From the NCBI GenBank assembly GCA_026129485.1, contig JAHCHY010000005.1, positions 124,001 through 188,000 on the forward strand: a stretch of 64,000 bases of DNA, given 5' to 3'. The position numbers and the translations under genes were made by a program. Below, piece after piece: positions 1 through 64,000 of this stretch. The notes under the pieces were generated by a model. The model saw only the letters and a list, made by a program, of their open reading frames with translations, ran no database searches and was not told where the DNA came from. The first letter of the stretch is position 1. Every line of letters starts with the position of its first letter. The DNA comes from Cyclobacteriaceae bacterium (lineage in GTDB: Bacteria; Bacteroidota; Bacteroidia; Cytophagales; Cyclobacteriaceae).

Positions 1-39
1 TTTTGTTTTGCTTAACTTACAGTCCAAAAATTGATCTCA

Positions 40-618
40 ATGCCGAATCTTTACGTCATAGCAGGATGCAACGGGGCTGGTAAAACCACCACTTCATTCA
101 CTGTGTTGCCAGAGATGCTAAACTGCAAGGAGTTTGTTAATGCAGATGAGATTGCGCGCGGCCTTTCCCCTTTTCAGCCCGAAACGGTTTCTTTTCAGGC
201 GGGGAGAATTATGTTAGCCCGTATCAGTGAATTGATAAATTCAAAAGTCGATTTTGGTTTCGAAACGACACTGGCAACGAAAAGCTATATTTCGCTTTTG
301 AATAATAGCAAGAGAAAAGGATATACCGTAATGTTGATCTTCTTTTGGCTGGAATCAGTCGAACTTGCACAGACCAGGGTACGAGAACGTGTAAAAAAAG
401 GAGGGCATAACATTCCTCCAGATATCGTTCACCGAAGATATCATCGCGGTATGGCTAACTTTTTCAGACTCTACAAAAACAACGTAGATGCCTGGCTTTT
501 GTACGACAACTCGCATAACGTTCCCAAGCTTGTGGCCCGCCAGAAGCGAAATGAGGAAGTTGTTATAAATAATATCGATATTTGGAACACAATTCTTACC
601 CATAATGACAAACGCTGA
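40..618 (+). CDS. Zeta-toxin-like P-loop kinase (COG4185 type)
   Basis: This is a small P-loop protein of 192 aa. A Walker A motif GCNGAGKTT lies at residues 9-17, followed by a conserved NADEIARGL segment and a FGFETTLA segment, and then an RVRERVKKGGHNIP stretch with a downstream RRYHRG. This layout matches the predicted ABC-type ATPase/kinase group related to zeta toxins, which phosphorylate UDP-activated sugars; whether this protein does so is inference. I chose the ATG at 40 over a TTG at 31 because family members begin a few residues before the P-loop. The 3' end overlaps the next small gene by 14 bases, which suggests translational coupling and a toxin-antitoxin-like unit. The window starts just upstream, so any promoter is not visible. 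Confidence 0.8.
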   Translation: MPNLYVIAGCNGAGKTTTSFTVLPEMLNCKEFVNADEIARGLSPFQPETVSFQAGRIMLARISELINSKVDFGFETTLATKSYISLLNNSKRKGYTVMLIFFWLESVELAQTRVRERVKKGGHNIPPDIVHRRYHRGMANFFRLYKNNVDAWLLYDNSHNVPKLVARQKRNEEVVINNIDIWNTILTHNDKR

Positions 619-769
619 ATACGAAAAGATGGTTGAAAAAATTACGGAAGGGGTGAAACTTGCCATTGACCGCCTCATTGAAAAAACCAAGAAGGAAGAC
701 GGAGAACTGGTTATCTCACAAGGTGGCAAGATTGTACGTGTGAAGGCGCGCTCGCTCAAGTCTGAGTAA
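605..769 (+). CDS. 54-aa partner of the zeta-like kinase, possible antitoxin
   Basis: A short ORF overlaps the end of the kinase gene by 14 bases in another frame. The product is charged. Its first half (TNAEYEKMVEKITEGVKLAI) is predicted helical, and its second half is a short beta-like segment (ELVISQGGKIVRVKARS). No family is recognised. The overlap, size and helical N-terminus fit an antitoxin or accessory protein for the upstream kinase, but this rests on context only. It ends with TAA, and a gap of about 75 bases precedes the next small gene. Confidence 0.6.
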   Translation: MTNAEYEKMVEKITEGVKLAIDRLIEKTKKEDGELVISQGGKIVRVKARSLKSE

Positions 770-845
770 TTGCTCCATCTTTTTTAGAGTAGGGTACATC
801 TACAAGGCGATTCTCAGTTTTTCTTTTTAATCGTATCTTGTACGC

Positions 846-1016
846 ATGAAAGTAATTAGAACCACGCCAGAGAAAATTGCAGAGCAACGCCAAAAGAATT
901 TTGAGTCGTTAAGACCAGAGGAGCGTCTTGCTATTTTGAGAATGTGGATGCAGCGTCTTGAAAAACCCGGTTTCAATTATTCTTATAATGGGCTTAAGGT
1001 GCAGGTGAAAAAATGA
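846..1016 (+). CDS. 56-aa protein preceding a nucleotidyltransferase
   Basis: A short basic protein with a helical middle (SLRPEERLAILRMWMQRLE). Its stop overlaps the start of the nucleotidyltransferase gene as ATGA at 1013-1016, a typical translational coupling signal. I do not recognise a family. By arrangement it could be the partner of a nucleotidyltransferase-type toxin-antitoxin module, but it shows no HEPN motif (RxxxxH), so a HEPN/MNT pair is not supported. Confidence 0.6.
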   Translation: MKVIRTTPEKIAEQRQKNFESLRPEERLAILRMWMQRLEKPGFNYSYNGLKVQVKK

Positions 1017-1489
1017 GTTTATTTAGCCCCTTCCATGAAAAGTTGGTTCGTACACTCCTGAAAAATGGGGTAGACTTTGTCATCATCGGAGGTTTTGCCG
1101 CTATTTACTATGGGGTGAGTCGGGGTACTGGCGACCTTGATTTGCTGATTGAGCCCTCACGCGAAAACGGGCAGCGAATGTTGAACTCGTTTCGCGAACT
1201 CGGATTAGACATTGGTGATCTGCAACCGGAAGAGTTTGAGAAGCCGTTGTTTCTTGCGTTTGGCTTTGAACCCAATGCTGTAGATGTACTAACGTTTACA
1301 CCTGCCGTTAACTACCGCCAGGCCAGCGAGAGTTCTCAATTCTTTTTTATCGGAGAAGATCGAATTCCAATTATTGGCATTGACTTGTTAATCGAGAACA
1401 AAAAGAACCTTAACCGCCCGGGACCAAAAGGTTTGTTGGATGAGTATGATGTGCGTGAATTGACACGCATAAAAAACAAATTGCAGTAA
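1013..1489 (+). CDS. MNT-like nucleotidyltransferase-fold protein
   Basis: A 158-aa protein with the pol-beta-like nucleotidyltransferase signature. It has a GG pair at residues 26-27, then TGDLDLLI with Asp41 and Asp43, and a third acidic residue Asp91 in AVDVLTF. This gives the expected metal-binding triad. The size fits minimal nucleotidyltransferases of the MNT/AbiEii-like or DUF6036-like kind found in toxin-antitoxin and phage-defence modules. It is coupled to the 56-aa gene by a 4-base overlap and sits beside the Wadjet operon. The substrate is unknown, and toxin activity is inference. Confidence 0.7.
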   Translation: MSLFSPFHEKLVRTLLKNGVDFVIIGGFAAIYYGVSRGTGDLDLLIEPSRENGQRMLNSFRELGLDIGDLQPEEFEKPLFLAFGFEPNAVDVLTFTPAVNYRQASESSQFFFIGEDRIPIIGIDLLIENKKNLNRPGPKGLLDEYDVRELTRIKNKLQ

Positions 1490-1560
1490 GGATTACATTG
1501 GGCAATACTACCTCCGAAGATTTTTTAGACACAAGACTTAAGTAGTAAGATGTTAGATAA

Positions 1561-1590
1561 AAAACCCGGAGAGATTCCGGGTTTTGTTTT
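1561..1590. terminator. Bidirectional Rho-independent terminator
   Basis: A perfect 10-bp stem, AAAACCCGGA at 1561-1570 and its complement at 1576-1585, encloses a 5-base loop. An A-run lies before it and T-rich sequence after it, so it can stop both the + strand nucleotidyltransferase transcript and the convergent - strand jetD transcript. The rest of the 143-base gap holds nothing I recognise. Confidence 0.8.
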
Positions 1591-1632
1591 GGTGCAATTC
1601 TAATTTGGTGACTGGCTTTAAACTGTATAGTT

Positions 1633-2805
1633 TTATTTCTTAGGCAAGAATGAAAGATAGCTATTCACATAGCTTTGTGGTATTTTTTCTTGCTCGAGTC
1701 TGTTTTTGCTGTTGAGAGATTTTAAATGTTGATATAAAGTTGCTTCCTGCTCCGTCAATAAATTCAGTTGAGCTGATTGATTCCGAGAACCATCTACTGC
1801 AGATTCATAAAATTGTTCGAAAGTGGACTTATCCATCATTAAACTCTTTACTTTAGGATAATAATTTCTTATCTGATGAAGTATTTGAAAACCATGTTCA
1901 TCAATATCACCCCAGTAAAAAATATTTTTAGTCTGTAACCAAAATATATTTTTCAAATAACTTACCTGAAAGCCTCCGCCACTCCAAATGGTCATTGTAG
2001 ATAGTATGAGTGGAAGTGTAAGGAAGTTCATTTTATTTTCAGTAATTATAATGTTTTCCGCAACCAAATCTATTCGTCTGAAATTAGATAACGGAATGCT
2101 GATGTCAGATATACTTCCATTATAAAAAAATAGTGCCTGATCTAAACTACGCACTCTAATCAAAGGCTCATCATATTTTAGAAAGTAACGTTCAGCAAAA
2201 CGGTTGCTGTTGGGGTTTCGAACATATTCAGGAATTAAAAAATCAAGTAATGATTGGAGTAACCTTGCATTTTCCTCAAGAAATTTTGTGTGAACATTAA
2301 TTGGTAGTTGACGAGGATAAAGATTAGGGCGCGGTGTATCAATGAAGTATTGACACACTTTCATTATATCGCTCCAATTTATCTTTGACTCGCATAACCA
2401 TAGACAGTTATTAAGCGTCCATTCTTGTAATGAAAATATTGTTTCTGTAACCTGTTTATAGTTTTTCAAAAATGCTTGCCAGTCTTTTTTCTTTCCAATA
2501 AAGGAAACGTAGTCATCTGGTGTTTCAAATTCGATGAACTCAGGCAACTCATGAGTCCCTGTTCGTCTAAAGTTTTGCTGTTCGGTCTTTACTACGTACC
2601 CAGTTCCTGTTCTATTCTTTGAGTAAAGATAGAGGTGTTCAATTTGCTGCTGAAGGGTTTGAAATTGGCTTGTCACATCTTTCGGTCTTACTTTGCCAAT
2701 TCGGTCAATTCTCTTTGGAAAGAATTGTTCATCGGATATGTGACTTTGAAGAAAGGGCTTCCACCATTTGGAAGCCTGTTTTTTTATTTCATCCGGTGTG
2801 ATCAT
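1633..2805 (-). CDS. jetD: Wadjet protein JetD (DUF3322/DUF2220, Toprim nuclease)
   Basis: A 390-aa protein that fits JetD in length. An N-terminal DUF3322-like arm is followed by a Toprim-type C-terminal half. It has Glu256 in ITENKMNF, WSGGG at 274-278, the acidic DxD motif at Asp300/Asp302 in GDIDEHG, and a terminal RLEQEKIP motif at 369-376. In characterised Wadjet systems JetD is the nuclease that cleaves plasmid DNA after loop extrusion by JetABC. The ATG overlaps the jetC stop by 4 bases, so it is the last gene of the operon, ending at the bidirectional terminator. The coding sequence is noticeably A/T-rich compared with the core genes from 8.8 kb on. Confidence 0.92.
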   Translation of the reverse strand: MITPDEIKKQASKWWKPFLQSHISDEQFFPKRIDRIGKVRPKDVTSQFQTLQQQIEHLYLYSKNRTGTGYVVKTEQQNFRRTGTHELPEFIEFETPDDYVSFIGKKKDWQAFLKNYKQVTETIFSLQEWTLNNCLWLCESKINWSDIMKVCQYFIDTPRPNLYPRQLPINVHTKFLEENARLLQSLLDFLIPEYVRNPNSNRFAERYFLKYDEPLIRVRSLDQALFFYNGSISDISIPLSNFRRIDLVAENIIITENKMNFLTLPLILSTMTIWSGGGFQVSYLKNIFWLQTKNIFYWGDIDEHGFQILHQIRNYYPKVKSLMMDKSTFEQFYESAVDGSRNQSAQLNLLTEQEATLYQHLKSLNSKNRLEQEKIPQSYVNSYLSFLPKK

Positions 2806-5800
2806 ATTTTATCTTCACTTTGAAAAACACCATTACGCTTTAATTTTTCTAATTCGTATTCTTCTTTTGTGAAATTGCTGACCTGTGAATCGTTCCCCTC
2901 TCGATTACTTACGAAATGAAATGAACTAACGTGCCCCTCAATAACATGAATCTTTTGCAGCGGAGTAACGATGAGAAGCTGTAAGTTTAGTTTCTTGAAT
3001 AACTCTAATCCGTAACGGGTGCTTTCATCACTTCCACGCCCAAAGGCTTCATCGATAACAACAAAGCGAAAAGTGCGACTTTTACTCTCCTCAAACTGTA
3101 AACCAAACTGATAGGCCAAAGCACTAGCCAAAATGGTATAGGCCAGCTTTTCCTTTTGTCCACCACTTTTGCCACCAGAACTTTCATAAAATTCTTTTTC
3201 AGTATTGTCTGCACGATAACGTTCACTGGCATTGAATTCAAACCATTGTCTGACGTCTGTAACAGTATTAGTCCAATCCTTGTCAACTGTTTCCATGCTG
3301 ACAAAGCGGTCAAGAATTTGCTTTACTTGTTCATATTTCTCTTCTGTGTACAACTCATTGTTACTGCTGAAGGAATGAGTGTAGCATTTTTTTAAGTCTT
3401 CTTTGAATAAATGAACATGTTTATTATCAGCTGCATCCATTTGGATGGTGATGTAAGTGTCAAGAGTAGAATTGTATACGATCAATGAGAGGTGCTGATT
3501 GATCATTCTTACTTTTTGCTTAATGTCATTTTCGTGTTTTTGAAGCTGACTATCAAATACTGCAATACTATTTATTGTATTCTTATTCAGTTCTTCTTTA
3601 AACCGTTCTTCATGACGTTTCAAGTCCTCGGAAACTAATTTTTCATATTTCTTCATGTACTCTGCCCGGGCGTCAATGCTTTCGGTTATTTCATCGTACT
3701 CGGCTTTCGAGTGTTGTTTTATTTCCCGCATTTTGCTCTCGATGGATGAGCGGTGACCGGTTTGCTTTCCGCGAAGTTTTTTTAATTCTCCGCTTTCGCC
3801 CTGAAACAGCTTTCTGAATTCTTCTTTTCGGTTATCTATATTTCGAAGCGTAATATTCTTATCTGTTAATTTTTCCCCGATAACGGTATACCATTTTTCC
3901 TTTAGGGTCTTATGTATTTGTTCTGTTTGTGTACTCGAATCCGCTTTATCCGCTTCATGAGTTTTTATTCTATCTTTTAATACTGCAATTTGTCCCGTGA
4001 CCTCTTTTTCCTCTTCTTTGGTATCAATTATTTGTTGTTCCACTTCTGATTTGTTCCGTTCAAGCAGAGCGAGCTTGTCGTTGTTGCTTAATAGCTCTTT
4101 TCGTTCCTTTTCCAATTGATAAATCCTCTCTACGTGGTATTGCCAGTTGATTCTTGAAAAATCTTTCAAATAAAGAATGTTCCCTAATAATAACTTTAAA
4201 TCACGATTAACTTTTTCCTCGGATTCTATTGAGAATATTTCTGTTTTAAGCTTTTCAATAGTGTCTTCCAGTTTTTCAATGGATACTTCCAGAGCTTTTA
4301 TTTTCTCAGTATTACTCCAGCCTAAAACATAATTACGCCTGTCATCCAATCTTCGCCTGTCATCTTTAGTATGACGTATCCGACCACTTTTGATTAAGCC
4401 CTGTTGAGTAATGCCAAAAGGCACATGTTGCAACCCCTGCACATTAGTGCATATATAGTCGCCAAAACTGCGTTGTAAATAGTTTTCTATCCAATCATAA
4501 AAAGGTGTATCGGGTTTTATTTCAATTTTGTAAGCAATACTTTCGTTGTCCAAATCCTTGTTAACACGAGAGATGTTTTGCAGGTCGGTTTCAAGGTATG
4601 TTAGTTTAATGCCGCGTCCATCAATTCCCCGCAATGGATTATCGTTGACATAATTACTTACGCTTCGATAGTGACTTTTAGGAACAAGCATACTAATACC
4701 TGTGTCGTGCAAAAGTTTCTCGATAGCGCCTTCCCACCCTGTTTCCTCATCTCGTACTTTTAGTAATTCCCCTGCGAACGGTAGATCAGACTCATCTATA
4801 CGAAGGTCGTTACATAATTGTGTTCTGAATCCGACTAACCAGGCAGGGATTTGTGTTTCACGTTCTTTTAGCGATTCATATTCTTCCTGTTCTGATTGGA
4901 ATTCAGTTTCCTGTTTGCGTAGACTGCTAATAAGATTGTCTCGTTTTTCTCGCAGTTCTTTCTCTTTCGCTTCACATTGTTGGTTACGCTCATTAGCCTT
5001 GTTTATATTCGATTGAAAGTCATTCTCGTTTTCAACTTTCTTTAAACCGCATTTTACTGCTAAATTCTCATAACCATCAAACTCCTTTCGCTTGTCCTCT
5101 TTGTCTTGTTCGTGACGTTTAATTTCTTCTGCGATTTGTTCAATTCGTTTGCCTCCGTTATTGGCTATATCCTGAAGAATGGCTTGCCTTTTATTTTCAA
5201 GTTCATTAAGCTCTCTTGCTAGTCGTTGCTGCTTTTGGCTTTCCTTCTCAATTTCTTCCTTCGCTTTTTCGATAGCCTCTTCAAGCAACACGATTTTCTT
5301 TTCAGCGAACCATGCAGGCATAACGCCTAACATAGCTTCAATATCTTCTATTTCGCGTGTTATATTTCCATACTCAATGGAAGCTTCTGTTAGTGGTTTT
5401 AGTATTTGGTATTGTTCGCGGGCATGCACAACAGCTTCATGTGATTTTTTGAGATCATCAAAACGTTTTAGCAAAGCTGTGATTTGATCTTTAACATCAG
5501 TTCGTTCCAGCATCTGCTCCCGAACAAAATCCGTAAGACTGCTAACAGATTTCATAGATACTGTTTGGTAGAACAGATCTATAGCTTTGTCGCTATTCAT
5601 TCCGAAAAGCCTGCGGAATTGCTCACTGTATTGCAAGAAATTATCACTGAATAATTGAATACCGTCAATGTTGCGTAGCTTTTTTCTAAGTTCATTAATG
5701 TCGGCAAAGCCGCTAAAGTGTGTAGTGATGGAAAGAGGTGAAGTACTTATCACAAGTAATTTTTCCACTTTTCCATCTTTGCCAATCCAAAATAGTTGTG

Positions 5801-6200
5801 CTAGGCAAATTGTTTCATTATACCCCTCATTATAAAAATTGCCAATTATAACAGCATAAGTATTGTCGTCAGGACGCAGATATACTTTTTTGGCTACCTT
5901 GGTTATTTCTTCTTTTTCTTTTTTGAACTCACCCTTTACGTAGCTAAGTAGGTTGCGCTCTTTTCCTTCTGCACCGGCAGCTTTATTGAATACAATTCTG
6001 TTGTGCGGCACTAAAAGACACGTCAACGCATCTACTAGCGTAGACTTACCAGAGCCTATATCGCCTGTGAGTAATGCGTTATGTCCGTTGGGCTCTATCT
6101 TCCAACGATTTTTGTTAAATGTTCCCCAGTTGAGAACCTCAAGGTATTGAAGACGAAAGCCGGCTAGTTTTTGGCTCGATGAATCAAACAAAGTATCCAT
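2802..6200 (-). CDS. jetC: Wadjet SMC-like ATPase JetC
   Basis: An SMC/MukB-like ATPase of 1132 aa. Walker A GDIGSGKS lies at residues 46-53. A very long coiled-coil region with a central hinge-like globular part follows. The ABC signature SGGKSGGQKEKL is near 1008-1019, and Walker B FVVIDEAF is near 1046-1053. JetC is the motor of the Wadjet complex, which senses small circular DNA by loop extrusion. The frame is open back to 6272, but that would overlap jetB by 59 bases. ATG 6200 (protein start MDTLFD) leaves a 13-base gap and keeps the expected spacing to the P-loop, so I chose it. Confidence 0.93.
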   Translation of the reverse strand: MDTLFDSSSQKLAGFRLQYLEVLNWGTFNKNRWKIEPNGHNALLTGDIGSGKSTLVDALTCLLVPHNRIVFNKAAGAEGKERNLLSYVKGEFKKEKEEITKVAKKVYLRPDDNTYAVIIGNFYNEGYNETICLAQLFWIGKDGKVEKLLVISTSPLSITTHFSGFADINELRKKLRNIDGIQLFSDNFLQYSEQFRRLFGMNSDKAIDLFYQTVSMKSVSSLTDFVREQMLERTDVKDQITALLKRFDDLKKSHEAVVHAREQYQILKPLTEASIEYGNITREIEDIEAMLGVMPAWFAEKKIVLLEEAIEKAKEEIEKESQKQQRLARELNELENKRQAILQDIANNGGKRIEQIAEEIKRHEQDKEDKRKEFDGYENLAVKCGLKKVENENDFQSNINKANERNQQCEAKEKELREKRDNLISSLRKQETEFQSEQEEYESLKERETQIPAWLVGFRTQLCNDLRIDESDLPFAGELLKVRDEETGWEGAIEKLLHDTGISMLVPKSHYRSVSNYVNDNPLRGIDGRGIKLTYLETDLQNISRVNKDLDNESIAYKIEIKPDTPFYDWIENYLQRSFGDYICTNVQGLQHVPFGITQQGLIKSGRIRHTKDDRRRLDDRRNYVLGWSNTEKIKALEVSIEKLEDTIEKLKTEIFSIESEEKVNRDLKLLLGNILYLKDFSRINWQYHVERIYQLEKERKELLSNNDKLALLERNKSEVEQQIIDTKEEEKEVTGQIAVLKDRIKTHEADKADSSTQTEQIHKTLKEKWYTVIGEKLTDKNITLRNIDNRKEEFRKLFQGESGELKKLRGKQTGHRSSIESKMREIKQHSKAEYDEITESIDARAEYMKKYEKLVSEDLKRHEERFKEELNKNTINSIAVFDSQLQKHENDIKQKVRMINQHLSLIVYNSTLDTYITIQMDAADNKHVHLFKEDLKKCYTHSFSSNNELYTEEKYEQVKQILDRFVSMETVDKDWTNTVTDVRQWFEFNASERYRADNTEKEFYESSGGKSGGQKEKLAYTILASALAYQFGLQFEESKSRTFRFVVIDEAFGRGSDESTRYGLELFKKLNLQLLIVTPLQKIHVIEGHVSSFHFVSNREGNDSQVSNFTKEEYELEKLKRNGVFQSEDKI

Positions 6201-6213
6201 TGCTAAGCTTAAA

Positions 6214-6777
6214 TTAATCTGTTGTCTTTCTTTCTGCTGCGTATTGGTGCATTTTCTTAAGTGCCTCATCAATCACATCAGCATTTACGAAACCTTTAAT
6301 TATCCGGTGTATTTCATACTCTTGATCATTCAACTTTCGTAAAAATCCGATTTCAACTATTTTGTTAATAGCCGTAGTGATTTTTTCTTGTTGTTTCGCT
6401 TCATCCGAAGAGACCGGCAAAAAAACCTTTATTCTATTGATAATTTCTTGCTCAGTGATTGTTGTTCGAACGGAACCCCCTTGGGCGTCACGTTCCAATA
6501 AATGTTTTCGGAGCATAATACAGAGTAAAGAATTAAGAAAATTGAGTGGCCTTTTTTCAGCAAGTCTAGGCAACAGATTTTCTTCTTCGTTCCAGTCAAT
6601 TTGTCTTAAAAAGCAAAACCCTTCACTTTTGTTTATGTATAATTCAAGACCTAATGGCAAGAAATACTTCTTAATATCATGTTCATATTCTGATAGGTTT
6701 TCCCACACCTCTCTTTGATGGTCATATACAATTCCTTTTAATAAGGCTATCAGGCTTAATGAATATTCCTTTTGCAT
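6214..6777 (-). CDS. jetB: Wadjet protein JetB (DUF4194)
   Basis: A 187-aa protein located between jetA and jetC, with the size and winged-helix-like pattern expected of JetB (a kleisin-interacting KITE/MukE-like subunit, DUF4194). The central segment LNFLNSLLCIMLRKHLLERD and a C-terminal helical part (KITTAINKIVEIGFLRKL) are the recognisable portions. It starts 3 bases after the jetA stop, so the two are translated from one message. Assignment rests on gene order plus sequence character. Confidence 0.88.
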   Translation of the reverse strand: MQKEYSLSLIALLKGIVYDHQREVWENLSEYEHDIKKYFLPLGLELYINKSEGFCFLRQIDWNEEENLLPRLAEKRPLNFLNSLLCIMLRKHLLERDAQGGSVRTTITEQEIINRIKVFLPVSSDEAKQQEKITTAINKIVEIGFLRKLNDQEYEIHRIIKGFVNADVIDEALKKMHQYAAERKTTD

Positions 6778-6780
6778 GAG

Positions 6781-8208
6781 TTAACGATTAAAAATGATTA
6801 GCGGAGCTTGTAGTCGATAGGTCTTTCCACTTTCTTGATTTTCTACTATTATTTCTTCTTGCAATTCACGGTTCACTAAATGTTTCTCATCGTTTGTCGC
6901 AAGTTGTATGTATCCAAGTATTTCCGTTATCCCCTTGGTGGGACGATAGTGGGTCAATAATTCAGACAATGAAACCTGTGATTTGTTTCGAAGTAATGCT
7001 TTTACGTTGTTTCTCAGTTCCTCTATATCAACATAAAATTGCTCAAATAATGCATCTGTATCGGCAGCCGCCAATCCTTCTTCTACAGCAGTTTTTTCAA
7101 ACGCAATTTTTGTGGGCGGACTGAAAAGTGGACGTTCCATTGTTAATACTGGCTTGAAAAGTCCGCTTATTTCTATCCAGGTTTCCTGGAGATTGAGTTC
7201 ATCTTTATGATCCATTAGCAAGCTTTCAATAGTCTCAATGTTGTGTAGAATATGCCTGCTTTCGGAGAGGTTTTTTTGCTCAACATACTTCCTTAATTGC
7301 TCTATCAACCCATCGTTACTGCGATTAACTTTATCTCCAGCTTCAACAAGGTTGGCTTTAATTCGATCTACAACTTGTTCTTTTTTTATTTCCTGTATTT
7401 CGGGTAATGCATTTATTCTTTCAATCAAAGCTTCTAGTTCGTTTTGCATTTGTTCGCTCATCAAAAATTCCCAAAATGCCCGAAAACTTTTTCCTTGATC
7501 TGTGTTCCATAAGTAATCCTGCTGTTGAAAAATATTGTCAAGTAAATCGGCCTTGGCAAGATTGCTTTTAATAATTGTCTGGCGTGTTTGTGTATCCAGT
7601 TCTCGAAAATTCTCTTCCACCTGTCTAAAGTCTGAAAGCAAGCGCTTGGCCGTTTCCTCTGCCAGAAAATAGGTTTCTTTTACCTCTGTTTCAGAAGGAC
7701 GAATAAAATTGCCTTTTTGTATTTGTTCAATTTCTTTGTCGATTTTGCTTCGCTCTTCACGTAGTTTTTGAATTCGTTCGTATGGACCTGATGTGGTGTT
7801 GACAATCTGTTGAAGTAAATTGAAAAATTGAATAAGACGACTATGTGTGCCTACGAATTGTTGTTTGTTTAGATCTTCCAACCATTTTAATGCGTTTTCG
7901 GTGGCCGGAGAAAGTTCATAAACTGGTTCATCAGTAGCTGTCTCATAGTATCTGCGTAAGTACCCATGTTGTGCCCAACGTTGAAGGTATTCTATTGATA
8001 ATTGATTGTAATCTGTGATGCCTTGTCGTTCAAGAGAATAAATGAAATCACTAAGTAAGCTTTGTAATTCTCCCTGCGAATAGGAGATTCTGTCCTGCTG
8101 CTTAAAGGCCAAGTGAATAAATGCAATAAGTAGTGGAAAGTGTTCTGCCCTTAGCAGTTGAAGCGTTTTGTCATTTCTGTAGAGAGATAAGGATTTTTCG
8201 TAGTTCAT
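6781..8208 (-). CDS. jetA: Wadjet protein JetA (DUF3375)
   Basis: A 475-aa protein that is first in the Wadjet operon and corresponds to the kleisin-like JetA (MukF-like, DUF3375). The N-terminus has the family-like pattern LQLLRAEHFPLLIAFIHLAF. The middle is helical and coiled (residues about 140-340), and the C-terminus is compact and ends SGKTYRLQAPLIIFNR. The frame is open to a TTG at 8223, but the first ATG is at 8208, and I take that as the start. No clear TAnnTTTG promoter is visible in the 109 bases between it and the OsmC gene. With jetB, jetC and jetD it makes a complete type I set. Confidence 0.92.
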   Translation of the reverse strand: MNYEKSLSLYRNDKTLQLLRAEHFPLLIAFIHLAFKQQDRISYSQGELQSLLSDFIYSLERQGITDYNQLSIEYLQRWAQHGYLRRYYETATDEPVYELSPATENALKWLEDLNKQQFVGTHSRLIQFFNLLQQIVNTTSGPYERIQKLREERSKIDKEIEQIQKGNFIRPSETEVKETYFLAEETAKRLLSDFRQVEENFRELDTQTRQTIIKSNLAKADLLDNIFQQQDYLWNTDQGKSFRAFWEFLMSEQMQNELEALIERINALPEIQEIKKEQVVDRIKANLVEAGDKVNRSNDGLIEQLRKYVEQKNLSESRHILHNIETIESLLMDHKDELNLQETWIEISGLFKPVLTMERPLFSPPTKIAFEKTAVEEGLAAADTDALFEQFYVDIEELRNNVKALLRNKSQVSLSELLTHYRPTKGITEILGYIQLATNDEKHLVNRELQEEIIVENQESGKTYRLQAPLIIFNR

Positions 8209-8317
8209 TCTAAACTTAAGCAAGTGTAAAGTGTTGTTTTTATAGCCTTTAGACTAAGCTCTACCGTTTATCCATGGTGCAAATGCGCAAACCCCCAGAG
8301 AAACAGATTTTTCTCAC

Positions 8318-8728
8318 CTACACCAACCTCGCCTCCAGCGTAATATTCGTATTCAGCAATTTTGAAATGGGGCAGTTGGCTTTTGCATCGGCTGCGCATT
8401 CCTGAAATTTACCGGCATCTATGCCGGGCACTTTGGCTTTTAAATCGAGGTGCGAGTTGGTGATGGCTCCGTTCTCAAACGTGATGGTGCATTTCACCGT
8501 AAGGTCATCGGCAGTAAAGCCCGCTTCATTCAGTACAAAGCTCAGCTTCATGGCAAAACAACCGCTGTGCGCGGCTGCAATCAGCTCTTCGGGGTTGGTG
8601 CCCGTGCCTTCGGCAAAGCGCGAGTTAAACGAGTATTGAGTGTTACTCAACACCGTGCTGGCTGTGGATACAAGTCCTTTTCCTTCTTTACCGGTTCCTT
8701 TCCAGTTGGCTGTTGCTGATCGTTTCAT
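8318..8728 (-). CDS. OsmC/Ohr-family peroxiredoxin
   Basis: A 136-aa OsmC-fold protein. The two redox cysteines are Cys57 in HSGCFAM and Cys119 in NCPISK, the spacing seen in OsmC proteins that reduce organic hydroperoxides. The N-terminus (MKRSATANWKGTGKEGKG) is also typical of OsmC. It is monocistronic and divergent from the histidine kinase gene. The OsmC subfamily, as opposed to Ohr, is favoured by the short length and N-terminus. Confidence 0.88.
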   Translation of the reverse strand: MKRSATANWKGTGKEGKGLVSTASTVLSNTQYSFNSRFAEGTGTNPEELIAAAHSGCFAMKLSFVLNEAGFTADDLTVKCTITFENGAITNSHLDLKAKVPGIDAGKFQECAADAKANCPISKLLNTNITLEARLV

Positions 8729-8840
8729 GGTTTTGTTTGTTTTAGCTCTTCAAGTTAACCCCGATTTTCAATTTTCGGAAGCGAGGTTTTTATAACCCTG
8801 TCATTTTTACATTCTTTGTTTTACCAAACCTTATGTAGAA

Positions 8841-10799
8841 ATGGTTCGCATTGTAATTTTTGCCCTGATGCTGTGCTGCGTCCGGGCTTTCGCCCAGCCG
8901 CCCGATAGCCTGCGTAATCTGCTGAACAAGCCCGGCCTGCCCGATAGCGTGCGTGTAAGTGTGCTGGACGAGCTTTGCTATAATTATGTGCTATCAAACC
9001 AGGATTCGTCCATCTACTTTGGCAAGGAAGCCGTTAGCCTTGCCCGTAAAATAAATTACAAGAAAGGTCTGGGGCTTGCGCTCAGCGATCTGGGGGTAGC
9101 CTATTTCTATAAAGCCTGCCTGCCGGAAGCGATTGAAGTCTGGAAAGAAGCACAGCACGTGCGCGGAGAGGTGGGCGATCATGCCGGGGTAGCTTCCGTA
9201 AACATCAAGCTTGGGGCCGCCTATTTCAAGCTGGGCGATTTCAAGCAAAGCATCGAAAGCCAGGCCCGCGCCTTGCAGGCATTTGAAAAGCTCGATCATA
9301 TTGAAGGGCAAACCAATGCATTGAACAACATTGCGGCTGTGTTTGAATACCAGCAGGAATACCGGCAGGCATTGGAGTATCATCGTAAAGCGTTAACGCT
9401 TGCACGCCATTCTCAAAACCGCGAAAGCGAAGGTATTTCCTTATTGAACATCGGTAATGTTTTTTACAGAACACAAAAGACAGACAGCGCACAAGGATAC
9501 TGGCAGGCTTCTTTGAATTACCTCACGGAAGCAAAATCGCCCCAGTATTGCGCAATGGCTTATAATAACCTGTCGGAATACTACACGCAGCAAAACCAGT
9601 TTGACAAGGCGGCATCGTTAAACGAAAAAGCGATGAGTCTGCGCCTCCGGCTCAACGACAAGCAGGGTTACATCTCCAGCCTGAACAACCAGGGCAGCCT
9701 GTTAATTAAGCAAAAGAATTTTGCTGCTGCAGAAAAGTATTTGTCAACTGCGCTCGATTCATTAAAAAAATATCCGCTCAAGATTGAAGAGCAAAAAGTG
9801 CTGTTCAACTTATCGCAGCTTTACGAATCTACCGGCAGGTACAGCCAGGCGCTGGAACATTTTAAGCAATACAGTATTGTAAAAGACACGCTGCTGAACG
9901 AAAGCACGCGCAACACCACCAACGATTTGCTGATCAAATACGAAACCGAAAAGAAAGAAGCGCAGTTGGCCCGGCAGGATATTGAGCTGGCCCAGCAGCA
10001 AAACCGGCTGCGGCAAACCTATCTGCTGGTGGGTGCGCTTACTGTTGTAATCGGGTTGCTGATCGCGGTTGTTTTACTGGCACGGGGCCGCTATAAACGC
10101 AAAGCCCAGTTGATCGAAAAAGAGAAACAGATTGCCGTGCGCGAAGCGTTTATTGATGCCACGCTGCAATCGCAGGAGGCCGAGCGTAAACGTGTGGCGC
10201 AAGACCTGCACGATGGCATGGGCCAACTGATTACCGAGCTGCGTTTCCTGATCGGTAACATTACGCCATCCAGCACACAGGAAGAACGGGTAACCATTGT
10301 GGAGAACGGAGAGCGAGTGCTGAACGACATGCACAAGGAAGTGCGGGCTGTTGCCTTTAACCTGATGCCGCAGACATTAATTCAAAGCGGGCTTGTGCCT
10401 GCTTTGCGCGAAATGGCTTTGCGGATAGAAGAACGTCAGCCGGTAAAAGTAGCCGTAACCAGCTTTGATATGGACGCACGGTTAACCGATGTGCAGGAGA
10501 TTTCGCTTTACCGGATTGTGCAGGAGTGGATCAACAACATCATCAAATACAGTGGCGCATCCAAAGTTGAGATAAACATAGTACGCAACGAAGATGAGCT
10601 TTCGCTTACGCTGGAGGATGATGGCGCAGGTTTCGACCCGGCAAAGCTGGAACAATCAAAAGGGCATGGCTGGAAAAACATTTTGTCAAGAGCGGGTCTT
10701 ATCAGGGCATCGGTTGATGTGGACACCACACCCGGAAGGCGCGGCAACACGTTACTGGTAGCGGTTCCGGTTGGCGCTGCGGTAACAACCGATGTTTAA
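8841..10799 (+). CDS. TPR-containing sensor histidine kinase (HisKA_3)
   Basis: A 652-aa membrane sensor kinase. A signal peptide (about residues 1-19) is followed by an extracytoplasmic helical region of tetratricopeptide repeats to about residue 380. One membrane segment follows (LLVGALTVVIGLLIAVVLLA), then a HisKA_3 dimerisation domain with phospho-acceptor His457 in AQDLHDGMGQ. The C-terminal ATPase domain carries an N-box (EWINNIIKYSG) and G-box (EDDGAGFD). It probably phosphorylates the LuxR-type regulator encoded 108 bases downstream. The signal is unknown; TPR sensors of this layout are common in Bacteroidota. Confidence 0.9.
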   Translation: MVRIVIFALMLCCVRAFAQPPDSLRNLLNKPGLPDSVRVSVLDELCYNYVLSNQDSSIYFGKEAVSLARKINYKKGLGLALSDLGVAYFYKACLPEAIEVWKEAQHVRGEVGDHAGVASVNIKLGAAYFKLGDFKQSIESQARALQAFEKLDHIEGQTNALNNIAAVFEYQQEYRQALEYHRKALTLARHSQNRESEGISLLNIGNVFYRTQKTDSAQGYWQASLNYLTEAKSPQYCAMAYNNLSEYYTQQNQFDKAASLNEKAMSLRLRLNDKQGYISSLNNQGSLLIKQKNFAAAEKYLSTALDSLKKYPLKIEEQKVLFNLSQLYESTGRYSQALEHFKQYSIVKDTLLNESTRNTTNDLLIKYETEKKEAQLARQDIELAQQQNRLRQTYLLVGALTVVIGLLIAVVLLARGRYKRKAQLIEKEKQIAVREAFIDATLQSQEAERKRVAQDLHDGMGQLITELRFLIGNITPSSTQEERVTIVENGERVLNDMHKEVRAVAFNLMPQTLIQSGLVPALREMALRIEERQPVKVAVTSFDMDARLTDVQEISLYRIVQEWINNIIKYSGASKVEINIVRNEDELSLTLEDDGAGFDPAKLEQSKGHGWKNILSRAGLIRASVDVDTTPGRRGNTLLVAVPVGAAVTTDV

Positions 10800-10906
10800 A
10801 ATACCCTCCCGTACGGATACTGCCCGGTATTTATGCGCACTACTTTTCGGGCATGAAGTCGGGCGGATTATTTTCTTTTTTATACCTTTCCTCTCAACCG
10901 GTAAAA

Positions 10907-11524
10907 ATGAAAACAGTATTGGTTGATGATCACGCCATCATTATTGATGGTGTAAAAGCTATTCTTAAAAGCAATGATCAGGCTGAGGTTGTACATACCG
11001 CTACTTCGGCCGATGAAGCGCTTGCCTGGTTTAAACAAAACGAAGCCGATCTTGTGATTACGGACTACAGCATGCCCGGCATGGATGCGATAACCTTTGT
11101 GCGCACACTCAAACGCATCGCACCCGAAACCAAGATCATCATGCTGAGCATGCATGAAGAAGTGCACCTGACGCGCGAAATCCTGAAGTGTGGCTTGAAT
11201 GCTTACATCCTGAAAAAAGATACACAGAAGGAGCTGCTTACCGCTATTGAGGAAGTGCGTGCCGGGCGCATTTACCTGAGCCAGGACATCAGCCGGCAGA
11301 TGATCCTGAACATGGACAACCCGGATGAGGGCAAGCTGCTTACCGACCGCGAACGGGAAATACTCGGGCTCATCGCCAAAGAATACAACAACAAGCAGAT
11401 AGCTGAAACTTTGTTCATCAGTGAGCGCACCGTGGAAACCCACCGTAAAAACATTTTCCGCAAAACCGGAACCGGCTCGCTGGTAGGGCTTATCAAATTC
11501 GCTTACGCCAATAACCTGATCTGA
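10907..11524 (+). CDS. NarL/LuxR-type response regulator
   Basis: A 205-aa regulator. The receiver domain begins TVLVDDHAI, with phospho-acceptor Asp53 in ITDYSMPG, and is followed by a LuxR-type helix-turn-helix (LTDREREILGLIAKEYNNKQ and SERTVETHRKNIFRKTG). The frame is open upstream to 10853, but the ATG at 10907 gives the usual start a few residues before the acidic pair. It follows its presumed kinase, and a strong hairpin ends the transcript. Confidence 0.92.
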   Translation: MKTVLVDDHAIIIDGVKAILKSNDQAEVVHTATSADEALAWFKQNEADLVITDYSMPGMDAITFVRTLKRIAPETKIIMLSMHEEVHLTREILKCGLNAYILKKDTQKELLTAIEEVRAGRIYLSQDISRQMILNMDNPDEGKLLTDREREILGLIAKEYNNKQIAETLFISERTVETHRKNIFRKTGTGSLVGLIKFAYANNLI

Positions 11525-11582
11525 TCTTCCGAAGTTATCCGTGCCAGTGGGTATATCAAAATGCCCTCGGTCGGGTATGCCC

Positions 11583-11613
11583 TATCCCTGTGCACAGGGA
11601 TAGTTTTGTTTTA
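11583..11613 (+). terminator. Rho-independent terminator after the response regulator
   Basis: A perfect 20-base palindrome, TATCCCTGTG/CACAGGGATA at 11583-11602, is followed directly by a T-rich run (GTTTTGTTTT). It lies 58 bases past the regulator stop and 24 bases before the next start codon. Termination is the simplest reading, though a palindrome this perfect could also bind a protein. Confidence 0.65.
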
Positions 11614-11626
11614 TAAAAACAAGACT

Positions 11627-12535
11627 ATGAAAAAGATCATCACCCTGCTCGCACTGGTTTCCTTTGGTGCGATGTGCCATGCACAAAAGAAAAAGGATAA
11701 AGCTCCTACCGATTGGGGTACGTACGATTACTCCAAAACATTCTCCTATAAAAACGGGGGCGGTAAGAAAGACATCAGCAAGCTGAAACGGGTTTACATT
11801 GCTGATTTTGTAGTGAACCAGGTCATCACCGCTGTTGGCAAGCAAACCGGCAGCACCAACTTCGCCAAGATGACGGTGGGCCTCAGCGGCATTGATGCCA
11901 GCGCTTATCAGCAAATGGTTGGCGAGCTCTATCAGCAAGCTGTTGAACAATTAAAGGCAGAAGGTTACGAAGTGCTTACAGATGAAGAGGTGGCCAACAA
12001 CAAGTTCCTGGCAGATGACAAAGGCAAAGATGGCGGTCTGTTTGTAAATTATATAGACGATAAGCTTTACCCTTACAAGGAATTAAACAATGAGGTTGTG
12101 AGCATTCGTCCGCTTGGCAAGTTTGCCGTTCGCAATTCAAAAGTTACAGCCGGTATCTGGTACAACAAGTTTTGTAAAGCGATTGATGCACATGCCGTTT
12201 CCATTGCCCTGAATGTAAACTTCATGGTGTTTGATGGCTCCCGCCTGGGTGGTGCCCGCATCGAAGGCACACCCGTTATTGATGCCGTGGCCCTGATGAT
12301 GTGGAACAACGCCAATGGCGGCATGTGGGTATTCCCGGGCGACCACATGTATGGCAACAACACCTGGGCAAAGTCCGGCATCAACGAAACCAATTCCTCC
12401 ACCACCATTTTCGGTGCGGTAAAAAGCGCTTACGTAGTGGAAGCTTCTCAACCGGAATATCTCGCAGAAATAAAGGGCATACTGGGTGGCGTTACCAAAA
12501 CATTTATTAAAACCATGATTAACGAAGGAAAGTAA
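11627..12535 (+). CDS. Secreted protein of unknown function
   Basis: A 302-aa protein with a signal peptide (MKKIITLLALVSFGAMCHAQ, probable cut after Ala-Gln context) followed by a Lys-rich linker. Further in is a conserved-looking globular domain beginning LKRVYIADFVVNQVITAVGK. The overall opening is faintly like CsgG-type periplasmic proteins, but I cannot support that family. The frame is open to 11561, but the ATG at 11627 gives the signal peptide. The next gene starts 4 bases after the stop, so the two form an operon and probably act together in the envelope. Confidence 0.75.
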   Translation: MKKIITLLALVSFGAMCHAQKKKDKAPTDWGTYDYSKTFSYKNGGGKKDISKLKRVYIADFVVNQVITAVGKQTGSTNFAKMTVGLSGIDASAYQQMVGELYQQAVEQLKAEGYEVLTDEEVANNKFLADDKGKDGGLFVNYIDDKLYPYKELNNEVVSIRPLGKFAVRNSKVTAGIWYNKFCKAIDAHAVSIALNVNFMVFDGSRLGGARIEGTPVIDAVALMMWNNANGGMWVFPGDHMYGNNTWAKSGINETNSSTTIFGAVKSAYVVEASQPEYLAEIKGILGGVTKTFIKTMINEGK

Positions 12536-12539
12536 GAAT

Positions 12540-13442
12540 ATGAATACAAGGCTTATAGTTGGCATTTTATTGATCGCCTGTGTATCCGCCACGGCACAGG
12601 AAACTTATACCAAGCTCAGTGAAGATCCTTCAGAGGCTATTAAAGGACATGTGGGCATAGAGCTATATGGCGTGGATGCCGGCTTCAAAAATATTTCCGG
12701 ATCCATGCTGTTTACAGTTGGTGTTACAGCCCGTTATCCGCTTGTTTCCAATAAAATTATGGCCGAGGGCATTGCCCGCTTTCCGTTGATCCGGTTCGAG
12801 AAAAAAGGATTTGCTTTTCTGGCCGATGCCGGAATTCTCTACACCTTAAACAGCAACGATGCTCCGGATGATGTAAAAGTTATCCTGGGATATAAGGAGG
12901 TGGACAACTTTGGTTCCAACACGCGCACCGCCATAACCAAATATGTGAACATTAATGGCACTGTTCGCAAAAACACGTATGCGCGTGCCGGGGTTTACCT
13001 GCGTAATTCTGCTTTTGATGATACCAGCGAAAACATGATTGATTACTACGTTACCAATATTTTTCACAAAGGTGTTTACCTCGGGCTTGGCAGGGAAAGA
13101 CAGTATTATTTTCAACTGCAACGCAACCGCGATAACAACCCGGCCAAATTCGGGGCGGGTTCCATCTTTATGCTTTATGCGGATGTCATGATCCTGCCCG
13201 TTAATGTTGACCTCGTGCAGGATACCTTTGGCATGGGTGCCGGTGCCACCAAGGAGCTGAACGGCTTGCTTGGCGGACGTATCGGCTTTAAGTGGTATCG
13301 CAACCCGTTTACACGTGCACAGAATTTTGATCGTAAGATTCCTTTCTTCGGAAACAGCTTCTTTACTATGGAGGCCGGAGTCAGGCCTTTGGAAGGACTG
13401 TTTGTAACCGGGGGTTTTACCTATATCATTCACAAGTTCTGA
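12540..13442 (+). CDS. Probable outer-membrane beta-barrel protein
   Basis: A 300-aa protein with a signal peptide (IVGILLIACVSATAQ) and alternating hydrophobic and polar strands rich in Gly and aromatics. It ends in FVTGGFTYIIHKF, with the terminal Phe typical of outer-membrane barrels. No family is recognised. It starts 4 bases after the secreted protein gene, suggesting one transcription unit downstream of the two-component pair, and ends at a strong hairpin. Confidence 0.7.
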   Translation: MNTRLIVGILLIACVSATAQETYTKLSEDPSEAIKGHVGIELYGVDAGFKNISGSMLFTVGVTARYPLVSNKIMAEGIARFPLIRFEKKGFAFLADAGILYTLNSNDAPDDVKVILGYKEVDNFGSNTRTAITKYVNINGTVRKNTYARAGVYLRNSAFDDTSENMIDYYVTNIFHKGVYLGLGRERQYYFQLQRNRDNNPAKFGAGSIFMLYADVMILPVNVDLVQDTFGMGAGATKELNGLLGGRIGFKWYRNPFTRAQNFDRKIPFFGNSFFTMEAGVRPLEGLFVTGGFTYIIHKF

Positions 13443-13453
13443 AAAACTTGTTT

Positions 13454-13508
13454 CCTGCGGTCGCGGGTGCCCGGCTTTTGGGTTGCCCGCGACTTGCAGG
13501 TTTTTTTA
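13454..13508. terminator. Convergent-gene terminator hairpin
   Basis: A long interrupted hairpin pairs CCTGC at 13454 with GCAGG ending at 13500, with an inner stem TCGCGGG/CCCGCGA. Seven T residues follow from 13501. It ends the + strand barrel gene and overlaps the last codon of the convergent permease gene. Confidence 0.75.
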
Positions 13509-16139
13509 TTCCGAGCGAAGCGTTTCTGCCGGGTTGATGTTTGCGGTTTTTATAGTTTGTGTAGAGATCGTCAGAACGCCAAGCCCAACCAGGATTACCA
13601 TGCCTGCCAGTATATCCCAAACCGTTAGTGTAACACTGTAATATTGAGTCATCGACAGCAACTTGTCGATTATGATTACCGATAACGGGATGGCGATAAC
13701 AAATGCCCATGCCATCAGCTTTAAATAATCTTTCGAGAGGAGATAAGCTATTCCTGCTGCCGAAGCGCCCATCACTTTTCTTATGCCGACTTCTTTGGTT
13801 CGGGTTTCGGATGTATAGACCACCATACCCAGCATTCCCAACAGGGAAATTGAAATGGCGAGAAAGCCCAAAAACCCCGTTATCTTCACTAAGCTGGTGT
13901 AGCTCTTGTAGGCCATATTGATTTCTTCATTCAGAAAATCGCCTTTGAATGCGGTGGTGTTTCCCATTTTCTTCCAAAGCTTTTCCATTTGAGTAATGCC
14001 TGCGTATGCATCCGTAAAAGAAACGTTAAGATTGGCATGCCGGTACTGCGAAGGGTTGGTCCTGAATGCAAAGCTTTTGATTGATTCGCGCAGTGAGGAA
14101 TAATGGAAATCTTTCAGCACACCTGTTATCTGGAGGTCTTGCCGATCTACGCGAACCACTTTTCCAATAGCATCAGCCGGACCCGGAATTCCGAATAGTT
14201 CAAGGAACCGTTCATTCACGATTATACTTTGTTCGTGGTTCCAGGGAATGTCAGGAAAGTTTGATCCCGCCAAAAATTTCAAGCCCAGCGTTTCGATATA
14301 TTGCCGGTCGCAAAACATCTCGCTGACTTGCAGGGAATCCGGAGTTCCTTCCATCTGCATCCACGTGCCGCCAAAAGATGAGTGAAGACCCAATACATCC
14401 GATGAAAAGGAAATGTTGTGAACGAATGAAAATTGGGAGTACTCCGAGGCAAACAAATCGGGATCAACACCCTGAAGATTCACGTCAAAAATATTCTCCT
14501 GCCGGAATCCAAAATCATAATTCATCGAGTAGCGGTATTGCCGCGCGAAAACAATCAGGGCTACAATAAACCCAAACGATAAAATGAATTGAAAAACGGT
14601 TAGGCTTTTCCGGAGCCACATGCCTGAAAAAGCTTTAGCAGGCGACTGGTTCTTTAAGGCCTGAACCGGGTTGAGTCCGGAGAAAAAGACAGCCGGTACG
14701 AACCCTGCAATAAAACCGGTAACGATGGCAAATAAAATGAACAACCCGGTTGTTATCGCTGTTAAACTCAAGTCAAGCGTTTCAGAAAAAGCGATCATGC
14801 TGAGAAATTCTTTTCGGATCAGGAAGAATACGAGCAGCGCACCCGTCAAAGAAATCAACGTAACGACTGTGGTTTCGGCAATGAATTGAAAGAAGATCTG
14901 CCTGCGTGTTCCGCCCATTGTTTTTCTTAGTCCTATTTCTTTGGCGCGTTTCAGCGCCCGCGCAATCGAGATATTCGTGTAATTGAAACAAGCCGGGAGA
15001 AGAATCAGCAGGGCAATAATTCCGAAGATAATAAAAACGCTATACGACCATCCTGCACCCAACCCACCGGTAAGCATGGACAGATCACGCCCCGGATTAA
15101 TATCGGTAAGCGCCTGGAGTGTATAATTGATTTTAGCCTCCGAGATTTTGCCTGACTCTTCAGCAAGTTTTGAAAGATAAGATTCAATGATCCCGGTTTG
15201 TTTTTTATCCCGTACCAGCATATAAACAAACTCCAATCCGTACTGGAAAGGATTCTCATATTGAATAACATCTCCGGTTTGCAGGACGGGAAGAGTGGAA
15301 TAAGACACGAGCGATTCAAAACTGAAGTGTGTATTGCGGGGCGGGTCTTTGAGGATGCCCGTGATCTCAAAATTTCCTTTCTTAACAATTTCTATTATTC
15401 TGCCGAAAGCGGGCTCATCACCGAAAAGCTTTTTAGAAGATGACTGGGTAAGAATAATGCTTTTGGGTTTTTGAAGCGCTGTTGCTGCGTTCCCTTCAAG
15501 CAGCTCAAAAGAAAAAATGGATAAGAATTCGGGATCGACATAAAACCCCTGCACGGGCACGTTGCTGTTGTTGATTAAAGCCTCTCCCCTGAAATTAGAC
15601 GTGATGCGCGTAACCTGTTCAATTCCCGGCAGGTTGCTTTTCAGCTTATCTGCCAGTTGAATGGGCGCAGAAGCCATATCATATTTTTGAACTCCTTTTT
15701 CATGCGAGCTGATGACCCTGAAAATCCGGTTTTTGTTAACATGAAAGTTGTCGTACGTGCACACATAAGCAAACATGGTAATAACCAGCAGGCTGATCGA
15801 CATGCCGATGGCCAGCCCGGCCGCGTTCACTATCGTAAAATACCGGTGCCGGTTCAGGCTGCGGGAAGCAACAATAAAATAGTTTTTAACAATGGCGAAT
15901 GAAAATGCACGTTGAGAAAACGGGCTGAGCTGTGCCTGCCTTTTTCTTTTCCGGATGGCGTATGAAAACAAAAGCGATAAAACCTGTTTCCAGTATTTCA
16001 CCCTTGCACGAAAAGGAGAATGCGTTTCAAGATTTTTATAAAACCATTCATCCATATCGCCCAGCAGATCATCTACAAAAGCAGGCCCGGCAAGCCACTT
16101 GAAAAGTTTACGCGCGAGCCTGGGTGGTTGTGTTTTCAT
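13506..16139 (-). CDS. FtsX/MacB-like ABC transporter permease
   Basis: An 877-aa permease. A cytoplasmic N-terminal prefix domain (about residues 1-85, GPAFVDDLLGDMDEWFYK) is followed by two copies of the MacB-periplasmic-core plus FtsX unit. Membrane segments lie near residues 100-130, then three around 370-490, then one near 515 and three at 770-870. The signature EIGLRKTMGGTRRQIFFQF recurs as EVGIRKVMGASAAGI in the second half. This architecture is common in Cytophagales and is usually paired with a PadR regulator, as here (4-base ATGA overlap). No ATPase gene is adjacent, so its motor is encoded elsewhere or it has another role. The substrate is unknown. Confidence 0.88.
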   Translation of the reverse strand: MKTQPPRLARKLFKWLAGPAFVDDLLGDMDEWFYKNLETHSPFRARVKYWKQVLSLLFSYAIRKRKRQAQLSPFSQRAFSFAIVKNYFIVASRSLNRHRYFTIVNAAGLAIGMSISLLVITMFAYVCTYDNFHVNKNRIFRVISSHEKGVQKYDMASAPIQLADKLKSNLPGIEQVTRITSNFRGEALINNSNVPVQGFYVDPEFLSIFSFELLEGNAATALQKPKSIILTQSSSKKLFGDEPAFGRIIEIVKKGNFEITGILKDPPRNTHFSFESLVSYSTLPVLQTGDVIQYENPFQYGLEFVYMLVRDKKQTGIIESYLSKLAEESGKISEAKINYTLQALTDINPGRDLSMLTGGLGAGWSYSVFIIFGIIALLILLPACFNYTNISIARALKRAKEIGLRKTMGGTRRQIFFQFIAETTVVTLISLTGALLVFFLIRKEFLSMIAFSETLDLSLTAITTGLFILFAIVTGFIAGFVPAVFFSGLNPVQALKNQSPAKAFSGMWLRKSLTVFQFILSFGFIVALIVFARQYRYSMNYDFGFRQENIFDVNLQGVDPDLFASEYSQFSFVHNISFSSDVLGLHSSFGGTWMQMEGTPDSLQVSEMFCDRQYIETLGLKFLAGSNFPDIPWNHEQSIIVNERFLELFGIPGPADAIGKVVRVDRQDLQITGVLKDFHYSSLRESIKSFAFRTNPSQYRHANLNVSFTDAYAGITQMEKLWKKMGNTTAFKGDFLNEEINMAYKSYTSLVKITGFLGFLAISISLLGMLGMVVYTSETRTKEVGIRKVMGASAAGIAYLLSKDYLKLMAWAFVIAIPLSVIIIDKLLSMTQYYSVTLTVWDILAGMVILVGLGVLTISTQTIKTANINPAETLRSE

Positions 16140-16462
16140 CTTACCGAGAGTTTAACTTTTGAAAGGCTCCACAGCTCATCGCGCACGGTCTTCGCTTCGG
16201 CTACAGCTTTTTTGCCGGCTTGTGTTATTTCAAAAAAGCGTTTGCTGCGGCCGCCACGCTCGGCTGTTGCGCCACCGAGCCACGATTTTAAAAATCCCTT
16301 TTCCTCCAGTCTTGTAATGGTGGAGTGCAGGGCGCCAATACTAATGCTTCGGTTACAACGGTTTTCCAAATCCTGCTGGATGGAAACTCCGTAGGCTTCC
16401 TCACCTAAAGCAGCCACGGTAAGCAGTACAAGCTCTTCCAGCTCTCCCAAATAGGTCTTCAT
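16136..16462 (-). CDS. PadR-family transcriptional regulator
   Basis: A 108-aa winged-helix protein. It opens YLGELEELVLLTVAALGEEA, contains GALHSTITRLEEKGFLKSW (recognition helix and wing), and has GGRSKRFFEITQAGKKAV near the end, all diagnostic of PadR. Its stop overlaps the permease start by 4 bases. A palindrome 8 bases before its start codon is a likely autoregulatory operator. The ligand is unknown. Confidence 0.93.
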   Translation of the reverse strand: MKTYLGELEELVLLTVAALGEEAYGVSIQQDLENRCNRSISIGALHSTITRLEEKGFLKSWLGGATAERGGRSKRFFEITQAGKKAVAEAKTVRDELWSLSKVKLSVR

Positions 16463-16469
16463 AAAAATG

Positions 16470-16489
16470 CGTTAATGCAGCAATTAACG
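16470..16489. promoter_or_regulatory. Candidate PadR operator palindrome
   Basis: The inverted repeat CGTTAAT-N6-ATTAACG lies 7 bases upstream of the padR start codon. PadR proteins usually repress their own operon through a palindrome of about this size near the promoter. I see no good TAnnTTTG box beside it. Confidence 0.45.
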
Positions 16490-16530
16490 AAAGCCCGAAT
16501 TATTTGTTTCTGTTTTTCAGAAGAAATATT

Positions 16531-18006
16531 TTACCACCTGCTGCTGGCGCCACCTCCACCGGAATCGCCTCCGCCCCAACTGCCGCCAGAACTGTTATCG
16601 TTGTCGTACCAACTGTTGTCAGACCGATCATCATAAGAAGATAATCTGATCGATTCTTTTATAGAGATTGCTGGTTCCCGCGGCTGCCGCTTTTCTTTTT
16701 TACGGATTGTTGACTCCTGTTCAGCAGTGTATGCACAGTATTTACATGTACTTGTTATCCTCCGTTTGCCCGTTTCTGAAAATGTAGCCGGCTTAAGTAT
16801 TTTGCTTGTGGATTGATAGGCTACTGTTCCGCACTTCGGGCAGCTCTCGTAGCTTTTCTTTTCGGAAGGATACTTTTGTATTAACGTTGATGCACAACCC
16901 GTGCACTGCCACACATCGTAGGTTATTGATTTTATCTTTTTTTCAAGCTGTTGCTGTTCGGTAAGAAAATCCTTTTCAGCAGCATTCCGGAGCAAGGTCA
17001 TCTGCCGGCTGCACTTTTTGCATTGTTTTGGCCGTGTGCGCAGGCCCGCCATTAATTTTCTGTAACGTCCTCCCAGGAAAATAAAGGGCAACGGAAAAAG
17101 CAACGACCATTCATCCCACACGTTGTGCTCTTTCATAAAATCCTGTGCCACCGATAATTTACCGTTACTTAGCCAGGCATGCGCGCGGTTTATAATGCGG
17201 TTATATTTTGCAAGCACCAGCATATCGAAATACAGATAAAGGCCACCGGCTAATAAAAGCCAGCTACCGGTTGTGCTTAATAAATACGCCAGCGCCATAG
17301 GCAGCAGGAAAACCAGCAGCAGCCACTGCCCGATCGATAAAGAAGCTGACGGCACACGTTTCGATACATGCTTGGAATTGGAAAAACCATCTGACAGGTT
17401 CGCCAGGAAAACAATAGCAAGTATAACGGCCCACCCGATCATGAAAATCAGGACAAACCATTCCATGGCGGAGCGTGCTGAAGATTTATCTGCAGCTACT
17501 TCCCCGGCATATTCGGGGTTGCTGATAATCCTGATCACTTCTTCCACCCCGGCTAATATGCCGGCATCGGTGTTACCTTCGCGAAAACGCGGAACCATAA
17601 GTTGCGTTTGAATGCGCTTGCAGATCACATCGGGCAGAATACCTTCAAGCCCATAACCGGTATGAAACCGGATGACGCGTTGATCCTCCACATATAATAT
17701 GAGCAAACCGTTGTCGTTGCCGGAATTACCTATGCCCCACAGCCTGAAAAGGCTTTGAGCAAAGTCCACATCCGTTTCTGTACCAATGGATGTAAGCAAC
17801 ACGACAGCCACCTGTGCCATGGTTTGTTGCTCCAGTGCAGCTAATTGCTGATTAAGCTGACTTGTGGTTTCTGCCGTAATCAGGTTATCCGGGTTGCTTA
17901 CATAGCTGTTATCAACCCGCTTTGTATCAGGTACGGTTTGTACGGTGTAGGTTTGCGCTTGCGCCACAGTGGCAGCCAGCACAAAGAACCAAAACCATTT
18001 TTTCAT
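16531..18006 (-). CDS. TPM-domain membrane protein with zinc ribbons
   Basis: A 491-aa protein. A signal peptide (FVLAATVAQAQ) is followed by a TPM domain (about residues 30-165, with NDNGLLILYVEDQRVIRFHTGYGLEG). Membrane segments lie near 185-205 and 225-260. A cytoplasmic part carries CxxC pairs in zinc-ribbon arrangement (CKKCSRQ; CTGC; CPKC; CKYC). The Gly/Ser-rich tail (SWGGGDSGGGGASSRW) is typical of YgcG-like TPM proteins. Function is not well defined; links to membrane protein quality control are known for the family. Confidence 0.85.
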   Translation of the reverse strand: MKKWFWFFVLAATVAQAQTYTVQTVPDTKRVDNSYVSNPDNLITAETTSQLNQQLAALEQQTMAQVAVVLLTSIGTETDVDFAQSLFRLWGIGNSGNDNGLLILYVEDQRVIRFHTGYGLEGILPDVICKRIQTQLMVPRFREGNTDAGILAGVEEVIRIISNPEYAGEVAADKSSARSAMEWFVLIFMIGWAVILAIVFLANLSDGFSNSKHVSKRVPSASLSIGQWLLLVFLLPMALAYLLSTTGSWLLLAGGLYLYFDMLVLAKYNRIINRAHAWLSNGKLSVAQDFMKEHNVWDEWSLLFPLPFIFLGGRYRKLMAGLRTRPKQCKKCSRQMTLLRNAAEKDFLTEQQQLEKKIKSITYDVWQCTGCASTLIQKYPSEKKSYESCPKCGTVAYQSTSKILKPATFSETGKRRITSTCKYCAYTAEQESTIRKKEKRQPREPAISIKESIRLSSYDDRSDNSWYDNDNSSGGSWGGGDSGGGGASSRW

Positions 18007-18130
18007 TTCAGGTTTAGATAAGGTTATGGAAATTTACCAAATCGGAACGGATTAGAGTTGGTCTTCAAAAAAGTTTCTCTTACAAATTTTACCCGGGCCG
18101 CAGACACTCGTATCACTACTGAAACAATTA

Positions 18131-18703
18131 ATGCCAGCAACCGAACCGGAGATCATCAAAAAGGCAGCCGCGGGCGACCGATCAGCCTTTCGCCAGCTTG
18201 CCGAAACGCATCAGCGGTTTGTGTATGCGGTAGCGGTTCGGGTGCTGAACAATCCGCAGGATGCGGAGGATGCCACACAGGAAACGTTTATCCGGCTTTG
18301 GAAAAACCTGAACCGATACAAGCCCGGAGTAAAGCTAACTACATGGCTCTATCGCATCGTTACCAATATTTGTCTCGATATGCTAAAGTCGGCACATTAT
18401 AAAAGAAACCGGATGACGATAGATATAGCGAAAACCGTAGATCAGGTACACACAACAGGTGGCAATCACGCTTTGCAGCAGGCCGACTTAATGAAAGCGA
18501 TAGAAAATGCTGTGGCAGAATTACCGCACCTTCAAAAAGTAATTTTTGTGCTGCGCGACCTGCAAGGGCTTTCTCCGCTTGAGGTTTCTCAAATTCTGGA
18601 AACAACCGAAGACAAAATAAAAAGCAACCTGTACCATGCGCGGATTGCCATTGGCAAATACCTGAAACAACGATACCAGACTCAAAACATAACCGAATTA
18701 TGA
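18131..18703 (+). CDS. ECF-type RNA polymerase sigma factor
   Basis: A 190-aa sigma-70 family protein. Region 2 carries NPQDAEDATQETFIRLWKNL and LTTWLYRIVTNICLDMLK, and region 4 carries LPHLQKVIFVLRDLQGLSP followed by EVSQILETTEDKIKSNLYHA. It is the first gene of an operon with its zinc-finger anti-sigma factor (ATGA overlap) and a lipoprotein. The target regulon is unknown; envelope stress is a reasonable inference from the third gene. Confidence 0.93.
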   Translation: MPATEPEIIKKAAAGDRSAFRQLAETHQRFVYAVAVRVLNNPQDAEDATQETFIRLWKNLNRYKPGVKLTTWLYRIVTNICLDMLKSAHYKRNRMTIDIAKTVDQVHTTGGNHALQQADLMKAIENAVAELPHLQKVIFVLRDLQGLSPLEVSQILETTEDKIKSNLYHARIAIGKYLKQRYQTQNITEL

Positions 18704-19158
18704 ATTGCCAGCAATGCGAAGAATTACTCATGCGCTTTGATGCGTTGACTCCATCCGAAAAGGAACAACTTGCCATGCACACCATTACATGCGCTGCCTG
18801 TGCTCAGGCATTGGAGTTTATTCGGCTACAACAAAAGTGGATAAGTAAAATTGAACAACCCGAACCCGCGCATGCCGCAGCGCTTACCCAAAAGATCATG
18901 CAGGCATTGCCTGAACCGAAAACCGGGTTTGAGTTCGGCTTTATAAACTTTGCCCGCGTTGCTTTTGCTACAGGCTCGCTTGCGCTGTTCTTTTGGCTGG
19001 GCAGTGAGTTGCTCATGGAGAAACCTTTTCATAAACCGGCATCTGTTGCCGGGCCTGTATTAAACTCTTCACATTATATTACTAATCCGCAGCAGCGCGA
19101 AGCAAAAACAATAAGTCTTACAGAACGATTAAAAGCCAAAGGATATGAGATGGAATAA
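18700..19158 (+). CDS. Zinc-finger anti-sigma factor
   Basis: A 152-aa protein with an N-terminal anti-sigma zinc domain: Cys3/Cys6 and the HxxxCxxC motif at His27, Cys31 and Cys34. One membrane segment (VAFATGSLALFFWLGSELL, about residues 93-111) and a short extracytoplasmic tail follow. It overlaps the sigma gene by 4 bases and the following lipoprotein gene by 14 bases, and so is expected to hold the sigma factor at the membrane. Confidence 0.88.
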   Translation: MNCQQCEELLMRFDALTPSEKEQLAMHTITCAACAQALEFIRLQQKWISKIEQPEPAHAAALTQKIMQALPEPKTGFEFGFINFARVAFATGSLALFFWLGSELLMEKPFHKPASVAGPVLNSSHYITNPQQREAKTISLTERLKAKGYEME

Positions 19159-20203
19159 CTTTTCGATTTGGGCATGTGGCCTTGCTTTAACAGGGCTTGC
19201 AGCCTGCGAGCATACCGTATCGATGGAAACCTCGGTGCACCCCGATGGGCAATTGGACAAGGTGATTATTCTTGAGGTGGATAAAAAGACGAAGAAGATA
19301 GAGGAGTCATTTGTTCGCTTTGTGGATCGTGTTCACTTAGCCGAATGGCAACCGTTAGACAGCACGGAGATTTCCACACATCTTAAGCCAAAGGAGGGCA
19401 AAAAGTTTGTCGGGTTTAAAAATAGCTTTGCTTCTTCGGAAGAAGCAAACCAACACCTGGCCATGGCAAATGATACGCTGTTCCGGGTTACGAGCTCGTT
19501 CGACAAAAAATTCAGGTGGTTTTTTACATACATTTCTTACTCCGATACCTATCATGCGATTAACAGGCTGAGCCTTCCGGCTGAAGATTTTTTTACCCGG
19601 GAGGATTTTCAATTCATCAATCGCCTTCCGGCAGAGGGTAAAGCCATAGCCCCGGCCGATAGTTTGTACCTGAAAATGCTCAATGAGAAAATAACCGATC
19701 ACTATGGTAATCGTGCATTATTTGATGCGTACTTTAATTTGTTGGTGAACCTGGTACAAACGGAATTGCCCGGAACGGATCACTTAGGTAAACTAAGTAG
19801 CAATCGAGAGAAATTTTTCCAACTGGTTTTAAATGATAAAGATGTGGATGATAATTTTCTCCAAGCCTTTGCAGACTCATTACAGATTCCGCTAAAGTTG
19901 GATTCCTTCCCGGAGTATGTACTTGCAAAAAATCAGTTGGAGCAAACGATTAACTTTATCTCTACCGCCTACGATGGCAAGTACACACACGCCATCCACA
20001 TGCCATGGACAATCGTAAAAACAAATGCCGATTCGGTTGCCGGTAATACGGCTTACTGGGCACCGCCCGCTATCAAGTTCCTGCTTAAAGATTATACGCT
20101 ATCCGCAGAAGCACGGAAAACAAATTACTGGGCTATCGGGGTAACGGTGCTGCTGCTGGCGGGTATGGGCTGGTTGCTGAGGGTGCGTAAAGAGCGAATT
20201 TGA
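19145..20203 (+). CDS. Lipoprotein with a C-terminal membrane segment, sigma-operon member
   Basis: A 352-aa protein. A lipoprotein signal with lipobox LAAC (Cys21) is followed by a mostly helical extracytoplasmic domain and then a hydrophobic segment near the C-terminus (YWAIGVTVLLLAGMGWLL) with a basic tail. I do not recognise the family. It overlaps the anti-sigma gene by 14 bases, so it is likely a co-regulated product of the ECF operon, perhaps a sensor or an effector in the envelope. Confidence 0.75.
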   Translation: MRWNNFSIWACGLALTGLAACEHTVSMETSVHPDGQLDKVIILEVDKKTKKIEESFVRFVDRVHLAEWQPLDSTEISTHLKPKEGKKFVGFKNSFASSEEANQHLAMANDTLFRVTSSFDKKFRWFFTYISYSDTYHAINRLSLPAEDFFTREDFQFINRLPAEGKAIAPADSLYLKMLNEKITDHYGNRALFDAYFNLLVNLVQTELPGTDHLGKLSSNREKFFQLVLNDKDVDDNFLQAFADSLQIPLKLDSFPEYVLAKNQLEQTINFISTAYDGKYTHAIHMPWTIVKTNADSVAGNTAYWAPPAIKFLLKDYTLSAEARKTNYWAIGVTVLLLAGMGWLLRVRKERI

Positions 20204-20229
20204 TTCTTTCGCAAATTGTTATAACTTTT
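20199..20229 (+). promoter_or_regulatory. Possible Bacteroidota-type promoter for the AbrB-like gene
   Basis: TTTG at 20199-20202, a 19-base spacer, and TAACTTTT at 20222-20229, one mismatch from TAnnTTTG. The -7 box ends only 5 bases before the ATG, so the transcript would have almost no leader. Confidence 0.35.
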
Positions 20230-20234
20230 AAAGT

Positions 20235-20480
20235 ATGGCAACCACTATTACCAAGGTAAGACGAATCGGAAATTCGAGAGGTATTTTGTTTCCTAAAACC
20301 ATTTTGGAAGAAAGTGGTATAAAAAATAGTGTGCAGATTGTTGTAAAGAACAAAACAATTGTGAGTAGCGCTGCCGAAGAAAAGAAGAAAAAGAGCTGGT
20401 CTTACTTTAAGCGTAATAGAAAAGTAAAGCCTGATTTTGTTATCAATACGTTTGACGCTACAGACTGGGCGTGGGAGTAA
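20235..20480 (+). CDS. AbrB/MazE-like DNA-binding protein, unpaired
   Basis: An 81-aa protein whose N-terminus (TKVRRIGNSRGILFPKTILE) is the SpoVT-AbrB/MazE swapped-hairpin DNA-binding domain. The C-terminal part is Lys-rich and ends in an acidic tail. MazE-like proteins are usually antitoxins, but no toxin gene is adjacent: the next gene is a convergent redox lipoprotein. It is either an orphan antitoxin or a stand-alone regulator. Confidence 0.8.
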   Translation: MATTITKVRRIGNSRGILFPKTILEESGIKNSVQIVVKNKTIVSSAAEEKKKKSWSYFKRNRKVKPDFVINTFDATDWAWE

Positions 20481-20503
20481 AGACTGATGTTTTTGAGGTG
20501 TAA

Positions 20504-20989
20504 TCAAAAAGCTCCTGCAATCTCCGCCACCGGTGTTTCTCCCTTAAAATTTTTTATCAATCGCTTATCTGCCGAGTAAATATAGATTGATGGTGTGGGT
20601 ATCGACCCAAAGTTCATATATACATCTACCGATTCCGCACGGCCAAAGGCTACATTGGGTTGATTTGCCAGCCCATAGTCAACTGCAAACTTTTGTATTA
20701 CCGATACTTCCTCCGCAGAAATAAACTGAATATTTTTTCCTTTAAACAAATCCAGGTTTTTCCGGATCTCCTGTGCCTCGCGCTGGCAGTGGTCGCAGTC
20801 GGCAAAAAACAAGATCAGCACCAATGGCGTTTCAAGGTTGCGCATGCTGGTGGCTGTTCCGTCAAGCGTGGTAAATTTTAAATGCGGAAGCTCGTTGATT
20901 ACGCGTTCGGGCTGTGCTTCTTTCCTTTCTTGTTTGGTACACGCAGCAAACAGAACGATCGCGAAAGCAAATACAAGAATCTTTTTCAT
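20504..20989 (-). CDS. Thioredoxin-fold lipoprotein (redoxin)
   Basis: A 161-aa lipoprotein (lipobox FAAC, Cys17) with a TlpA/AhpC-TSA-like domain. The redox pair is Cys65/Cys68 in FFADCDHCQRE. A cis-Pro loop (SIPTPSIYIY) lies near the C-terminus, as in thioredoxins. It probably acts in the periplasm as a thiol-disulfide exchanger. The frame opens at 21001, but ATG 20989 gives a proper lipoprotein signal (MKKILVFAFAIVLFAAC). Confidence 0.85.
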   Translation of the reverse strand: MKKILVFAFAIVLFAACTKQERKEAQPERVINELPHLKFTTLDGTATSMRNLETPLVLILFFADCDHCQREAQEIRKNLDLFKGKNIQFISAEEVSVIQKFAVDYGLANQPNVAFGRAESVDVYMNFGSIPTPSIYIYSADKRLIKNFKGETPVAEIAGAF

Positions 20990-21035
20990 AGTCAGGGCCA
21001 TTGAATATGGGTCATAAACTTAACAACCCATAGCC

Positions 21036-21227
21036 TTAAAGCCAAAATCCAAGCACAAAGTATAGTACCAGGAAAATCAACGTAGCGGTACCGTAAAGCT
21101 TAATTACCTTTTTCCGGTTCTGCACATCTTCCCACCACAGCATAATCCACGGCTTTATTAATCCCATTATCAGAAACAGGAATGAAGTTAGTGTTATCAG
21201 CAGAATCAGCAACCGGAAATGATACAT
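21036..21227 (-). CDS. Small two-helix membrane protein
   Basis: A 63-aa protein with two hydrophobic segments (LLILLITLTSFLFLIMGLI and ATLIFLVLYFVLGFWL) separated by a short charged loop (WWEDVQNRKKVIKLYG). This is the pattern of a small conserved inner-membrane protein in Bacteroidota. The frame is open to 21266, but ATG 21227 begins just before the first helix and clears the mfd promoter. Function unknown. Confidence 0.65.
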   Translation of the reverse strand: MYHFRLLILLITLTSFLFLIMGLIKPWIMLWWEDVQNRKKVIKLYGTATLIFLVLYFVLGFWL

Positions 21228-21269
21228 GCGGCAAAGGTTGACAACCTTTCCTTTCCGCGCAAGCAAGGG

Positions 21270-21300
21270 TTGTCAACATTAAACCTGCGACTTATATTTG
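21270..21300 (+). promoter_or_regulatory. Bacteroidota-type promoter of mfd
   Basis: TTG at 21270-21272, a 20-base spacer, and a perfect TATATTTG at 21293-21300 match the known -33/-7 pattern (TTTG, N19-21, TAnnTTTG). Transcription should begin a few bases after 21300, which means the TTG at 21298 cannot be the mfd start and the GTG at 21316 can. Confidence 0.7.
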
Positions 21301-21315
21301 CGCCCTGTTTCCGGA

Positions 21316-24300
21316 GTGAAGGCGCACGATTTTCTTACCATCTTCCGCGCGGATAGTGTGGTGCAAACATTAGCCGAGGGGATTCGTACGCCTGGCCCGG
21401 TAAAAATCCGCGTAAAAGGAATTCACGGCAGCCTCGATGCCGTGCTTTTTGCAGCCCTTCATAAAAGCGTGCGCGCCACGCACCTGCTCATCACCCAAAA
21501 CAAGGAAGAAGCCGCTTATTTGGTTAACGATCTGCAACAACTGTTAGGCGCCAAAGAGATTTTGCTCTTTCCCATGTCGTACAAGCGGCCGTATGAATAC
21601 GATGAGGTGGAGAACGCCAACATATTAATGCGGGCCGAAGTGCTGAACCAGGTCAATCAGCACCCGGACGGGAATATTATTGTTACTTACCCCGAAGCGC
21701 TTGCCGAAAAAGTAATCAATAAAAAATCACTTGCCGGCAACACATTTGTAATTACCAAAGGCGAAAGCCTGAATCTGAATTTCCTGGAAGAGTTCCTGCA
21801 TAGCTACGATTTTGAGAAAACTGATTTTGTGTACGAGGCCGGTCAGTTTGCCGTGCGCGGTGGCATTATCGATGTGTTTTCGTATGCGCACGAGCTGCCG
21901 TACCGCATCGAGCTTTTTGGCGATGAAGTGGACAGCATCCGCTCGTTCGATCCGGGCTCGCAGCTTTCGGTAGATACGCTGGAGAAAATCAGCCTGATGC
22001 CCAACGTGCAAACACGCCTGGTGCAGGAAGAGCGGCAGTCGTTCTTCGATTTTATATCTGCCTCCGCCCGCATCTGGGTAAAAGATGTGGAGCTGTGCCG
22101 CGATGTGGTGGAAACATGCTTTCAGAAAGTTAGCGCATCATTCGATAAGATTCTCCGCGAAAGCGGAAACACCAAAGTGGTGCTGGAACCGCATCATCTT
22201 TTTAATTCAGGTGAGGCTGCTTTAAAAAGTCTTGAGAATTTTTCGTGTATCGAATTTGGCGCGCGTGGATTTTTTAAATCAGCCACTACCATTACGTTGT
22301 CTTCTTCGGCACAACCATCGTTCAATAAAAATTTTGAATTGCTTGCCGCGAACTTGCTGGAGCATCAGCAACAAAGCTATGGCAACTTTATTGCGGCCGA
22401 ACAGCCCCGGCAGGTTGAACGCCTGCATGGTATTTTTGAAGAAATCCATCCCGAGCTGAAATTCCAGTCGCTGGAGTTTTCGTTGCGCGAAGGATTTGTA
22501 GATCATATTACCAAAGTTGTTTGCTATACCGATCACCAGGTTTTTGAACGCTTCTATCGCTACAGGCAGAAAGAGAAATTCTCCAAAACCAAGGCGCTAA
22601 CGTTTCGCGAGCTGCAAACTTTACAGCCGGGCGATTTTGTAACACACATTGATTACGGTATCGGCAAGTTTGCCGGGCTGGAAAAAAAAGTGGTGGATGG
22701 GAAAGAGCAGGAAGCTATCCGGCTTGTCTTTCGCGATGATGATCTGCTTACCGTTAGCATTCACGCGCTGCACAAAATCTCGAAGTATTCGGGTAAAGAC
22801 GGCACAGCGCCATCCATCAGCAAATTAGGCAGTGGTGAGTGGGACAGCAAGAAGGCAAAGGTTAAGAAAAAGGTTAAAGACATTGCCAAAGAGCTGATCG
22901 ATCTCTATGCCAAACGCAAGAGTGCGCCCGGTTTTGCCTTTAGCGAAGACGGATTTCTGCAGGCCGAGCTGGAATCTTCTTTTATTTATGAAGACACACC
23001 CGACCAGGCAAAAGCAACAGAAGATGTAAAGCGCGATATGCAAAAGCCTCACCCGATGGACCGGTTAGTGTGTGGCGATGTGGGTTTTGGAAAAACAGAA
23101 GTAGCCATACGCGCAGCTTTCAAAGCGGCCAGCGAAGGCAAACAGGTAGCGGTGCTGGTGCCTACTACTATCCTAGCTATGCAGCATTACCGCACATTTT
23201 CCGATCGCCTGGCCAACATGCCGGTGAGGATCGATTATGTATCGCGCTTTAAAACCGATAAAGAGATCAAGCAAATTATTAAAGAAGTAAAAGAAGGGAA
23301 CATCAACATTATTATCGGTACACACCGTGTGGTAAGCAAAGATGTAGAGTTCAAAAACCTGGGCTTGCTGATTATTGATGAAGAACAAAAGTTTGGTGTA
23401 AAAGTTAAAGACCGCCTGAAAGAGCTGAAAGTAAACGTGGATGTGCTTACGCTTACGGCCACACCGATTCCGCGCACGCTTCATTTTTCGTTAATGGGCG
23501 CACGCGATCTGAGCATTATCTCCACACCACCTCCCAACCGTCAGCCGGTTACTACCGAGCTTCACACGTATAACGAAGTTATTATTCGCGATGCGGTAAG
23601 CAACGAATTGAAAAGAGGCGGGCAGGTATTTTTTGTGCACAACCGCGTAAGCGATATTGAGCAGGTTGCCAATATTGTATTTAAGCTTGTGCCTGATGCG
23701 CGCATCGGTATTGCACATGGCCAGATGGATGGCGACAAGCTGGAGAAAGTCATGCTCAGGTTTATCGAGGCTGAGTACGATGTGCTGGTATCTACCAATA
23801 TTATTGAATCCGGTTTGGATATTCCCAATGCCAACACCATTATTATAAACCAGGCGCACATGTTCGGGCTTAGCGACCTGCACCAGATGCGCGGCCGCGT
23901 GGGTCGTTCCAACAAAAAAGCGTTTTGTTATTTACTCACTCCGCCCAGCTCCGTGCTTTCGTCCGATTCGCGCAAGCGGCTGGCAGCATTAGAAGAGTTC
24001 TCCGAGCTGGGCGATGGCTTTAAGGTAGCCATGCGCGACCTGGACATTCGCGGTGCGGGCAATTTGCTTGGCGCGGAACAAACCGGTTTTATTACTGATC
24101 TGGGTTTCGACACGTATCATAAAATTCTGGACGATGCCATCCGGGAACTGAAAGAAACGGAGTTTAAGGAATTGTTTGCCGAAGAGCTTTCGGCCAAAGC
24201 TAAACTACTGGTGATGGATTGCACCATCGAAACCGACCTCGAGATTCTGATACCCGATACTTATGTAAACAACATCAGCGAACGCTTGCAGCTTTATGCC

Positions 24301-24687
24301 ACGCTGGATAACATTAAGGATGAAAAAAGTTTAACCGCTTTCCGCGATTCGCTGAAAGACCGGTTTGGCGTTCTGCCCGAACCTGTCGAGCAGCTTATTA
24401 ACACCGTGCGGTTAAGGTGGATTGGAGAAACGTTGGGCTTTGAGAAGCTAAGCCTGAAGAATGAAAAAGCCCGTGCTTACTTTGTGAGCGGTAAGGATGA
24501 TTACTTCAAGTCCGACACATTTGGTAAAGTTCTGGCGTTTGTTCAGGCACATAGCAAACAATGCCGTATGAAGGATAGCGGAGGTAAGCTGATGCTGATT
24601 ATTGACAACATTACTACCGTAAATGCAGCTATGGAGTTGCTGGCCCCGCTGGCTGACTACCGAATGCCGGAACCGGTTGTCGGCTAA
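21316..24687 (+). CDS. mfd: Transcription-repair coupling factor Mfd
   Basis: A 1123-aa TRCF. An N-terminal UvrB-like damage-recognition region is followed by the RNA-polymerase-interacting domain (about residues 430-500, [20 protein letters not shown]). The superfamily 2 translocase has Walker [10 protein letters not shown], a DEEQKFG box and [11 protein letters not shown]. The helicase C domain includes [20 protein letters not shown], and the TRCF C-terminal domain follows. Mfd removes stalled RNA polymerase and recruits UvrA. The frame is open to a TTG at 21298, but that codon sits inside the promoter -7 box; GTG 21316 gives an N-terminus beginning [10 protein letters not shown] and a short leader. 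The gene is divergent from the small membrane protein. Confidence 0.96.
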
Positions 24688-24734
24688 CCGGATACTATCC
24701 CGCAATTCAGGGCGTTAAAGCAAACGGTTGCCGG

Positions 24735-24776
24735 GGGTAGTGCTTCTATTAAGGATTTATCAAAAAAACACTACCC
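24735..24776. other. Inverted repeat in the mfd-gldJ gap
   Basis: GGGTAGTG at 24735-24742 and its exact complement at 24769-24776 enclose a 26-base A/T-rich loop. TTTGG follows, so it could be a weak mfd terminator, or it could be a regulator site for gldJ. Nothing else is recognised in this 151-base gap. Confidence 0.35.
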
Positions 24777-24838
24777 TTTGGAAAACATTGATTTATCTAT
24801 TTATATTAGCGGTTACTTTTATGTATAACCTAACTCAA

Positions 24839-26137
24839 ATGAACTATTTTAAGTCACTCCTGTTTTTAGTGGGGCTTTCTCTTACCGTTTCCTCTTGTTT
24901 CCTCCGTCAGGGAAGCAAACCAACGGCCCAAAATCCCGGCCAGATCAGTACTGCCACCGGGTTGCGCTATACCCGCGATAATGCCGAGGGTTTTGCCGTA
25001 ATGCCGTATAACTCCCAGCCAGATGCGCCAAACATGGTTTTGATTGAGGGCGGTCGTACCGTTTTGGGATCACTGGAAGAGGATGTGATGTCTTTCCGCG
25101 ATAACATCGAAAGAACCGTTTCTGTAGCTACTTTTTACATGGATGAAACAGAAATAGCCAATATTCACTGGCTGGAATACCTCTACTATCTATCAGTTGA
25201 CTCCACCAAAATAGATGGTGGTAAGGCCTATTCACTGGCTTTGCCTGATACCACTGTATGGACTTCAAATCTTGCATTTAACGATCCTTATGTAGATCAC
25301 TACCTGCGTTACCCCGGTTTCCGTTACTTCCCGGTTGTAGGGGTTAAGTGGAAGCAGGCGAATGAATATGCCAAGTGGCGTACGGCCAAGGTAAATGCCG
25401 ATTTGGCGGAGAAAGCCGGTATTGCCGCCCCTGAAACCGGTGCCGGTCGTATCCCGCTGGAATCAGGTGTGGTTATCCCCGCATATCGCCTTCCGACTGA
25501 AGCCGAGTGGGAGTATGCAGCGCAGGCGCTTATCGGAACACAATGGTTAGATGAAATGCAAACCCACCAGAGAATTTACCCCTGGGACGGCCATGCATTA
25601 CGTAATCCTTACGGAAAACAAATGGGCGCCTTCCTCGCTAACTTTAAAAGAGGCCGCGGTGATTATGCCGGTATTGCCGGTCGCCTGAACGATGGCGCGC
25701 TTATCACTTCTTACATTTATGAATATCCTCCTAACGATTACGGCTTGTATAACATGGCCGGTAACGTAAGCGAGTGGGTAATGGACGTTTACAGACCGCT
25801 TTCACACCAGGATTTTGATGACCTGAACCCTATCCGCAGGGATGACTTTATTGACAGCCACTCTGAGTACAGGAACCGGTATACCAAAACATCGCAAGAC
25901 TCAACCGTAACATTGCCTGATGGCACCACCAAGAACATTCGCACCTTTAAGTATGAAAAAAATCCACAGGGATTTATTTCATTGATTTCAGATAAAGTGC
26001 GTGTATACAAAGGTGGTTCATGGAAAGATGTGGCTTACTGGATGTCGCCCGGTACACGCAGATTCTTAGATGAAGATTCTGCAACTGCTACGATCGGGTT
26101 CCGTTGCGCCATGATCCGTGCAGGTTCTAACTATTAA
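24839..26137 (+). CDS. gldJ: Gliding motility lipoprotein GldJ
   Basis: A 432-aa lipoprotein (signal MNYFKSLLFLVGLSLTVSSC, Cys20) with a formylglycine-generating-enzyme/sulfatase-modifying-factor-like domain. The domain opens MVLIEGGRTVLGS and carries ETEIANIHWLEYL, RLPTEAEWEYAAQ, YNMAGNVSEWVMDVY, YKGGSWKDVAYW and a final IGFRCAM. GldJ is the outer-membrane lipoprotein that stabilises other Gld proteins needed for gliding and type IX secretion. GldK is a paralogue, but this layout and length fit GldJ better. The long frame starts at 24728; ATG 24839 gives the lipoprotein signal. A terminator follows the stop. Confidence 0.85.
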   Translation: MNYFKSLLFLVGLSLTVSSCFLRQGSKPTAQNPGQISTATGLRYTRDNAEGFAVMPYNSQPDAPNMVLIEGGRTVLGSLEEDVMSFRDNIERTVSVATFYMDETEIANIHWLEYLYYLSVDSTKIDGGKAYSLALPDTTVWTSNLAFNDPYVDHYLRYPGFRYFPVVGVKWKQANEYAKWRTAKVNADLAEKAGIAAPETGAGRIPLESGVVIPAYRLPTEAEWEYAAQALIGTQWLDEMQTHQRIYPWDGHALRNPYGKQMGAFLANFKRGRGDYAGIAGRLNDGALITSYIYEYPPNDYGLYNMAGNVSEWVMDVYRPLSHQDFDDLNPIRRDDFIDSHSEYRNRYTKTSQDSTVTLPDGTTKNIRTFKYEKNPQGFISLISDKVRVYKGGSWKDVAYWMSPGTRRFLDEDSATATIGFRCAMIRAGSNY

Positions 26138-26160
26138 GATTTAATCTTTTAGAAATACAA

Positions 26161-26188
26161 AACCCTCCACGTGTTGGAGGGTTTTTTT
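26161..26188. terminator. Terminator between gldJ and comF
   Basis: The stem AACCCTCCA (26161-26169) pairs with its complement at 26175-26183 around a 5-base loop, with T-run 26182-26188 after it and A-rich sequence before it. It can serve both convergent genes; the comF stop codon overlaps its tail. Confidence 0.8.
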
Positions 26189-26909
26189 ATGCCTCGGCCA
26201 GGCAGGCTACACTTAATTCTTTACAACCAGCATCAAGCAAACAACCTCCGCAGGCTTCTAATGTGGCCCCGGTAGTCATCACATCATCAACCAACAGTAT
26301 GCGCTTGTCTCGAATCCTGTCTTCATTAAGAATATCAAACACGCTTTCTACATTATGCCAGCGCTCGGTTTTCGTTTTGCGCGTTTGTGTTTTTGTGCTT
26401 ACCGTACGGGTGCTTACGGATTCGTCCCACGGAATTTCAAGTGCAGCAGCAAGACCTTTTGCAATGCTGGCGCTTTGATTGTATCCGCGTGCGCGTTTAC
26501 GACTAATGTGTAAAGGCACCGGTATAATTACATCAAACTCATTAGCATAGCCGTTATCAAACATTTCCCGCCCAAACACCCTTCCCAATACCTCGCCCAC
26601 TTCCGGATGATTGTTGTACTTTAACTGGTGCAGCAGCTTTTGTACCAGGCCCTGCTTGCGAAACTTGAGAAAGGCCAGGCCATACCTGAGCTTAAGCCGC
26701 CCTTGCAGGCGTAACATTACCGGGTTTTGGTAATTGTAGAGGTAATTGGTTTTGGGCAGATTGTTAATACAATAGGTGCATAAAATATTCTCTCCTCTAT
26801 ACAATGTGTTGGAGCACCCCAGGCAATAATTCGGGTAAACGAGCGAAACAAAATCCTGCAACAGGTTAATGACCCTGGCTGCATTTGATTTGACCTGATT
26901 TGAGCCCAT
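26187..26909 (-). CDS. ComF-family phosphoribosyltransferase-like protein
   Basis: A 240-aa protein of the ComF/GntX family. N-terminal zinc-finger cysteines (CLGC and CTYC, about residues 30-54) are followed by FDVIIPVPLHISRKRARGYNQ and a PRPP-binding loop in RILLVDDVMTTGAT. In naturally competent bacteria ComF helps DNA uptake; in other species its role is uncertain. It is divergent from the CMD gene, with only 21 bases between starts. Confidence 0.9.
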   Translation of the reverse strand: MGSNQVKSNAARVINLLQDFVSLVYPNYCLGCSNTLYRGENILCTYCINNLPKTNYLYNYQNPVMLRLQGRLKLRYGLAFLKFRKQGLVQKLLHQLKYNNHPEVGEVLGRVFGREMFDNGYANEFDVIIPVPLHISRKRARGYNQSASIAKGLAAALEIPWDESVSTRTVSTKTQTRKTKTERWHNVESVFDILNEDRIRDKRILLVDDVMTTGATLEACGGCLLDAGCKELSVACLAEA

Positions 26910-26930
26910 CTTTGAAAAATTTTAATTTGT

Positions 26931-27272
26931 ATGGGACTGGTAGAGCAATTTAATGAATACCGCAGCAAGATGAACGACAAAATTCTGGCTGCCGATAACC
27001 TGATCATAAAACGCATCTTCAACCTCGATACCAATGCCTACCAGGAAGGGGTGCTGGACGTAAAATCCAAAGAATTGATTGGCCTTACCTGCTCGTTGGT
27101 TTTACGGTGCGATGATTGCGTAAAATATCACCTGGGCAAATGCAAAGACGTGGGCTTTACTACGGCTGAAGTTCATGAAGCGATGGGGATAGCCACACTT
27201 GTAGGCGGAACGATTGTCGTTCCGCATTTACGCAGGGCTTTTGAGTACTGGGAAGAGCTGTGTAAAGCCTGA
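26931..27272 (+). CDS. Carboxymuconolactone decarboxylase/AhpD-like protein
   Basis: A 113-aa all-helical protein with the CMD-family redox motif CDDCVKYH (Cys60, Cys63, His67), as in AhpD-like proteins. A conserved EAMGIATLVGGTIVVPHLRR follows. It probably acts as a small thiol antioxidant; a decarboxylase role is not indicated. It is followed after 5 bases by a small conserved gene, so the two are likely co-transcribed. Confidence 0.88.
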   Translation: MGLVEQFNEYRSKMNDKILAADNLIIKRIFNLDTNAYQEGVLDVKSKELIGLTCSLVLRCDDCVKYHLGKCKDVGFTTAEVHEAMGIATLVGGTIVVPHLRRAFEYWEELCKA

Positions 27273-27277
27273 TTTAT

Positions 27278-27658
27278 ATGTTTCAGCGCGATCTGGATTT
27301 ACAACGCAGGTGGCAGGCGCTGCTCTCCGAACTGGAGAAAACCGTAGCCAAAAAGCCAAAAGACCTGAATGGTGTTCTGTTTCTGATTGGCCTGCAGGAG
27401 CTGGGCCGGGGCCCGGGCAGGTTTACTAAAGAGGAAAAACAGGACCTGATGCACATTGCCATTTGTAAGGTTCTGAGCTTATCCGGCTACTATACGCTCG
27501 AAGGACAGGACGCACAGGGTTGGCCGCATTGGAAACTCATTAAAAAATTACCTCATTTTGATTTGCTGGAGCAGGAGAAGCTCTTAAAGATGCATGTACT
27601 GGAATATTTTGAGCAGGAATACGGATGGCATTTTCCCGAAAGCAAAATGACTCCCTGA
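27278..27658 (+). CDS. Conserved protein of unknown function
   Basis: A 126-aa soluble protein with no signal peptide. Recognisable blocks are LNGVLFLIGLQELGRGPGRF and a C-terminal HVLEYFEQEYGWHFPE. I recall this kind of short protein in Bacteroidota, but I can assign no function. It sits 5 bases behind the AhpD-like gene and 82 bases before the DUF4175 gene. Confidence 0.75.
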   Translation: MFQRDLDLQRRWQALLSELEKTVAKKPKDLNGVLFLIGLQELGRGPGRFTKEEKQDLMHIAICKVLSLSGYYTLEGQDAQGWPHWKLIKKLPHFDLLEQEKLLKMHVLEYFEQEYGWHFPESKMTP

Positions 27659-27740
27659 GCGGTTTGATTTCTACTTTATACAGGGTTATCTTAGGCGTGG
27701 TGAAAACTATCTTTAAGAGTACTTCGTTTTTATTCAGGAT

Positions 27741-30700
27741 ATGAGTGCGGGCGCCAGCAAGATTGAAGAAAAGATCAATGCCTTTACACGAAGGTACTAT
27801 CTCAATTTGCTGGTGCGGGGCTCTTTGCTCTCCCTCACACTTCTGCTGGCTTACTTTCTGTTAGCTTCGGTTATCGAATACAATCTCTGGTTAGGTAAAG
27901 CCGGGCGGTTGTTCATCTTTAGCGCTTTTTTTGTGGTGGCTGCTTATGCTGTTCTGCGTTTCCTGCGCGAGCCTTTGCAGTGGATTATCTATAAGAAGGG
28001 CTTAGGTAAAGAAGAAAGCGCGCGTTTGATCGGCAGCTACTTTCCCAATGTTTCCGATAAGCTTCTGAACCTGCTCCAGCTAAGTTCGCAAAATAATAAT
28101 GCGCTGGCCGAAGCCGGTATATCCCAGAAAGCATTATCCATGCAGGACATTGCTTTTGAAAACGCCATCGATCTGAAGGCAAACCGCAGGTACCTGAAAT
28201 ACCTGTTTATTCCTTTTGGAATAATTGCCGTTCTGTTCATGCTCAACTCCGGCATTTTTACCGAGAGCGCCAAACGGATTGTCCTGTTCAACCAGGAGTT
28301 TTCTCCGCAAGCGCCTTTCCGGTTCACCATTCAGAACAAAAGCCTGAATGCGTTTTTTAATGAAGACTTTACACTATCCGTAAAGCTGGAGGGTGAGGCC
28401 CTGCCACAGGCCGTTTATATCGTAGCCGGAGATCTGCGCTGGAAAATGCAGGCTGTCAATACCGGAGCGTTCGAATATACTTTTGATAACATCCAGCAGC
28501 CGGTTGATTTTGTTTTTGAAGCCTCCGGGTTTTATTCTTCCGGTTACACACTGGCTATTGTAAACAGACCTGAAATAACCGGGCTGAACGTTCAGTTGGA
28601 TTACCCGGCTTACCTCGGCCTTCAGTCGCAAAAGCTAAACAATGCCGGAAACCTGGTTGTGCCGGAAGGAACAAAGGTTACCTGGTCAATTTCTACTGCG
28701 CACGCACAAAAGGCAATCCTGTTCTTTATGGCAGACAGCCCTAATGAAATGCAATTGGTTGATAACAACCTGTTCGCTTTTAACAAAGCATTTCGTAACC
28801 CGGAAGATTACTGGCTGGAGCTTGAAAATGAAAAAAGCAAAAACAAAGACCGGCTGGCTTACCGGGTAGATGTGGTAAAAGATCAGTATCCGCAAATTGC
28901 GGTAGAGAACCTGCAGGACTCGGTACTATACAAAAACATTTTACTGGGTGGCTCTGTTACCGATGATTATGGGCTTACCGCGCTTCAATTAAACTACAGC
29001 CTTAATCGCGGAGGGAAAGAGCAGCTTATACAAAAGCGCGCTGTTCCGATTGCACGCAATAATAAGCAGCAGAATTTTTTCTTTCAGTGGAGTCTTGATT
29101 CGCTGAACCTTAAACCCGGTGATAAATTAGTTTACCACCTCCAGGTTTGGGATAACGATGGTGTTAATGGCCGTAAGTCTGCCCGAAGCGCGGACTATAC
29201 TTTTGCTTTACCTGATGAGGAAGATCTGAAGGCCGGCATTGCCCAAAACCAGAAATCGGCCGAACGAAAAATTGATGAAGGAATACAGCGTGCACGCGAA
29301 CTGCAGAAATCGATAAATGACGCGCAGGAAAAGCTTCGGGGCAAGCAATCGCTGGACTGGCAGGACAAAAAAAGGCTGGAAGATTTACTGAACCAGAAAA
29401 CCAAACTGGACGAAGCGATTCAGAACCTGCAAAAGGAAAACAAATTGCTGGAGCAGAAAAAGGATGCTTTCACCGAAGAGAACGAACGCATCCGCGAAAA
29501 GTCTGAGCAGATACAAAAGTTGATGGATGAGCTGCTGGATGAGGAAACCAAAAAGATGTTCGAAGAATTACAAAAGCTGCTGCAGGAGAACACCGATGTG
29601 AACCAGGTGCAGAAGATGCTGGATAAGCTTGACCGGAAAGAAATTAACCTGGAGAAAGAGCTGGAGCGTACGCTCTCCCTGTTCAAGGAACTTCAGTACG
29701 ATTACAAGCTGGATCAGGCTATTCGGGAGCTAAAGAATCAAACCGAAAAGCAGGAACAGCTTTTAGAGAAAACCGAAAAGCAGGGAGATAAAAAGAACGA
29801 AGCGGGAGATCAATCACAGCAACAGGAGCTGGCCCGGGAGCAAAAAGATCTGAAAGAAAAATTTGATGCGTTGGAAGAACAACTGGAGGAGCTTGATAAG
29901 CTGGGCGAAGAGTTGAATAAAGAAGAAAGCTCGGATTCAGATTCGCAGGAAGAAATCAGCGAGTCGCAGGAAGAGAGTGAACAATCGCTGCAGAAAGGAG
30001 ATAACAAAAAAGCCGGGCAAAAGCAGAAGCAAGCTGTTTCCAAAATGAAAGAGATGGCCAAAAAAATGGAGGGTATGCAAAGTTCCATGCAGATGGAAAT
30101 GGATCAGCAAAATTTAGAGAGCCTGCGGCAGATTATTCATGGGTTGGTTAAGCTTTCGTTCGACCAGGAAAACCTGATAAAAGAATTCGGGCCAATACAG
30201 CAGACCGACCCGCGTTATGTAGCTTTATCACAGAATCAATTAAAGATCAAAGATGACTCTAAGGTATTGGAAGACAGCTTGTTAGCTCTTTCCAAAAAGG
30301 ATCCTTTCATGGGATCGGTTGTTACCCGTGAGATTGGTGAGCTGAATGATCATATTGATAAGGCTGTGTACAACATCAAGGAAAGAAGGAAGGCCAACGC
30401 CAGCACAGAAATGCAGTTGTCCATGACCAGCATTAACAACCTTGCGCTCATGCTCAACGATCATTTCGAAATGATGATGAACATGATGGCGAATGCCATG
30501 CCGGGCAAAGGCAAGAAGAAATCGGGACAACCCAATTCTTTAAGCAAAATGCAGGAGATGTTGAACCAACAGATGCAGGAATTAAAGAATGGAGGAGGTA
30601 AACAAGGCCGCGAGCTTTCGGAAGAGTTTGCGCGTATGGCCGCAGAGCAGGAACGCATCCGCAGGGCTTTGCAGGAAATGCAGGAGAAGCTGAAACAACA

Positions 30701-31040
30701 GGGCGGCCAGGGCATGGGAGATGATATTCCCATGAAAATGGAACAAACCGAAATGGACCTGGTAAACAAAAGCATAACAGAACAAACCATACAAAGGCAG
30801 AAAGAGATACTGAGCCGCCTGCTTGATTCGGAAAGATCGATGCGCGAACAAGACCTGGATGAAGAGCGGAAAGGCGAATCGGCCAAGGACTACAGCAACG
30901 AAATTCCACGCGCTTTTGATGAATATTTAAGATTAAAGGAAAAAGAAGTAGAATTGCTGAAAACCGTTCCTCCCCGGCTGTATCCTTATTACAAGCAGGA
31001 GGTAGGTGAATATTTTAAACGAATTAAAACAAAAGACTGA
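27741..31040 (+). CDS. DUF4175-type membrane protein with a long coiled coil
   Basis: A 1099-aa protein. Three membrane segments lie in the first 175 residues (LVRGSLLSLTLLLAYFLLAS; LFIFSAFFVVAAYAVLRFL; YLFIPFGIIAVLFML). A beta-rich periplasmic part runs to about residue 480, then a long Glu/Lys/Gln-rich coiled coil (about 495-800), and a Met/Gln-rich C-terminal helical region. The architecture matches the DUF4175 family of Bacteroidota and alphaproteobacteria, whose function is not established. It leads the run of genes to ybeY and mnmG; the following gene starts 10 bases after its stop. Confidence 0.88.
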   Translation: MSAGASKIEEKINAFTRRYYLNLLVRGSLLSLTLLLAYFLLASVIEYNLWLGKAGRLFIFSAFFVVAAYAVLRFLREPLQWIIYKKGLGKEESARLIGSYFPNVSDKLLNLLQLSSQNNNALAEAGISQKALSMQDIAFENAIDLKANRRYLKYLFIPFGIIAVLFMLNSGIFTESAKRIVLFNQEFSPQAPFRFTIQNKSLNAFFNEDFTLSVKLEGEALPQAVYIVAGDLRWKMQAVNTGAFEYTFDNIQQPVDFVFEASGFYSSGYTLAIVNRPEITGLNVQLDYPAYLGLQSQKLNNAGNLVVPEGTKVTWSISTAHAQKAILFFMADSPNEMQLVDNNLFAFNKAFRNPEDYWLELENEKSKNKDRLAYRVDVVKDQYPQIAVENLQDSVLYKNILLGGSVTDDYGLTALQLNYSLNRGGKEQLIQKRAVPIARNNKQQNFFFQWSLDSLNLKPGDKLVYHLQVWDNDGVNGRKSARSADYTFALPDEEDLKAGIAQNQKSAERKIDEGIQRARELQKSINDAQEKLRGKQSLDWQDKKRLEDLLNQKTKLDEAIQNLQKENKLLEQKKDAFTEENERIREKSEQIQKLMDELLDEETKKMFEELQKLLQENTDVNQVQKMLDKLDRKEINLEKELERTLSLFKELQYDYKLDQAIRELKNQTEKQEQLLEKTEKQGDKKNEAGDQSQQQELAREQKDLKEKFDALEEQLEELDKLGEELNKEESSDSDSQEEISESQEESEQSLQKGDNKKAGQKQKQAVSKMKEMAKKMEGMQSSMQMEMDQQNLESLRQIIHGLVKLSFDQENLIKEFGPIQQTDPRYVALSQNQLKIKDDSKVLEDSLLALSKKDPFMGSVVTREIGELNDHIDKAVYNIKERRKANASTEMQLSMTSINNLALMLNDHFEMMMNMMANAMPGKGKKKSGQPNSLSKMQEMLNQQMQELKNGGGKQGRELSEEFARMAAEQERIRRALQEMQEKLKQQGGQGMGDDIPMKMEQTEMDLVNKSITEQTIQRQKEILSRLLDSERSMREQDLDEERKGESAKDYSNEIPRAFDEYLRLKEKEVELLKTVPPRLYPYYKQEVGEYFKRIKTKD

Positions 31041-31050
31041 GTTGGCTGGC

Positions 31051-31452
31051 ATGAAGAACATCCGTATTGAAATTCCTTCCCTTTCTGAGAACATCAGGAT
31101 GATTGAAAGCTTCATTGACAATGCCAAGGAGAAATACCATCTTAATGATGATATCTATGGTAACATTATGATTGCCGTTACCGAGGCCGTGAACAATGCC
31201 ATTAAACATGGAAACCACAGCGACTCATCCAAGAATGTTTCCCTCGCATTAAGCCTGGACGAGGGAATGATCAAGTTCCGCGTAGAAGATGAGGGCGTGG
31301 GCTTCGATTACCACGACCTGCCCGATCCGACAGCCCCCGAAAATCTTGAAAAACCGGGCGGACGCGGAATTTTCCTGATGAAGCACCTTGCCGATGAAGT
31401 GGGTTTCTCAAACCAGGGAAAAGTGGTTGAGTTAAGCTTCTACATAAGCTGA
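31051..31452 (+). CDS. RsbW-like anti-sigma/serine kinase ATPase
   Basis: A 133-aa HATPase_c domain protein. It has an N-box (EAVNNAIKHGNH), a G1 box (EDEGVGFD) and a G2 region (GGRGIFLMKHLADEV), the pattern of RsbW/SpoIIAB-type kinases that bind partner proteins by partner switching. No STAS or sigma-B gene is adjacent, so its partner is elsewhere. The frame starts at 31006, but ATG 31051 avoids overlap and gives the expected start. It shares one base with the ybeY start (TGATG). Confidence 0.85.
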   Translation: MKNIRIEIPSLSENIRMIESFIDNAKEKYHLNDDIYGNIMIAVTEAVNNAIKHGNHSDSSKNVSLALSLDEGMIKFRVEDEGVGFDYHDLPDPTAPENLEKPGGRGIFLMKHLADEVGFSNQGKVVELSFYIS

Positions 31453-31871
31453 TGCGGATTTCCTTTTACGCTGCAGACGTTCCCTTACCCCGTTTCACAA
31501 AGAAAAAGACAACAGCCTGGATAGAAAAGGTGGCTCGCAGGTACAAGACATCTTTCCGGGAAGTAAATTATGTTTTTTGCTCCGATTCTTATCTTTTGGG
31601 CATCAACCGGCAATTTCTAAATCACAATACCCTCACTGACATTATAACCTTCCGGCTTTCGGAAAAGGGAGAGCCGATAGAAGCCGAAATCTACATCAGC
31701 ACAGAAAGAGTAGCCGAGAATGCCCTCAGGTTCAAATCCACCCTTGATAATGAATTGCACCGGGTTATCATTCACGGAATTCTGCACTTAGCTGGCTTTA
31801 AAGACAAAAAAGCCCCTGAAAAGGCCCTGATGCGCAAAACAGAAGAAGCTTGCCTATCTTTGCGTAAATAA
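31452..31871 (+). CDS. ybeY: Endoribonuclease YbeY (rRNA maturation)
   Basis: A 139-aa UPF0054-family protein. NTLTDIITFRLS and EAEIYIS precede the metal motif HGILHLAGFKD, with His108 and His112 present. The third zinc ligand position is Asp118 where the consensus has His; I recall the same substitution in other Bacteroidota, but cannot verify it. YbeY processes the 3' end of 16S rRNA and takes part in ribosome quality control. It is coupled to the upstream kinase gene and followed by the parS-like sites. Confidence 0.92.
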   Translation: MRISFYAADVPLPRFTKKKTTAWIEKVARRYKTSFREVNYVFCSDSYLLGINRQFLNHNTLTDIITFRLSEKGEPIEAEIYISTERVAENALRFKSTLDNELHRVIIHGILHLAGFKDKKAPEKALMRKTEEACLSLRK

Positions 31872-31873
31872 AA

Positions 31874-31889
31874 CGTTCCACGTGGAACA
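31874..31889. promoter_or_regulatory. parS-like site 1
   Basis: CGTTCCACGTGGAACA: a 14-base perfect palindrome GTTCCACGTGGAAC at 31875-31888. It differs in one base from the full 16-base parS form found at site 2, with 38 bases between centres. It lies 3 bases past the ybeY stop. Confidence 0.7.
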
Positions 31890-31911
31890 CGAGGGTCAGA
31901 AGGGCGCCTTG

Positions 31912-31927
31912 TGTTCCACGTGGAACA
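31912..31927. promoter_or_regulatory. parS-like site 2
   Basis: TGTTCCACGTGGAACA is a perfect 16-base palindrome matching the general bacterial parS form that ParB (Spo0J) binds to organise the origin region. It ends 14 bases before the mnmG start codon, in its leader. Confidence 0.78.
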
Positions 31928-31941
31928 TAGAAAAATCTAAA

Positions 31942-33804
31942 ATGTTTCCTGAGTACGATGTGATTGTTGTTGGGGCCGGCCATGCCGGTTGCGAGGCTGC
32001 TGCCGCTGCTGCGAATATGGGTTCGCGGGTACTGCTGGTAACCATGAATATGACCACAATAGCCCAAATGTCCTGCAACCCGGCAATGGGCGGTGTTGCC
32101 AAGGGCCAGATTGTGCGAGAGATTGATGCACTCGGAGGATATTCGGGGATTATCTCGGACAAATCCATGATCCAGTTCCGCATGCTGAACCTTTCCAAAG
32201 GCCCGGCCATGTGGAGCCCCCGTACCCAGAACGACAGGATGCTTTTTGCAGAACAGTGGCGCCTGGCGCTGGAAAAAACCCCTAATCTCGACTTCTGGCA
32301 GGAAATGGTAAGCGGGCTGGTTATTAAGGACAACCGGGTAGTGGGAGTACGGACTTCCTTGGGAATAGAGATAATGGCTAAGGCCGTGGTGCTTACCAAT
32401 GGAACGTTCCTGAACGGGAAAATCCACATAGGAGAAAAGAATTTTGGCGGAGGCCGTGTGGCAGAGCGCTCTGCCACCGGTATAACCGAGCAGCTCATTC
32501 AGTTAGGCTTCGAATCAGGCCGGATGAAAACCGGAACACCCCCACGAATAGATGGACGCAGCCTCAATTATTCCGCAATGGAAGAACAACCCGGAGATGA
32601 GCGACCGGGGAAGTTTTCTTTCTCAGATACCAAAGCTTTGGAGAAACAACTGAGCTGCTGGATCACCTATACCAACGAAAGCGTGCACAAACAGCTTGAA
32701 AAAGGTTTCGAGAAATCGCCCATGTTTCAGGGCAGGATAAAAGGGTTGGGGCCACGCTACTGTCCCTCAATTGAAGACAAGATTAACCGGTTTGCAGAGC
32801 GCGAACGCCACCAGATCTTTGTTGAACCGGAAGGCTGGAACACAGTGGAGATTTATGTAAATGGGTTTTCTACATCTCTTCCGGAAGACATACAATACAA
32901 GGCCTTACGGCTTATTCCCGGGTTCGAAAACGCCAAAATGTTCAGGCCCGGCTATGCCATTGAGTACGACTTCTTTCCGCCTACGCAGCTAAAGACCACT
33001 TTAGAAACACAACTCATTGATAATCTGTATTTTGCAGGCCAGATTAACGGTACCACCGGCTACGAAGAAGCAGCCTGCCAGGGGCTGATGGCCGGGATAA
33101 ACGCGCACAACAAGGTACACAACAGGGAGCCCTTTGTCCTGAAAAGATCAGAAGCATACATCGGGGTGTTGATTGATGACCTGGTAAACAAGGGCACACA
33201 AGAGCCTTACCGCATGTTCACATCGCGTGCAGAGTACAGAATATTACTCCGCCAAGACAATGCAGATCTGAGGCTTACCGAGCACGGATACAAATTAGGG
33301 CTTGCCAGTGAGGCCCGGTTTGAAAAAGTGCTGACCAAGAAAAACGACATGAAGCGGCTTGCAAAAGAGCTTGAAGAAATGCGGGCGGAGCCGGAAACAG
33401 TCAACCCGGAGCTTGAACAGTTTGGAACATCGCCCATACCCGAAAAGGTTTCTGTCGTATCGCTTTTGAGGCGACCTCAGCTCGGAATAAATGAGCTATC
33501 AAAACTTGACAGCCGAATCAAAAAATCGCTTGACCAATACAGCGAAGAAGTGCAGCAGCAGGTGGAAATCAACCTGAAGTATGAATCGTACATTGAGCGC
33601 GAACAAAAGCTGGCGCAAAAGATAGAAAGCTTGGAGAACTATAAAATTTTACCAGACTTCGACTATGACCGGGTAAAGGCCCTGTCATCTGAAGCACGCG
33701 AAAAGCTGAAATGCATCCGGCCCGAAACAATCGGACAAATGTCACGCATCAGCGGTGTATCGCCTGCCGATGTTTCCATCTTAACCGTGTATCTTGGCAA
33801 GTAA
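31942..33804 (+). CDS. mnmG: tRNA uridine 5-carboxymethylaminomethyl modification enzyme MnmG
   Basis: A 620-aa FAD protein. The dinucleotide-binding motif VVGAGHAGCEAAAA is near the N-terminus, then GGVAKGQIVREIDALGG, LGPRYCPSIEDKI, and NGFSTSLPEDIQ, with the helical GidA C-terminal domain last. With MnmE it builds the cmnm5 modification at the wobble uridine of several tRNAs. The frame is open to a GTG at 31882 inside the parS region; ATG 31942 matches the family N-terminus. In many bacteria this gene (gidA) lies near the replication origin. Confidence 0.97.
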   Translation: MFPEYDVIVVGAGHAGCEAAAAAANMGSRVLLVTMNMTTIAQMSCNPAMGGVAKGQIVREIDALGGYSGIISDKSMIQFRMLNLSKGPAMWSPRTQNDRMLFAEQWRLALEKTPNLDFWQEMVSGLVIKDNRVVGVRTSLGIEIMAKAVVLTNGTFLNGKIHIGEKNFGGGRVAERSATGITEQLIQLGFESGRMKTGTPPRIDGRSLNYSAMEEQPGDERPGKFSFSDTKALEKQLSCWITYTNESVHKQLEKGFEKSPMFQGRIKGLGPRYCPSIEDKINRFAERERHQIFVEPEGWNTVEIYVNGFSTSLPEDIQYKALRLIPGFENAKMFRPGYAIEYDFFPPTQLKTTLETQLIDNLYFAGQINGTTGYEEAACQGLMAGINAHNKVHNREPFVLKRSEAYIGVLIDDLVNKGTQEPYRMFTSRAEYRILLRQDNADLRLTEHGYKLGLASEARFEKVLTKKNDMKRLAKELEEMRAEPETVNPELEQFGTSPIPEKVSVVSLLRRPQLGINELSKLDSRIKKSLDQYSEEVQQQVEINLKYESYIEREQKLAQKIESLENYKILPDFDYDRVKALSSEAREKLKCIRPETIGQMSRISGVSPADVSILTVYLGK

Positions 33805-34683
33805 ATGACGCTCGAAACAATTTCGGCCTGCCCGATCTGCCACACTAATATTTTTCAACCCTTTATAACGGCAAAAGATTACACGGTAAGTCAACAGGAC
33901 TTTCAGATTGTTACCTGCACCAGATGTGGTTTCACATTCACCAATCCAAGACCATCTGCCGATACCATTCATCAATTCTACCAGTCTGAAAACTATATCT
34001 CACATACCGGGGGCTCCGGTGGATTGATGGACCGGCTCTATCGACTGGCCAGAAACTTTACGTTGAGGTGGAAAGAAAAAATTGTGGCCGATTACTCAAC
34101 AGGCAAAAAGCTTCTTGACTACGGATGCGGCACCGGAAACTTTCTTGGCTATATGAAGCGAAAGAAATGGGAAGTTACCGGTGTAGAGCCCGCAGCCGAA
34201 GCACGGGAAAAAGCAAGCGCCTATGCTACCGTTTATCCAGGCCTTGATTCCGCTACCGAAACATACACGGCCATAACCCTGTGGCACGTATTGGAACATA
34301 TTCACGATCTGAACCAGAAGCTCATTGACCTTAAAAACAAACTTGCTCCTTCTGGCACTATTTTTATTGCTGTTCCGAATTACAAAAGTGCTGATGCCAA
34401 ACATTATGCCGGGCATTGGGCTGCTTATGATGTTCCCCGGCATCTCTGGCACTTCGACAGGCACGCGATGGAAACGGCATTGACACAAGCAGGCTTAAAG
34501 CTGGAAAAAATTATACCCATGAAGTTAGACGCATACTATGTAGCCCTGCTGAGCGAATCGTATAAAAAACCGAAAGCGACAAGCCGATACGTTAACGCTT
34601 TTTGGCAGGCTTTCAAATCCAATCATGCGGCCGCGCGAACAGGAGAGTTTTCGAGTCTTATCTACATTGCAAAACCCATTTGA
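33805..34683 (+). CDS. Class I SAM methyltransferase with N-terminal zinc cysteines
   Basis: A 292-aa protein. Two CxxC pairs (CPIC; CTRC) at residues 9-41 form a zinc knuckle. The SAM-binding domain has LLDYGCGTGNFLGYM, and a WHVLEHIHDL motif after it is typical of methyltransferase type 12 proteins. The substrate cannot be read from the sequence. The ATG follows the mnmG stop directly, so it is probably co-transcribed, and its stop overlaps the start of the next gene. Confidence 0.85.
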   Translation: MTLETISACPICHTNIFQPFITAKDYTVSQQDFQIVTCTRCGFTFTNPRPSADTIHQFYQSENYISHTGGSGGLMDRLYRLARNFTLRWKEKIVADYSTGKKLLDYGCGTGNFLGYMKRKKWEVTGVEPAAEAREKASAYATVYPGLDSATETYTAITLWHVLEHIHDLNQKLIDLKNKLAPSGTIFIAVPNYKSADAKHYAGHWAAYDVPRHLWHFDRHAMETALTQAGLKLEKIIPMKLDAYYVALLSESYKKPKATSRYVNAFWQAFKSNHAAARTGEFSSLIYIAKPI

Positions 34684-36296
34684 AAAAGTTTACTCCCATA
34701 TTCTTTATTCTAACCGCTTGCGCCAGCGTTACTTCTCCTACCGGTGGTCCTAAAGACGAAACGCCACCCGAACTCATCGAATCCTATCCTGCAAACAACC
34801 AGAAAAACTTCAAAGGAAATACGCTTGAACTTTCGTTCAGTGAAATGATTAAATTAAAAGATCCGAAAGAAGAAATCCTGATCATTCCCTCACCGGGAAA
34901 AGAAACAAAATTCATAGTAAGAAAAAACAAGCTCTTTATTGAGCCACAAAATCCCTGGCAGGAAAACACCACCTACAGTCTGAACTTTCGCGATGGCGTA
35001 CAGGATCTGAATGAAGGCAACCCGGCAGAAAACCTGAGGATCGCTTTCAGCACAGGCCCTGTTATAGATTCGCTCAGCATCGCAGGCACAGTACACGAAA
35101 CTTTTTCAGAGAAGATACCGGATAAAATTACAGTCGCCCTATACCAATCCGACACGTTCAATATCTACAATCATACTCCCATCTACTTTACCAAAAGTAA
35201 TAAGGAAGGCAGGTTTAATCTTCAAAACCTTAAACCCGGAACCTACTATATCTATGCCTTCGATGACAAAAACAAAAACCTGAAAGTTGAAAGCAAGACC
35301 GAACGGTTCGGGTTCAGATCTCAACCCATTTTGCTGTCTAATAATACAGACTCCATATCGTTGTCCCTTATCAGAATAGATGCAAGACCCGTACAGCTTA
35401 CATCCGTAAGACATACTGAAAAAACCTCGCGGGTCAGATTCAACAAGGGTCTTGACTCCGTCAAAGTTGTTTCAGAAAAGCCGACACGCTATTCATATGG
35501 CGACAATACCAGTGAGCTCATATTTTATCACGATCTGAACCCGTCTGACTCTATTAAGGCAACACTAACCGCAATAGACAGCATTGGTCAAAAAATTGAC
35601 ACGACCATCTTCGTAAAACGAAGCGATACAAAAATGCCACAGGAAATCTTTGCCATCCGCGAAATAAAAGAAACCTACAATCACCAGGCCCGAAATTACA
35701 CACACCAGGTATCATACAATAAACCGCTTGCCTCAATCACACCCGACAGCATTTATATCCGCTTCGACTCCCTGCGTAAGGAGCCAGTTCCTCTCCGGAA
35801 CTTTCTCATAGACACGATTCGACATACACTAACGCTTCAAATAAAAAATATACCTGCCGATACATCGAAGTCCACAAGCAGAAATAAATTTCCCCTCGCC
35901 CTGATTTATGGTAAGGGAGCGTTCATCAGCACCGCACAGGACACATCCAAACGAATCACAAAAGAAATTAAATTCATAAAAGACGAAGAATCCGGTCTTG
36001 TTAGCATCAAGGTTGAAACCACACAACCACATTTTATCATACAACTTGTAACTACCGATGACAAAATTGTAGACGAAGTAAAAAATGTAAAGGAATATAC
36101 CTTTCGTTTTGTAAAACCGCAGGAATATAAGCTCCGCTTTATCATTGACAAAAACGGGAACGGAAAGTGGGATCCCGGGAACTTCACCACGCAAACAGAA
36201 CCTGAACGCGTACAGTACTACAAATCCGAAGAAGGAAAATACTCCTTTCCCATACGCGCTAACTGGGAATACGGGCCCTTGCTGATAAAATTCTGA
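34680..36296 (+). CDS. Ig-like-domain lipoprotein
   Basis: A 538-aa lipoprotein. I place the start at TTG 34680, overlapping the methyltransferase stop as TTGA, because it gives the signal MKKFTPIFFILTACAS with lipobox LTAC (Cys14). No ATG start fits. Next is GGPKDETPPELIESYPANNQ, the entry of a Big_5/SbsA-like Ig domain, followed by several beta-sandwich repeats and a C-terminal region ending in NGNGKWDPGNF. It is likely an outer-membrane-anchored surface protein of unknown role. The frame is open from 34602, but that extension overlaps the methyltransferase and has no signal peptide. Confidence 0.78.
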   Translation: MKKFTPIFFILTACASVTSPTGGPKDETPPELIESYPANNQKNFKGNTLELSFSEMIKLKDPKEEILIIPSPGKETKFIVRKNKLFIEPQNPWQENTTYSLNFRDGVQDLNEGNPAENLRIAFSTGPVIDSLSIAGTVHETFSEKIPDKITVALYQSDTFNIYNHTPIYFTKSNKEGRFNLQNLKPGTYYIYAFDDKNKNLKVESKTERFGFRSQPILLSNNTDSISLSLIRIDARPVQLTSVRHTEKTSRVRFNKGLDSVKVVSEKPTRYSYGDNTSELIFYHDLNPSDSIKATLTAIDSIGQKIDTTIFVKRSDTKMPQEIFAIREIKETYNHQARNYTHQVSYNKPLASITPDSIYIRFDSLRKEPVPLRNFLIDTIRHTLTLQIKNIPADTSKSTSRNKFPLALIYGKGAFISTAQDTSKRITKEIKFIKDEESGLVSIKVETTQPHFIIQLVTTDDKIVDEVKNVKEYTFRFVKPQEYKLRFIIDKNGNGKWDPGNFTTQTEPERVQYYKSEEGKYSFPIRANWEYGPLLIKF

Positions 36297-36620
36297 ATAA
36301 CTTGTGCAAGCTGTGGATAACCCGCAGAGAAATCCACCGACCCGGACAACTCACCAGATGATCCGGTATAAATTGTTAAAAACAACCAATCCCGATCGGT
36401 TATCCACCGTCCGTGAATAAATCAATACAAAGAACTCACGCGTCTCAAACTATGTTGACAATTAAATAGTATATTCGAAAATCGAGTTAATTCAATCATT
36501 TAAGCTAACGCGGATATCCACATAGCATAAACTTCCGTTTAAGAAAAAGATAGTTATACACATATGCACACCGGTAACGATAACTATAAAAATTTTAAAT
36601 ATTATATAATAAGAATACAA
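36297..36620. other. Candidate chromosomal replication origin (oriC)
   Basis: This 267-base gap plus the start of the TPR gene holds four DnaA-box-like 9-mers. A perfect box lies on the - strand at 36312-36320 (TGTGGATAA). The others are TTATCCACC at 36400-36408, ATATCCACA at 36514-36522 and TTATACACA at 36554-36562, each one base off. An A/T block at 36580-36620 (38 of 41 bases A/T) could be the unwinding element. The parS-like pair and mnmG lie about 4.4 kb upstream. No dnaA gene is visible in the window. The call is an inference from this clustering. Confidence 0.6.
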
Positions 36621-38621
36621 GCCCTCTTATTATGTGGAGTACTTTCTTCCTCATTATTTGCACAGGATATGCAGGAAATACAAATTGCCAACGAATACCT
36701 GCTGAAAGGCGAAAAAGAAAAAGCCATTACCCTGTATGAACAACTGGCCAAGAAAAATGAAAATACACCGCACATTCATAACAACTATTTTAACCTTTTA
36801 CTGGATGCCGGGCGTTTTGCGCAAGCAGAAGATTATGTTGAAAAACTTATCAGGCGCGATCCTCGGCTTACTTACCGTATGGATCTTGGCCTTGTGTATG
36901 CGCGTTCGGGCGATCTTACCAAAGCGGATAAATATTTTCGTGCGCTTATCAAAGCACAGGGTGATGATGCCTACAAGCTCAAATCGATGTCTGATTACCT
37001 GGCCGCACGAAACCAGGTGGAGTTTGCCATTGTGGCTTTGCAACAGGCAAGGACTGCAGCGGGAAACAATCTTTACACATTAGAGCTTGCCAACCTCTAC
37101 CGCATTTCCGGTAAACGCGACCAGATGGTACAGGAATACCTCAGTTATGTTACCCAAACACCGGCTAACATCAACTATGTAAAAAACCTGATGCAGATCC
37201 TGCTTTCGAAGCCGGAAGAACTGGAAGCGCTGGAACGACTGCTCTACGATAAGGTACAGCAAAATCAAAACTCGGAAGTATTTGCCGACCTGCTGATCTG
37301 GGTAAACCTGCAACAGAAAAATTTTTACGGAGCATTTATCCAGGCGCGTGCGTACGACAAGCGTTTTAAAAAAGATCAGTCCAAAACACTGGAGATAGCG
37401 CAGATTGCACTGAACAACCAGGATTACGAAAATGCTGACAAAGCCTACAGCTTTGTGATAAAAGAATATGCGCGAACGCCCAACGAACTTCCGGCACGCC
37501 TCGGGCTAATCCAGGCACGTGAAGCCAAAGTGAAAAAGACCTACCCCGTAAACCGCGATTCTGTTAAGTACCTGGTTACTCAGTATCAGGACTTTCGCAA
37601 TTCCTATCCCAATCATCCCAATGCCTTTGAAGCCAACCTGAATCAGGCATTGTTGTATGCCTATTATATGAACGAAAAAGATTCGGCTGTGGAAAGTCTT
37701 AACCAGCTTATTGCCAGTAACAGGGTTTCACCCAACCTGAAAGCAAGAGCAAAAATTGAGCTGGGCGATATTTACCTGCTGAAGGAAGAGCCTTGGGAAG
37801 CAACACTGTTGTACTCGCAGGTAGAAAAATCGCAGCGCGAAACACCGGTTGGTTACGAAGCCAAATTGCGCAATGCCAAACTCTCGTACTTTAAAGGAGA
37901 TTTTTTGCTGGCGCAGGAACATCTCGATATTTTAAAGCAAGCGACTTCACGCGAAATAGCCAACGATGCCATTGACCTGAGCATGCGTATAAAGGAAAAT
38001 ACATTTTACGATCCGGAAGGTTCTGCGTTGAAAGAATTTGCTTCGATCGAATTGCTGGTTGCGCAAAACAAAAATGATCTGGCTTTGGACAGGCTGAAAA
38101 ATTTCAGGGCATTCAGAAGAGTGAAGATGAGCCGCGAAGAAGCAATTCGTAAAGGCCTGTGGTCGCCCGAAAAGCAACTCAATGAGCAAGAGCTGCAGGA
38201 TTTAAAACAGCAGTTGGAGAAACAAAAGCAGGATATGATCTCAGGGAATAAGTCTGGTGATAAGCCTGCCCCGGATTCAGTTTGGGTTGATGAGCTGGTA
38301 AATACTGACCGGCTGGGAATAAAAGATGACGTGTACTGGCTGGAGGCCAACCTGCGTATGAAGCGCGGAGAGTTTGAGCAAGCGTATGCATTACTTGAAA
38401 AAATACTGGCGGAATTCGCAGACGATATATTGGCCGATGACGCTTTCTTTTTGCAGGGCGAATTGCAGGAGCGTTACCTTAAAAACAAAGACAAGGCTAT
38501 GGAAATTTACCGCGAGTTTCTAAACCGCTTTCCTGGAAGTGTTTTTGCGGCCGAAGCCCGAAAACGCTACCGCATTTTGCGCGGAGATTTTTCAGAAGCG
38601 GAAAGCTTGCCTAAGTTTTGA
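36564..38621 (+). CDS. Secreted TPR-repeat protein
   Basis: A 685-aa protein. A signal peptide with a long basic N-region precedes ALLLCGVLSSSLFAQ. Many tetratricopeptide-like helical repeats follow (for example YLLKGEKEKAITLYEQLAKK and YENADKAYSFVIKEYARTPN). A Gln/Lys-rich coiled part lies near residues 535-565, and two more TPR-like repeats lie at the C-terminus. It is probably a periplasmic scaffold protein. Its first 20 codons are extremely A/T-rich and fall in the proposed origin unwinding region, so the start is less certain than the rest. Confidence 0.82.
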   Translation: MHTGNDNYKNFKYYIIRIQALLLCGVLSSSLFAQDMQEIQIANEYLLKGEKEKAITLYEQLAKKNENTPHIHNNYFNLLLDAGRFAQAEDYVEKLIRRDPRLTYRMDLGLVYARSGDLTKADKYFRALIKAQGDDAYKLKSMSDYLAARNQVEFAIVALQQARTAAGNNLYTLELANLYRISGKRDQMVQEYLSYVTQTPANINYVKNLMQILLSKPEELEALERLLYDKVQQNQNSEVFADLLIWVNLQQKNFYGAFIQARAYDKRFKKDQSKTLEIAQIALNNQDYENADKAYSFVIKEYARTPNELPARLGLIQAREAKVKKTYPVNRDSVKYLVTQYQDFRNSYPNHPNAFEANLNQALLYAYYMNEKDSAVESLNQLIASNRVSPNLKARAKIELGDIYLLKEEPWEATLLYSQVEKSQRETPVGYEAKLRNAKLSYFKGDFLLAQEHLDILKQATSREIANDAIDLSMRIKENTFYDPEGSALKEFASIELLVAQNKNDLALDRLKNFRAFRRVKMSREEAIRKGLWSPEKQLNEQELQDLKQQLEKQKQDMISGNKSGDKPAPDSVWVDELVNTDRLGIKDDVYWLEANLRMKRGEFEQAYALLEKILAEFADDILADDAFFLQGELQERYLKNKDKAMEIYREFLNRFPGSVFAAEARKRYRILRGDFSEAESLPKF

Positions 38622-38728
38622 AGCCGGTAATGAGAAAAGTTTTTCTTTTTCATTGTTTCTGGCATTAATTTCATGTCTTTAAGTCTTTCGAAAGGGAAAA
38701 CATAACAAAGTTATAACAGCCTCTAAAA

Positions 38729-41704
38729 TCAATTCTTCTTTTTCTTCAACAGGTTCTGGAGCTTGTCCTCAAGCGCCTTTTGAGCCTCCTGTTTTACATC
38801 GGTTTTAGTTGAGTCAATAGTTGTGGTTTTTGCTGTGGTATCTTTTTTAGGACTCAGCAGATTGTTAAGTGCGTCTTTTGGTTTTTCTCCTGCCAGCAGA
38901 CCCTCAACAGCCTGCTTGCCTTTTTCCTGCGCGGCCGCAGTTACAGCTTCTTTCACCTGCTCTTTTTGTTCCTGTGCAAGCAGGGTTACTTTAGGATCGG
39001 TGAATGAGCCACCCAACCCGATCTGCAAAGGAACTTCTGAAGTAGAATTGTTGCTGCCTGCATATTGATTAACCAAACCCTGGAATTGCGAACCTAATTT
39101 ACCGGCCGGTACATTCATCTTCAACGCGTAATTGATGCCGCCATTCAGGTTAGTGCTTCCGCTTACGCTGGTTACATAATTACCAAACTTCACGTTGAAT
39201 GGTTTTACGCTCAACTGGCCGTCTTTGATGGAGGCAGACATCAGCACGTCTTTTAAGGTAACATTGTCGGCATCGTCTAACTTGGTTAGCGAGGTTATGC
39301 CCGAAACAAGCTTCGATTGCGTAAGCGATGCCTGCGCTATGTTGATCAGACCGCTTCCGTTTACGGTATTCATTAAAGGCATCATATCCTGGCCCAGCTC
39401 ACCGCTGATCTTGAAATCGGTGCCAAAGTTTCCGTTTACCAATCCGGCAATTGGCGCATAAGTTTTAACAATAGAGAATGAATTGGCAGCCTGCTGCACG
39501 CTCATGTTGTCGATCTTCAGGCCGAAATCATAAAGCGGGTGGTTAATGTCTTTGGTGTTGTAGGCACCGGTTACCGTAAAGGCCCCGCCAAGCAAATTGA
39601 ACTTAACACCATTCAGGTTGGCCACACCGTCTTTTACAATTATATCGCCCGTGGCATTGCTGATAACAAAATCCATCATCTTCACGGTTTTGATGTTAGA
39701 GTGAAGAATGAAATCGATATTTTGCGGAACCGGAATAACACCCAACGAACTATTGTCAGTTGTGGTTTCTGCTGTTCCGGTGTCGGTCATAAACTCATTC
39801 AAATCGAGCAGCGTGGAATTGAAGCTTACATTTCCCTTTATGGTTTCGTTGCCGAACACATACCCGATGTAATTGCTGATGGCCCCGCTTACCGCGAAAT
39901 CACTTTTGCCAATGGTGCCCGAAGTATTTTTCAGTTCAATTTTTTTCGGATCGAATACGGCTTCGGATTGTGCGATGGTTACGGCATAGGGTAAATCGGT
40001 GGAATTAAATTTAAAATCTTTTAACGAGGCGCTGCCACTGGTGGGAAGCTTATCGTAACGGCTGGCTTTCACATCCGAGTATTTGCCTTTCGTTTTAATG
40101 TCGGCCTTCACCTTTCCGGCAAGCGTCATGCCTTCTACCGGAAATATTCTGGTAATCTTTTCAAGATCAATTCCGCCTTTGGCGTCCAGATCCCAGGTGT
40201 AATCGTCTAAGTTCTGAAGGCTTAAATTCCCGCCAAAGCTTTCTCCATCCATTAGCATACCAAAATCGGTAACCGTAACAAATGTTTCGGCCATTTTACC
40301 CGAGGCATTTTTAATGGAAGAAGTAAAACGAAGCTTCTCAAGCGGCAACGGAAACTCAGCCGATTTTACATAACCATCTTTAAGTGTTAGTGAAGCATTT
40401 ACAGCCGGAATGATTTTTTTAAGACTGTCATACACGCCTTTGGCGGAAGCATCAACCGTAAAAAGGCCGGCCATGCTCAGGCCCTCCATCGGGAACATTT
40501 TTCCAAGCTCGGCAAGATTAAGCGAAGCCTTTACCTGCCCATCCATGCGGTAGTCTTTCAGGTTTTCAATCAGCAGGCGTGCATCTACCGGGTTCGATCC
40601 GAAATCAAGATGTAATTTCTTCAGATCAACCAATGTGTTTTCAATTACGCCTGTTTTGTTATCCACCAGCAGGTCCATGTTAATGTTCGTAATAGCTGTG
40701 GGCAGATCGGGATATTTGAACATGGCATCATCCACTTTCAGGTTCAGGTTAAAGGCAGGCATTTGCGTATCGCTGAAAATGCCTTTTACAAAACCGGAGA
40801 AAACGAGGTCGCCTTTGGTTTCAATCTTTCCGAAATCCTGTGTGTAAACCCCGGGCACCAGCGAGAGCAGGCTCTTGAATGTATTTTCCGGACTGCTGAA
40901 CGAAATGTCCATACCGTAATCGTTCTCATTCATTTTGAACCAGCCTTCCGCGCTCAGCGCAAAATCGTTTAAATGTGTTACGTTTTCTTTAAAGGTATAG
41001 CGTGTGTAGTCTTCGCTAATTCCGATAACAGCATCTACCACGGCCTGCTTGTTGGTAATGTACTCCACACCGTCAAAGCGAACCGTAATGCCCTCAAGAG
41101 CAGTTTTGGTTTTAAGATCAAATTCTTTCTCGTTAAAGTTTCCGCTGCCGGTGTGGTTCAATCCACGAATAGAAGTATAGAACGGAATGGAAGCATCATC
41201 ATAGATTAACTCCCCGTTTATAATCTCCCAATGATCGATACCAAAAGAAAACGAACCGGGTTCTTCTTCAACAACGCTTACCGTATCGGTTGAAGGATAA
41301 GCAATGTCATAATTTGCACGGCCATCGGCCAGCACCTTAACGGTGATCTGTGGTTCGACCAGCGTAATTCCTTTCAGGCGAAGCCGATCTCCGAAAAGAA
41401 CATCTTTCAGGTTTACTTCAACATCGAGGCGTTGAACCACAAACAAAGGCGTACCTTCAAAAGGAGCGCGGTTAAATACACCCAGCTCTTTTATCTCGGC
41501 TGTAATGTTGGGGAAATTCCGGAACACCGACAGGCTGAAGTTGTTCACATCAAAAACCACATCGGCATTTACATTCTTTTCAATTTCTTTGTCGATAGCT
41601 GCTTTAATATTATCCTTAAACACAACCGGAACAATAAACGCGGCTGCAATCAGCAGAACCAAAACAACAGCAAGACCAATCAGGATTTTCTTTACGATTT
41701 TCAT
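38729..41704 (-). CDS. AsmA-family membrane protein
   Basis: A 991-aa protein. One N-terminal membrane segment (KILIGLAVVLVLLIAAAFIV) is followed by a long series of beta-strand repeats of the AsmA/TamB-like bridge type (PNITAEIKELGVFN, LRLKGITLVEPQITVKVLADG). The C-terminal region is low in complexity and Lys/Thr-rich (KDTTAKTTTIDSTKTD). AsmA-like proteins span the periplasm and help move lipids to the outer membrane. The frame is open to 41725; ATG 41704 puts the start right before the membrane anchor. Confidence 0.9.
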   Translation of the reverse strand: MKIVKKILIGLAVVLVLLIAAAFIVPVVFKDNIKAAIDKEIEKNVNADVVFDVNNFSLSVFRNFPNITAEIKELGVFNRAPFEGTPLFVVQRLDVEVNLKDVLFGDRLRLKGITLVEPQITVKVLADGRANYDIAYPSTDTVSVVEEEPGSFSFGIDHWEIINGELIYDDASIPFYTSIRGLNHTGSGNFNEKEFDLKTKTALEGITVRFDGVEYITNKQAVVDAVIGISEDYTRYTFKENVTHLNDFALSAEGWFKMNENDYGMDISFSSPENTFKSLLSLVPGVYTQDFGKIETKGDLVFSGFVKGIFSDTQMPAFNLNLKVDDAMFKYPDLPTAITNINMDLLVDNKTGVIENTLVDLKKLHLDFGSNPVDARLLIENLKDYRMDGQVKASLNLAELGKMFPMEGLSMAGLFTVDASAKGVYDSLKKIIPAVNASLTLKDGYVKSAEFPLPLEKLRFTSSIKNASGKMAETFVTVTDFGMLMDGESFGGNLSLQNLDDYTWDLDAKGGIDLEKITRIFPVEGMTLAGKVKADIKTKGKYSDVKASRYDKLPTSGSASLKDFKFNSTDLPYAVTIAQSEAVFDPKKIELKNTSGTIGKSDFAVSGAISNYIGYVFGNETIKGNVSFNSTLLDLNEFMTDTGTAETTTDNSSLGVIPVPQNIDFILHSNIKTVKMMDFVISNATGDIIVKDGVANLNGVKFNLLGGAFTVTGAYNTKDINHPLYDFGLKIDNMSVQQAANSFSIVKTYAPIAGLVNGNFGTDFKISGELGQDMMPLMNTVNGSGLINIAQASLTQSKLVSGITSLTKLDDADNVTLKDVLMSASIKDGQLSVKPFNVKFGNYVTSVSGSTNLNGGINYALKMNVPAGKLGSQFQGLVNQYAGSNNSTSEVPLQIGLGGSFTDPKVTLLAQEQKEQVKEAVTAAAQEKGKQAVEGLLAGEKPKDALNNLLSPKKDTTAKTTTIDSTKTDVKQEAQKALEDKLQNLLKKKKN

Positions 41705-41805
41705 AGCGAGAGTGAAACAACGCACAAAATTAGCAAAACAGAAGGCAACAATGTGCGCCTTTAAGGATGACTTGCAGAATAACGCTGTACTTTACATCCT
41801 GTTGC

Positions 41806-43236
41806 CTACATCCACCGCAACATGAGGTTAATCGTGCGTTTTACGCGGTTCGTAAAGGGGGGGTGCAGGAAGTAGCTCATCGTTATGCCCCGCTTTTGTT
41901 TCAGCACCGGTTTTTCGTTGGAAAAAGCGAGAAAACCATAACGTCCGTGAGCCTTGCCAAAGCCACTGGCATTAATGCCGCCAAAGGGCAGGTTGGGATG
42001 CGTGAACTGCAGCATACACTCATTTATACAAACCGCCCCGGCCGAAACCGCCTGTGTGATCTTTTCCTGAAAGGATCTGCGCGTGCTGAATATATACAGC
42101 GCGAGGGGCCTGGGCTTGCCCAGCACAACGGGCAGAATTTCGTCTTCGCTGCTGTAGGAGATAATGGGAAGCACAGGCCCGAAAATTTCTTCTTCCATGA
42201 TTTTGGAGTCAGGCGAAACCTGGCTCAGGATAACCGGGTGGAAGAAAAGCTGTGCAGCGTCAGACGGGCCGTTCAATTCAACTTTGGCACCGCGTTGTAT
42301 GGCATCCTGCACCAAACTATCAATGCGATTGAAGTTGCGTGCATTTACAATACGGGCATAGTCTGGCGATTGTGGTGTAATGGTTCCGTTTTCAGCATAC
42401 AGCTTGCTTATCTGTTCCTTTAACCTGTCGATAAACTCACGCTCCACCGTTTTATCGACCAGCACGTAATCGGGGGCTACGCAAGCCTGTCCGGTGTTTA
42501 AAAGCTTGCCAAAAGCAATCCGCCTGGCAGCATCTGCAAGATTGGCCGATGAATCAATTATAGTGGGTGATTTGCCCCCAAGCTCAAGCGTTACGGAAGC
42601 AAGATGCTCGGCCGCAGCACGCATTACAATTTTGCCTACTCCGGTGCTGCCCGTAAAGAAGATGTGATGGAAAGGAAGCTTAAGCAATTGTGTGGCAGCT
42701 TGTGCATCGCCCTCCACAACGGTTACCAGGTCTTCGGGAAAAAACTCAGCAACCATTTCGCGCAGCAATGCCGAAGTGTGCGGAGTAAATTCAGACGGCT
42801 TGATAATGGCTGTATTGCCGGCAGCGAGGCATGAAACCAAAGGCTCTATGGTAAGCATAAAAGGAAAATTCCACGGCCCGATAACCAGGCATACACCTTT
42901 AGGTTCGTAATGAATTTCTGAAGAAGTACCGAGGTAAGTTAGCGGGGCATCCACCGGTTCGGGCGCTACCCAGTTTACAAGGTTAGCCACCGTGTGCTTG
43001 ATGCTGCTTACAACCGGGTAGATTTCGGTTATATCAACTTCGGTTGCCGATTTTCCAAGATCGGCTTTAAGCGCTTTTTGAATGCGATCCCGGTTTTTCA
43101 GCACATATTCTTCCAGCTTTTTCAGCAGCTTTTTGCGCGACTGCCAGGGCTCGCTGCGCAGCTTCTGGCTGTAGGCCACTTGCTTTTCGAACAATGCGTT
43201 ATAATCAGTATTCACTAAAACCGCCTCTTTTTCCAT
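41806..43236 (-). CDS. Aldehyde dehydrogenase (NAD(P)-dependent)
   Basis: A 476-aa ALDH of the class-3/coniferyl-aldehyde type, judged by length and the absence of a long N-terminal extension. It carries GPWNFPFMLTIEPLVSCLAAGN, the nucleotide loop FTGSTGVGK, Glu218 in TLELGGKSP and catalytic Cys252 in NTGQACVAPDYV. It oxidises aldehydes to acids; the substrate cannot be told. It is transcribed divergently from the transglutaminase-like gene across a 145-base gap that holds four direct repeats. Confidence 0.93.
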   Translation of the reverse strand: MEKEAVLVNTDYNALFEKQVAYSQKLRSEPWQSRKKLLKKLEEYVLKNRDRIQKALKADLGKSATEVDITEIYPVVSSIKHTVANLVNWVAPEPVDAPLTYLGTSSEIHYEPKGVCLVIGPWNFPFMLTIEPLVSCLAAGNTAIIKPSEFTPHTSALLREMVAEFFPEDLVTVVEGDAQAATQLLKLPFHHIFFTGSTGVGKIVMRAAAEHLASVTLELGGKSPTIIDSSANLADAARRIAFGKLLNTGQACVAPDYVLVDKTVEREFIDRLKEQISKLYAENGTITPQSPDYARIVNARNFNRIDSLVQDAIQRGAKVELNGPSDAAQLFFHPVILSQVSPDSKIMEEEIFGPVLPIISYSSEDEILPVVLGKPRPLALYIFSTRRSFQEKITQAVSAGAVCINECMLQFTHPNLPFGGINASGFGKAHGRYGFLAFSNEKPVLKQKRGITMSYFLHPPFTNRVKRTINLMLRWM

Positions 43237-43301
43237 AATTACCCGGATTGCCTGTGAAAGTTAATAAATGGCGCCCCAAATACAATCCGGGGAACTACCC
43301 G

Positions 43302-43350
43302 ATGTTACGTCAATGTTACCTGTATTTGTATAATGTTACGTTAATGTTAA
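43302..43350. repeat. Four ATGTTA-C/A direct repeats with 11-base spacing
   Basis: ATGTTAC at 43302-43308, 43313-43319 and 43333-43339, and ATGTTAA at 43344-43350. The two members of each pair are exactly 11 bases apart (one helical turn), and the pairs are 31 bases apart. This is the layout of tandem sites bound by OmpR/PhoB-class regulators. They precede the transglutaminase-like gene by 31 bases and the aldehyde dehydrogenase start by 65 bases. Confidence 0.5.
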
Positions 43351-43381
43351 CTTTATACTGGATCTGATTAATATTGAGGTA

Positions 43382-44182
43382 ATGTTGCGGGTTGTGATCG
43401 GTGGTTTGATGATAATTTTCGCTTTTGTGCAAGCGGATGGGCAGCAACTATTAACCGACCTGATCCATACATCCGCACCGCAAAAAACCGAAACCATTAC
43501 CAGGAGGGTTGATGCATTTGTTACCCGGCTGGCCGGGAAAAGAGAAAGCCACACCGAAAAGGAATTTCTTCAGCTGATTTTCGCGGAGGCTCATCGCAGA
43601 CATTTTAAAACCTATAAGCCGTACACCCGGTTTTCAGAAGTTTTTGATAAAGGCAGATATGATTGCCTGAGCGCGACAAGCTTTCTGGCAGTAGTGTTGC
43701 AGGCATTTGAATATGATTTTCACATCGTTGAAACGAACTACCATATTTTTATTTCGGTGCAAACAAGCTCAGGCCCGGTATTACTGGAATCAACTGACCG
43801 GTTGAATGGTTTTGTGGAGGATGTGGATCAGATACAGGAAAGAATAACATCGTACAGGCAAAACAAGCTGCAGGCAGCAGACGGCAACAAGGTTTACCAT
43901 CAGTTTGATCTGAATCTTTACCAGGTTGTTAAGCCTCATCAACTTTCCGGCTTGCTACTGTTCAATCAGGCTATTGTGGCATTTAACAACCGGGATCTTG
44001 CTGATAGCGCGGAAAAACTGAAAAGAGCAGTTCAGATTTACGATTCACCCAGAACATCAGAGTTCGCGGCCATTCTCATCACGGCAATTATACACAGCTC
44101 TATCCACGATGAAATAAAAAAGGAACTGATCAGTCCCTTTTCAAAATACCTGCACAGCAGCAATACGGTTGCCGCCCGCTAA
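43382..44182 (+). CDS. Secreted transglutaminase-like protein
   Basis: A 266-aa protein with a signal peptide (VVIGGLMIIFAFVQADG) and a papain/transglutaminase-like core. Cys95 in RYDCLSATSF, His121 in NYHIFISV and Asp139 in ESTDRL have the order and spacing of a transglutaminase-like catalytic triad. The C-terminal third is helical. The substrate is unknown. It ends in a 4-base overlap with the convergent OmpA-family gene. Confidence 0.65.
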   Translation: MLRVVIGGLMIIFAFVQADGQQLLTDLIHTSAPQKTETITRRVDAFVTRLAGKRESHTEKEFLQLIFAEAHRRHFKTYKPYTRFSEVFDKGRYDCLSATSFLAVVLQAFEYDFHIVETNYHIFISVQTSSGPVLLESTDRLNGFVEDVDQIQERITSYRQNKLQAADGNKVYHQFDLNLYQVVKPHQLSGLLLFNQAIVAFNNRDLADSAEKLKRAVQIYDSPRTSEFAAILITAIIHSSIHDEIKKELISPFSKYLHSSNTVAAR

Positions 44183-44886
44183 TTTTCAAGAACCCGTAAC
44201 TCCACCCTGCGGTTCAGGGCGTGTGCCGTTTCCGTATCTTCCTGGCTTATAGGCTGGGTGCCGCCAAAAGCTTTCGTCTTGATCTTGCTTTTGCTGCCGC
44301 CTTTGGAAACGAGGTAACTCTTAACCGCCTTAACCCGCTCTTCCGATAATTTGAGATTGGCATTGGCGTTTCCGCGTGTATCGGTATGCCCTTCCAGCTG
44401 AATGACCATGCGTGGGTTTCGCTTCAGCATGGTTACGACTTCGTCCAGCTCGGCATGAGAAGAAGCCGAAATGGTAGAGCGCCCCGCTTCAAAATTCAAA
44501 TCGTTAAGGCGCATTACTTTTCCTACCGTGTGCGTGTCTTCGGCATTGTGCGATGCAGAAGATGGCAAAGCAAGCTCAATGTGCCGGATAACCTTACGCT
44601 CCCCGTCTGCTTCCGCAGGATCCAGCACATATTTGGCCGGAGCAAAACCATTTGCTTCAACAATAATAGAATACTTCTCATTATCATAAAGCGGAAACGA
44701 AAATGAAGTTCCGGAGAAGAAGCCCACCTTGCTGCCATAGGGTAAGCTCTGGTAAGAGATCCTGGCCACTACCGGCTCCTTGGTAGCTGCGCTGGTAATG
44801 TTACCCTGTGCATAAATCAGGGTATCGGCCTGCGCAAATACGGTTGATGTAAAACCGACAAGCAAGACAGAAAAAAGAATCTTCAT
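44179..44886 (-). CDS. OmpA-family protein (small)
   Basis: A 235-aa outer-membrane protein. A signal peptide (VLLVGFTSTVFAQ) precedes a beta-sandwich domain, and the C-terminal OmpA peptidoglycan-binding domain carries LNFEAGRSTI, LEGHTDTRGNANANLKLSEE and ALNRRVELRV. It lies 3 bases behind a larger OmpA protein gene, so the two form an operon. It probably anchors the outer membrane to peptidoglycan. Confidence 0.9.
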   Translation of the reverse strand: MKILFSVLLVGFTSTVFAQADTLIYAQGNITSAATKEPVVARISYQSLPYGSKVGFFSGTSFSFPLYDNEKYSIIVEANGFAPAKYVLDPAEADGERKVIRHIELALPSSASHNAEDTHTVGKVMRLNDLNFEAGRSTISASSHAELDEVVTMLKRNPRMVIQLEGHTDTRGNANANLKLSEERVKAVKSYLVSKGGSKSKIKTKAFGGTQPISQEDTETAHALNRRVELRVLEN

Positions 44887-44889
44887 TTT

Positions 44890-46920
44890 TTACAGCTTTA
44901 GGATTTTAAACTCAACTCTTCTGTTCTTGCGATTTCCTTCGCGGGTATGTGTGGTGTCGATCGGTTTGCTTTCTCCAAAGAATACTGTTGTAATGCGCGA
45001 AGCATCAACACCTTGCTTTACTAAGTAATTGCTTACAGCTTTGGCCCTGCGTTCGGAAAGCCCGAGGTTGTATTCTTCTGTTCCGACCGGGTCAGTATGC
45101 CCGGCAATCTCAACCTGCATGGCGCTTTTCTCTTTCATCAACGATACGATACGATTGAGCTCCGGGAACGACTCTGCTTTCAGTTCAGATTTATCGAAGT
45201 CGAAGAAGATGTTATTCAGCTTAATGGTTGTATTTACATCAACCACCGCTACTTCAATAGGCGCAAGCGTAATGTCTTTGTTGGTCAGCACTCCATCTTT
45301 TGTAAAGCCGCGTAAATCCAAGCTCTGGTTTTCAGAAATATGACCTTCTGCCTCTGCACGGAAACCGTATAAATGACCGCCCGGCAAATGAATTTCATAT
45401 TCTCCGGTTTTAGGATCGGAATATGTTACGCCCACTTCTTTTCCATCAGGCAGGCGCTCGTAAATAATTTTTGCACCAATAGGTTCCCCCGTTTTGGCAT
45501 CGATCAGCTTACCTTTTACAATAACAATAGGTTCGGGAGTCATGAACATCGGCATCTTAACCCGGAAAATGTCCGAGTTATCAACGGTAACACCGCGCGA
45601 GTAGTAAGCATATTCGCTGGTGGAGGGAATGTTAAAGAACAAATCATCCAGCTTGGTATTAATATCCGGCCCTAAGTTTTCGGGAGCCGACCAGTTTGTC
45701 CAGGTGTCATCCAAACGTTTTGACATAAACACATCGCTGCCACCATAACCGCTAAATCCATTGGAAGAGAAGTAAAGCGTTTTATCATCCGAAGCGAGGA
45801 AGGGAGCGGATTCTTCACCGACTGTATTGATGGACTTACCGAGGTTGAGAGGCTCGGTCCATTTGCCGTCTTCTTTTTCAAAGCTTACGTATAGGTCGCG
45901 GCCACCTTCGGTGTCTTCACGCTCTACTGACATCAACAAGGCTTTACGGGTGTTGGTCAGGAAGTAGTTTGCTTTTTCGTTGTAGTTATAGTCGTTTTCA
46001 ATTTCAAGCGCCTTCGGCTCGCTCCAGGTTCCGCCCACATTGGTGCTGATGGATACACCGGCTACCATCTTGCCTTTTTCCAGATACTTGTTTCCAAGCA
46101 GGAGAACTACCGACTTACCATCGGGCGTGGCAGCTACCGTATTTACAAAATTGGGTTGCTTGTTGTTGAATTGCGGCCCCATGTTTTTGGCAAGGGACCA
46201 TTTGCCATCCGGTCCAAGCTCCGAATACCAGATATCTTCTTTGTCGCTGGTGCCGCCTGCATTTTCGGGGTGATTTTTACGGCTGAAATAAAGTGTTTTT
46301 CCATCCGGTGAAAGCAGGGGGTTGTACTCGCTGTAATCACTGTTTACATTCGTATCCAATCGCTCTACTACCAATCCTTTGCTTAACAATTCAGGTAAAT
46401 TGATGTCGGCAATAATCGGAATGTGTGAATCAGAAATGGCAACGGCATCAATTGAAAAGTAATCGGGCAATGCGCTGCCGTCAAGCTCCAGCTTAACAGC
46501 GGCTACCTTGTAGCTGGTTTTTTCCACAAACACGTTAAGCATTCGGCCTTGCAGGGGCACAGCCATCGGGTTAAATGTGTTAACCTGGTATTCGCGGCCG
46601 GCTTCGTCATAGACATATACTTTATATAAGGCTCCCGGATTATAGGATTCCGCAATTGCGATCTGTTGTATCTGCATGGGCTTATCATAACCCAGCTTAA
46701 TAAACTCGGTGCGTTTTGGTTTGTCGGGAGTCCATGCTCCCGGATTTTGACCGCCTGCTGGTAACACGTTGGGCTTGCCCAAAGCTTGCTGGGCTGAGTA
46801 TTGAACCGGTGTTAGTTCGGAAGATACGTCCAAAACCCGGGAAGCCCATTGAACGGACTGTGCCGGGGCAGACAAAGAGAACACAACAAGGCCTGAAAAG
46901 AACAAAAATCGTTTGATCAT
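44890..46920 (-). CDS. OmpA-family protein with PD40 repeats
   Basis: A 676-aa outer-membrane protein. After the signal peptide (SGLVVFSLSAPAQS) comes a domain around residues 30-170, then PD40/TolB-like propeller repeats (NPLLSPDGKTLYFSRKN, PFLASDDKTLYFSSNG). A carboxypeptidase-regulatory-like domain (VIVKGKLIDAKTGEPIGAKI) and a C-terminal OmpA domain (IFFDFDKSELKAES, IAGHTDPVGTEEYNLGLSER, NRRVEFKIL) follow. This arrangement resembles Bacteroidota OmpA-PD40 proteins, some of which (PorE type) serve type IX secretion; that role here is only a possibility. Confidence 0.9.
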   Translation of the reverse strand: MIKRFLFFSGLVVFSLSAPAQSVQWASRVLDVSSELTPVQYSAQQALGKPNVLPAGGQNPGAWTPDKPKRTEFIKLGYDKPMQIQQIAIAESYNPGALYKVYVYDEAGREYQVNTFNPMAVPLQGRMLNVFVEKTSYKVAAVKLELDGSALPDYFSIDAVAISDSHIPIIADINLPELLSKGLVVERLDTNVNSDYSEYNPLLSPDGKTLYFSRKNHPENAGGTSDKEDIWYSELGPDGKWSLAKNMGPQFNNKQPNFVNTVAATPDGKSVVLLLGNKYLEKGKMVAGVSISTNVGGTWSEPKALEIENDYNYNEKANYFLTNTRKALLMSVEREDTEGGRDLYVSFEKEDGKWTEPLNLGKSINTVGEESAPFLASDDKTLYFSSNGFSGYGGSDVFMSKRLDDTWTNWSAPENLGPDINTKLDDLFFNIPSTSEYAYYSRGVTVDNSDIFRVKMPMFMTPEPIVIVKGKLIDAKTGEPIGAKIIYERLPDGKEVGVTYSDPKTGEYEIHLPGGHLYGFRAEAEGHISENQSLDLRGFTKDGVLTNKDITLAPIEVAVVDVNTTIKLNNIFFDFDKSELKAESFPELNRIVSLMKEKSAMQVEIAGHTDPVGTEEYNLGLSERRAKAVSNYLVKQGVDASRITTVFFGESKPIDTTHTREGNRKNRRVEFKILKL

Positions 46921-47042
46921 AGGTTTCCCGAAAGGGTATTAGAATCGAAGTATAAACATAGCTAAAAATTAAAAAAGCATAAAATAATTACATGATTCCA
47001 ACACCGTGCGGAAAGGGGCATAACCGTACAAGGGTGTGAAAA

Positions 47043-49331
47043 CTAATCCATTGAAGATTTGTTGAATAGCAGAAACCCTACATGCAGCAAAATACCCAAT
47101 TCGTTTTGAGCATCATCATAGTAGTTTACACTTAAGCTGATGGGTCCCACGGAAGAATGCAGCACCCATCCTGCGGTAGCGGTAAAGTAGATTTTAGTAA
47201 TGTCGCTGGTTAAAGTTACCTCCTGGTTTTGCCCGGCCAAGAGCGCCTGGAAGGGCTTAAACAAGTACCCTTCCAACCGGAAATCAAGACTTTTGCGCAG
47301 GGTAAAAACATTTCGCCAGCCCCCGGCTACATAATTATAAGCCCGGAAGTTTTCAAGCAGAAGTGTTCTGCTATCCTGTAAAGGATTAAACCCGGGGGCA
47401 TTAATGATGGATCCCTGGTAGTTGCTGAAAACCGGTTGGTTGGAGAGCACACCATCCAGCAAATAACCAGAGCTGTAAAAGCCTTTTCTGAAATATTGTT
47501 CCAGGGTAATGCGTGCGCGTAACCAGTTGCGAGATTGTGATTTTATATCGTCAATTACGGACGTATTGCCGGGAACCAGCTTCTCATTCATATTAAACCA
47601 GTTGAGCGACAACATAAAGTTTCGCCCGTTCGAGGCATACTGCTTGCGGTTAAGCGTATTGGAAGAAACGCTGATTTCGGAACGTAAGCCATCCAGCCGC
47701 AGCACGTCTAATGTATCGGTTGAAACCAGCACCGGGGAGTTGATGTATTGATCGCGGTTGTTGATATAAGCCCCACCAATTTTCAGCTTGTAGTTTTTTC
47801 CGAATGGAATGGCAAAGTCAACTCCCATCTTCCGGTCTATGCGCGAAAGTGCGGTTGGGTTTGTATCGGGCCTGAACAGATCGCGTCCCTGCAGGAAGTC
47901 CCAGTCATTTACGGTTGCATAAGGCTCCAGGTAATAAACACCCCGGTTGGGAATATCGATACGGGCTTTCGCCTGTACAGACTTATAAAAATTCCCGAGG
48001 TAAAAATTCAGGTTAGCGTGTGTGAGCGATCGGTTAAAATGATAATAATTCAACCCCAGGTAAATATGACTGATACCACGGGTGGCAATGGCACCGCCAA
48101 AATCCACAGGGAAATTATTCTGTGGTCGTTTGGAGAGCGTGAAGTTAAAATTATTCTCGGCCTCGTTGAATGTAAATCCGGGATACAGATTTTTGAAATA
48201 GTACTCAGACACAAGGGTGTAAAAGCCGGATTTTATTTCGTTAAACGTAAGCGGTCTTTTGCCGCTTTTGAAGAACCGGTTGATGTATTTCTGCTGGCTT
48301 GGATTAAAGCCATCAAACTCGATGTGGTCTATTAAGAATGGGGCGCTCCTGTTATTAAACTTATTGCGGGCCTCTGCAACAGCATCGCAGGAAACACGCG
48401 CGGCTATCTTGCTTTTGATTTCTTCCATTTGTCGTAAGGTCTGCGAATAGCCACTGTCGATAAGCGCGCGCGCTTTGGCAAAATCAAAAGAAGTGTAACC
48501 CTTCAAATCAGGTTGAATGTAAACGCCAGACTCGGGAATATCCGATGGGTTGGATTTGTCAAGAAGCATATAAAGAAGCGAACGCGCAATCAGCTTGTCA
48601 TCTTCACCATAGGGATACTCATTATAGATTTTGGACGAAACATTGCTGCCGATGATCACATCGGGCTTAAATGTTTGTTGCATTACACCCACAGGAAAAT
48701 TCTCGTAAAGTCCGCCATCGAAAAGATACCGGCCATCAATGCGGATGGGATTATAAAAAAACGGCACCGTTTGGGTGGCACGAATGGCATCGCTTAATGC
48801 ACCCTTACCAAGGGAAACAGCGGTTTGCGTAAAAATATCGGATGCAATTACACGAAGGGGAACAAATAAGCTGTCGAAATTATTGTGTGCAATAGCCGAT
48901 GGCTGCGCCAGCTTTTCCGCAAGTGCAAAATTAAGGGACAGGTCGCTTGCCAGGCTGCTGTTGAACAGGATTGAGAATGTAGAGTCAAGTGAAAGATTAA
49001 GCCGGAGAAAGCTTGCATCATCATCATCGCGGGTAAAGTAATAGTTATGCCCGTCTTCCAGCTGGCCGTTTACCCATTGCAAAAATTCTTTTGACAGGAT
49101 GATCTCTTCAATTTGCGCGGGACTCATGCCTGCGGCATAACAGCCCCCCACAATGCCCCCCATAGATGTCCCGGTTATATAATCTATCGGGATCTCATTT
49201 TCCTCCAGCGCCTTTAAAACACCCACGTGTGCAATGCCCTTTGCAGCGCCTCCGCTTAAAACCAGACCGACTTTTTGCGCGTGGCTGCTAATAGCCAGGC
49301 ATACCAATCCGAAGAAAACCCACAACCTCAT
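47043..49331 (-). CDS. Patatin-like phospholipase with C-terminal outer-membrane barrel
   Basis: A 762-aa two-part protein. A signal peptide ends in SSHAQ. The patatin domain has the oxyanion GGAAKG, nucleophile Ser56 in GTSMGG and catalytic Asp205 in DGGLYENFP. A POTRA-like segment near residues 330-390 and a BamA-like 16-strand barrel domain follow. This resembles PlpD-type autotransporters (type Vd), in which the phospholipase is carried through the barrel. The enzyme is likely active at the cell surface or released. Confidence 0.9.
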   Translation of the reverse strand: MRLWVFFGLVCLAISSHAQKVGLVLSGGAAKGIAHVGVLKALEENEIPIDYITGTSMGGIVGGCYAAGMSPAQIEEIILSKEFLQWVNGQLEDGHNYYFTRDDDDASFLRLNLSLDSTFSILFNSSLASDLSLNFALAEKLAQPSAIAHNNFDSLFVPLRVIASDIFTQTAVSLGKGALSDAIRATQTVPFFYNPIRIDGRYLFDGGLYENFPVGVMQQTFKPDVIIGSNVSSKIYNEYPYGEDDKLIARSLLYMLLDKSNPSDIPESGVYIQPDLKGYTSFDFAKARALIDSGYSQTLRQMEEIKSKIAARVSCDAVAEARNKFNNRSAPFLIDHIEFDGFNPSQQKYINRFFKSGKRPLTFNEIKSGFYTLVSEYYFKNLYPGFTFNEAENNFNFTLSKRPQNNFPVDFGGAIATRGISHIYLGLNYYHFNRSLTHANLNFYLGNFYKSVQAKARIDIPNRGVYYLEPYATVNDWDFLQGRDLFRPDTNPTALSRIDRKMGVDFAIPFGKNYKLKIGGAYINNRDQYINSPVLVSTDTLDVLRLDGLRSEISVSSNTLNRKQYASNGRNFMLSLNWFNMNEKLVPGNTSVIDDIKSQSRNWLRARITLEQYFRKGFYSSGYLLDGVLSNQPVFSNYQGSIINAPGFNPLQDSRTLLLENFRAYNYVAGGWRNVFTLRKSLDFRLEGYLFKPFQALLAGQNQEVTLTSDITKIYFTATAGWVLHSSVGPISLSVNYYDDAQNELGILLHVGFLLFNKSSMD

Positions 49332-49404
49332 ACCAAATGGAATTGATGGTAAGTTACTTCAGAAACAAAAAAGTAACAGGAAAATTGTGCTAATAATCGT
49401 ACGG

Positions 49405-50703
49405 TTAGCGCATGGCAACTTCCGGCTGTATTTCTTTTGCCGGAAAGGGTATTAGCTGCAACCGTTGGATAAGATCGGTTTTAACTTTTTCGAAAGCCGG
49501 AAAATGATCGGCCTTAACCGGTAATGAAGGAGGTAATTCCACCCTGAGCGCATCCACCTGTACCCCGTTTTTCCAGAAACGATAACAAAGATGGGAGCCT
49601 GTGGCCAAACCGGTACTGCCTACATAGCCGATGGTTTGCCCCTGGCGTACGCGTGTGCCGGGTGTAATACCGCTCGCAATTTTAGACATGTGCAGGTAGC
49701 CGGTTGTATAGGTGCCGTTATGACGGATCTTTACATAGTTACCGTTATTGGTTTTATACTGGGCTTCTTCCACAATGCCATCACCCACCGAACGGATAGG
49801 CGTACCGGTTGGCGCTGCGAAATCAGTACCGAGATGCGGCCTGAAAACCTTTACTACCGGGTGAAAACGATTCGTGGAATACCGCGAGCTGATGCGCGTG
49901 AACTCGATCGGGTATTTTAATAAAGCCTTTCGCAGGCTGTTGCCTTCATCATCAAAATAATCAGGACCATCTCCCTGGTCAAACGGAAAAGCATAATAAC
50001 CATTCGCGGAGTGCTCGAAATAAACACCCAGTATGCGCCCGATGCCCACCGGCTTTTCTTCCACCAGGTTTTCTTCATAGATCAGCTTAAACTGATCGCC
50101 TTTCTGCAAACGTTGAAAATCAACCTGCCAGGCGAAGATATCCACAAACTTGTTGGTGAGATCGTGTGAAATGTTCAGGGCCTCGATCGTATGCGAAAGC
50201 GTGGATTCAATGCGGCCCGAAATGCTGCGCTGCACGGTATCTACCATGCGCTGGCAGGATTCCACCAGCAGCGAATCTTTTAAATGGAACACCACATAAT
50301 CAACCGCGTTGGGCTCATAAACCAACGCCTTTACTGTTTTTAGCGAATCGTGCTCAACCAGCAAAGTATATTTTTTGTGTGCCGATATTTTTCTGAAATC
50401 GTAAACGGAGCGGGGCAACAGGTTGAGCTGCTGTTTTACAACCGGAGATATGTAATAGCCATTCAGCAGGTCGCTGAAACGTTGATTGCGTTTTACCTCA
50501 TCTTCTACTACATGTAAATTGTTTACAACCATACCGTGCATAAGAACAGGAAGTATGATTTCGCGCTCAACATGCTGAACAGAATCGGCCTCGGCAGCAT
50601 AGTCGCCATCCTGCGAGAGCCAGGAAGTACGGCTGTCAATCAGAAGATAGATTCCGGCTATTGCAGCTACCGCAACTGCGCCAATGGAAAAACGCTTAAA
50701 CAT
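49405..50703 (-). CDS. M23-family (LytM) peptidoglycan endopeptidase
   Basis: A 432-aa protein with an N-terminal membrane anchor (GAVAVAAIAGIYLLID) and a middle domain of unknown fold. A C-terminal LytM peptidase domain follows, in which HLGTDFAAPTGTPI supplies a His and Asp, and GYLHMSK supplies a further His. It cleaves or remodels peptidoglycan cross-links. The frame runs up to 50796, but ATG 50703 places the membrane anchor near the start; ATG 50724 is an alternative. Confidence 0.9.
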   Translation of the reverse strand: MFKRFSIGAVAVAAIAGIYLLIDSRTSWLSQDGDYAAEADSVQHVEREIILPVLMHGMVVNNLHVVEDEVKRNQRFSDLLNGYYISPVVKQQLNLLPRSVYDFRKISAHKKYTLLVEHDSLKTVKALVYEPNAVDYVVFHLKDSLLVESCQRMVDTVQRSISGRIESTLSHTIEALNISHDLTNKFVDIFAWQVDFQRLQKGDQFKLIYEENLVEEKPVGIGRILGVYFEHSANGYYAFPFDQGDGPDYFDDEGNSLRKALLKYPIEFTRISSRYSTNRFHPVVKVFRPHLGTDFAAPTGTPIRSVGDGIVEEAQYKTNNGNYVKIRHNGTYTTGYLHMSKIASGITPGTRVRQGQTIGYVGSTGLATGSHLCYRFWKNGVQVDALRVELPPSLPVKADHFPAFEKVKTDLIQRLQLIPFPAKEIQPEVAMR

Positions 50704-50850
50704 GGTGTTGTGGAGTAAACTCATCGCTAAAAAATCAGGACCGAAGCCGCAAGTTAAGTTTAAAAAATCTGGCTCTAAAACCAGTAAAGCGGTCAAAGAT
50801 AACGAGAGAAAGGGATGAGCGCAAGCCTCCTGGGGAATGAAGAACCCAAT

Positions 50851-51840
50851 CTAATAATTGAGCTGCTGGCGCATCAGGTATAAATGGTTGATAAGGGCCT
50901 GCTTCCAATCGGTATCGGCATCCCACTTGTTGCCCAGGAACAGGTTGCCATAGTCCAGCTGCTTGATGTAAAACTTATAAATAGTGGTGTTAACCGGAAT
51001 GGTTTTGAGCTGGGCTTCGCCATTTACAATCGCAGCCGATGCCAGCGCGGTTCCGGTTTTGGACTCATCGTATTCCAGCAATTCGCGCGCGATTGCCCCG
51101 GAGGTATGCACAAAGCGAATAATGGTTTTGAATCCTTTTATCTCAAGATCCGTTTCAGCCATATCCGCATTTACAATCTCATACTTCAACGGGAAATGTT
51201 CTTTCAGAACCTGGTCGAGTTGGGCATCGTCTTTTTCGTTGCCCATGGAGGGCACAGCCACTTTAAACGATTTAACCAGCGAAGTATACATTTCGCTTCG
51301 CCTTCCATCGTAATACTTAAACGTGTTATTCATTTCCGGGAGATCGTTGATCAGCAGGTTCTGCTTTTTCTGATTGCTGATGGCGAACCGGTAAACCGTA
51401 AGCAACAGCTCTTTTAACACGGCATTGCTTTGCTGCCACCCGGCCGAACCGGCATCAAGCAAACCGGCCTTGCCATTAAAGCGAAAAAAGGTAAGCGTGT
51501 AGGCAGTTGTGGTCTTGTTAAGCAGGATAATGAAAGCAATGTTTCGTGCGCTGAGGTGATTGGCGAATGCACGCTGCGGATCGGCCCCGGCCAGCACACG
51601 GTTGCTTGCAAAATAGGAAACGGCATCGATGCCCGTTTGCTGAAACGCTTTCTGAATTTCTTCAAATTCTTTCTTGCCAGGAGTGCCTTCGTACAGCACC
51701 ACCGAACGCTGGGCCAGCAATCCATCAGGCACCTGGTTGGTAAGCGAAAGACTTTTTATAATACTTTCAGAAGTATGCGCCAGTTGGGCCAACGAGCTTA
51801 GCGGCAGGCAAACAAGCAAAAACAGAAACCGTAAATTCAT
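50851..51840 (-). CDS. Secreted protein of unknown function
   Basis: A 329-aa protein with a signal peptide (LRFLFLLVCLPLSSLAQ) and a mixed alpha/beta body with no motif I know. It contains a conserved-looking KQNLLINDLPEMNNTFKYYD and a C-terminal FLGNKWDADTDWK. It lies directly behind the MITE-like element, whose left end is only about 20 bases upstream of the start codon at 51840. The insertion may therefore alter its expression. Confidence 0.75.
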   Translation of the reverse strand: MNLRFLFLLVCLPLSSLAQLAHTSESIIKSLSLTNQVPDGLLAQRSVVLYEGTPGKKEFEEIQKAFQQTGIDAVSYFASNRVLAGADPQRAFANHLSARNIAFIILLNKTTTAYTLTFFRFNGKAGLLDAGSAGWQQSNAVLKELLLTVYRFAISNQKKQNLLINDLPEMNNTFKYYDGRRSEMYTSLVKSFKVAVPSMGNEKDDAQLDQVLKEHFPLKYEIVNADMAETDLEIKGFKTIIRFVHTSGAIARELLEYDESKTGTALASAAIVNGEAQLKTIPVNTTIYKFYIKQLDYGNLFLGNKWDADTDWKQALINHLYLMRQQLNY

Positions 51841-51860
51841 GTACACGACTAACGACAGAA

Positions 51861-52002
51861 AGTTATAAACCGATGTTACGCAAAACTAATAATAAGGTGT
51901 CAGGTTGAGCTTGTCGAAACCGATTTTCTGTACGGGAATAGTCTTCGACAGGCTCAGACTGACATCATACCCAAATGGTTTTGCGTAACATCAGTTATAA
52001 AC
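51861..52002. mobile_element. MITE-like element with target duplication
   Basis: A core of about 121 bases at 51872-51992 is bounded by 15-base perfect terminal inverted repeats, GATGTTACGCAAAAC at 51872-51886 and its complement at 51978-51992. The flanking 10-mer AGTTATAAAC occurs at 51861-51870 and again at 51993-52002, consistent with a target duplication (one extra C on the left). Inside are two arms, 51897-51918 and 51944-51965, that pair at 18 of 22 positions. It carries no ORF. It lies downstream of the Rieske gene and upstream of the 50851-51840 gene. Confidence 0.75.
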
Positions 52003-52016
52003 TATTGCGAAACATT

Positions 52017-52337
52017 TTACATGCCGATGTAAACGCCATCGGCTTCAATTTTAACAGGAAAGGTTTCCAGATCGGCCGAGCGTTGCCGGTACTCGCGCCC
52101 CGTACGCAGATCAAACTGGTAACCGTGCCAGGGGCAAACAATTTCGTTGCTGAAATTTACCCTGCCCTTGCTCAGCGATTCCCCGTTATGGGTGCATCTG
52201 TTGCTTACCGCGAAAAACTGATCGCCACGCATAACGAGGCAAATGCGTATGCTACCGGCCACAACTAATTGTGGTTTGTTTTCGGTTAACCGGCTTTGCG
52301 CTTCCTGCAAGGAATTGAAAATTTTTACCCAATTCAT
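52017..52337 (-). CDS. Rieske [2Fe-2S] protein
   Basis: A 106-aa small Rieske ferredoxin. It carries CTHNG (Cys48, His50) and CPWHGYQFDLRTG (Cys68, His71), the two ligand pairs of the cluster. The protein is soluble and resembles NirD or ferredoxin subunits of oxygenase systems. No oxygenase or reductase gene is adjacent, so its partner is unknown. Confidence 0.9.
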   Translation of the reverse strand: MNWVKIFNSLQEAQSRLTENKPQLVVAGSIRICLVMRGDQFFAVSNRCTHNGESLSKGRVNFSNEIVCPWHGYQFDLRTGREYRQRSADLETFPVKIEADGVYIGM

Positions 52338-52392
52338 GTGCTTGCAACTGTTTATAACAAGAGCATTAACAAAAGATAACCAGTTGGCAGGA

Positions 52393-52439
52393 GCAGTAAA
52401 GCAACAAGCAATAGCTGCCTGCTGCCCCTTGCTTACTGC
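52393..52439 (-). terminator. Possible terminator of the M1 peptidase gene
   Basis: An imperfect hairpin: GCAGTAA-A-GCAA at 52393-52404 pairs with TTGCTTACTGC at 52429-52439, just after the M1 stop. On the - strand it is followed by T-rich sequence, but with no clean T-run. Confidence 0.35.
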
Positions 52440-52442
52440 CGG

Positions 52443-54416
52443 TTACTCCCTCGGCCACACGTTGTCTTTCACGTCATTATCCGGAAAGCGACCGTAAGGA
52501 TCGAGCGTAATTTTTTTGATTTTGCGTTCGCCAAAGTTCATCGTGGCATCAAACGTGCGCCTGCCATCAAACCAGACCGATACGGGCCACGTAACAATGG
52601 CCGTGTTGGCATCGATCATCTTTGCGTTCTCTACTTTCTTAATGGCACGGCCTTCGGCTTCAAACTCAACTTTCAGCACAACAGGCGATGGCATTTCTCC
52701 GGCCTGGTGCACCGTAACGGTTGTTTTGCCTTTAGCGGTTTTAACAGCTTTAACAGAACCATTAACCGATTCAGTTGTCCACAGCCAGTAATACCAGAAC
52801 CATTCCAGGTCCTGGCCGAGTGCGTTGTTCATAAAGAAAATATAATCCCAGGGCGATGGATGCTTGTAGCTCCAGGCTTTGGTGTAATCTTTCATCGCGG
52901 TGATCAACGCTTCATCACCCACAATGCCTCCCAACATGGATAACATAAGCGGAGTTTTTAAATAAGTCTGGTAACCATACCCGGTGCCTGCATCATTTGC
53001 GCTCCACATCATCGGAGCCTCGCTTTCTTCTCCGCTCATGCGGCCATAGCTCTGCCCGAGACCATCGAGGTTATACGGCTTACCTTTATCATCGGCATCC
53101 GACAGGATGTTCATGTATTGATTAAAGCCTTCGTCCATCCAGGCATAACGGGTTTCGTTTGTGCCTACCATCATGGGCCACCATTGGTGAGCCGCTTCGT
53201 GATCGGCCGCACCCTGGTTGGAGTTAATTACCATCGGGTACTCCATACCTGCGCTGGGGCCGTCCTGTAACGTAAGCTGGGGAAACGGATAAGGCGCCCA
53301 CAGGTTTGAATAGAACTCTAATGCATGACGGGTAATTTTTCCCGCACGTTCAAAATATTTTTCCCGCTCCGGAAGATATACCATGTATATCGGCACAGGC
53401 CCCTTGCCGGGAATGGTAGCGCGCGTTCCTTTCCAGGTAAAGTTTTCGGCAGTAGCCCAGGCAAAGTCATTTACCTTATCGGCTACAAAATGCCAGGTTA
53501 ATTTTTCTCCGGGAGCAGTACGGGCTTCGTTCTCGCCTACAATGGTGATTTCATCGTCTGACTTGAGAATAGTTGCCAACCGCTGGCGTGCAACTTCCGT
53601 CAATACTTCATTGGGGTTTTGCAGCACACCTGTTCCGGTTACGATCCAGCCGCCCGGTACAGTAAGCCGTACATCAAACTTGCCGAAGTTGTTATAAAAC
53701 TCAGCTGGCCCGAGGTACGGGCTAACTTCCCATCCGCGCAGGTCATCGTACTTGGCTAAGCGCGGAAACCACTGCGTGGGTTGGAACAATTTGCTGTCGA
53801 AGCGTTGCGTCATGCGGTGGCCGCGACCGTTAGGCCCACCGGGCAGCTTGGTATGCCAGGCAATTTCAAGCTCGGTTGTTGTTCCGGCCTTTATCGGCTC
53901 ATCCAGGATAAGCGTGGCTACCGTTCTGTTAAGATTTATAACGGCCAGCTTGGGCGCTTCATTTCGTGCCGCAGGCGTTGCTTTAAGATCAACTTCCTTA
54001 CCGGCTATTTTTATGCCGGTAACGATCATGCCGTCTGTGGTTTCGGCAGGCGTGGAGGAACCGCGCGGCACATCGGCCCGGAAGATGTTATGATCGAGGC
54101 GAAGCGCAAGGGTTTTAAGCTCGTCTTTGCTGTTGTTGTGAATGATAATTTTTTCGGTGCCGGTAATGATTTGTGTAGCCGGATCAAGACTGGCGTTGAT
54201 GTAGAAGTCCGTTTCCAACTGCCAGTAATTGGGGCCGGGCCTGCCGGTAAAATCACGCGTGCCTTCCTGAAAGGCTTTGCGGATGGAGTTGGTCATAGGC
54301 ACATCCCTGCGGATGGCGCGTGTGGAAGTTTCGATTGATTTGCGAAGGGGTGGGGTTTGCTGCGCGGATGCAACAAAAGCACACAACAACAAAAGAAAGA
54401 GTAAACGATTTTTCAT
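52443..54416 (-). CDS. M1-family zinc metallopeptidase
   Basis: A 657-aa protein. After a signal peptide (LLFLLLLCAFVASAQ) the catalytic zinc motif is HEAAHQWW, with the third ligand Glu in AWMDEGFNQY. The GxMEN-like exopeptidase motif appears as SAGMEYPMVI, so aminopeptidase activity is likely. The Bacteroidota M1 proteins of this length are periplasmic or secreted. The frame opens at 54425; the ATG at 54416 gives the signal peptide. Confidence 0.92.
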   Translation of the reverse strand: MKNRLLFLLLLCAFVASAQQTPPLRKSIETSTRAIRRDVPMTNSIRKAFQEGTRDFTGRPGPNYWQLETDFYINASLDPATQIITGTEKIIIHNNSKDELKTLALRLDHNIFRADVPRGSSTPAETTDGMIVTGIKIAGKEVDLKATPAARNEAPKLAVINLNRTVATLILDEPIKAGTTTELEIAWHTKLPGGPNGRGHRMTQRFDSKLFQPTQWFPRLAKYDDLRGWEVSPYLGPAEFYNNFGKFDVRLTVPGGWIVTGTGVLQNPNEVLTEVARQRLATILKSDDEITIVGENEARTAPGEKLTWHFVADKVNDFAWATAENFTWKGTRATIPGKGPVPIYMVYLPEREKYFERAGKITRHALEFYSNLWAPYPFPQLTLQDGPSAGMEYPMVINSNQGAADHEAAHQWWPMMVGTNETRYAWMDEGFNQYMNILSDADDKGKPYNLDGLGQSYGRMSGEESEAPMMWSANDAGTGYGYQTYLKTPLMLSMLGGIVGDEALITAMKDYTKAWSYKHPSPWDYIFFMNNALGQDLEWFWYYWLWTTESVNGSVKAVKTAKGKTTVTVHQAGEMPSPVVLKVEFEAEGRAIKKVENAKMIDANTAIVTWPVSVWFDGRRTFDATMNFGERKIKKITLDPYGRFPDNDVKDNVWPRE

Positions 54417-54462
54417 GTCGGCCAAAGTTTAAAAGAAAACGACAGCCAACTTAGAAAGAAAA

Positions 54463-54726
54463 TCAGCGAAAGCCAACGGGGTTGAATCGGGCTTTAAAGT
54501 AATTCTCCACAGACTCTTGCGCATGCACATTACCTTCCATCACATCATGCTCGGATTCCTTCAGCTTTTCTACTAATTGTGTGAAGTTCTTAGGCATTCT
54601 TTGCTCATACATATCATTAACGGATTTTTTTTTCAATGCCTCTATCCGCTGGATGAGCTTTTCATCCTGTAATCGCGCCAGCCATTCAATCAGCTCCACC
54701 TTCTTTACAGCAATGTCCATAACCAT
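54463..54726 (-). CDS. Small antitoxin-like protein, unpaired
   Basis: An 87-aa charged, helical protein. The N-terminal half (VELIEWLARLQDEKLIQRIE) resembles small Bacteroidota proteins often annotated as addiction-module components. No toxin gene is next to it: the nearest neighbours are the M1 peptidase and the M20 hydrolase. A perfect TACATTTG -7 box lies upstream on its strand. Start ATG 54726 or 54720. Confidence 0.55.
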   Translation of the reverse strand: MVMDIAVKKVELIEWLARLQDEKLIQRIEALKKKSVNDMYEQRMPKNFTQLVEKLKESEHDVMEGNVHAQESVENYFKARFNPVGFR

Positions 54727-54737
54727 GTTTTGATAGC

Positions 54738-54745
54738 CAAATGTA
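54738..54745 (-). promoter_or_regulatory. -7 box for the small antitoxin-like gene
   Basis: On the - strand this reads TACATTTG, a perfect match to TAnnTTTG. Transcription would begin about 54733, just before the ATG at 54726. No TTTG is found at the expected -33 distance. Confidence 0.45.
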
Positions 54746-54782
54746 GTAAATTCCTAATCCTTTTTTGTATGCCTTAATTACA

Positions 54783-54790
54783 TAACTTTG
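54783..54790 (+). promoter_or_regulatory. -7 box for the M20 hydrolase gene
   Basis: TAACTTTG, a perfect match to TAnnTTTG, lies 31 bases before the M20 ATG. The -33 area is T-rich (54761-54766), and a TTTG occurs only 15 bases upstream, so the upstream box is not canonical. Confidence 0.5.
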
Positions 54791-54821
54791 ATTTTATCCA
54801 ACGTTCAGAACTTAACTTCCT

Positions 54822-56135
54822 ATGATAAGGATTACGCTTACGATTTTATGCATCGGTTATTTAACGGTTCCCGGTTTAGCCCAGGTAAATCCCAAACTCC
54901 AATCCAAAATTGATGCCGATGCAAAAGCGCTTGAACCAAAGCTTATAGAATTGCGCAGGTATTTTCACGAGCATCCTGAACTATCCAACCGCGAGTTTAA
55001 AACCAGCGCCAAGATTGTTGAGCGCTTAAAATCGTTTGGGCTCGAAGTACAATACCCGGTTGCCAAAACAGGAGTGATAGCGCTGTTAAAAGGAGGAAAA
55101 CCCGGCCCGGTGGTTGCCTTGCGTGCCGATATGGATGCGTTGCCCATTGCCGAACGAAACGGGTTGCCATTTGCCTCAAAAGCGGTAGCAGAATTTGGCG
55201 GCCAGCAAACGGGAGTAATGCATGCCTGCGGGCATGATGCGCACATGGCCATGCTGTTGATAGCAGCAGAAATCTTAGCCAAACACAAAGCAGACCTTAA
55301 AGGCACTGTGAAATTTATTTTTCAGCCGGCAGAAGAAGGCGCCCCGGCAGATGAATGGCCGGGTGGCGCTGAGCTGATGGTAAAAGAAGGTGTGCTGGAA
55401 AACCCTAAAGTGGATGCCATTTTTGGCTTGCACATTCAATCGCTGCTTCCATCCGGGCAGCTTGCTTACCGCAGTGGCGGCTTAATGGCTTCCGTTGATG
55501 GTGTGGATATAGTAGTGAAAGGCAAGGGAGCGCATGGCGCTACTCCATGGGATAGTGTAGATCCGGTTGTAGTAGCTGCGCAGATTATCCAGGGCTTGCA
55601 AACTATTGTGAGCCGGCAAACCGAATTAACCAAAGCCGGGGCTGTAATCACCATAGGCAGCATACATGCCGGTGTGCGCAGAAATATTATTCCGGAAACG
55701 GCAACGCTTGAAGGAACCATCCGTACGTTTGATGACGACATGCAAAAGAAGGTGCATGAAAAAATTAAGCTCACGGCACAAAAGATAGCGGAGAGCGCAG
55801 GAGCTACAGCCGAAGTGGATATCCAGATCATGTACCCGGCAACCATTAACCATGCAGCGCTCACTGAGAAAATGGCGCCTACACTTGAGCGTACGGCCGG
55901 AAAAGAAAATGTAGTTGTAACACAACCGGTAACCATGGCCGAAGATTTTTCTTTTTATCAACGCAGCGTGCCGGGCTTCTTTTTCTTCCTGGGCGCTTAC
56001 CCGGCAGGCATGAATCTGGAAGCGCAGCCCACACACCACACGGCCGATTTTATGATTGATGAAACGGCTATGATTACGGGTGTAAAAGCGTTGGTGAATT
56101 TAACAGTGGATTACATGGAGATGAACAAAAAATAA
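54822..56135 (+). CDS. M20-family amidohydrolase (secreted)
   Basis: A 437-aa protein. A signal peptide (TILCIGYLTVPGLAQ) precedes the M20 metal-binding core: the first ligand region ADMDALPI, then MHACGHDAHMAML and FQPAEEGAPADEW. The dimerisation domain includes GAHGATPWDSVDPV, and EDFSFYQRSVPGFFFFLGA supplies a further ligand. It resembles HipO-type amino-acid hydrolases, which cleave N-acyl amino acids. The product probably acts in the periplasm. The gene runs alone behind a TAACTTTG promoter. Confidence 0.9.
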   Translation: MIRITLTILCIGYLTVPGLAQVNPKLQSKIDADAKALEPKLIELRRYFHEHPELSNREFKTSAKIVERLKSFGLEVQYPVAKTGVIALLKGGKPGPVVALRADMDALPIAERNGLPFASKAVAEFGGQQTGVMHACGHDAHMAMLLIAAEILAKHKADLKGTVKFIFQPAEEGAPADEWPGGAELMVKEGVLENPKVDAIFGLHIQSLLPSGQLAYRSGGLMASVDGVDIVVKGKGAHGATPWDSVDPVVVAAQIIQGLQTIVSRQTELTKAGAVITIGSIHAGVRRNIIPETATLEGTIRTFDDDMQKKVHEKIKLTAQKIAESAGATAEVDIQIMYPATINHAALTEKMAPTLERTAGKENVVVTQPVTMAEDFSFYQRSVPGFFFFLGAYPAGMNLEAQPTHHTADFMIDETAMITGVKALVNLTVDYMEMNKK

Positions 56136-56226
56136 ACTTCACAACTTTTTTTATTTTTTCTTCCAGATCAGCACGCCATCTTTCGCGGTATCATGAAAGG
56201 TTGGGCACTTACCATTGCTCTCATGA

Positions 56227-56601
56227 TTATAATTTTTCAGATGCAGCAGGAACATCTTTAAGGCATGTGATTTTTACAATCGGGCCAACCTGGCAAATGC
56301 TGGCCACGTCCGCTATCTCCTCAAACCCGATAATAACCTGTTTACCATCTGCCCATTCAAAATTATAGAGCGGATCTTCTGTTACTTCTTTGGGCAGAGG
56401 CGGCGTACCGCAATAGGCCAAACGCTGCGGCTCCAGCCGGGTACCATCGGCTAATTCAAACACAAACCCGCACCCATCCAACCCGGTAAGATCGCGAACG
56501 GTTGCCCGCACACCATCATCACATGATACACGAAGCGTATCATCCGCGCACGATGAAAACACCAAAGCGATCAGCACAAAACCCCAAAAGTTGTTTCTCA
56601 T
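56227..56601 (-). CDS. Small lipoprotein of unknown function
   Basis: A 124-aa lipoprotein (signal MRNNFWGFVLIALVFSSC, Cys18). The body has several Cys (SCDD, LDGCGFVF, AYCGTPPLP, SICQ) and Gly/Asp-rich turns, and no family is recognised. Out of frame, the sequence past its stop (to 56151) stays protein-like in reading frame, so the 3' end may be frameshifted. Confidence 0.6.
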   Translation of the reverse strand: MRNNFWGFVLIALVFSSCADDTLRVSCDDGVRATVRDLTGLDGCGFVFELADGTRLEPQRLAYCGTPPLPKEVTEDPLYNFEWADGKQVIIGFEEIADVASICQVGPIVKITCLKDVPAASEKL

Positions 56602-56732
56602 AAAAATTTGTTGTTATGCCGGTTAGACACATGGTTGCCTGTTGGGGTTGTAAGAGTGGCCTTCCATCGGTGTAAAAGTTCCGGATTCCTCAGCGATTTA
56701 TTCCTTTATTCGCCAACCAAACAACCTGAACT

Positions 56733-58778
56733 ATGAAACGTAGCCTTTTCCTGCTGCTGTTAGCAGCGCATTTTGCATTTGCTCAGCGCGTACCCACATT
56801 TGAAGAAGTAATCTCCCTGCGCAATATAAACGGGGCAACCATTTCGCCTGACGGAAAAGCGGTTGCTTATACGGTGCAGACAACCGACTGGAACGATAAC
56901 CGGTACGATACTGAAATCTGGCTGTGGCGCGAAGGCTCAAAGCCATTTCAGCTAACCAACAATGCGCGTGGTACAAGTACAGCTCCGCGATTCTCACCCG
57001 ATGGCAAATGGATTTCGTTCTTATCTGACAGGGGAAGCAGGAACCAGGTATTTGTAATGCGTGCGGATGGCGGTGAAGCCCGTGCTGTTACCCGCGAAGA
57101 GGAAGGCGTTTCTTTTTATGAATGGCACCCGGACGGACGGCAGCTTGTATTCGTAAAGCCTGAAAAGGAGGACAAATCAAAAAAAGATCGCGAAAAGCGA
57201 TATGGGGCATTTGAAGCAGACGACCGCGAATATTCTTTTTCGCATTTATGGAAAACAGATGTTAACCCGGAAATGGCTGACCCTACCGAGCTGCCTTGCT
57301 ATGAAACGGTGGACTCGCTTAAAACAAAAGCAGGCTGCATAGAGTGGCCCAAAGCACAACGTATTACAGAAGGAAAATTTACCGTTACTTCTTTTTCTGT
57401 TTCGCGCGATGGGAAGCACATTGCATTTGGTCATCAGCCCAACCCGCTCATCAACTCATTCATCAAGTCAGACATCTCGGTTGTAAACCTTGCCGATTTA
57501 AAAGTTACACCCATAGTTACCAATGCCAGCTCGGATGTGCTGGAAGACTGGTCGCCCGATTCAAAAGAAATTTTGTTTACTTCAAGCGGATCGGATACAA
57601 CCTCCAACTTTTATTCAAACGCTAAGCTTTTTGCGGTTGATGTAAACACAAAAGCAGTGAGGCAGCTTGCCAAAAACCTTGATGAAAACCTGCGAGGCTT
57701 TACCTGGACACGCTCCGGCATTTATGCATCGCTTTGGAACAAAACAAAACGCCCGCTTTATAAAATCGACCCGGTATCGGGCAATCATTCCGTATTTCTT
57801 TCTTCACCCGACCAGGTTTATGGCTTCTCTTTTTCAGGCGATGGCAGCACAGTTGCTTTTGTAGGCCGCAACGGAGATCAGTTGAATGAAGTATTTATAT
57901 CAACAGGTGGAAACACAAAACAAATAACCGGCATGACCGGCCAGGTTGCCGGCTGGAAGGTTGCGCAAAGCGAAGTAGTAAGCTGGAAAAGTAAGGATGG
58001 CGCTACAATAGAAGGTGTATTGCACAAGCCTGCTAATTACGATCCTTCAAAAAAATATCCGTTGATGGTAGTGATCCATGGCGGCCCAACCGGCATTGAT
58101 ACGCCTACCCCTGTGCCCGGCTATGTTTACCCGTTGCTGCAATGGCTTGATAAAGGCTGTCTGGTTTTACGTCCGAATTATCGCGGCTCTGCCGGCTATG
58201 GCGAAGCGTTTCGTTCGCTTAATGTAAAAAACCTGGGCGTGGGCGATATGTGGGATGTAATGAGCGGGGTAGAATATCTTGATAAAAAAGGAATGATCGA
58301 TAAAACAAAAATGGGCTGCATGGGCTGGAGCCAGGGCGGATACATTTCGGCTTTTCTTACCACCAATACCGATGCGTTTAAAGCTGTTTCAGTCGGGGCC
58401 GGTATAAGCAACTGGATGACCTACTATGTGAATACGGACATCCATCCGTTTACGAGGCAGTACCTGAAAGCAACACCGTGGAGTGATGAATCGATCTATA
58501 AGAAAACATCACCCATCACAAACATTAACAAAGCCAAAACGCCTACGCTTATTCAGCATGGTGAGTTTGACAGACGCGTGCCGATAGCCAATGCGTATGA
58601 GCTGTTGCAGGGCTTGCGCGATAAAAATGTGCCGGCCGAGCTGATTGTATATAAAGGCTTCGGGCATGGCATTAACAAGCCGAAAGAGCGCCTGGCGGCT
58701 ACGTGGCATAACTGGCAATGGTTTAATAAATATATGTGGAGCGAAGAGGTAGAAATTCCGCTGATCAATAAGAAGTAA
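56733..58778 (+). CDS. S9-family prolyl oligopeptidase-like peptidase
   Basis: A 681-aa secreted serine peptidase. A signal peptide (LFLLLLAAHFAFAQ) is followed by an N-terminal beta-propeller built of WD40/PD40-like repeats (ATISPDGKAVAYTVQTTDW, APRFSPDGKWISFLSDRGSR). The alpha/beta hydrolase C-terminus has Ser533 in GWSQGGYISAF, an Asp in HGEFDRRVP and a His in FGHGI. This is the layout of acylaminoacyl-peptidase or dipeptidyl-peptidase-type S9 enzymes, which cut short peptides in the periplasm. Confidence 0.92.
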   Translation: MKRSLFLLLLAAHFAFAQRVPTFEEVISLRNINGATISPDGKAVAYTVQTTDWNDNRYDTEIWLWREGSKPFQLTNNARGTSTAPRFSPDGKWISFLSDRGSRNQVFVMRADGGEARAVTREEEGVSFYEWHPDGRQLVFVKPEKEDKSKKDREKRYGAFEADDREYSFSHLWKTDVNPEMADPTELPCYETVDSLKTKAGCIEWPKAQRITEGKFTVTSFSVSRDGKHIAFGHQPNPLINSFIKSDISVVNLADLKVTPIVTNASSDVLEDWSPDSKEILFTSSGSDTTSNFYSNAKLFAVDVNTKAVRQLAKNLDENLRGFTWTRSGIYASLWNKTKRPLYKIDPVSGNHSVFLSSPDQVYGFSFSGDGSTVAFVGRNGDQLNEVFISTGGNTKQITGMTGQVAGWKVAQSEVVSWKSKDGATIEGVLHKPANYDPSKKYPLMVVIHGGPTGIDTPTPVPGYVYPLLQWLDKGCLVLRPNYRGSAGYGEAFRSLNVKNLGVGDMWDVMSGVEYLDKKGMIDKTKMGCMGWSQGGYISAFLTTNTDAFKAVSVGAGISNWMTYYVNTDIHPFTRQYLKATPWSDESIYKKTSPITNINKAKTPTLIQHGEFDRRVPIANAYELLQGLRDKNVPAELIVYKGFGHGINKPKERLAATWHNWQWFNKYMWSEEVEIPLINKK

Positions 58779-58866
58779 TCACTTTCGATTTCTTTCTTTA
58801 TCGCGCTTGCTCCGTGCCGGCCAAGGTTAAGCACGATATCGTTGAAAAAAGCATCGCATGAAGATA

Positions 58867-58897
58867 CAAAAACGAGACGCCTGTAATCAGGCGCCTC
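58867..58897 (-). terminator. Rho-independent terminator of the redoxin operon
   Basis: On the - strand, a 10-base stem (one G-T pair) at 58874-58883 and 58888-58897 encloses a TAAT-type loop and is followed by a T-run (A-run 58868-58872 on +). It lies about 30 bases past the stop of the - strand redoxin gene. Confidence 0.75.
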
Positions 58898-58929
58898 CAA
58901 TTCAAAAATTAACCTTGTCTTTTAGTTAA

Positions 58930-59526
58930 TTAAGCGCTCTTCCACTTAATGCCGCAACCAATGGCTTTGGTTTTGGTGGTTGGGGCAGCCTTTCCCTGCA
59001 ATAATGCATCTACTGCATCTTCTACATAGCGTTTGCTAACGGCATCCGCTTTGCGCGAGTTATCGTCAATGGCCCCGATGTATGTTACTTTCAAATCTTT
59101 GGAAAGCACAAACACGTGCGGGGTGTTGGTTGCGCCATAAGCTTTGGCTACTTCCTGCGTTTCATCCACCAGGTAGGGAAACTTGTATCCCTTCTGCTTC
59201 GCCAATTTCACCATCTCTTCAAATGAATCGCCAGAGGACACGTTGGGGTCATTCGCATTAATGGCAATTACCGGAACGCCACTGGCCGCATACTTGGTGT
59301 TCAGATCAATGATCCGTTGATTGTAGGCCTTGGAATAAGGACACGTGTTGCAATCAAAAATTACGATGTAACCTTTCGCATCTTTATAATCGGCCAGCGA
59401 TACGGTTTTACCATCAACGTTCTTCAACTTAAAATCAGTGGCTGTATCGCCTACCTCAAAACCTTGTTTTACCGGGCTTGCAGCCACGGCAATCAACGCC
59501 AACAGAACAACAAATAATTTTTTCAT
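58930..59526 (-). CDS. Secreted thioredoxin-like redoxin
   Basis: A 198-aa protein with a signal peptide (FVVLLALIAVAASPV) and a redoxin/AhpC-TSA fold. Cys59 and Cys62 lie in IFDCNTCPYSKAY, and a cis-Pro loop follows in TNTPHVFVLSKD. The C-terminal tail is Lys-rich and contains a lone Cys. It is probably a periplasmic disulfide or hydroperoxide reductase. It follows the TlpA-like gene by 13 bases and ends at a hairpin. Confidence 0.88.
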   Translation of the reverse strand: MKKLFVVLLALIAVAASPVKQGFEVGDTATDFKLKNVDGKTVSLADYKDAKGYIVIFDCNTCPYSKAYNQRIIDLNTKYAASGVPVIAINANDPNVSSGDSFEEMVKLAKQKGYKFPYLVDETQEVAKAYGATNTPHVFVLSKDLKVTYIGAIDDNSRKADAVSKRYVEDAVDALLQGKAAPTTKTKAIGCGIKWKSA

Positions 59527-59539
59527 AGCATAATTGGTT

Positions 59540-60019
59540 TTAGTTACTTACTTCGGTTATCAGTTTTTCGAGGTCGCCCTCGTGCAGTTCTTTTTGTACC
59601 AGCTTACGTTTACCCGTTTTGGTATTGATCACAATGGTGGCCGGTAAAGCACCGCTCCAGTTTTTATCAACTTTATCGATCCATGAGTTGGGATCTGTTT
59701 CGGCCAGTATCAGGACTTTGTTTTGCAAATTCTTTCGTGTTGCAAAACGTTCTACTTTGGCGGGATCCGGGTCCAGGTCGTAATCCATGCTTACCAAGGT
59801 AATCTCCACATGCTGGTTATCAGCTTTGAGCTTTTCAAACAGGGGCAGCTCTTTTACGCAGGGGGCACACCAGGTTGCCCAGAAATTGATCACCTGGACT
59901 TTTTCGCGGGGCGTGGTAAGCAGTTGCTGCAATTCCTTCAGCTTGATCTGCGGAATGCGTTGAGCAGATGCCGGCAAGGCAAAGACGAACAGAACAACTG
60001 AAATCCGGATAAATTTCAT
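59540..60019 (-). CDS. TlpA-like thioredoxin
   Basis: A 159-aa protein with an N-terminal signal sequence (ISVVLFVFALPASAQ) and a TlpA/ResA-type thioredoxin domain with Cys51 and Cys54 in WATWCAPCVKELP. It is likely to reduce periplasmic cysteine pairs, for instance in cytochrome c assembly or for the downstream redoxin, with which it forms a two-gene operon. The frame is open to 60049; ATG 60019 gives the signal sequence. Confidence 0.9.
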   Translation of the reverse strand: MKFIRISVVLFVFALPASAQRIPQIKLKELQQLLTTPREKVQVINFWATWCAPCVKELPLFEKLKADNQHVEITLVSMDYDLDPDPAKVERFATRKNLQNKVLILAETDPNSWIDKVDKNWSGALPATIVINTKTGKRKLVQKELHEGDLEKLITEVSN

Positions 60020-60049
60020 ACCCTGCAAAAACGCAAAATTTAAGGACAA

Positions 60050-60366
60050 TGTTTGTTAACGAATTCTAAATTTAGACCGTGTAAGAGCCAGGAAAGGAAT
60101 TTGGTAAAGAAGTAAAATTCAGCCACTTATAATTAACCAAAAATGGATCAAAATAGAATTCCACAAAATTCCATATTTATCCACATTACCGGATTGTTAA
60201 TGCTTAATACATTGAATATCAAAACGTTAATACTATTCCCATTAATCAGTTCTTTGTGGACAACTATTTCGCGTGGCTTGCGGAACTATTTTTTCGGGCG
60301 GTTTTATAATAGCCAGATTTTCAATCTTATAGGGTTAAAACAACAGAAACAGCAGGTAGAAAACAG
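60050..60366. other. A/T-rich intergenic region with DnaA-box-like sites
   Basis: A stretch of about 356 bases between divergent genes (60020-60375) has no convincing gene. It holds one perfect DnaA-box sequence TTATCCACA at 60177-60185 and a one-mismatch site on the other strand at 60255-60263. A 78-codon ORF here has a random look and no start-site support. The region could be a regulatory or replication-related segment, but the evidence is thin. Confidence 0.4.
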
Positions 60367-60375
60367 GTGTTGCGT

Positions 60376-60765
60376 ATGAACGTTATACAGATCAAAGAAA
60401 CCTGCCTTTATTTCCACAACCTGGAGGATGCCCGGGCTTTTTACCATACCCGGTTAGGCCTTCCCGTTATTGGCGAAGTGGCGGGCCAGCATATTTTCTT
60501 CAGGGCCGGAAGCAGCGTGTTGCTTTGTTTTAACCCGGCCGCATCGGGTGTAAAGGATAGCCCGCCCGCTCACGATGGCAGCGGCCGCTATCATTTTGCT
60601 TTTGAAGTTCCTGCTGCTGAATATGAAGCGCATAAGTCTGAGCTTCAGCAGAAAGGAATTACAATTACGGCTTGCGTAAGCTGGCCTAACGGGCTTGAAT
60701 CATTTTACTTTAATGATCCTGCCGGCCATGTGCTGGAGATAGTGCCAGCCGGCTTGTGGGATTGA
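60376..60765 (+). CDS. VOC-family protein (glyoxalase/dioxygenase fold)
   Basis: A 129-aa protein of the vicinal-oxygen-chelate superfamily, made of two beta-alpha-beta-beta-beta halves. The opening CLYFHNLEDARAFYHTRLGL and the closing FYFNDPAGHVLEIV are typical, with a His (GRYHFAFEV) and a Glu (HVLEIV) available as metal ligands. The substrate cannot be told: glyoxalase, bleomycin/fosfomycin resistance and dioxygenase types share this fold. The frame starts at 60367; ATG 60376 is the better start. Confidence 0.85.
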   Translation: MNVIQIKETCLYFHNLEDARAFYHTRLGLPVIGEVAGQHIFFRAGSSVLLCFNPAASGVKDSPPAHDGSGRYHFAFEVPAAEYEAHKSELQQKGITITACVSWPNGLESFYFNDPAGHVLEIVPAGLWD

Positions 60766-61023
60766 TTATTTCTCCTGGAGCGCGAGGGCTTCAGGTGCCC
60801 GGGGCTTTTGTGTATTATTAGTTACCCTGGCGGGAAACATCTGCATATACCAGGCCTGATACACATGATACTGAACACAGTCATCGGCCAAAGTATTGCC
60901 AATCAGAATCTTAATAACCTGATCATGCTTAAGCGAGTCTTTAATTTTTTCTTGCTGATGTGGGGGCAGCTTACTGATGCGAACAAACTCAATTCCCCGA
61001 TAAATCTCTGCAGAAACCAACAT
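60766..61023 (-). CDS. Small protein of unknown function
   Basis: An 85-aa protein without signal peptide (MLVSAEIYRGIEFVRISKLP at the start) and with a His/Tyr/Gln-rich middle (DDCVQYHVYQAWYMQMFPAR). No family is recognised. Its stop abuts the VOC stop (convergent, no gap), and codon character looks normal for the region. Confidence 0.6.
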   Translation of the reverse strand: MLVSAEIYRGIEFVRISKLPPHQQEKIKDSLKHDQVIKILIGNTLADDCVQYHVYQAWYMQMFPARVTNNTQKPRAPEALALQEK

Positions 61024-61128
61024 AACTACAACTTTGATTGTCTTTCGACAAAAATTGTAACCGCAAGTTTAATGTTCGGTATCCGGATTATGAAAAAAAA
61101 GTGAACTTTATGTGCTTGCCTCTTCTCT

Positions 61129-62283
61129 ATGACCAAACTTATAAATCAACGCGCTAAGTTTTCTTTACCGCGCAGCAACACTTATCTGAATTGTGCCTAC
61201 ATGTCGCCCCTGCTTAAAGCGGTTGAGCGGCAAGGCGTTGCGGGCATCCTGAAAAAAAGAAACCCGGCTACTATATCGGCACATGATTTTTTTACCGATA
61301 CGGAAAAGATCAGAAAAGAATTTGCAAAGCTGATTCGTGCAGAACCCAATCGGGTAGTATTGGTGCCATCCGTATCGTACGGCATGGCTAATGTAATGAA
61401 CAATATCAGGCTGTCTTCAAAGGATAATATTGTAGTTGCTGCCGAACAGTTTCCCAGTAACTATTATCCGTGGCAACGGCTGCAACATGATACGGGTGTG
61501 CAGATTAAAGTAGTCGCTCCACCCGAAGCAACCCTTGATCGCGGCCGGCATTGGAACGATCGTTTGCTTGAAGCGATCGACAGCCAAACCAAACTGGTTG
61601 CCCTCGGAAATGTGCATTGGACGGATGGCACATTGTTCAACCTTAAAGAAATACGAAAACGCAGCCGGGATGTAGGCGCGTTGCTCGTAATTGATGGCAC
61701 ACAGTCGGTTGGGGCATTGCCATTTTATGCAGATGAGATTAACCCCGATGCACTTATCTGTGCAGGATACAAATGGTTAATGGGGCCTTACTCATTAGGG
61801 CTGGCTTATTACGGAGAATATTTTAACAACGGAAAGCCGGTTGAAGAAAACTGGATCAGCCGCCTGCACAGCGAAGACTTTGCAGGTCTTGTTAATTACC
61901 GGCAGGAATATCAGCCCGGCATGCTTCGGTATGAAGTAGGCGAACGCAGCAACTTTATTTTGGCGCCCATGTTACTGGAAGCATTGAAGCAGATAAACCA
62001 ATGGAAGCCGGAACGTATACAGCAATATTGTGCATCCATAACCCAAAAGCCTGTTGCGCTTTTGCGCGATGCCGGTTACTGGATTGAAGATGAGGCCTGG
62101 CGCGGTTACCACCTGTTTGGTGTGCGCCTGCCGCAAGGTGCGGATATAAATGCAGTGAAAAAGCGAATGATCAAAAATAAAATCTCGGTTTCGTTTCGGG
62201 GTAATGCGATTCGTGTTTCGCCACACGTGTATAATTCCGAAAGCGATATGATGAAGCTGGCAAGGGCGCTGATTGGAAAATGA
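61129..62283 (+). CDS. Class V aminotransferase family protein
   Basis: A 384-aa PLP-dependent enzyme of the class V aminotransferase/cysteine-desulfurase fold. It has a PLP Asp in LLVIDGTQSVGALPF and Schiff-base Lys215 in CAGYKWLMGPYS. The small domain at the C-terminus ends in IRVSPHVYNSESDM. This type is found in isopenicillin-epimerase-like and kynureninase-related proteins; the substrate is not known. It runs in the same direction as the following transporter gene, 128 bases apart. Confidence 0.9.
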   Translation: MTKLINQRAKFSLPRSNTYLNCAYMSPLLKAVERQGVAGILKKRNPATISAHDFFTDTEKIRKEFAKLIRAEPNRVVLVPSVSYGMANVMNNIRLSSKDNIVVAAEQFPSNYYPWQRLQHDTGVQIKVVAPPEATLDRGRHWNDRLLEAIDSQTKLVALGNVHWTDGTLFNLKEIRKRSRDVGALLVIDGTQSVGALPFYADEINPDALICAGYKWLMGPYSLGLAYYGEYFNNGKPVEENWISRLHSEDFAGLVNYRQEYQPGMLRYEVGERSNFILAPMLLEALKQINQWKPERIQQYCASITQKPVALLRDAGYWIEDEAWRGYHLFGVRLPQGADINAVKKRMIKNKISVSFRGNAIRVSPHVYNSESDMMKLARALIGK

Positions 62284-62411
62284 TTATTGCAGGGCAAGGC
62301 ACGAAAATCGCATTACATCCACCGCTACGCAAAATCCATCCCTTACCCTGGTGTTTGCTGCGTGCGCGGCACACCCATGCCATGAAAAACCAAAAGTTGG
62401 GTAAAGTGTAA

Positions 62412-63326
62412 ATGACAAAACAATTACAGCCGGGTTTTGCAGGAGGCGTGCTGATCGCCTTGCTGGGGGCAATATGCTTTTCAACCAAAGCTGTTTTTGT
62501 AAAGCTTGCTTATCGCGATACAGCGGTTGACGCGATATCATTGCTGGCGCTGCGCATGATCTTCTCGCTTCCTTTCTTTATAGTTTCAGCCGCTTTCTCG
62601 TCTTCCCGGCAAAACAACGTACGCTTTACGGGTAAGCAATGGCTGGCCGTAGCGGCAATTGGCTGTTTAGGTTATTACGTCAGCAGCCTGCTGGATTTTT
62701 TGGGCTTGCAATATGTAAGTGCCGGCATTGAACGATTGATTCTTTTCGTCTACCCTACGCTGGTGCTGCTCATGTCGGCCATAATCTTCAAAGTAAAAAT
62801 CAAACCCATTCAATGGCTGGCATTGTTAATTACCTATGCAGGATTGTTTGCCGCGTTTATCAGCGAAGCAGATATACAGTCAGTACACAATAAAAGCTTT
62901 TTGCTGGGTTCGCTGCTGATCTTTATTTGTGCGTTTACCTATGCGGCTTACATTGTAGGCAGCGGCCGGCTGATACCGATGGTTGGTGCAGCGAAGTTCA
63001 ACAGCTATGCCATGAGCTTTGCCTCGATCGGGGTATTGCTTCATTTTTTTATTACGAGTGATGTTTCGTTATTCCATTTTTCCGCGCAAGTCTATGTGTA
63101 TGGCCTTTTGATGGCTGTGCTTTCCACCGTTATTCCTTCTTACTTAGTTGTGGAAGGCATTAAGCGGATAGGTTCTGATAATGCCGCGATTGTAGGCAGC
63201 ATTGGCCCGGTGAGTACAATTTTAATGGCGTACTTCTTTCTGCAGGAAACCGTTTCGTGGCTACAGATCATTGGAACGGTTTTGATTTTAGCAGGCGTGC
63301 TGCTGGTGGGAAAACAGAGGAATTAA
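62412..63326 (+). CDS. EamA/DMT-family transporter
   Basis: A 304-aa protein with ten predicted membrane helices in two EamA repeats, beginning GVLIALLGAICFSTKAVFVK and ending IIGTVLILAGVLLVGKQ. The repeats contain the typical SLLDFLGLQYVSAGIERLIL and GSIGPVSTILMAYFFLQETV. It exports or imports metabolites; the substrate is unknown. It may be co-transcribed with the aminotransferase upstream. Confidence 0.9.
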   Translation: MTKQLQPGFAGGVLIALLGAICFSTKAVFVKLAYRDTAVDAISLLALRMIFSLPFFIVSAAFSSSRQNNVRFTGKQWLAVAAIGCLGYYVSSLLDFLGLQYVSAGIERLILFVYPTLVLLMSAIIFKVKIKPIQWLALLITYAGLFAAFISEADIQSVHNKSFLLGSLLIFICAFTYAAYIVGSGRLIPMVGAAKFNSYAMSFASIGVLLHFFITSDVSLFHFSAQVYVYGLLMAVLSTVIPSYLVVEGIKRIGSDNAAIVGSIGPVSTILMAYFFLQETVSWLQIIGTVLILAGVLLVGKQRN

Positions 63327-63374
63327 CCGTAGAGGAGCAAAGTCGCCAGGAATTTCATACGCCTCTGCGGTTAA
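63324..63374. repeat. Imperfect 51-base palindrome
   Basis: TTAACCGTAGAGG at 63324-63336 and CCTCTGCGGTTAA at 63362-63374 pair at 12 of 13 Watson-Crick positions (the other is a G-T pair), with a 25-base loop. The stem begins at the transporter stop codon. There is no T-run, so it may be a REP-like repeat rather than a terminator. Confidence 0.45.
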
Positions 63375-63400
63375 AAAATTCAGATTGCATATCTTTCATC

Positions 63401-64000
63401 ATGAAACGATTTATTTTCCTGCTCTTCCTCTTTCCATTAATCAGCCAGGCACAGACACCGGAATTAATTTTTGTATTTCTGAACAAGCGCACCGATAAAG
63501 CCGGGCTGCCGGAAGCTGAAGTAAAGAAAATAATGGAGGGTCATCTCGCAAACATTAGCCGGCTGGCCAGCGAAGGCAAGCTGCTTTCGGCCGGGCCGTT
63601 TGATGGCGGTGGCGGAATATTCATTTTCAAATCGAAATCGGTAGAGCAGGTAAAAGAATGGCTGCAAACCGACCCGGGTGTGCAGGCCAACCGGTGGCGG
63701 GTAGAAGTGCTGCCTTACTTTCCGCGGGTAGGTGGCGCATGCGCTGTTAAAGAGCCTTACGAAATGGTTACGTATCATTTTGTCCGCTACATCCCCAACA
63801 TAGCCAAGTTTAACATTCAGGATACCCCCCGCATTTTTAAAAGTCATGATGATTACATGAAGGAGATCATTAAAACCGGTAATGTAATTACAGAAGCCAC
63901 GTTTGGCGATGGCGAGGGAGGAGTGCTGATAATGAAAGGCGACCTTGATCCGGCCGTAATCGAAAATGACCCTGCCGTGCGCGAAGGGCTGCTGCAATTG
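63401..64000 (+). CDS. Secreted YCII-domain protein, cut by the window edge
   Basis: An open + strand frame of 200 codons runs from ATG 63401 to the end of the window. A signal peptide (FIFLLFLFPLISQAQ) is followed by a YCII-like ferredoxin-fold domain (HLANISRLASEGKLLSAGPF and IFIFKSKSVEQVKEWL), and a second related domain begins near residue 120 (HDDYMKEIIKTGNVITEATF). The opposite-strand ORF covering 63464-63997 is only its shadow. Function of YCII proteins is poorly defined. The stop is beyond the window. Confidence 0.75.
   Translation, partial: MKRFIFLLFLFPLISQAQTPELIFVFLNKRTDKAGLPEAEVKKIMEGHLANISRLASEGKLLSAGPFDGGGGIFIFKSKSVEQVKEWLQTDPGVQANRWRVEVLPYFPRVGGACAVKEPYEMVTYHFVRYIPNIAKFNIQDTPRIFKSHDDYMKEIIKTGNVITEATFGDGEGGVLIMKGDLDPAVIENDPAVREGLLQL

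What the first reader, a model, noticed from the sequence alone, without database searches (positions are those of the whole stretch)
36297..36620. Candidate chromosomal replication origin
Seen: four DnaA-box-like 9-mers fall within 251 bases (one perfect, three with one mismatch; chance expectation for boxes with up to one mismatch in 267 bases is about 0.06), next to a 41-base block with 38 A/T. My C/G counts on the + strand of two same-strand genes either side change sign: 74 C against 44 G at 35101-35400, and 53 C against 86 G at 38041-38340. parS-like sites and mnmG lie nearby. Known: DnaA boxes are TTATNCACA-like, and gidA often borders oriC. Inference: this is oriC.
Basis: partly seen in the sequence, partly recalled or inferred. 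Interest (0 to 1): 0.72.

Follow-up and report, generated by a model that had tools for sequence, protein, structure and literature searches.

The report
Chromosomal replication origin beside mnmG
This stretch is almost certainly the place where a bacterium of the Cytophagales group starts copying its chromosome, which is an ordinary part of any bacterium, with the small twist that its easily opened DNA also appears to encode the start of a protein.

Summary
The finding holds and is stronger than stated. The gap has seven DnaA boxes with at most one mismatch, two perfect (36292-36570), not four; the A/T block (38 of 41) is at 36580-36620. It is the best box cluster in the 945 kb (23%) of this genome that I scanned; dnaA is on another contig without a dense cluster. 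In 75 of 80 mnmG loci from related bacteria the best cluster (tied with another place in two) lies 2.0-2.85 kb downstream of mnmG. In a close relative (CP058703.1) the sampled GC-skew minimum falls between 2.500 and 2.606 Mb, the cluster at 2.575 Mb. The genome's only exact parS palindrome lies 4.4 kb upstream. The core (overlapping boxes, C/G spacer, A/T run) resembles the basal unwinding system (BUS), but the window fails its strict trio rule. In this clade the downstream gene's apparent start codon sits in the last box, and the A/T block is coding with strong synonymous constraint. In one distant relative a denser cluster lies 220 kb from mnmG. New member of a known kind.

The parts
36292..36570 (.). 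oriC core: array of seven DnaA-box-like 9-mers, two perfect
   Evidence: top cluster of 945 kb scanned of this genome; position conserved in 75 of 80 loci
36292..36300 (-). DnaA box 1 (TTATTCAGA), overlapping the stop codon of the upstream gene
36312..36320 (-). DnaA box 2 (TTATCCACA, perfect)
36400..36408 (+). DnaA box 3 (TTATCCACC)
36412..36420 (-). DnaA box 4 (TTATTCACG)
36514..36522 (+). DnaA box 5 (ATATCCACA), kept in many close relatives
36554..36570 (+). Tandem boxes 6 and 7 in 8-bp register, overlapping by one base (TTATACACATATGCACA), the likely DnaA loading site next to the unwinding element
   Evidence: such a pair followed by A/T-rich DNA in 69 of 81 loci (selected on both); one of two exact matches to TTATNCACAWWTNCACA in this genome
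36571..36589 (+). C/G-rich spacer (CCGG) and DnaA-trio-like steps; the strict three-trio rule is not met in the window itself
   Evidence: rule from PMC8287927
36580..36620 (.). A/T-rich block (38 of 41), probable DNA unwinding element, lying inside the 5' coding sequence of the TPR gene
36564..38621 (+). TPR-repeat protein gene; its apparent start codon lies inside box 7
34602..36296 (+). Upstream gene (Ig-like/DUF2141 protein) whose stop borders the origin
31942..33804 (+). mnmG (gidA)
31874..31889 (.). parS-like palindrome (CGTTCCACGTGGAACA)
31912..31927 (.). parS palindrome TGTTCCACGTGGAACA, the only exact TGTTNCACGTGNAACA in the draft genome

Best explanation
This is oriC of the chromosome. 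DnaA, encoded elsewhere, binds the seven-box array. The tandem boxes at 36554-36570 aim a DnaA filament across a short C/G-rich spacer into the A/T-rich block at 36580-36620, which melts. Helicase is loaded there and two forks leave. ParB would bind the parS sites 4.4 kb away to segregate the new origins. Shown here: the boxes, their density, conserved position and spacing, a relative's skew minimum, and DNA-level constraint on the A/T block. Inferred: DnaA binding, melting, helicase loading, ParB binding.
For: Seven boxes in 279 bases, about 1e-8 by a Poisson estimate. Score 9 against a next best of 6 in 945 kb of the genome. Best cluster 2.0-2.85 kb downstream of mnmG in 75 of 80 loci, in two of them tied with another place. 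Sampled skew of CP058703.1: two-arm fit R2 0.71, 0 of 100 shuffles as good, minimum between 2.500 and 2.606 Mb with the cluster at 2.5745 Mb. dnaA on another contig with a top score of 3 around it. The only exact parS of the draft beside mnmG, and an exact parS at the start of mnmG in 50 of 80 loci. Pair plus A/T-rich DNA in 69 of 81 loci. Codons 9-16 of the overlapping gene synonymously frozen, 102 of 102.
Against: No measurement of replication. The own genome is a 40-contig draft, so its skew minimum is unknown; on contig C36 the minimum is 43 kb upstream, and in CP058703.1 29 kb upstream, of the cluster. Sampled skew of two other one-contig genomes (G032, G027) was uninformative. In G032, another family, a cluster 220 kb from mnmG (score 8, with the exact tandem pair and 37 of 41 A/T beside it) beats the one near mnmG (score 6). 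ParB is not found in this assembly. 5 of 80 loci lack the cluster at that place, and some of the 75 are weak. The 80 loci are related and not independent. 77% of the own genome was not scanned for clusters.
Confidence: 0.95

Rival explanations
1. The boxes are a DnaA reservoir or a DnaA-regulated promoter of the TPR gene, and the true origin is elsewhere in the genome.
For: The apparent TPR start codon lies in the last box, so DnaA binding should affect its expression. Other small box groups exist: three perfect boxes at C12:133 (score 6) and a perfect tandem pair at C40:173314 (score 3). In the distant G032 a denser cluster lies 220 kb from mnmG.
Against: It does not explain the relative's skew minimum, the parS next door, or the A/T block with its synonymous constraint. 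No denser cluster was found in the 23% scanned. Many loci keep the cluster although no homologue of the TPR gene was detected downstream.
Confidence: 0.03
2. A second, minor or plasmid-like origin: a decayed or integrated replicon carrying DnaA boxes.
For: Nothing specific; the low-GC island at 1633-8223 suggests that the window carries acquired DNA.
Against: mnmG, the Ig-like gene and the box cluster keep the same order in most of the relatives' loci, and no replication-initiator family matched any of the 28 window proteins scanned.
Confidence: 0.01
3. Synonymous freezing of the A/T block reflects translation-start constraints (low mRNA structure), not an unwinding element.
For: Gene starts often avoid structure (recalled); another gene (26187-26909) has 30 of 34 identical codons at codons 2-8 and 35 of 54 at 9-20.
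Against: For codons 9-20 the comparison genes reach 0.38-0.67 against 0.87 here, some on very few sites. A/T-rich DNA follows the pair also in relatives where the gene starts further downstream (the loci were selected partly on A/T).
Confidence: 0.15

Closest known systems
Bacterial chromosomal oriC of the DnaA-box type (as collected in DoriC)
   Same: DnaA-box cluster, adjacent A/T-rich element, nearby mnmG/gidA and parS, skew switch in a close relative
   Different: Not beside dnaA; separated from mnmG by two genes; the A/T element appears to be coding
mnmG-linked origin of a flavobacterium (Algorimicrobium, PMC12843772, passages seen)
   Same: Same phylum; Ori-Finder places the origin at mnmG and the paper says skew agrees
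   Different: Family Flavobacteriaceae, not the relatives found here; box architecture not compared
Basal unwinding system (BUS): tandem boxes, spacer, DnaA-trios (PMC8287927, parts seen)
   Same: Tandem same-strand boxes, 11 bases from the first box to the first trio-like step, C/G-rich gap, A/T-rich run
   Different: The window lacks three consecutive trios by the published rule; 28 of 69 loci meet it. The two boxes overlap by one base
Chromosomal ParABS
   Same: parS palindromes near the origin
   Different: No parB found in this assembly, although 25 of 29 genomes in the same search (own included) have one

Membership tests
Bacterial oriC (DnaA-box type) | Cluster of DnaA boxes well above background | tested here: met
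Bacterial oriC (DnaA-box type) | A/T-rich unwinding element beside the boxes | tested here: met
   also in relatives, (loci selected partly on A/T content)
Bacterial oriC (DnaA-box type) | Located at the chromosome's GC-skew minimum | tested here: inconclusive
   Met in the close relative CP058703.1 at about 100 kb resolution; own draft cannot be tested; contig-scale minimum 43 kb away; G032 and G027 uninformative
Bacterial oriC (DnaA-box type) | Genome encodes DnaA | tested here: met
   (TIGR00362, 528 bits)
Bacterial oriC (DnaA-box type) | Replication starts there in cells | not testable with these tools
   needs marker-frequency data
BUS (basal unwinding system) | DnaA box with up to 2 mismatches, often in tandem with a second | tested here: met
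   the two boxes overlap by one base
BUS (basal unwinding system) | At least three consecutive DnaA-trios (central A, 3'-NAN-5') within 16 bases of a box | tested here: not met
   longest run in the window 1; 28 of 69 loci reach 3
ParABS | parS 16-bp palindrome near the origin | tested here: met
ParABS | parB gene in the genome | tested here: not met
   0 matches in this draft with two models; assembly gap possible, completeness 97.96%

The most novel reading that the evidence does not exclude
In one clade that includes this bacterium the origin's unwinding element has become coding: the start codon of a probably exported TPR protein sits inside the last DnaA box and the A/T block encodes its N-terminal leader. 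One sequence would thus serve orisome assembly and translation start, and DnaA binding would tie that gene's expression to initiation.
Probability: 0.6. Interest if true: 0.42.

Novelty: new member of a known kind. Interest (0 to 1): 0.3.

Why it matters
It points to the origin for a large group in which no box cluster was found around dnaA in the six genomes checked, so that 'next to dnaA' would mislead. It gives a candidate anchor (2.0-2.85 kb downstream of mnmG) for growth-rate estimates from metagenomes and for splitting replichores. The coding unwinding element, if real, is a natural test of how far origin DNA can be recoded.

Tried and rejected
Skew within the contig does not locate the origin: minimum 43 kb from the cluster, then a flat zone. 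Sampled skew in G032 (20 stretches) gave no significant arms (63 of 100 shuffles as good). In G027 only 15 stretches up to 7.1 Mb were obtained and I saw no clear arms; no fit was run. AT skew in CP058703.1 carried no signal. Origin beside dnaA: rejected, top scores in the 3.5 kb around dnaA are 1-3 in six genomes. Strict BUS membership: not claimed, the window fails the three-trio rule.

The tandem-pair pattern as a genome-wide marker: rejected. With one mismatch it occurs in 34 of 39 genomes (115 matches), but the control pattern read backwards occurs in 30 of 39 (64 matches), so its mere presence says little (tallied). The second exact pair of this genome (C40) scores only 3 and has no A/T block (at most 31 of 41).

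Literature: the searches listed no paper that I recognised from its listing as describing a Cytophagales oriC or a chromosomal unwinding element inside a gene; two searches listed only 15 of 43 and 12 of 36 papers. A paper on Flammeovirga second chromosomes (PMC8653839) holds the word oriC 0 times. The library is open-access only. I opened six papers (PMC8287927, PMC6323995, PMC7858055, PMC8653839, PMC10197239, PMC12843772), none whole.

Selection to keep in mind: the background stretch of contig C10 was chosen to include a hit; the other contigs were sampled from their first 20 kb. In one search the pairs were selected on sequence and A/T content, so only the base order after the pair is a result; the shuffle control there ignores kinship of the loci. 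In one search the mnmG end was set to 11900 for most loci from L034 on; one search repeats the count with the true ends and gives the same 75 of 80.

Full report
What is there. The gap between an Ig-like/DUF2141 gene (34602-36296) and a TPR gene (36564-38621) and its edges hold seven matches to TTATNCACA with at most one mismatch within 279 bases, two perfect. Shuffles of the window give 59.4 such matches in 64 kb, so about 0.26 are expected in 279 bases; seven or more has a Poisson chance near 1e-8 at one place. Just after the last box comes the most A/T-rich 41-mer of the window (38 of 41, 36580-36620).

Against the rest of the genome. The genome is a draft of 4,075,102 bases in 40 contigs. 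I scanned all of contig C36 and up to 20 kb of each other contig, 944,863 bases in all. With perfect boxes scored 2 and one-mismatch boxes 1 in 300 bases, the candidate scores 9; the next best is 6 (three boxes at C12:133), then 5. dnaA is on contig C3 and the 3.5 kb around it reaches 3; around dnaA in five other genomes the top score is 1 or 2. Three quarters of the genome was not scanned for clusters. Two whole-genome pattern searches found two places with two perfect same-strand boxes within 30 bases (scores 6 and 5) and one other exact tandem pair, which scores 3 with no A/T block beside it.

Against relatives. mnmG was used to fetch 80 loci from the species-genome collection (more existed; the best 80 were kept). 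In 75 of 80 the best box cluster of the whole locus starts 1.97-2.85 kb downstream of mnmG, as in the window; in two of them (L041, L072) another place scores as high. The five misses are L050, L064, L086, L087 and L092; L092 ends 0.4 kb and L050 2.7 kb after mnmG. Scores among the 75 run from 3 (L090) and 4 (L028, L061, L081) to 18. The loci are related, so this is not 75 independent events. Eight further stretches of the order were read downstream of mnmG; four repeat records already in the 80. Of the other four, G027 scores 16 at 2.65 kb, G032 scores 6 at 1.6 kb, and two of the window's own genus are weak, G007 (4) and G010 (3). In G032, of another family, a place 220 kb from mnmG scores 8 and carries the exact tandem pair and 37 of 41 A/T. 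So in that family either place may be the origin, and the mnmG link should not be taken as universal in the order.

Skew. In CP058703.1 (mnmG 89% identical), 40 stretches of 20 kb spaced about 107 kb give a two-arm pattern with R2 0.71 (0 of 100 shuffles as good). The minimum is between 2.500 and 2.606 Mb and the turn at the other end lies between 0.26 and 0.37 Mb; the box cluster is at 2.5745 Mb. A contiguous 146 kb there has its minimum at 2.5454 Mb, 29 kb from the cluster, and the cluster is the best of that stretch. In the window's own contig the minimum is at 117 kb, 43 kb before the cluster, and the first 40 kb run on balance against the expected sign. G032 and G027 were uninformative. 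Skew therefore supports the region at about 100 kb scale in one relative and no finer.

parS and ParB. The only exact TGTTNCACGTGNAACA in the draft is at window 31912-31927; a second site with one further deviation is at 31874-31889. Both lie in the gap before mnmG, whose conserved frame starts at 31942. Of the 80 loci, 50 carry an exact match, 73 sites in all, each between 209 bases before and 67 after the start of the mnmG match. No ParB gene was found in this draft with two models. In a search of 29 genomes including this one, 25 have it. With completeness 97.96% a gap in the draft is the simplest reason.

Core anatomy. Boxes 6 and 7 overlap by one base in 8-bp register on one strand (TTATACACATATGCACA), followed by CCGG and then the A/T run. 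In 69 of 81 loci (80 plus the window) I found such a pair followed by A/T-rich DNA. Among the 64 distinct sequences the bases after it share a 3-base rhythm, T at 0.53 in one phase against 0.20 and 0.30, a range reached by 0 of 2000 shuffles, though kinship is not controlled. The pair by itself is no marker: with one mismatch it is found in 34 of 39 genomes but the backward control in 30 of 39. The arrangement resembles the basal unwinding system of PMC8287927, of which I read the abstract and outline, the search-method section and the first of two parts of the results. The first trio-like step begins 11 bases after box 6, within the published peak of 10-13. By the paper's rule of three consecutive trios the window fails (run of 1), and 28 of the 69 pass. 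I therefore say that it probably works like a BUS and do not file it as one.

Coding unwinding element. In the window and in L015-L020, L022, L029, L030, L033 and L037, an in-frame ATG of the TPR gene lies inside the second box of the pair. In all but L019 and L029, which also have an upstream TTG, it is the first in-frame ATG, GTG or TTG. The A/T block then encodes the protein's leader. Among seven close sequences, codons 9-16 are identical at 102 of 102 degenerate comparisons with the same residue, against 4277 of 8895 beyond codon 120. The top 12 of 659 windows of 12 codons all start at codons 2-14. For codons 9-20, with another alignment, gives 104 of 120 for this gene against 0.38-0.67 in the seven of nine other genes that had data, some with few sites; one other gene has 30 of 34 at codons 2-8. 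In more distant loci such as Roseivirga (L051, L054, L057), Fulvivirga (L038) and Larkinella (L055, L056) the gene starts downstream of the pair, so the overlap looks derived. Whether that start codon is used was not shown; calling the leader a signal peptide is my reading of the residues.

Known or new. An origin at mnmG is reported in this phylum: PMC12843772 places a flavobacterial origin at mnmG with Ori-Finder and skew (passages). PMC10197239 notes that the origin does not always go with dnaA and uses parS clusters and skew to place origins in 12 gut bacteria, two of them Bacteroidetes (passages). This is thus a new member of a known kind. The coding unwinding element is the only part that I did not meet in the searches, which are narrow.

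Noticed in passing
window 1633-8223, minus strand: Wadjet (JetABCD type I) anti-plasmid system, all four genes matched, in a low-GC stretch (37% against 46% for the window after 8.8 kb).
   Followed up: partly
window 31-618, plus strand: ORF with a Zeta_toxin (PF06414) match, 44 bits, near the Wadjet genes.
   Followed up: no
whole draft genome G000: No ParB found with two models although the parS sites are present and 25 of 29 genomes in the same search have ParB.
   Followed up: partly
G000 contig C40:173314-173330 (L246): A second exact tandem DnaA-box pair (TTATTCACAAATTCACA) that appears with the same letters in G013, G018, G034 and G038; isolated, cluster score 3, no A/T block. Perhaps a conserved DnaA site.
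   Followed up: partly
G032:C1:1527000-1529100 (L245): In a distant relative, five boxes with the exact consensus pair and a 37-of-41 A/T block, 220 kb from mnmG: a possible relocated or second origin-like site.
   Followed up: partly
G000 contig C12:133-153 (L014): Three perfect DnaA boxes at a contig end, the second-best cluster of the sample.
   Followed up: no
window 44088 and 44807: Two perfect DnaA boxes 0.7 kb apart near the OmpA-type genes.
   Followed up: no
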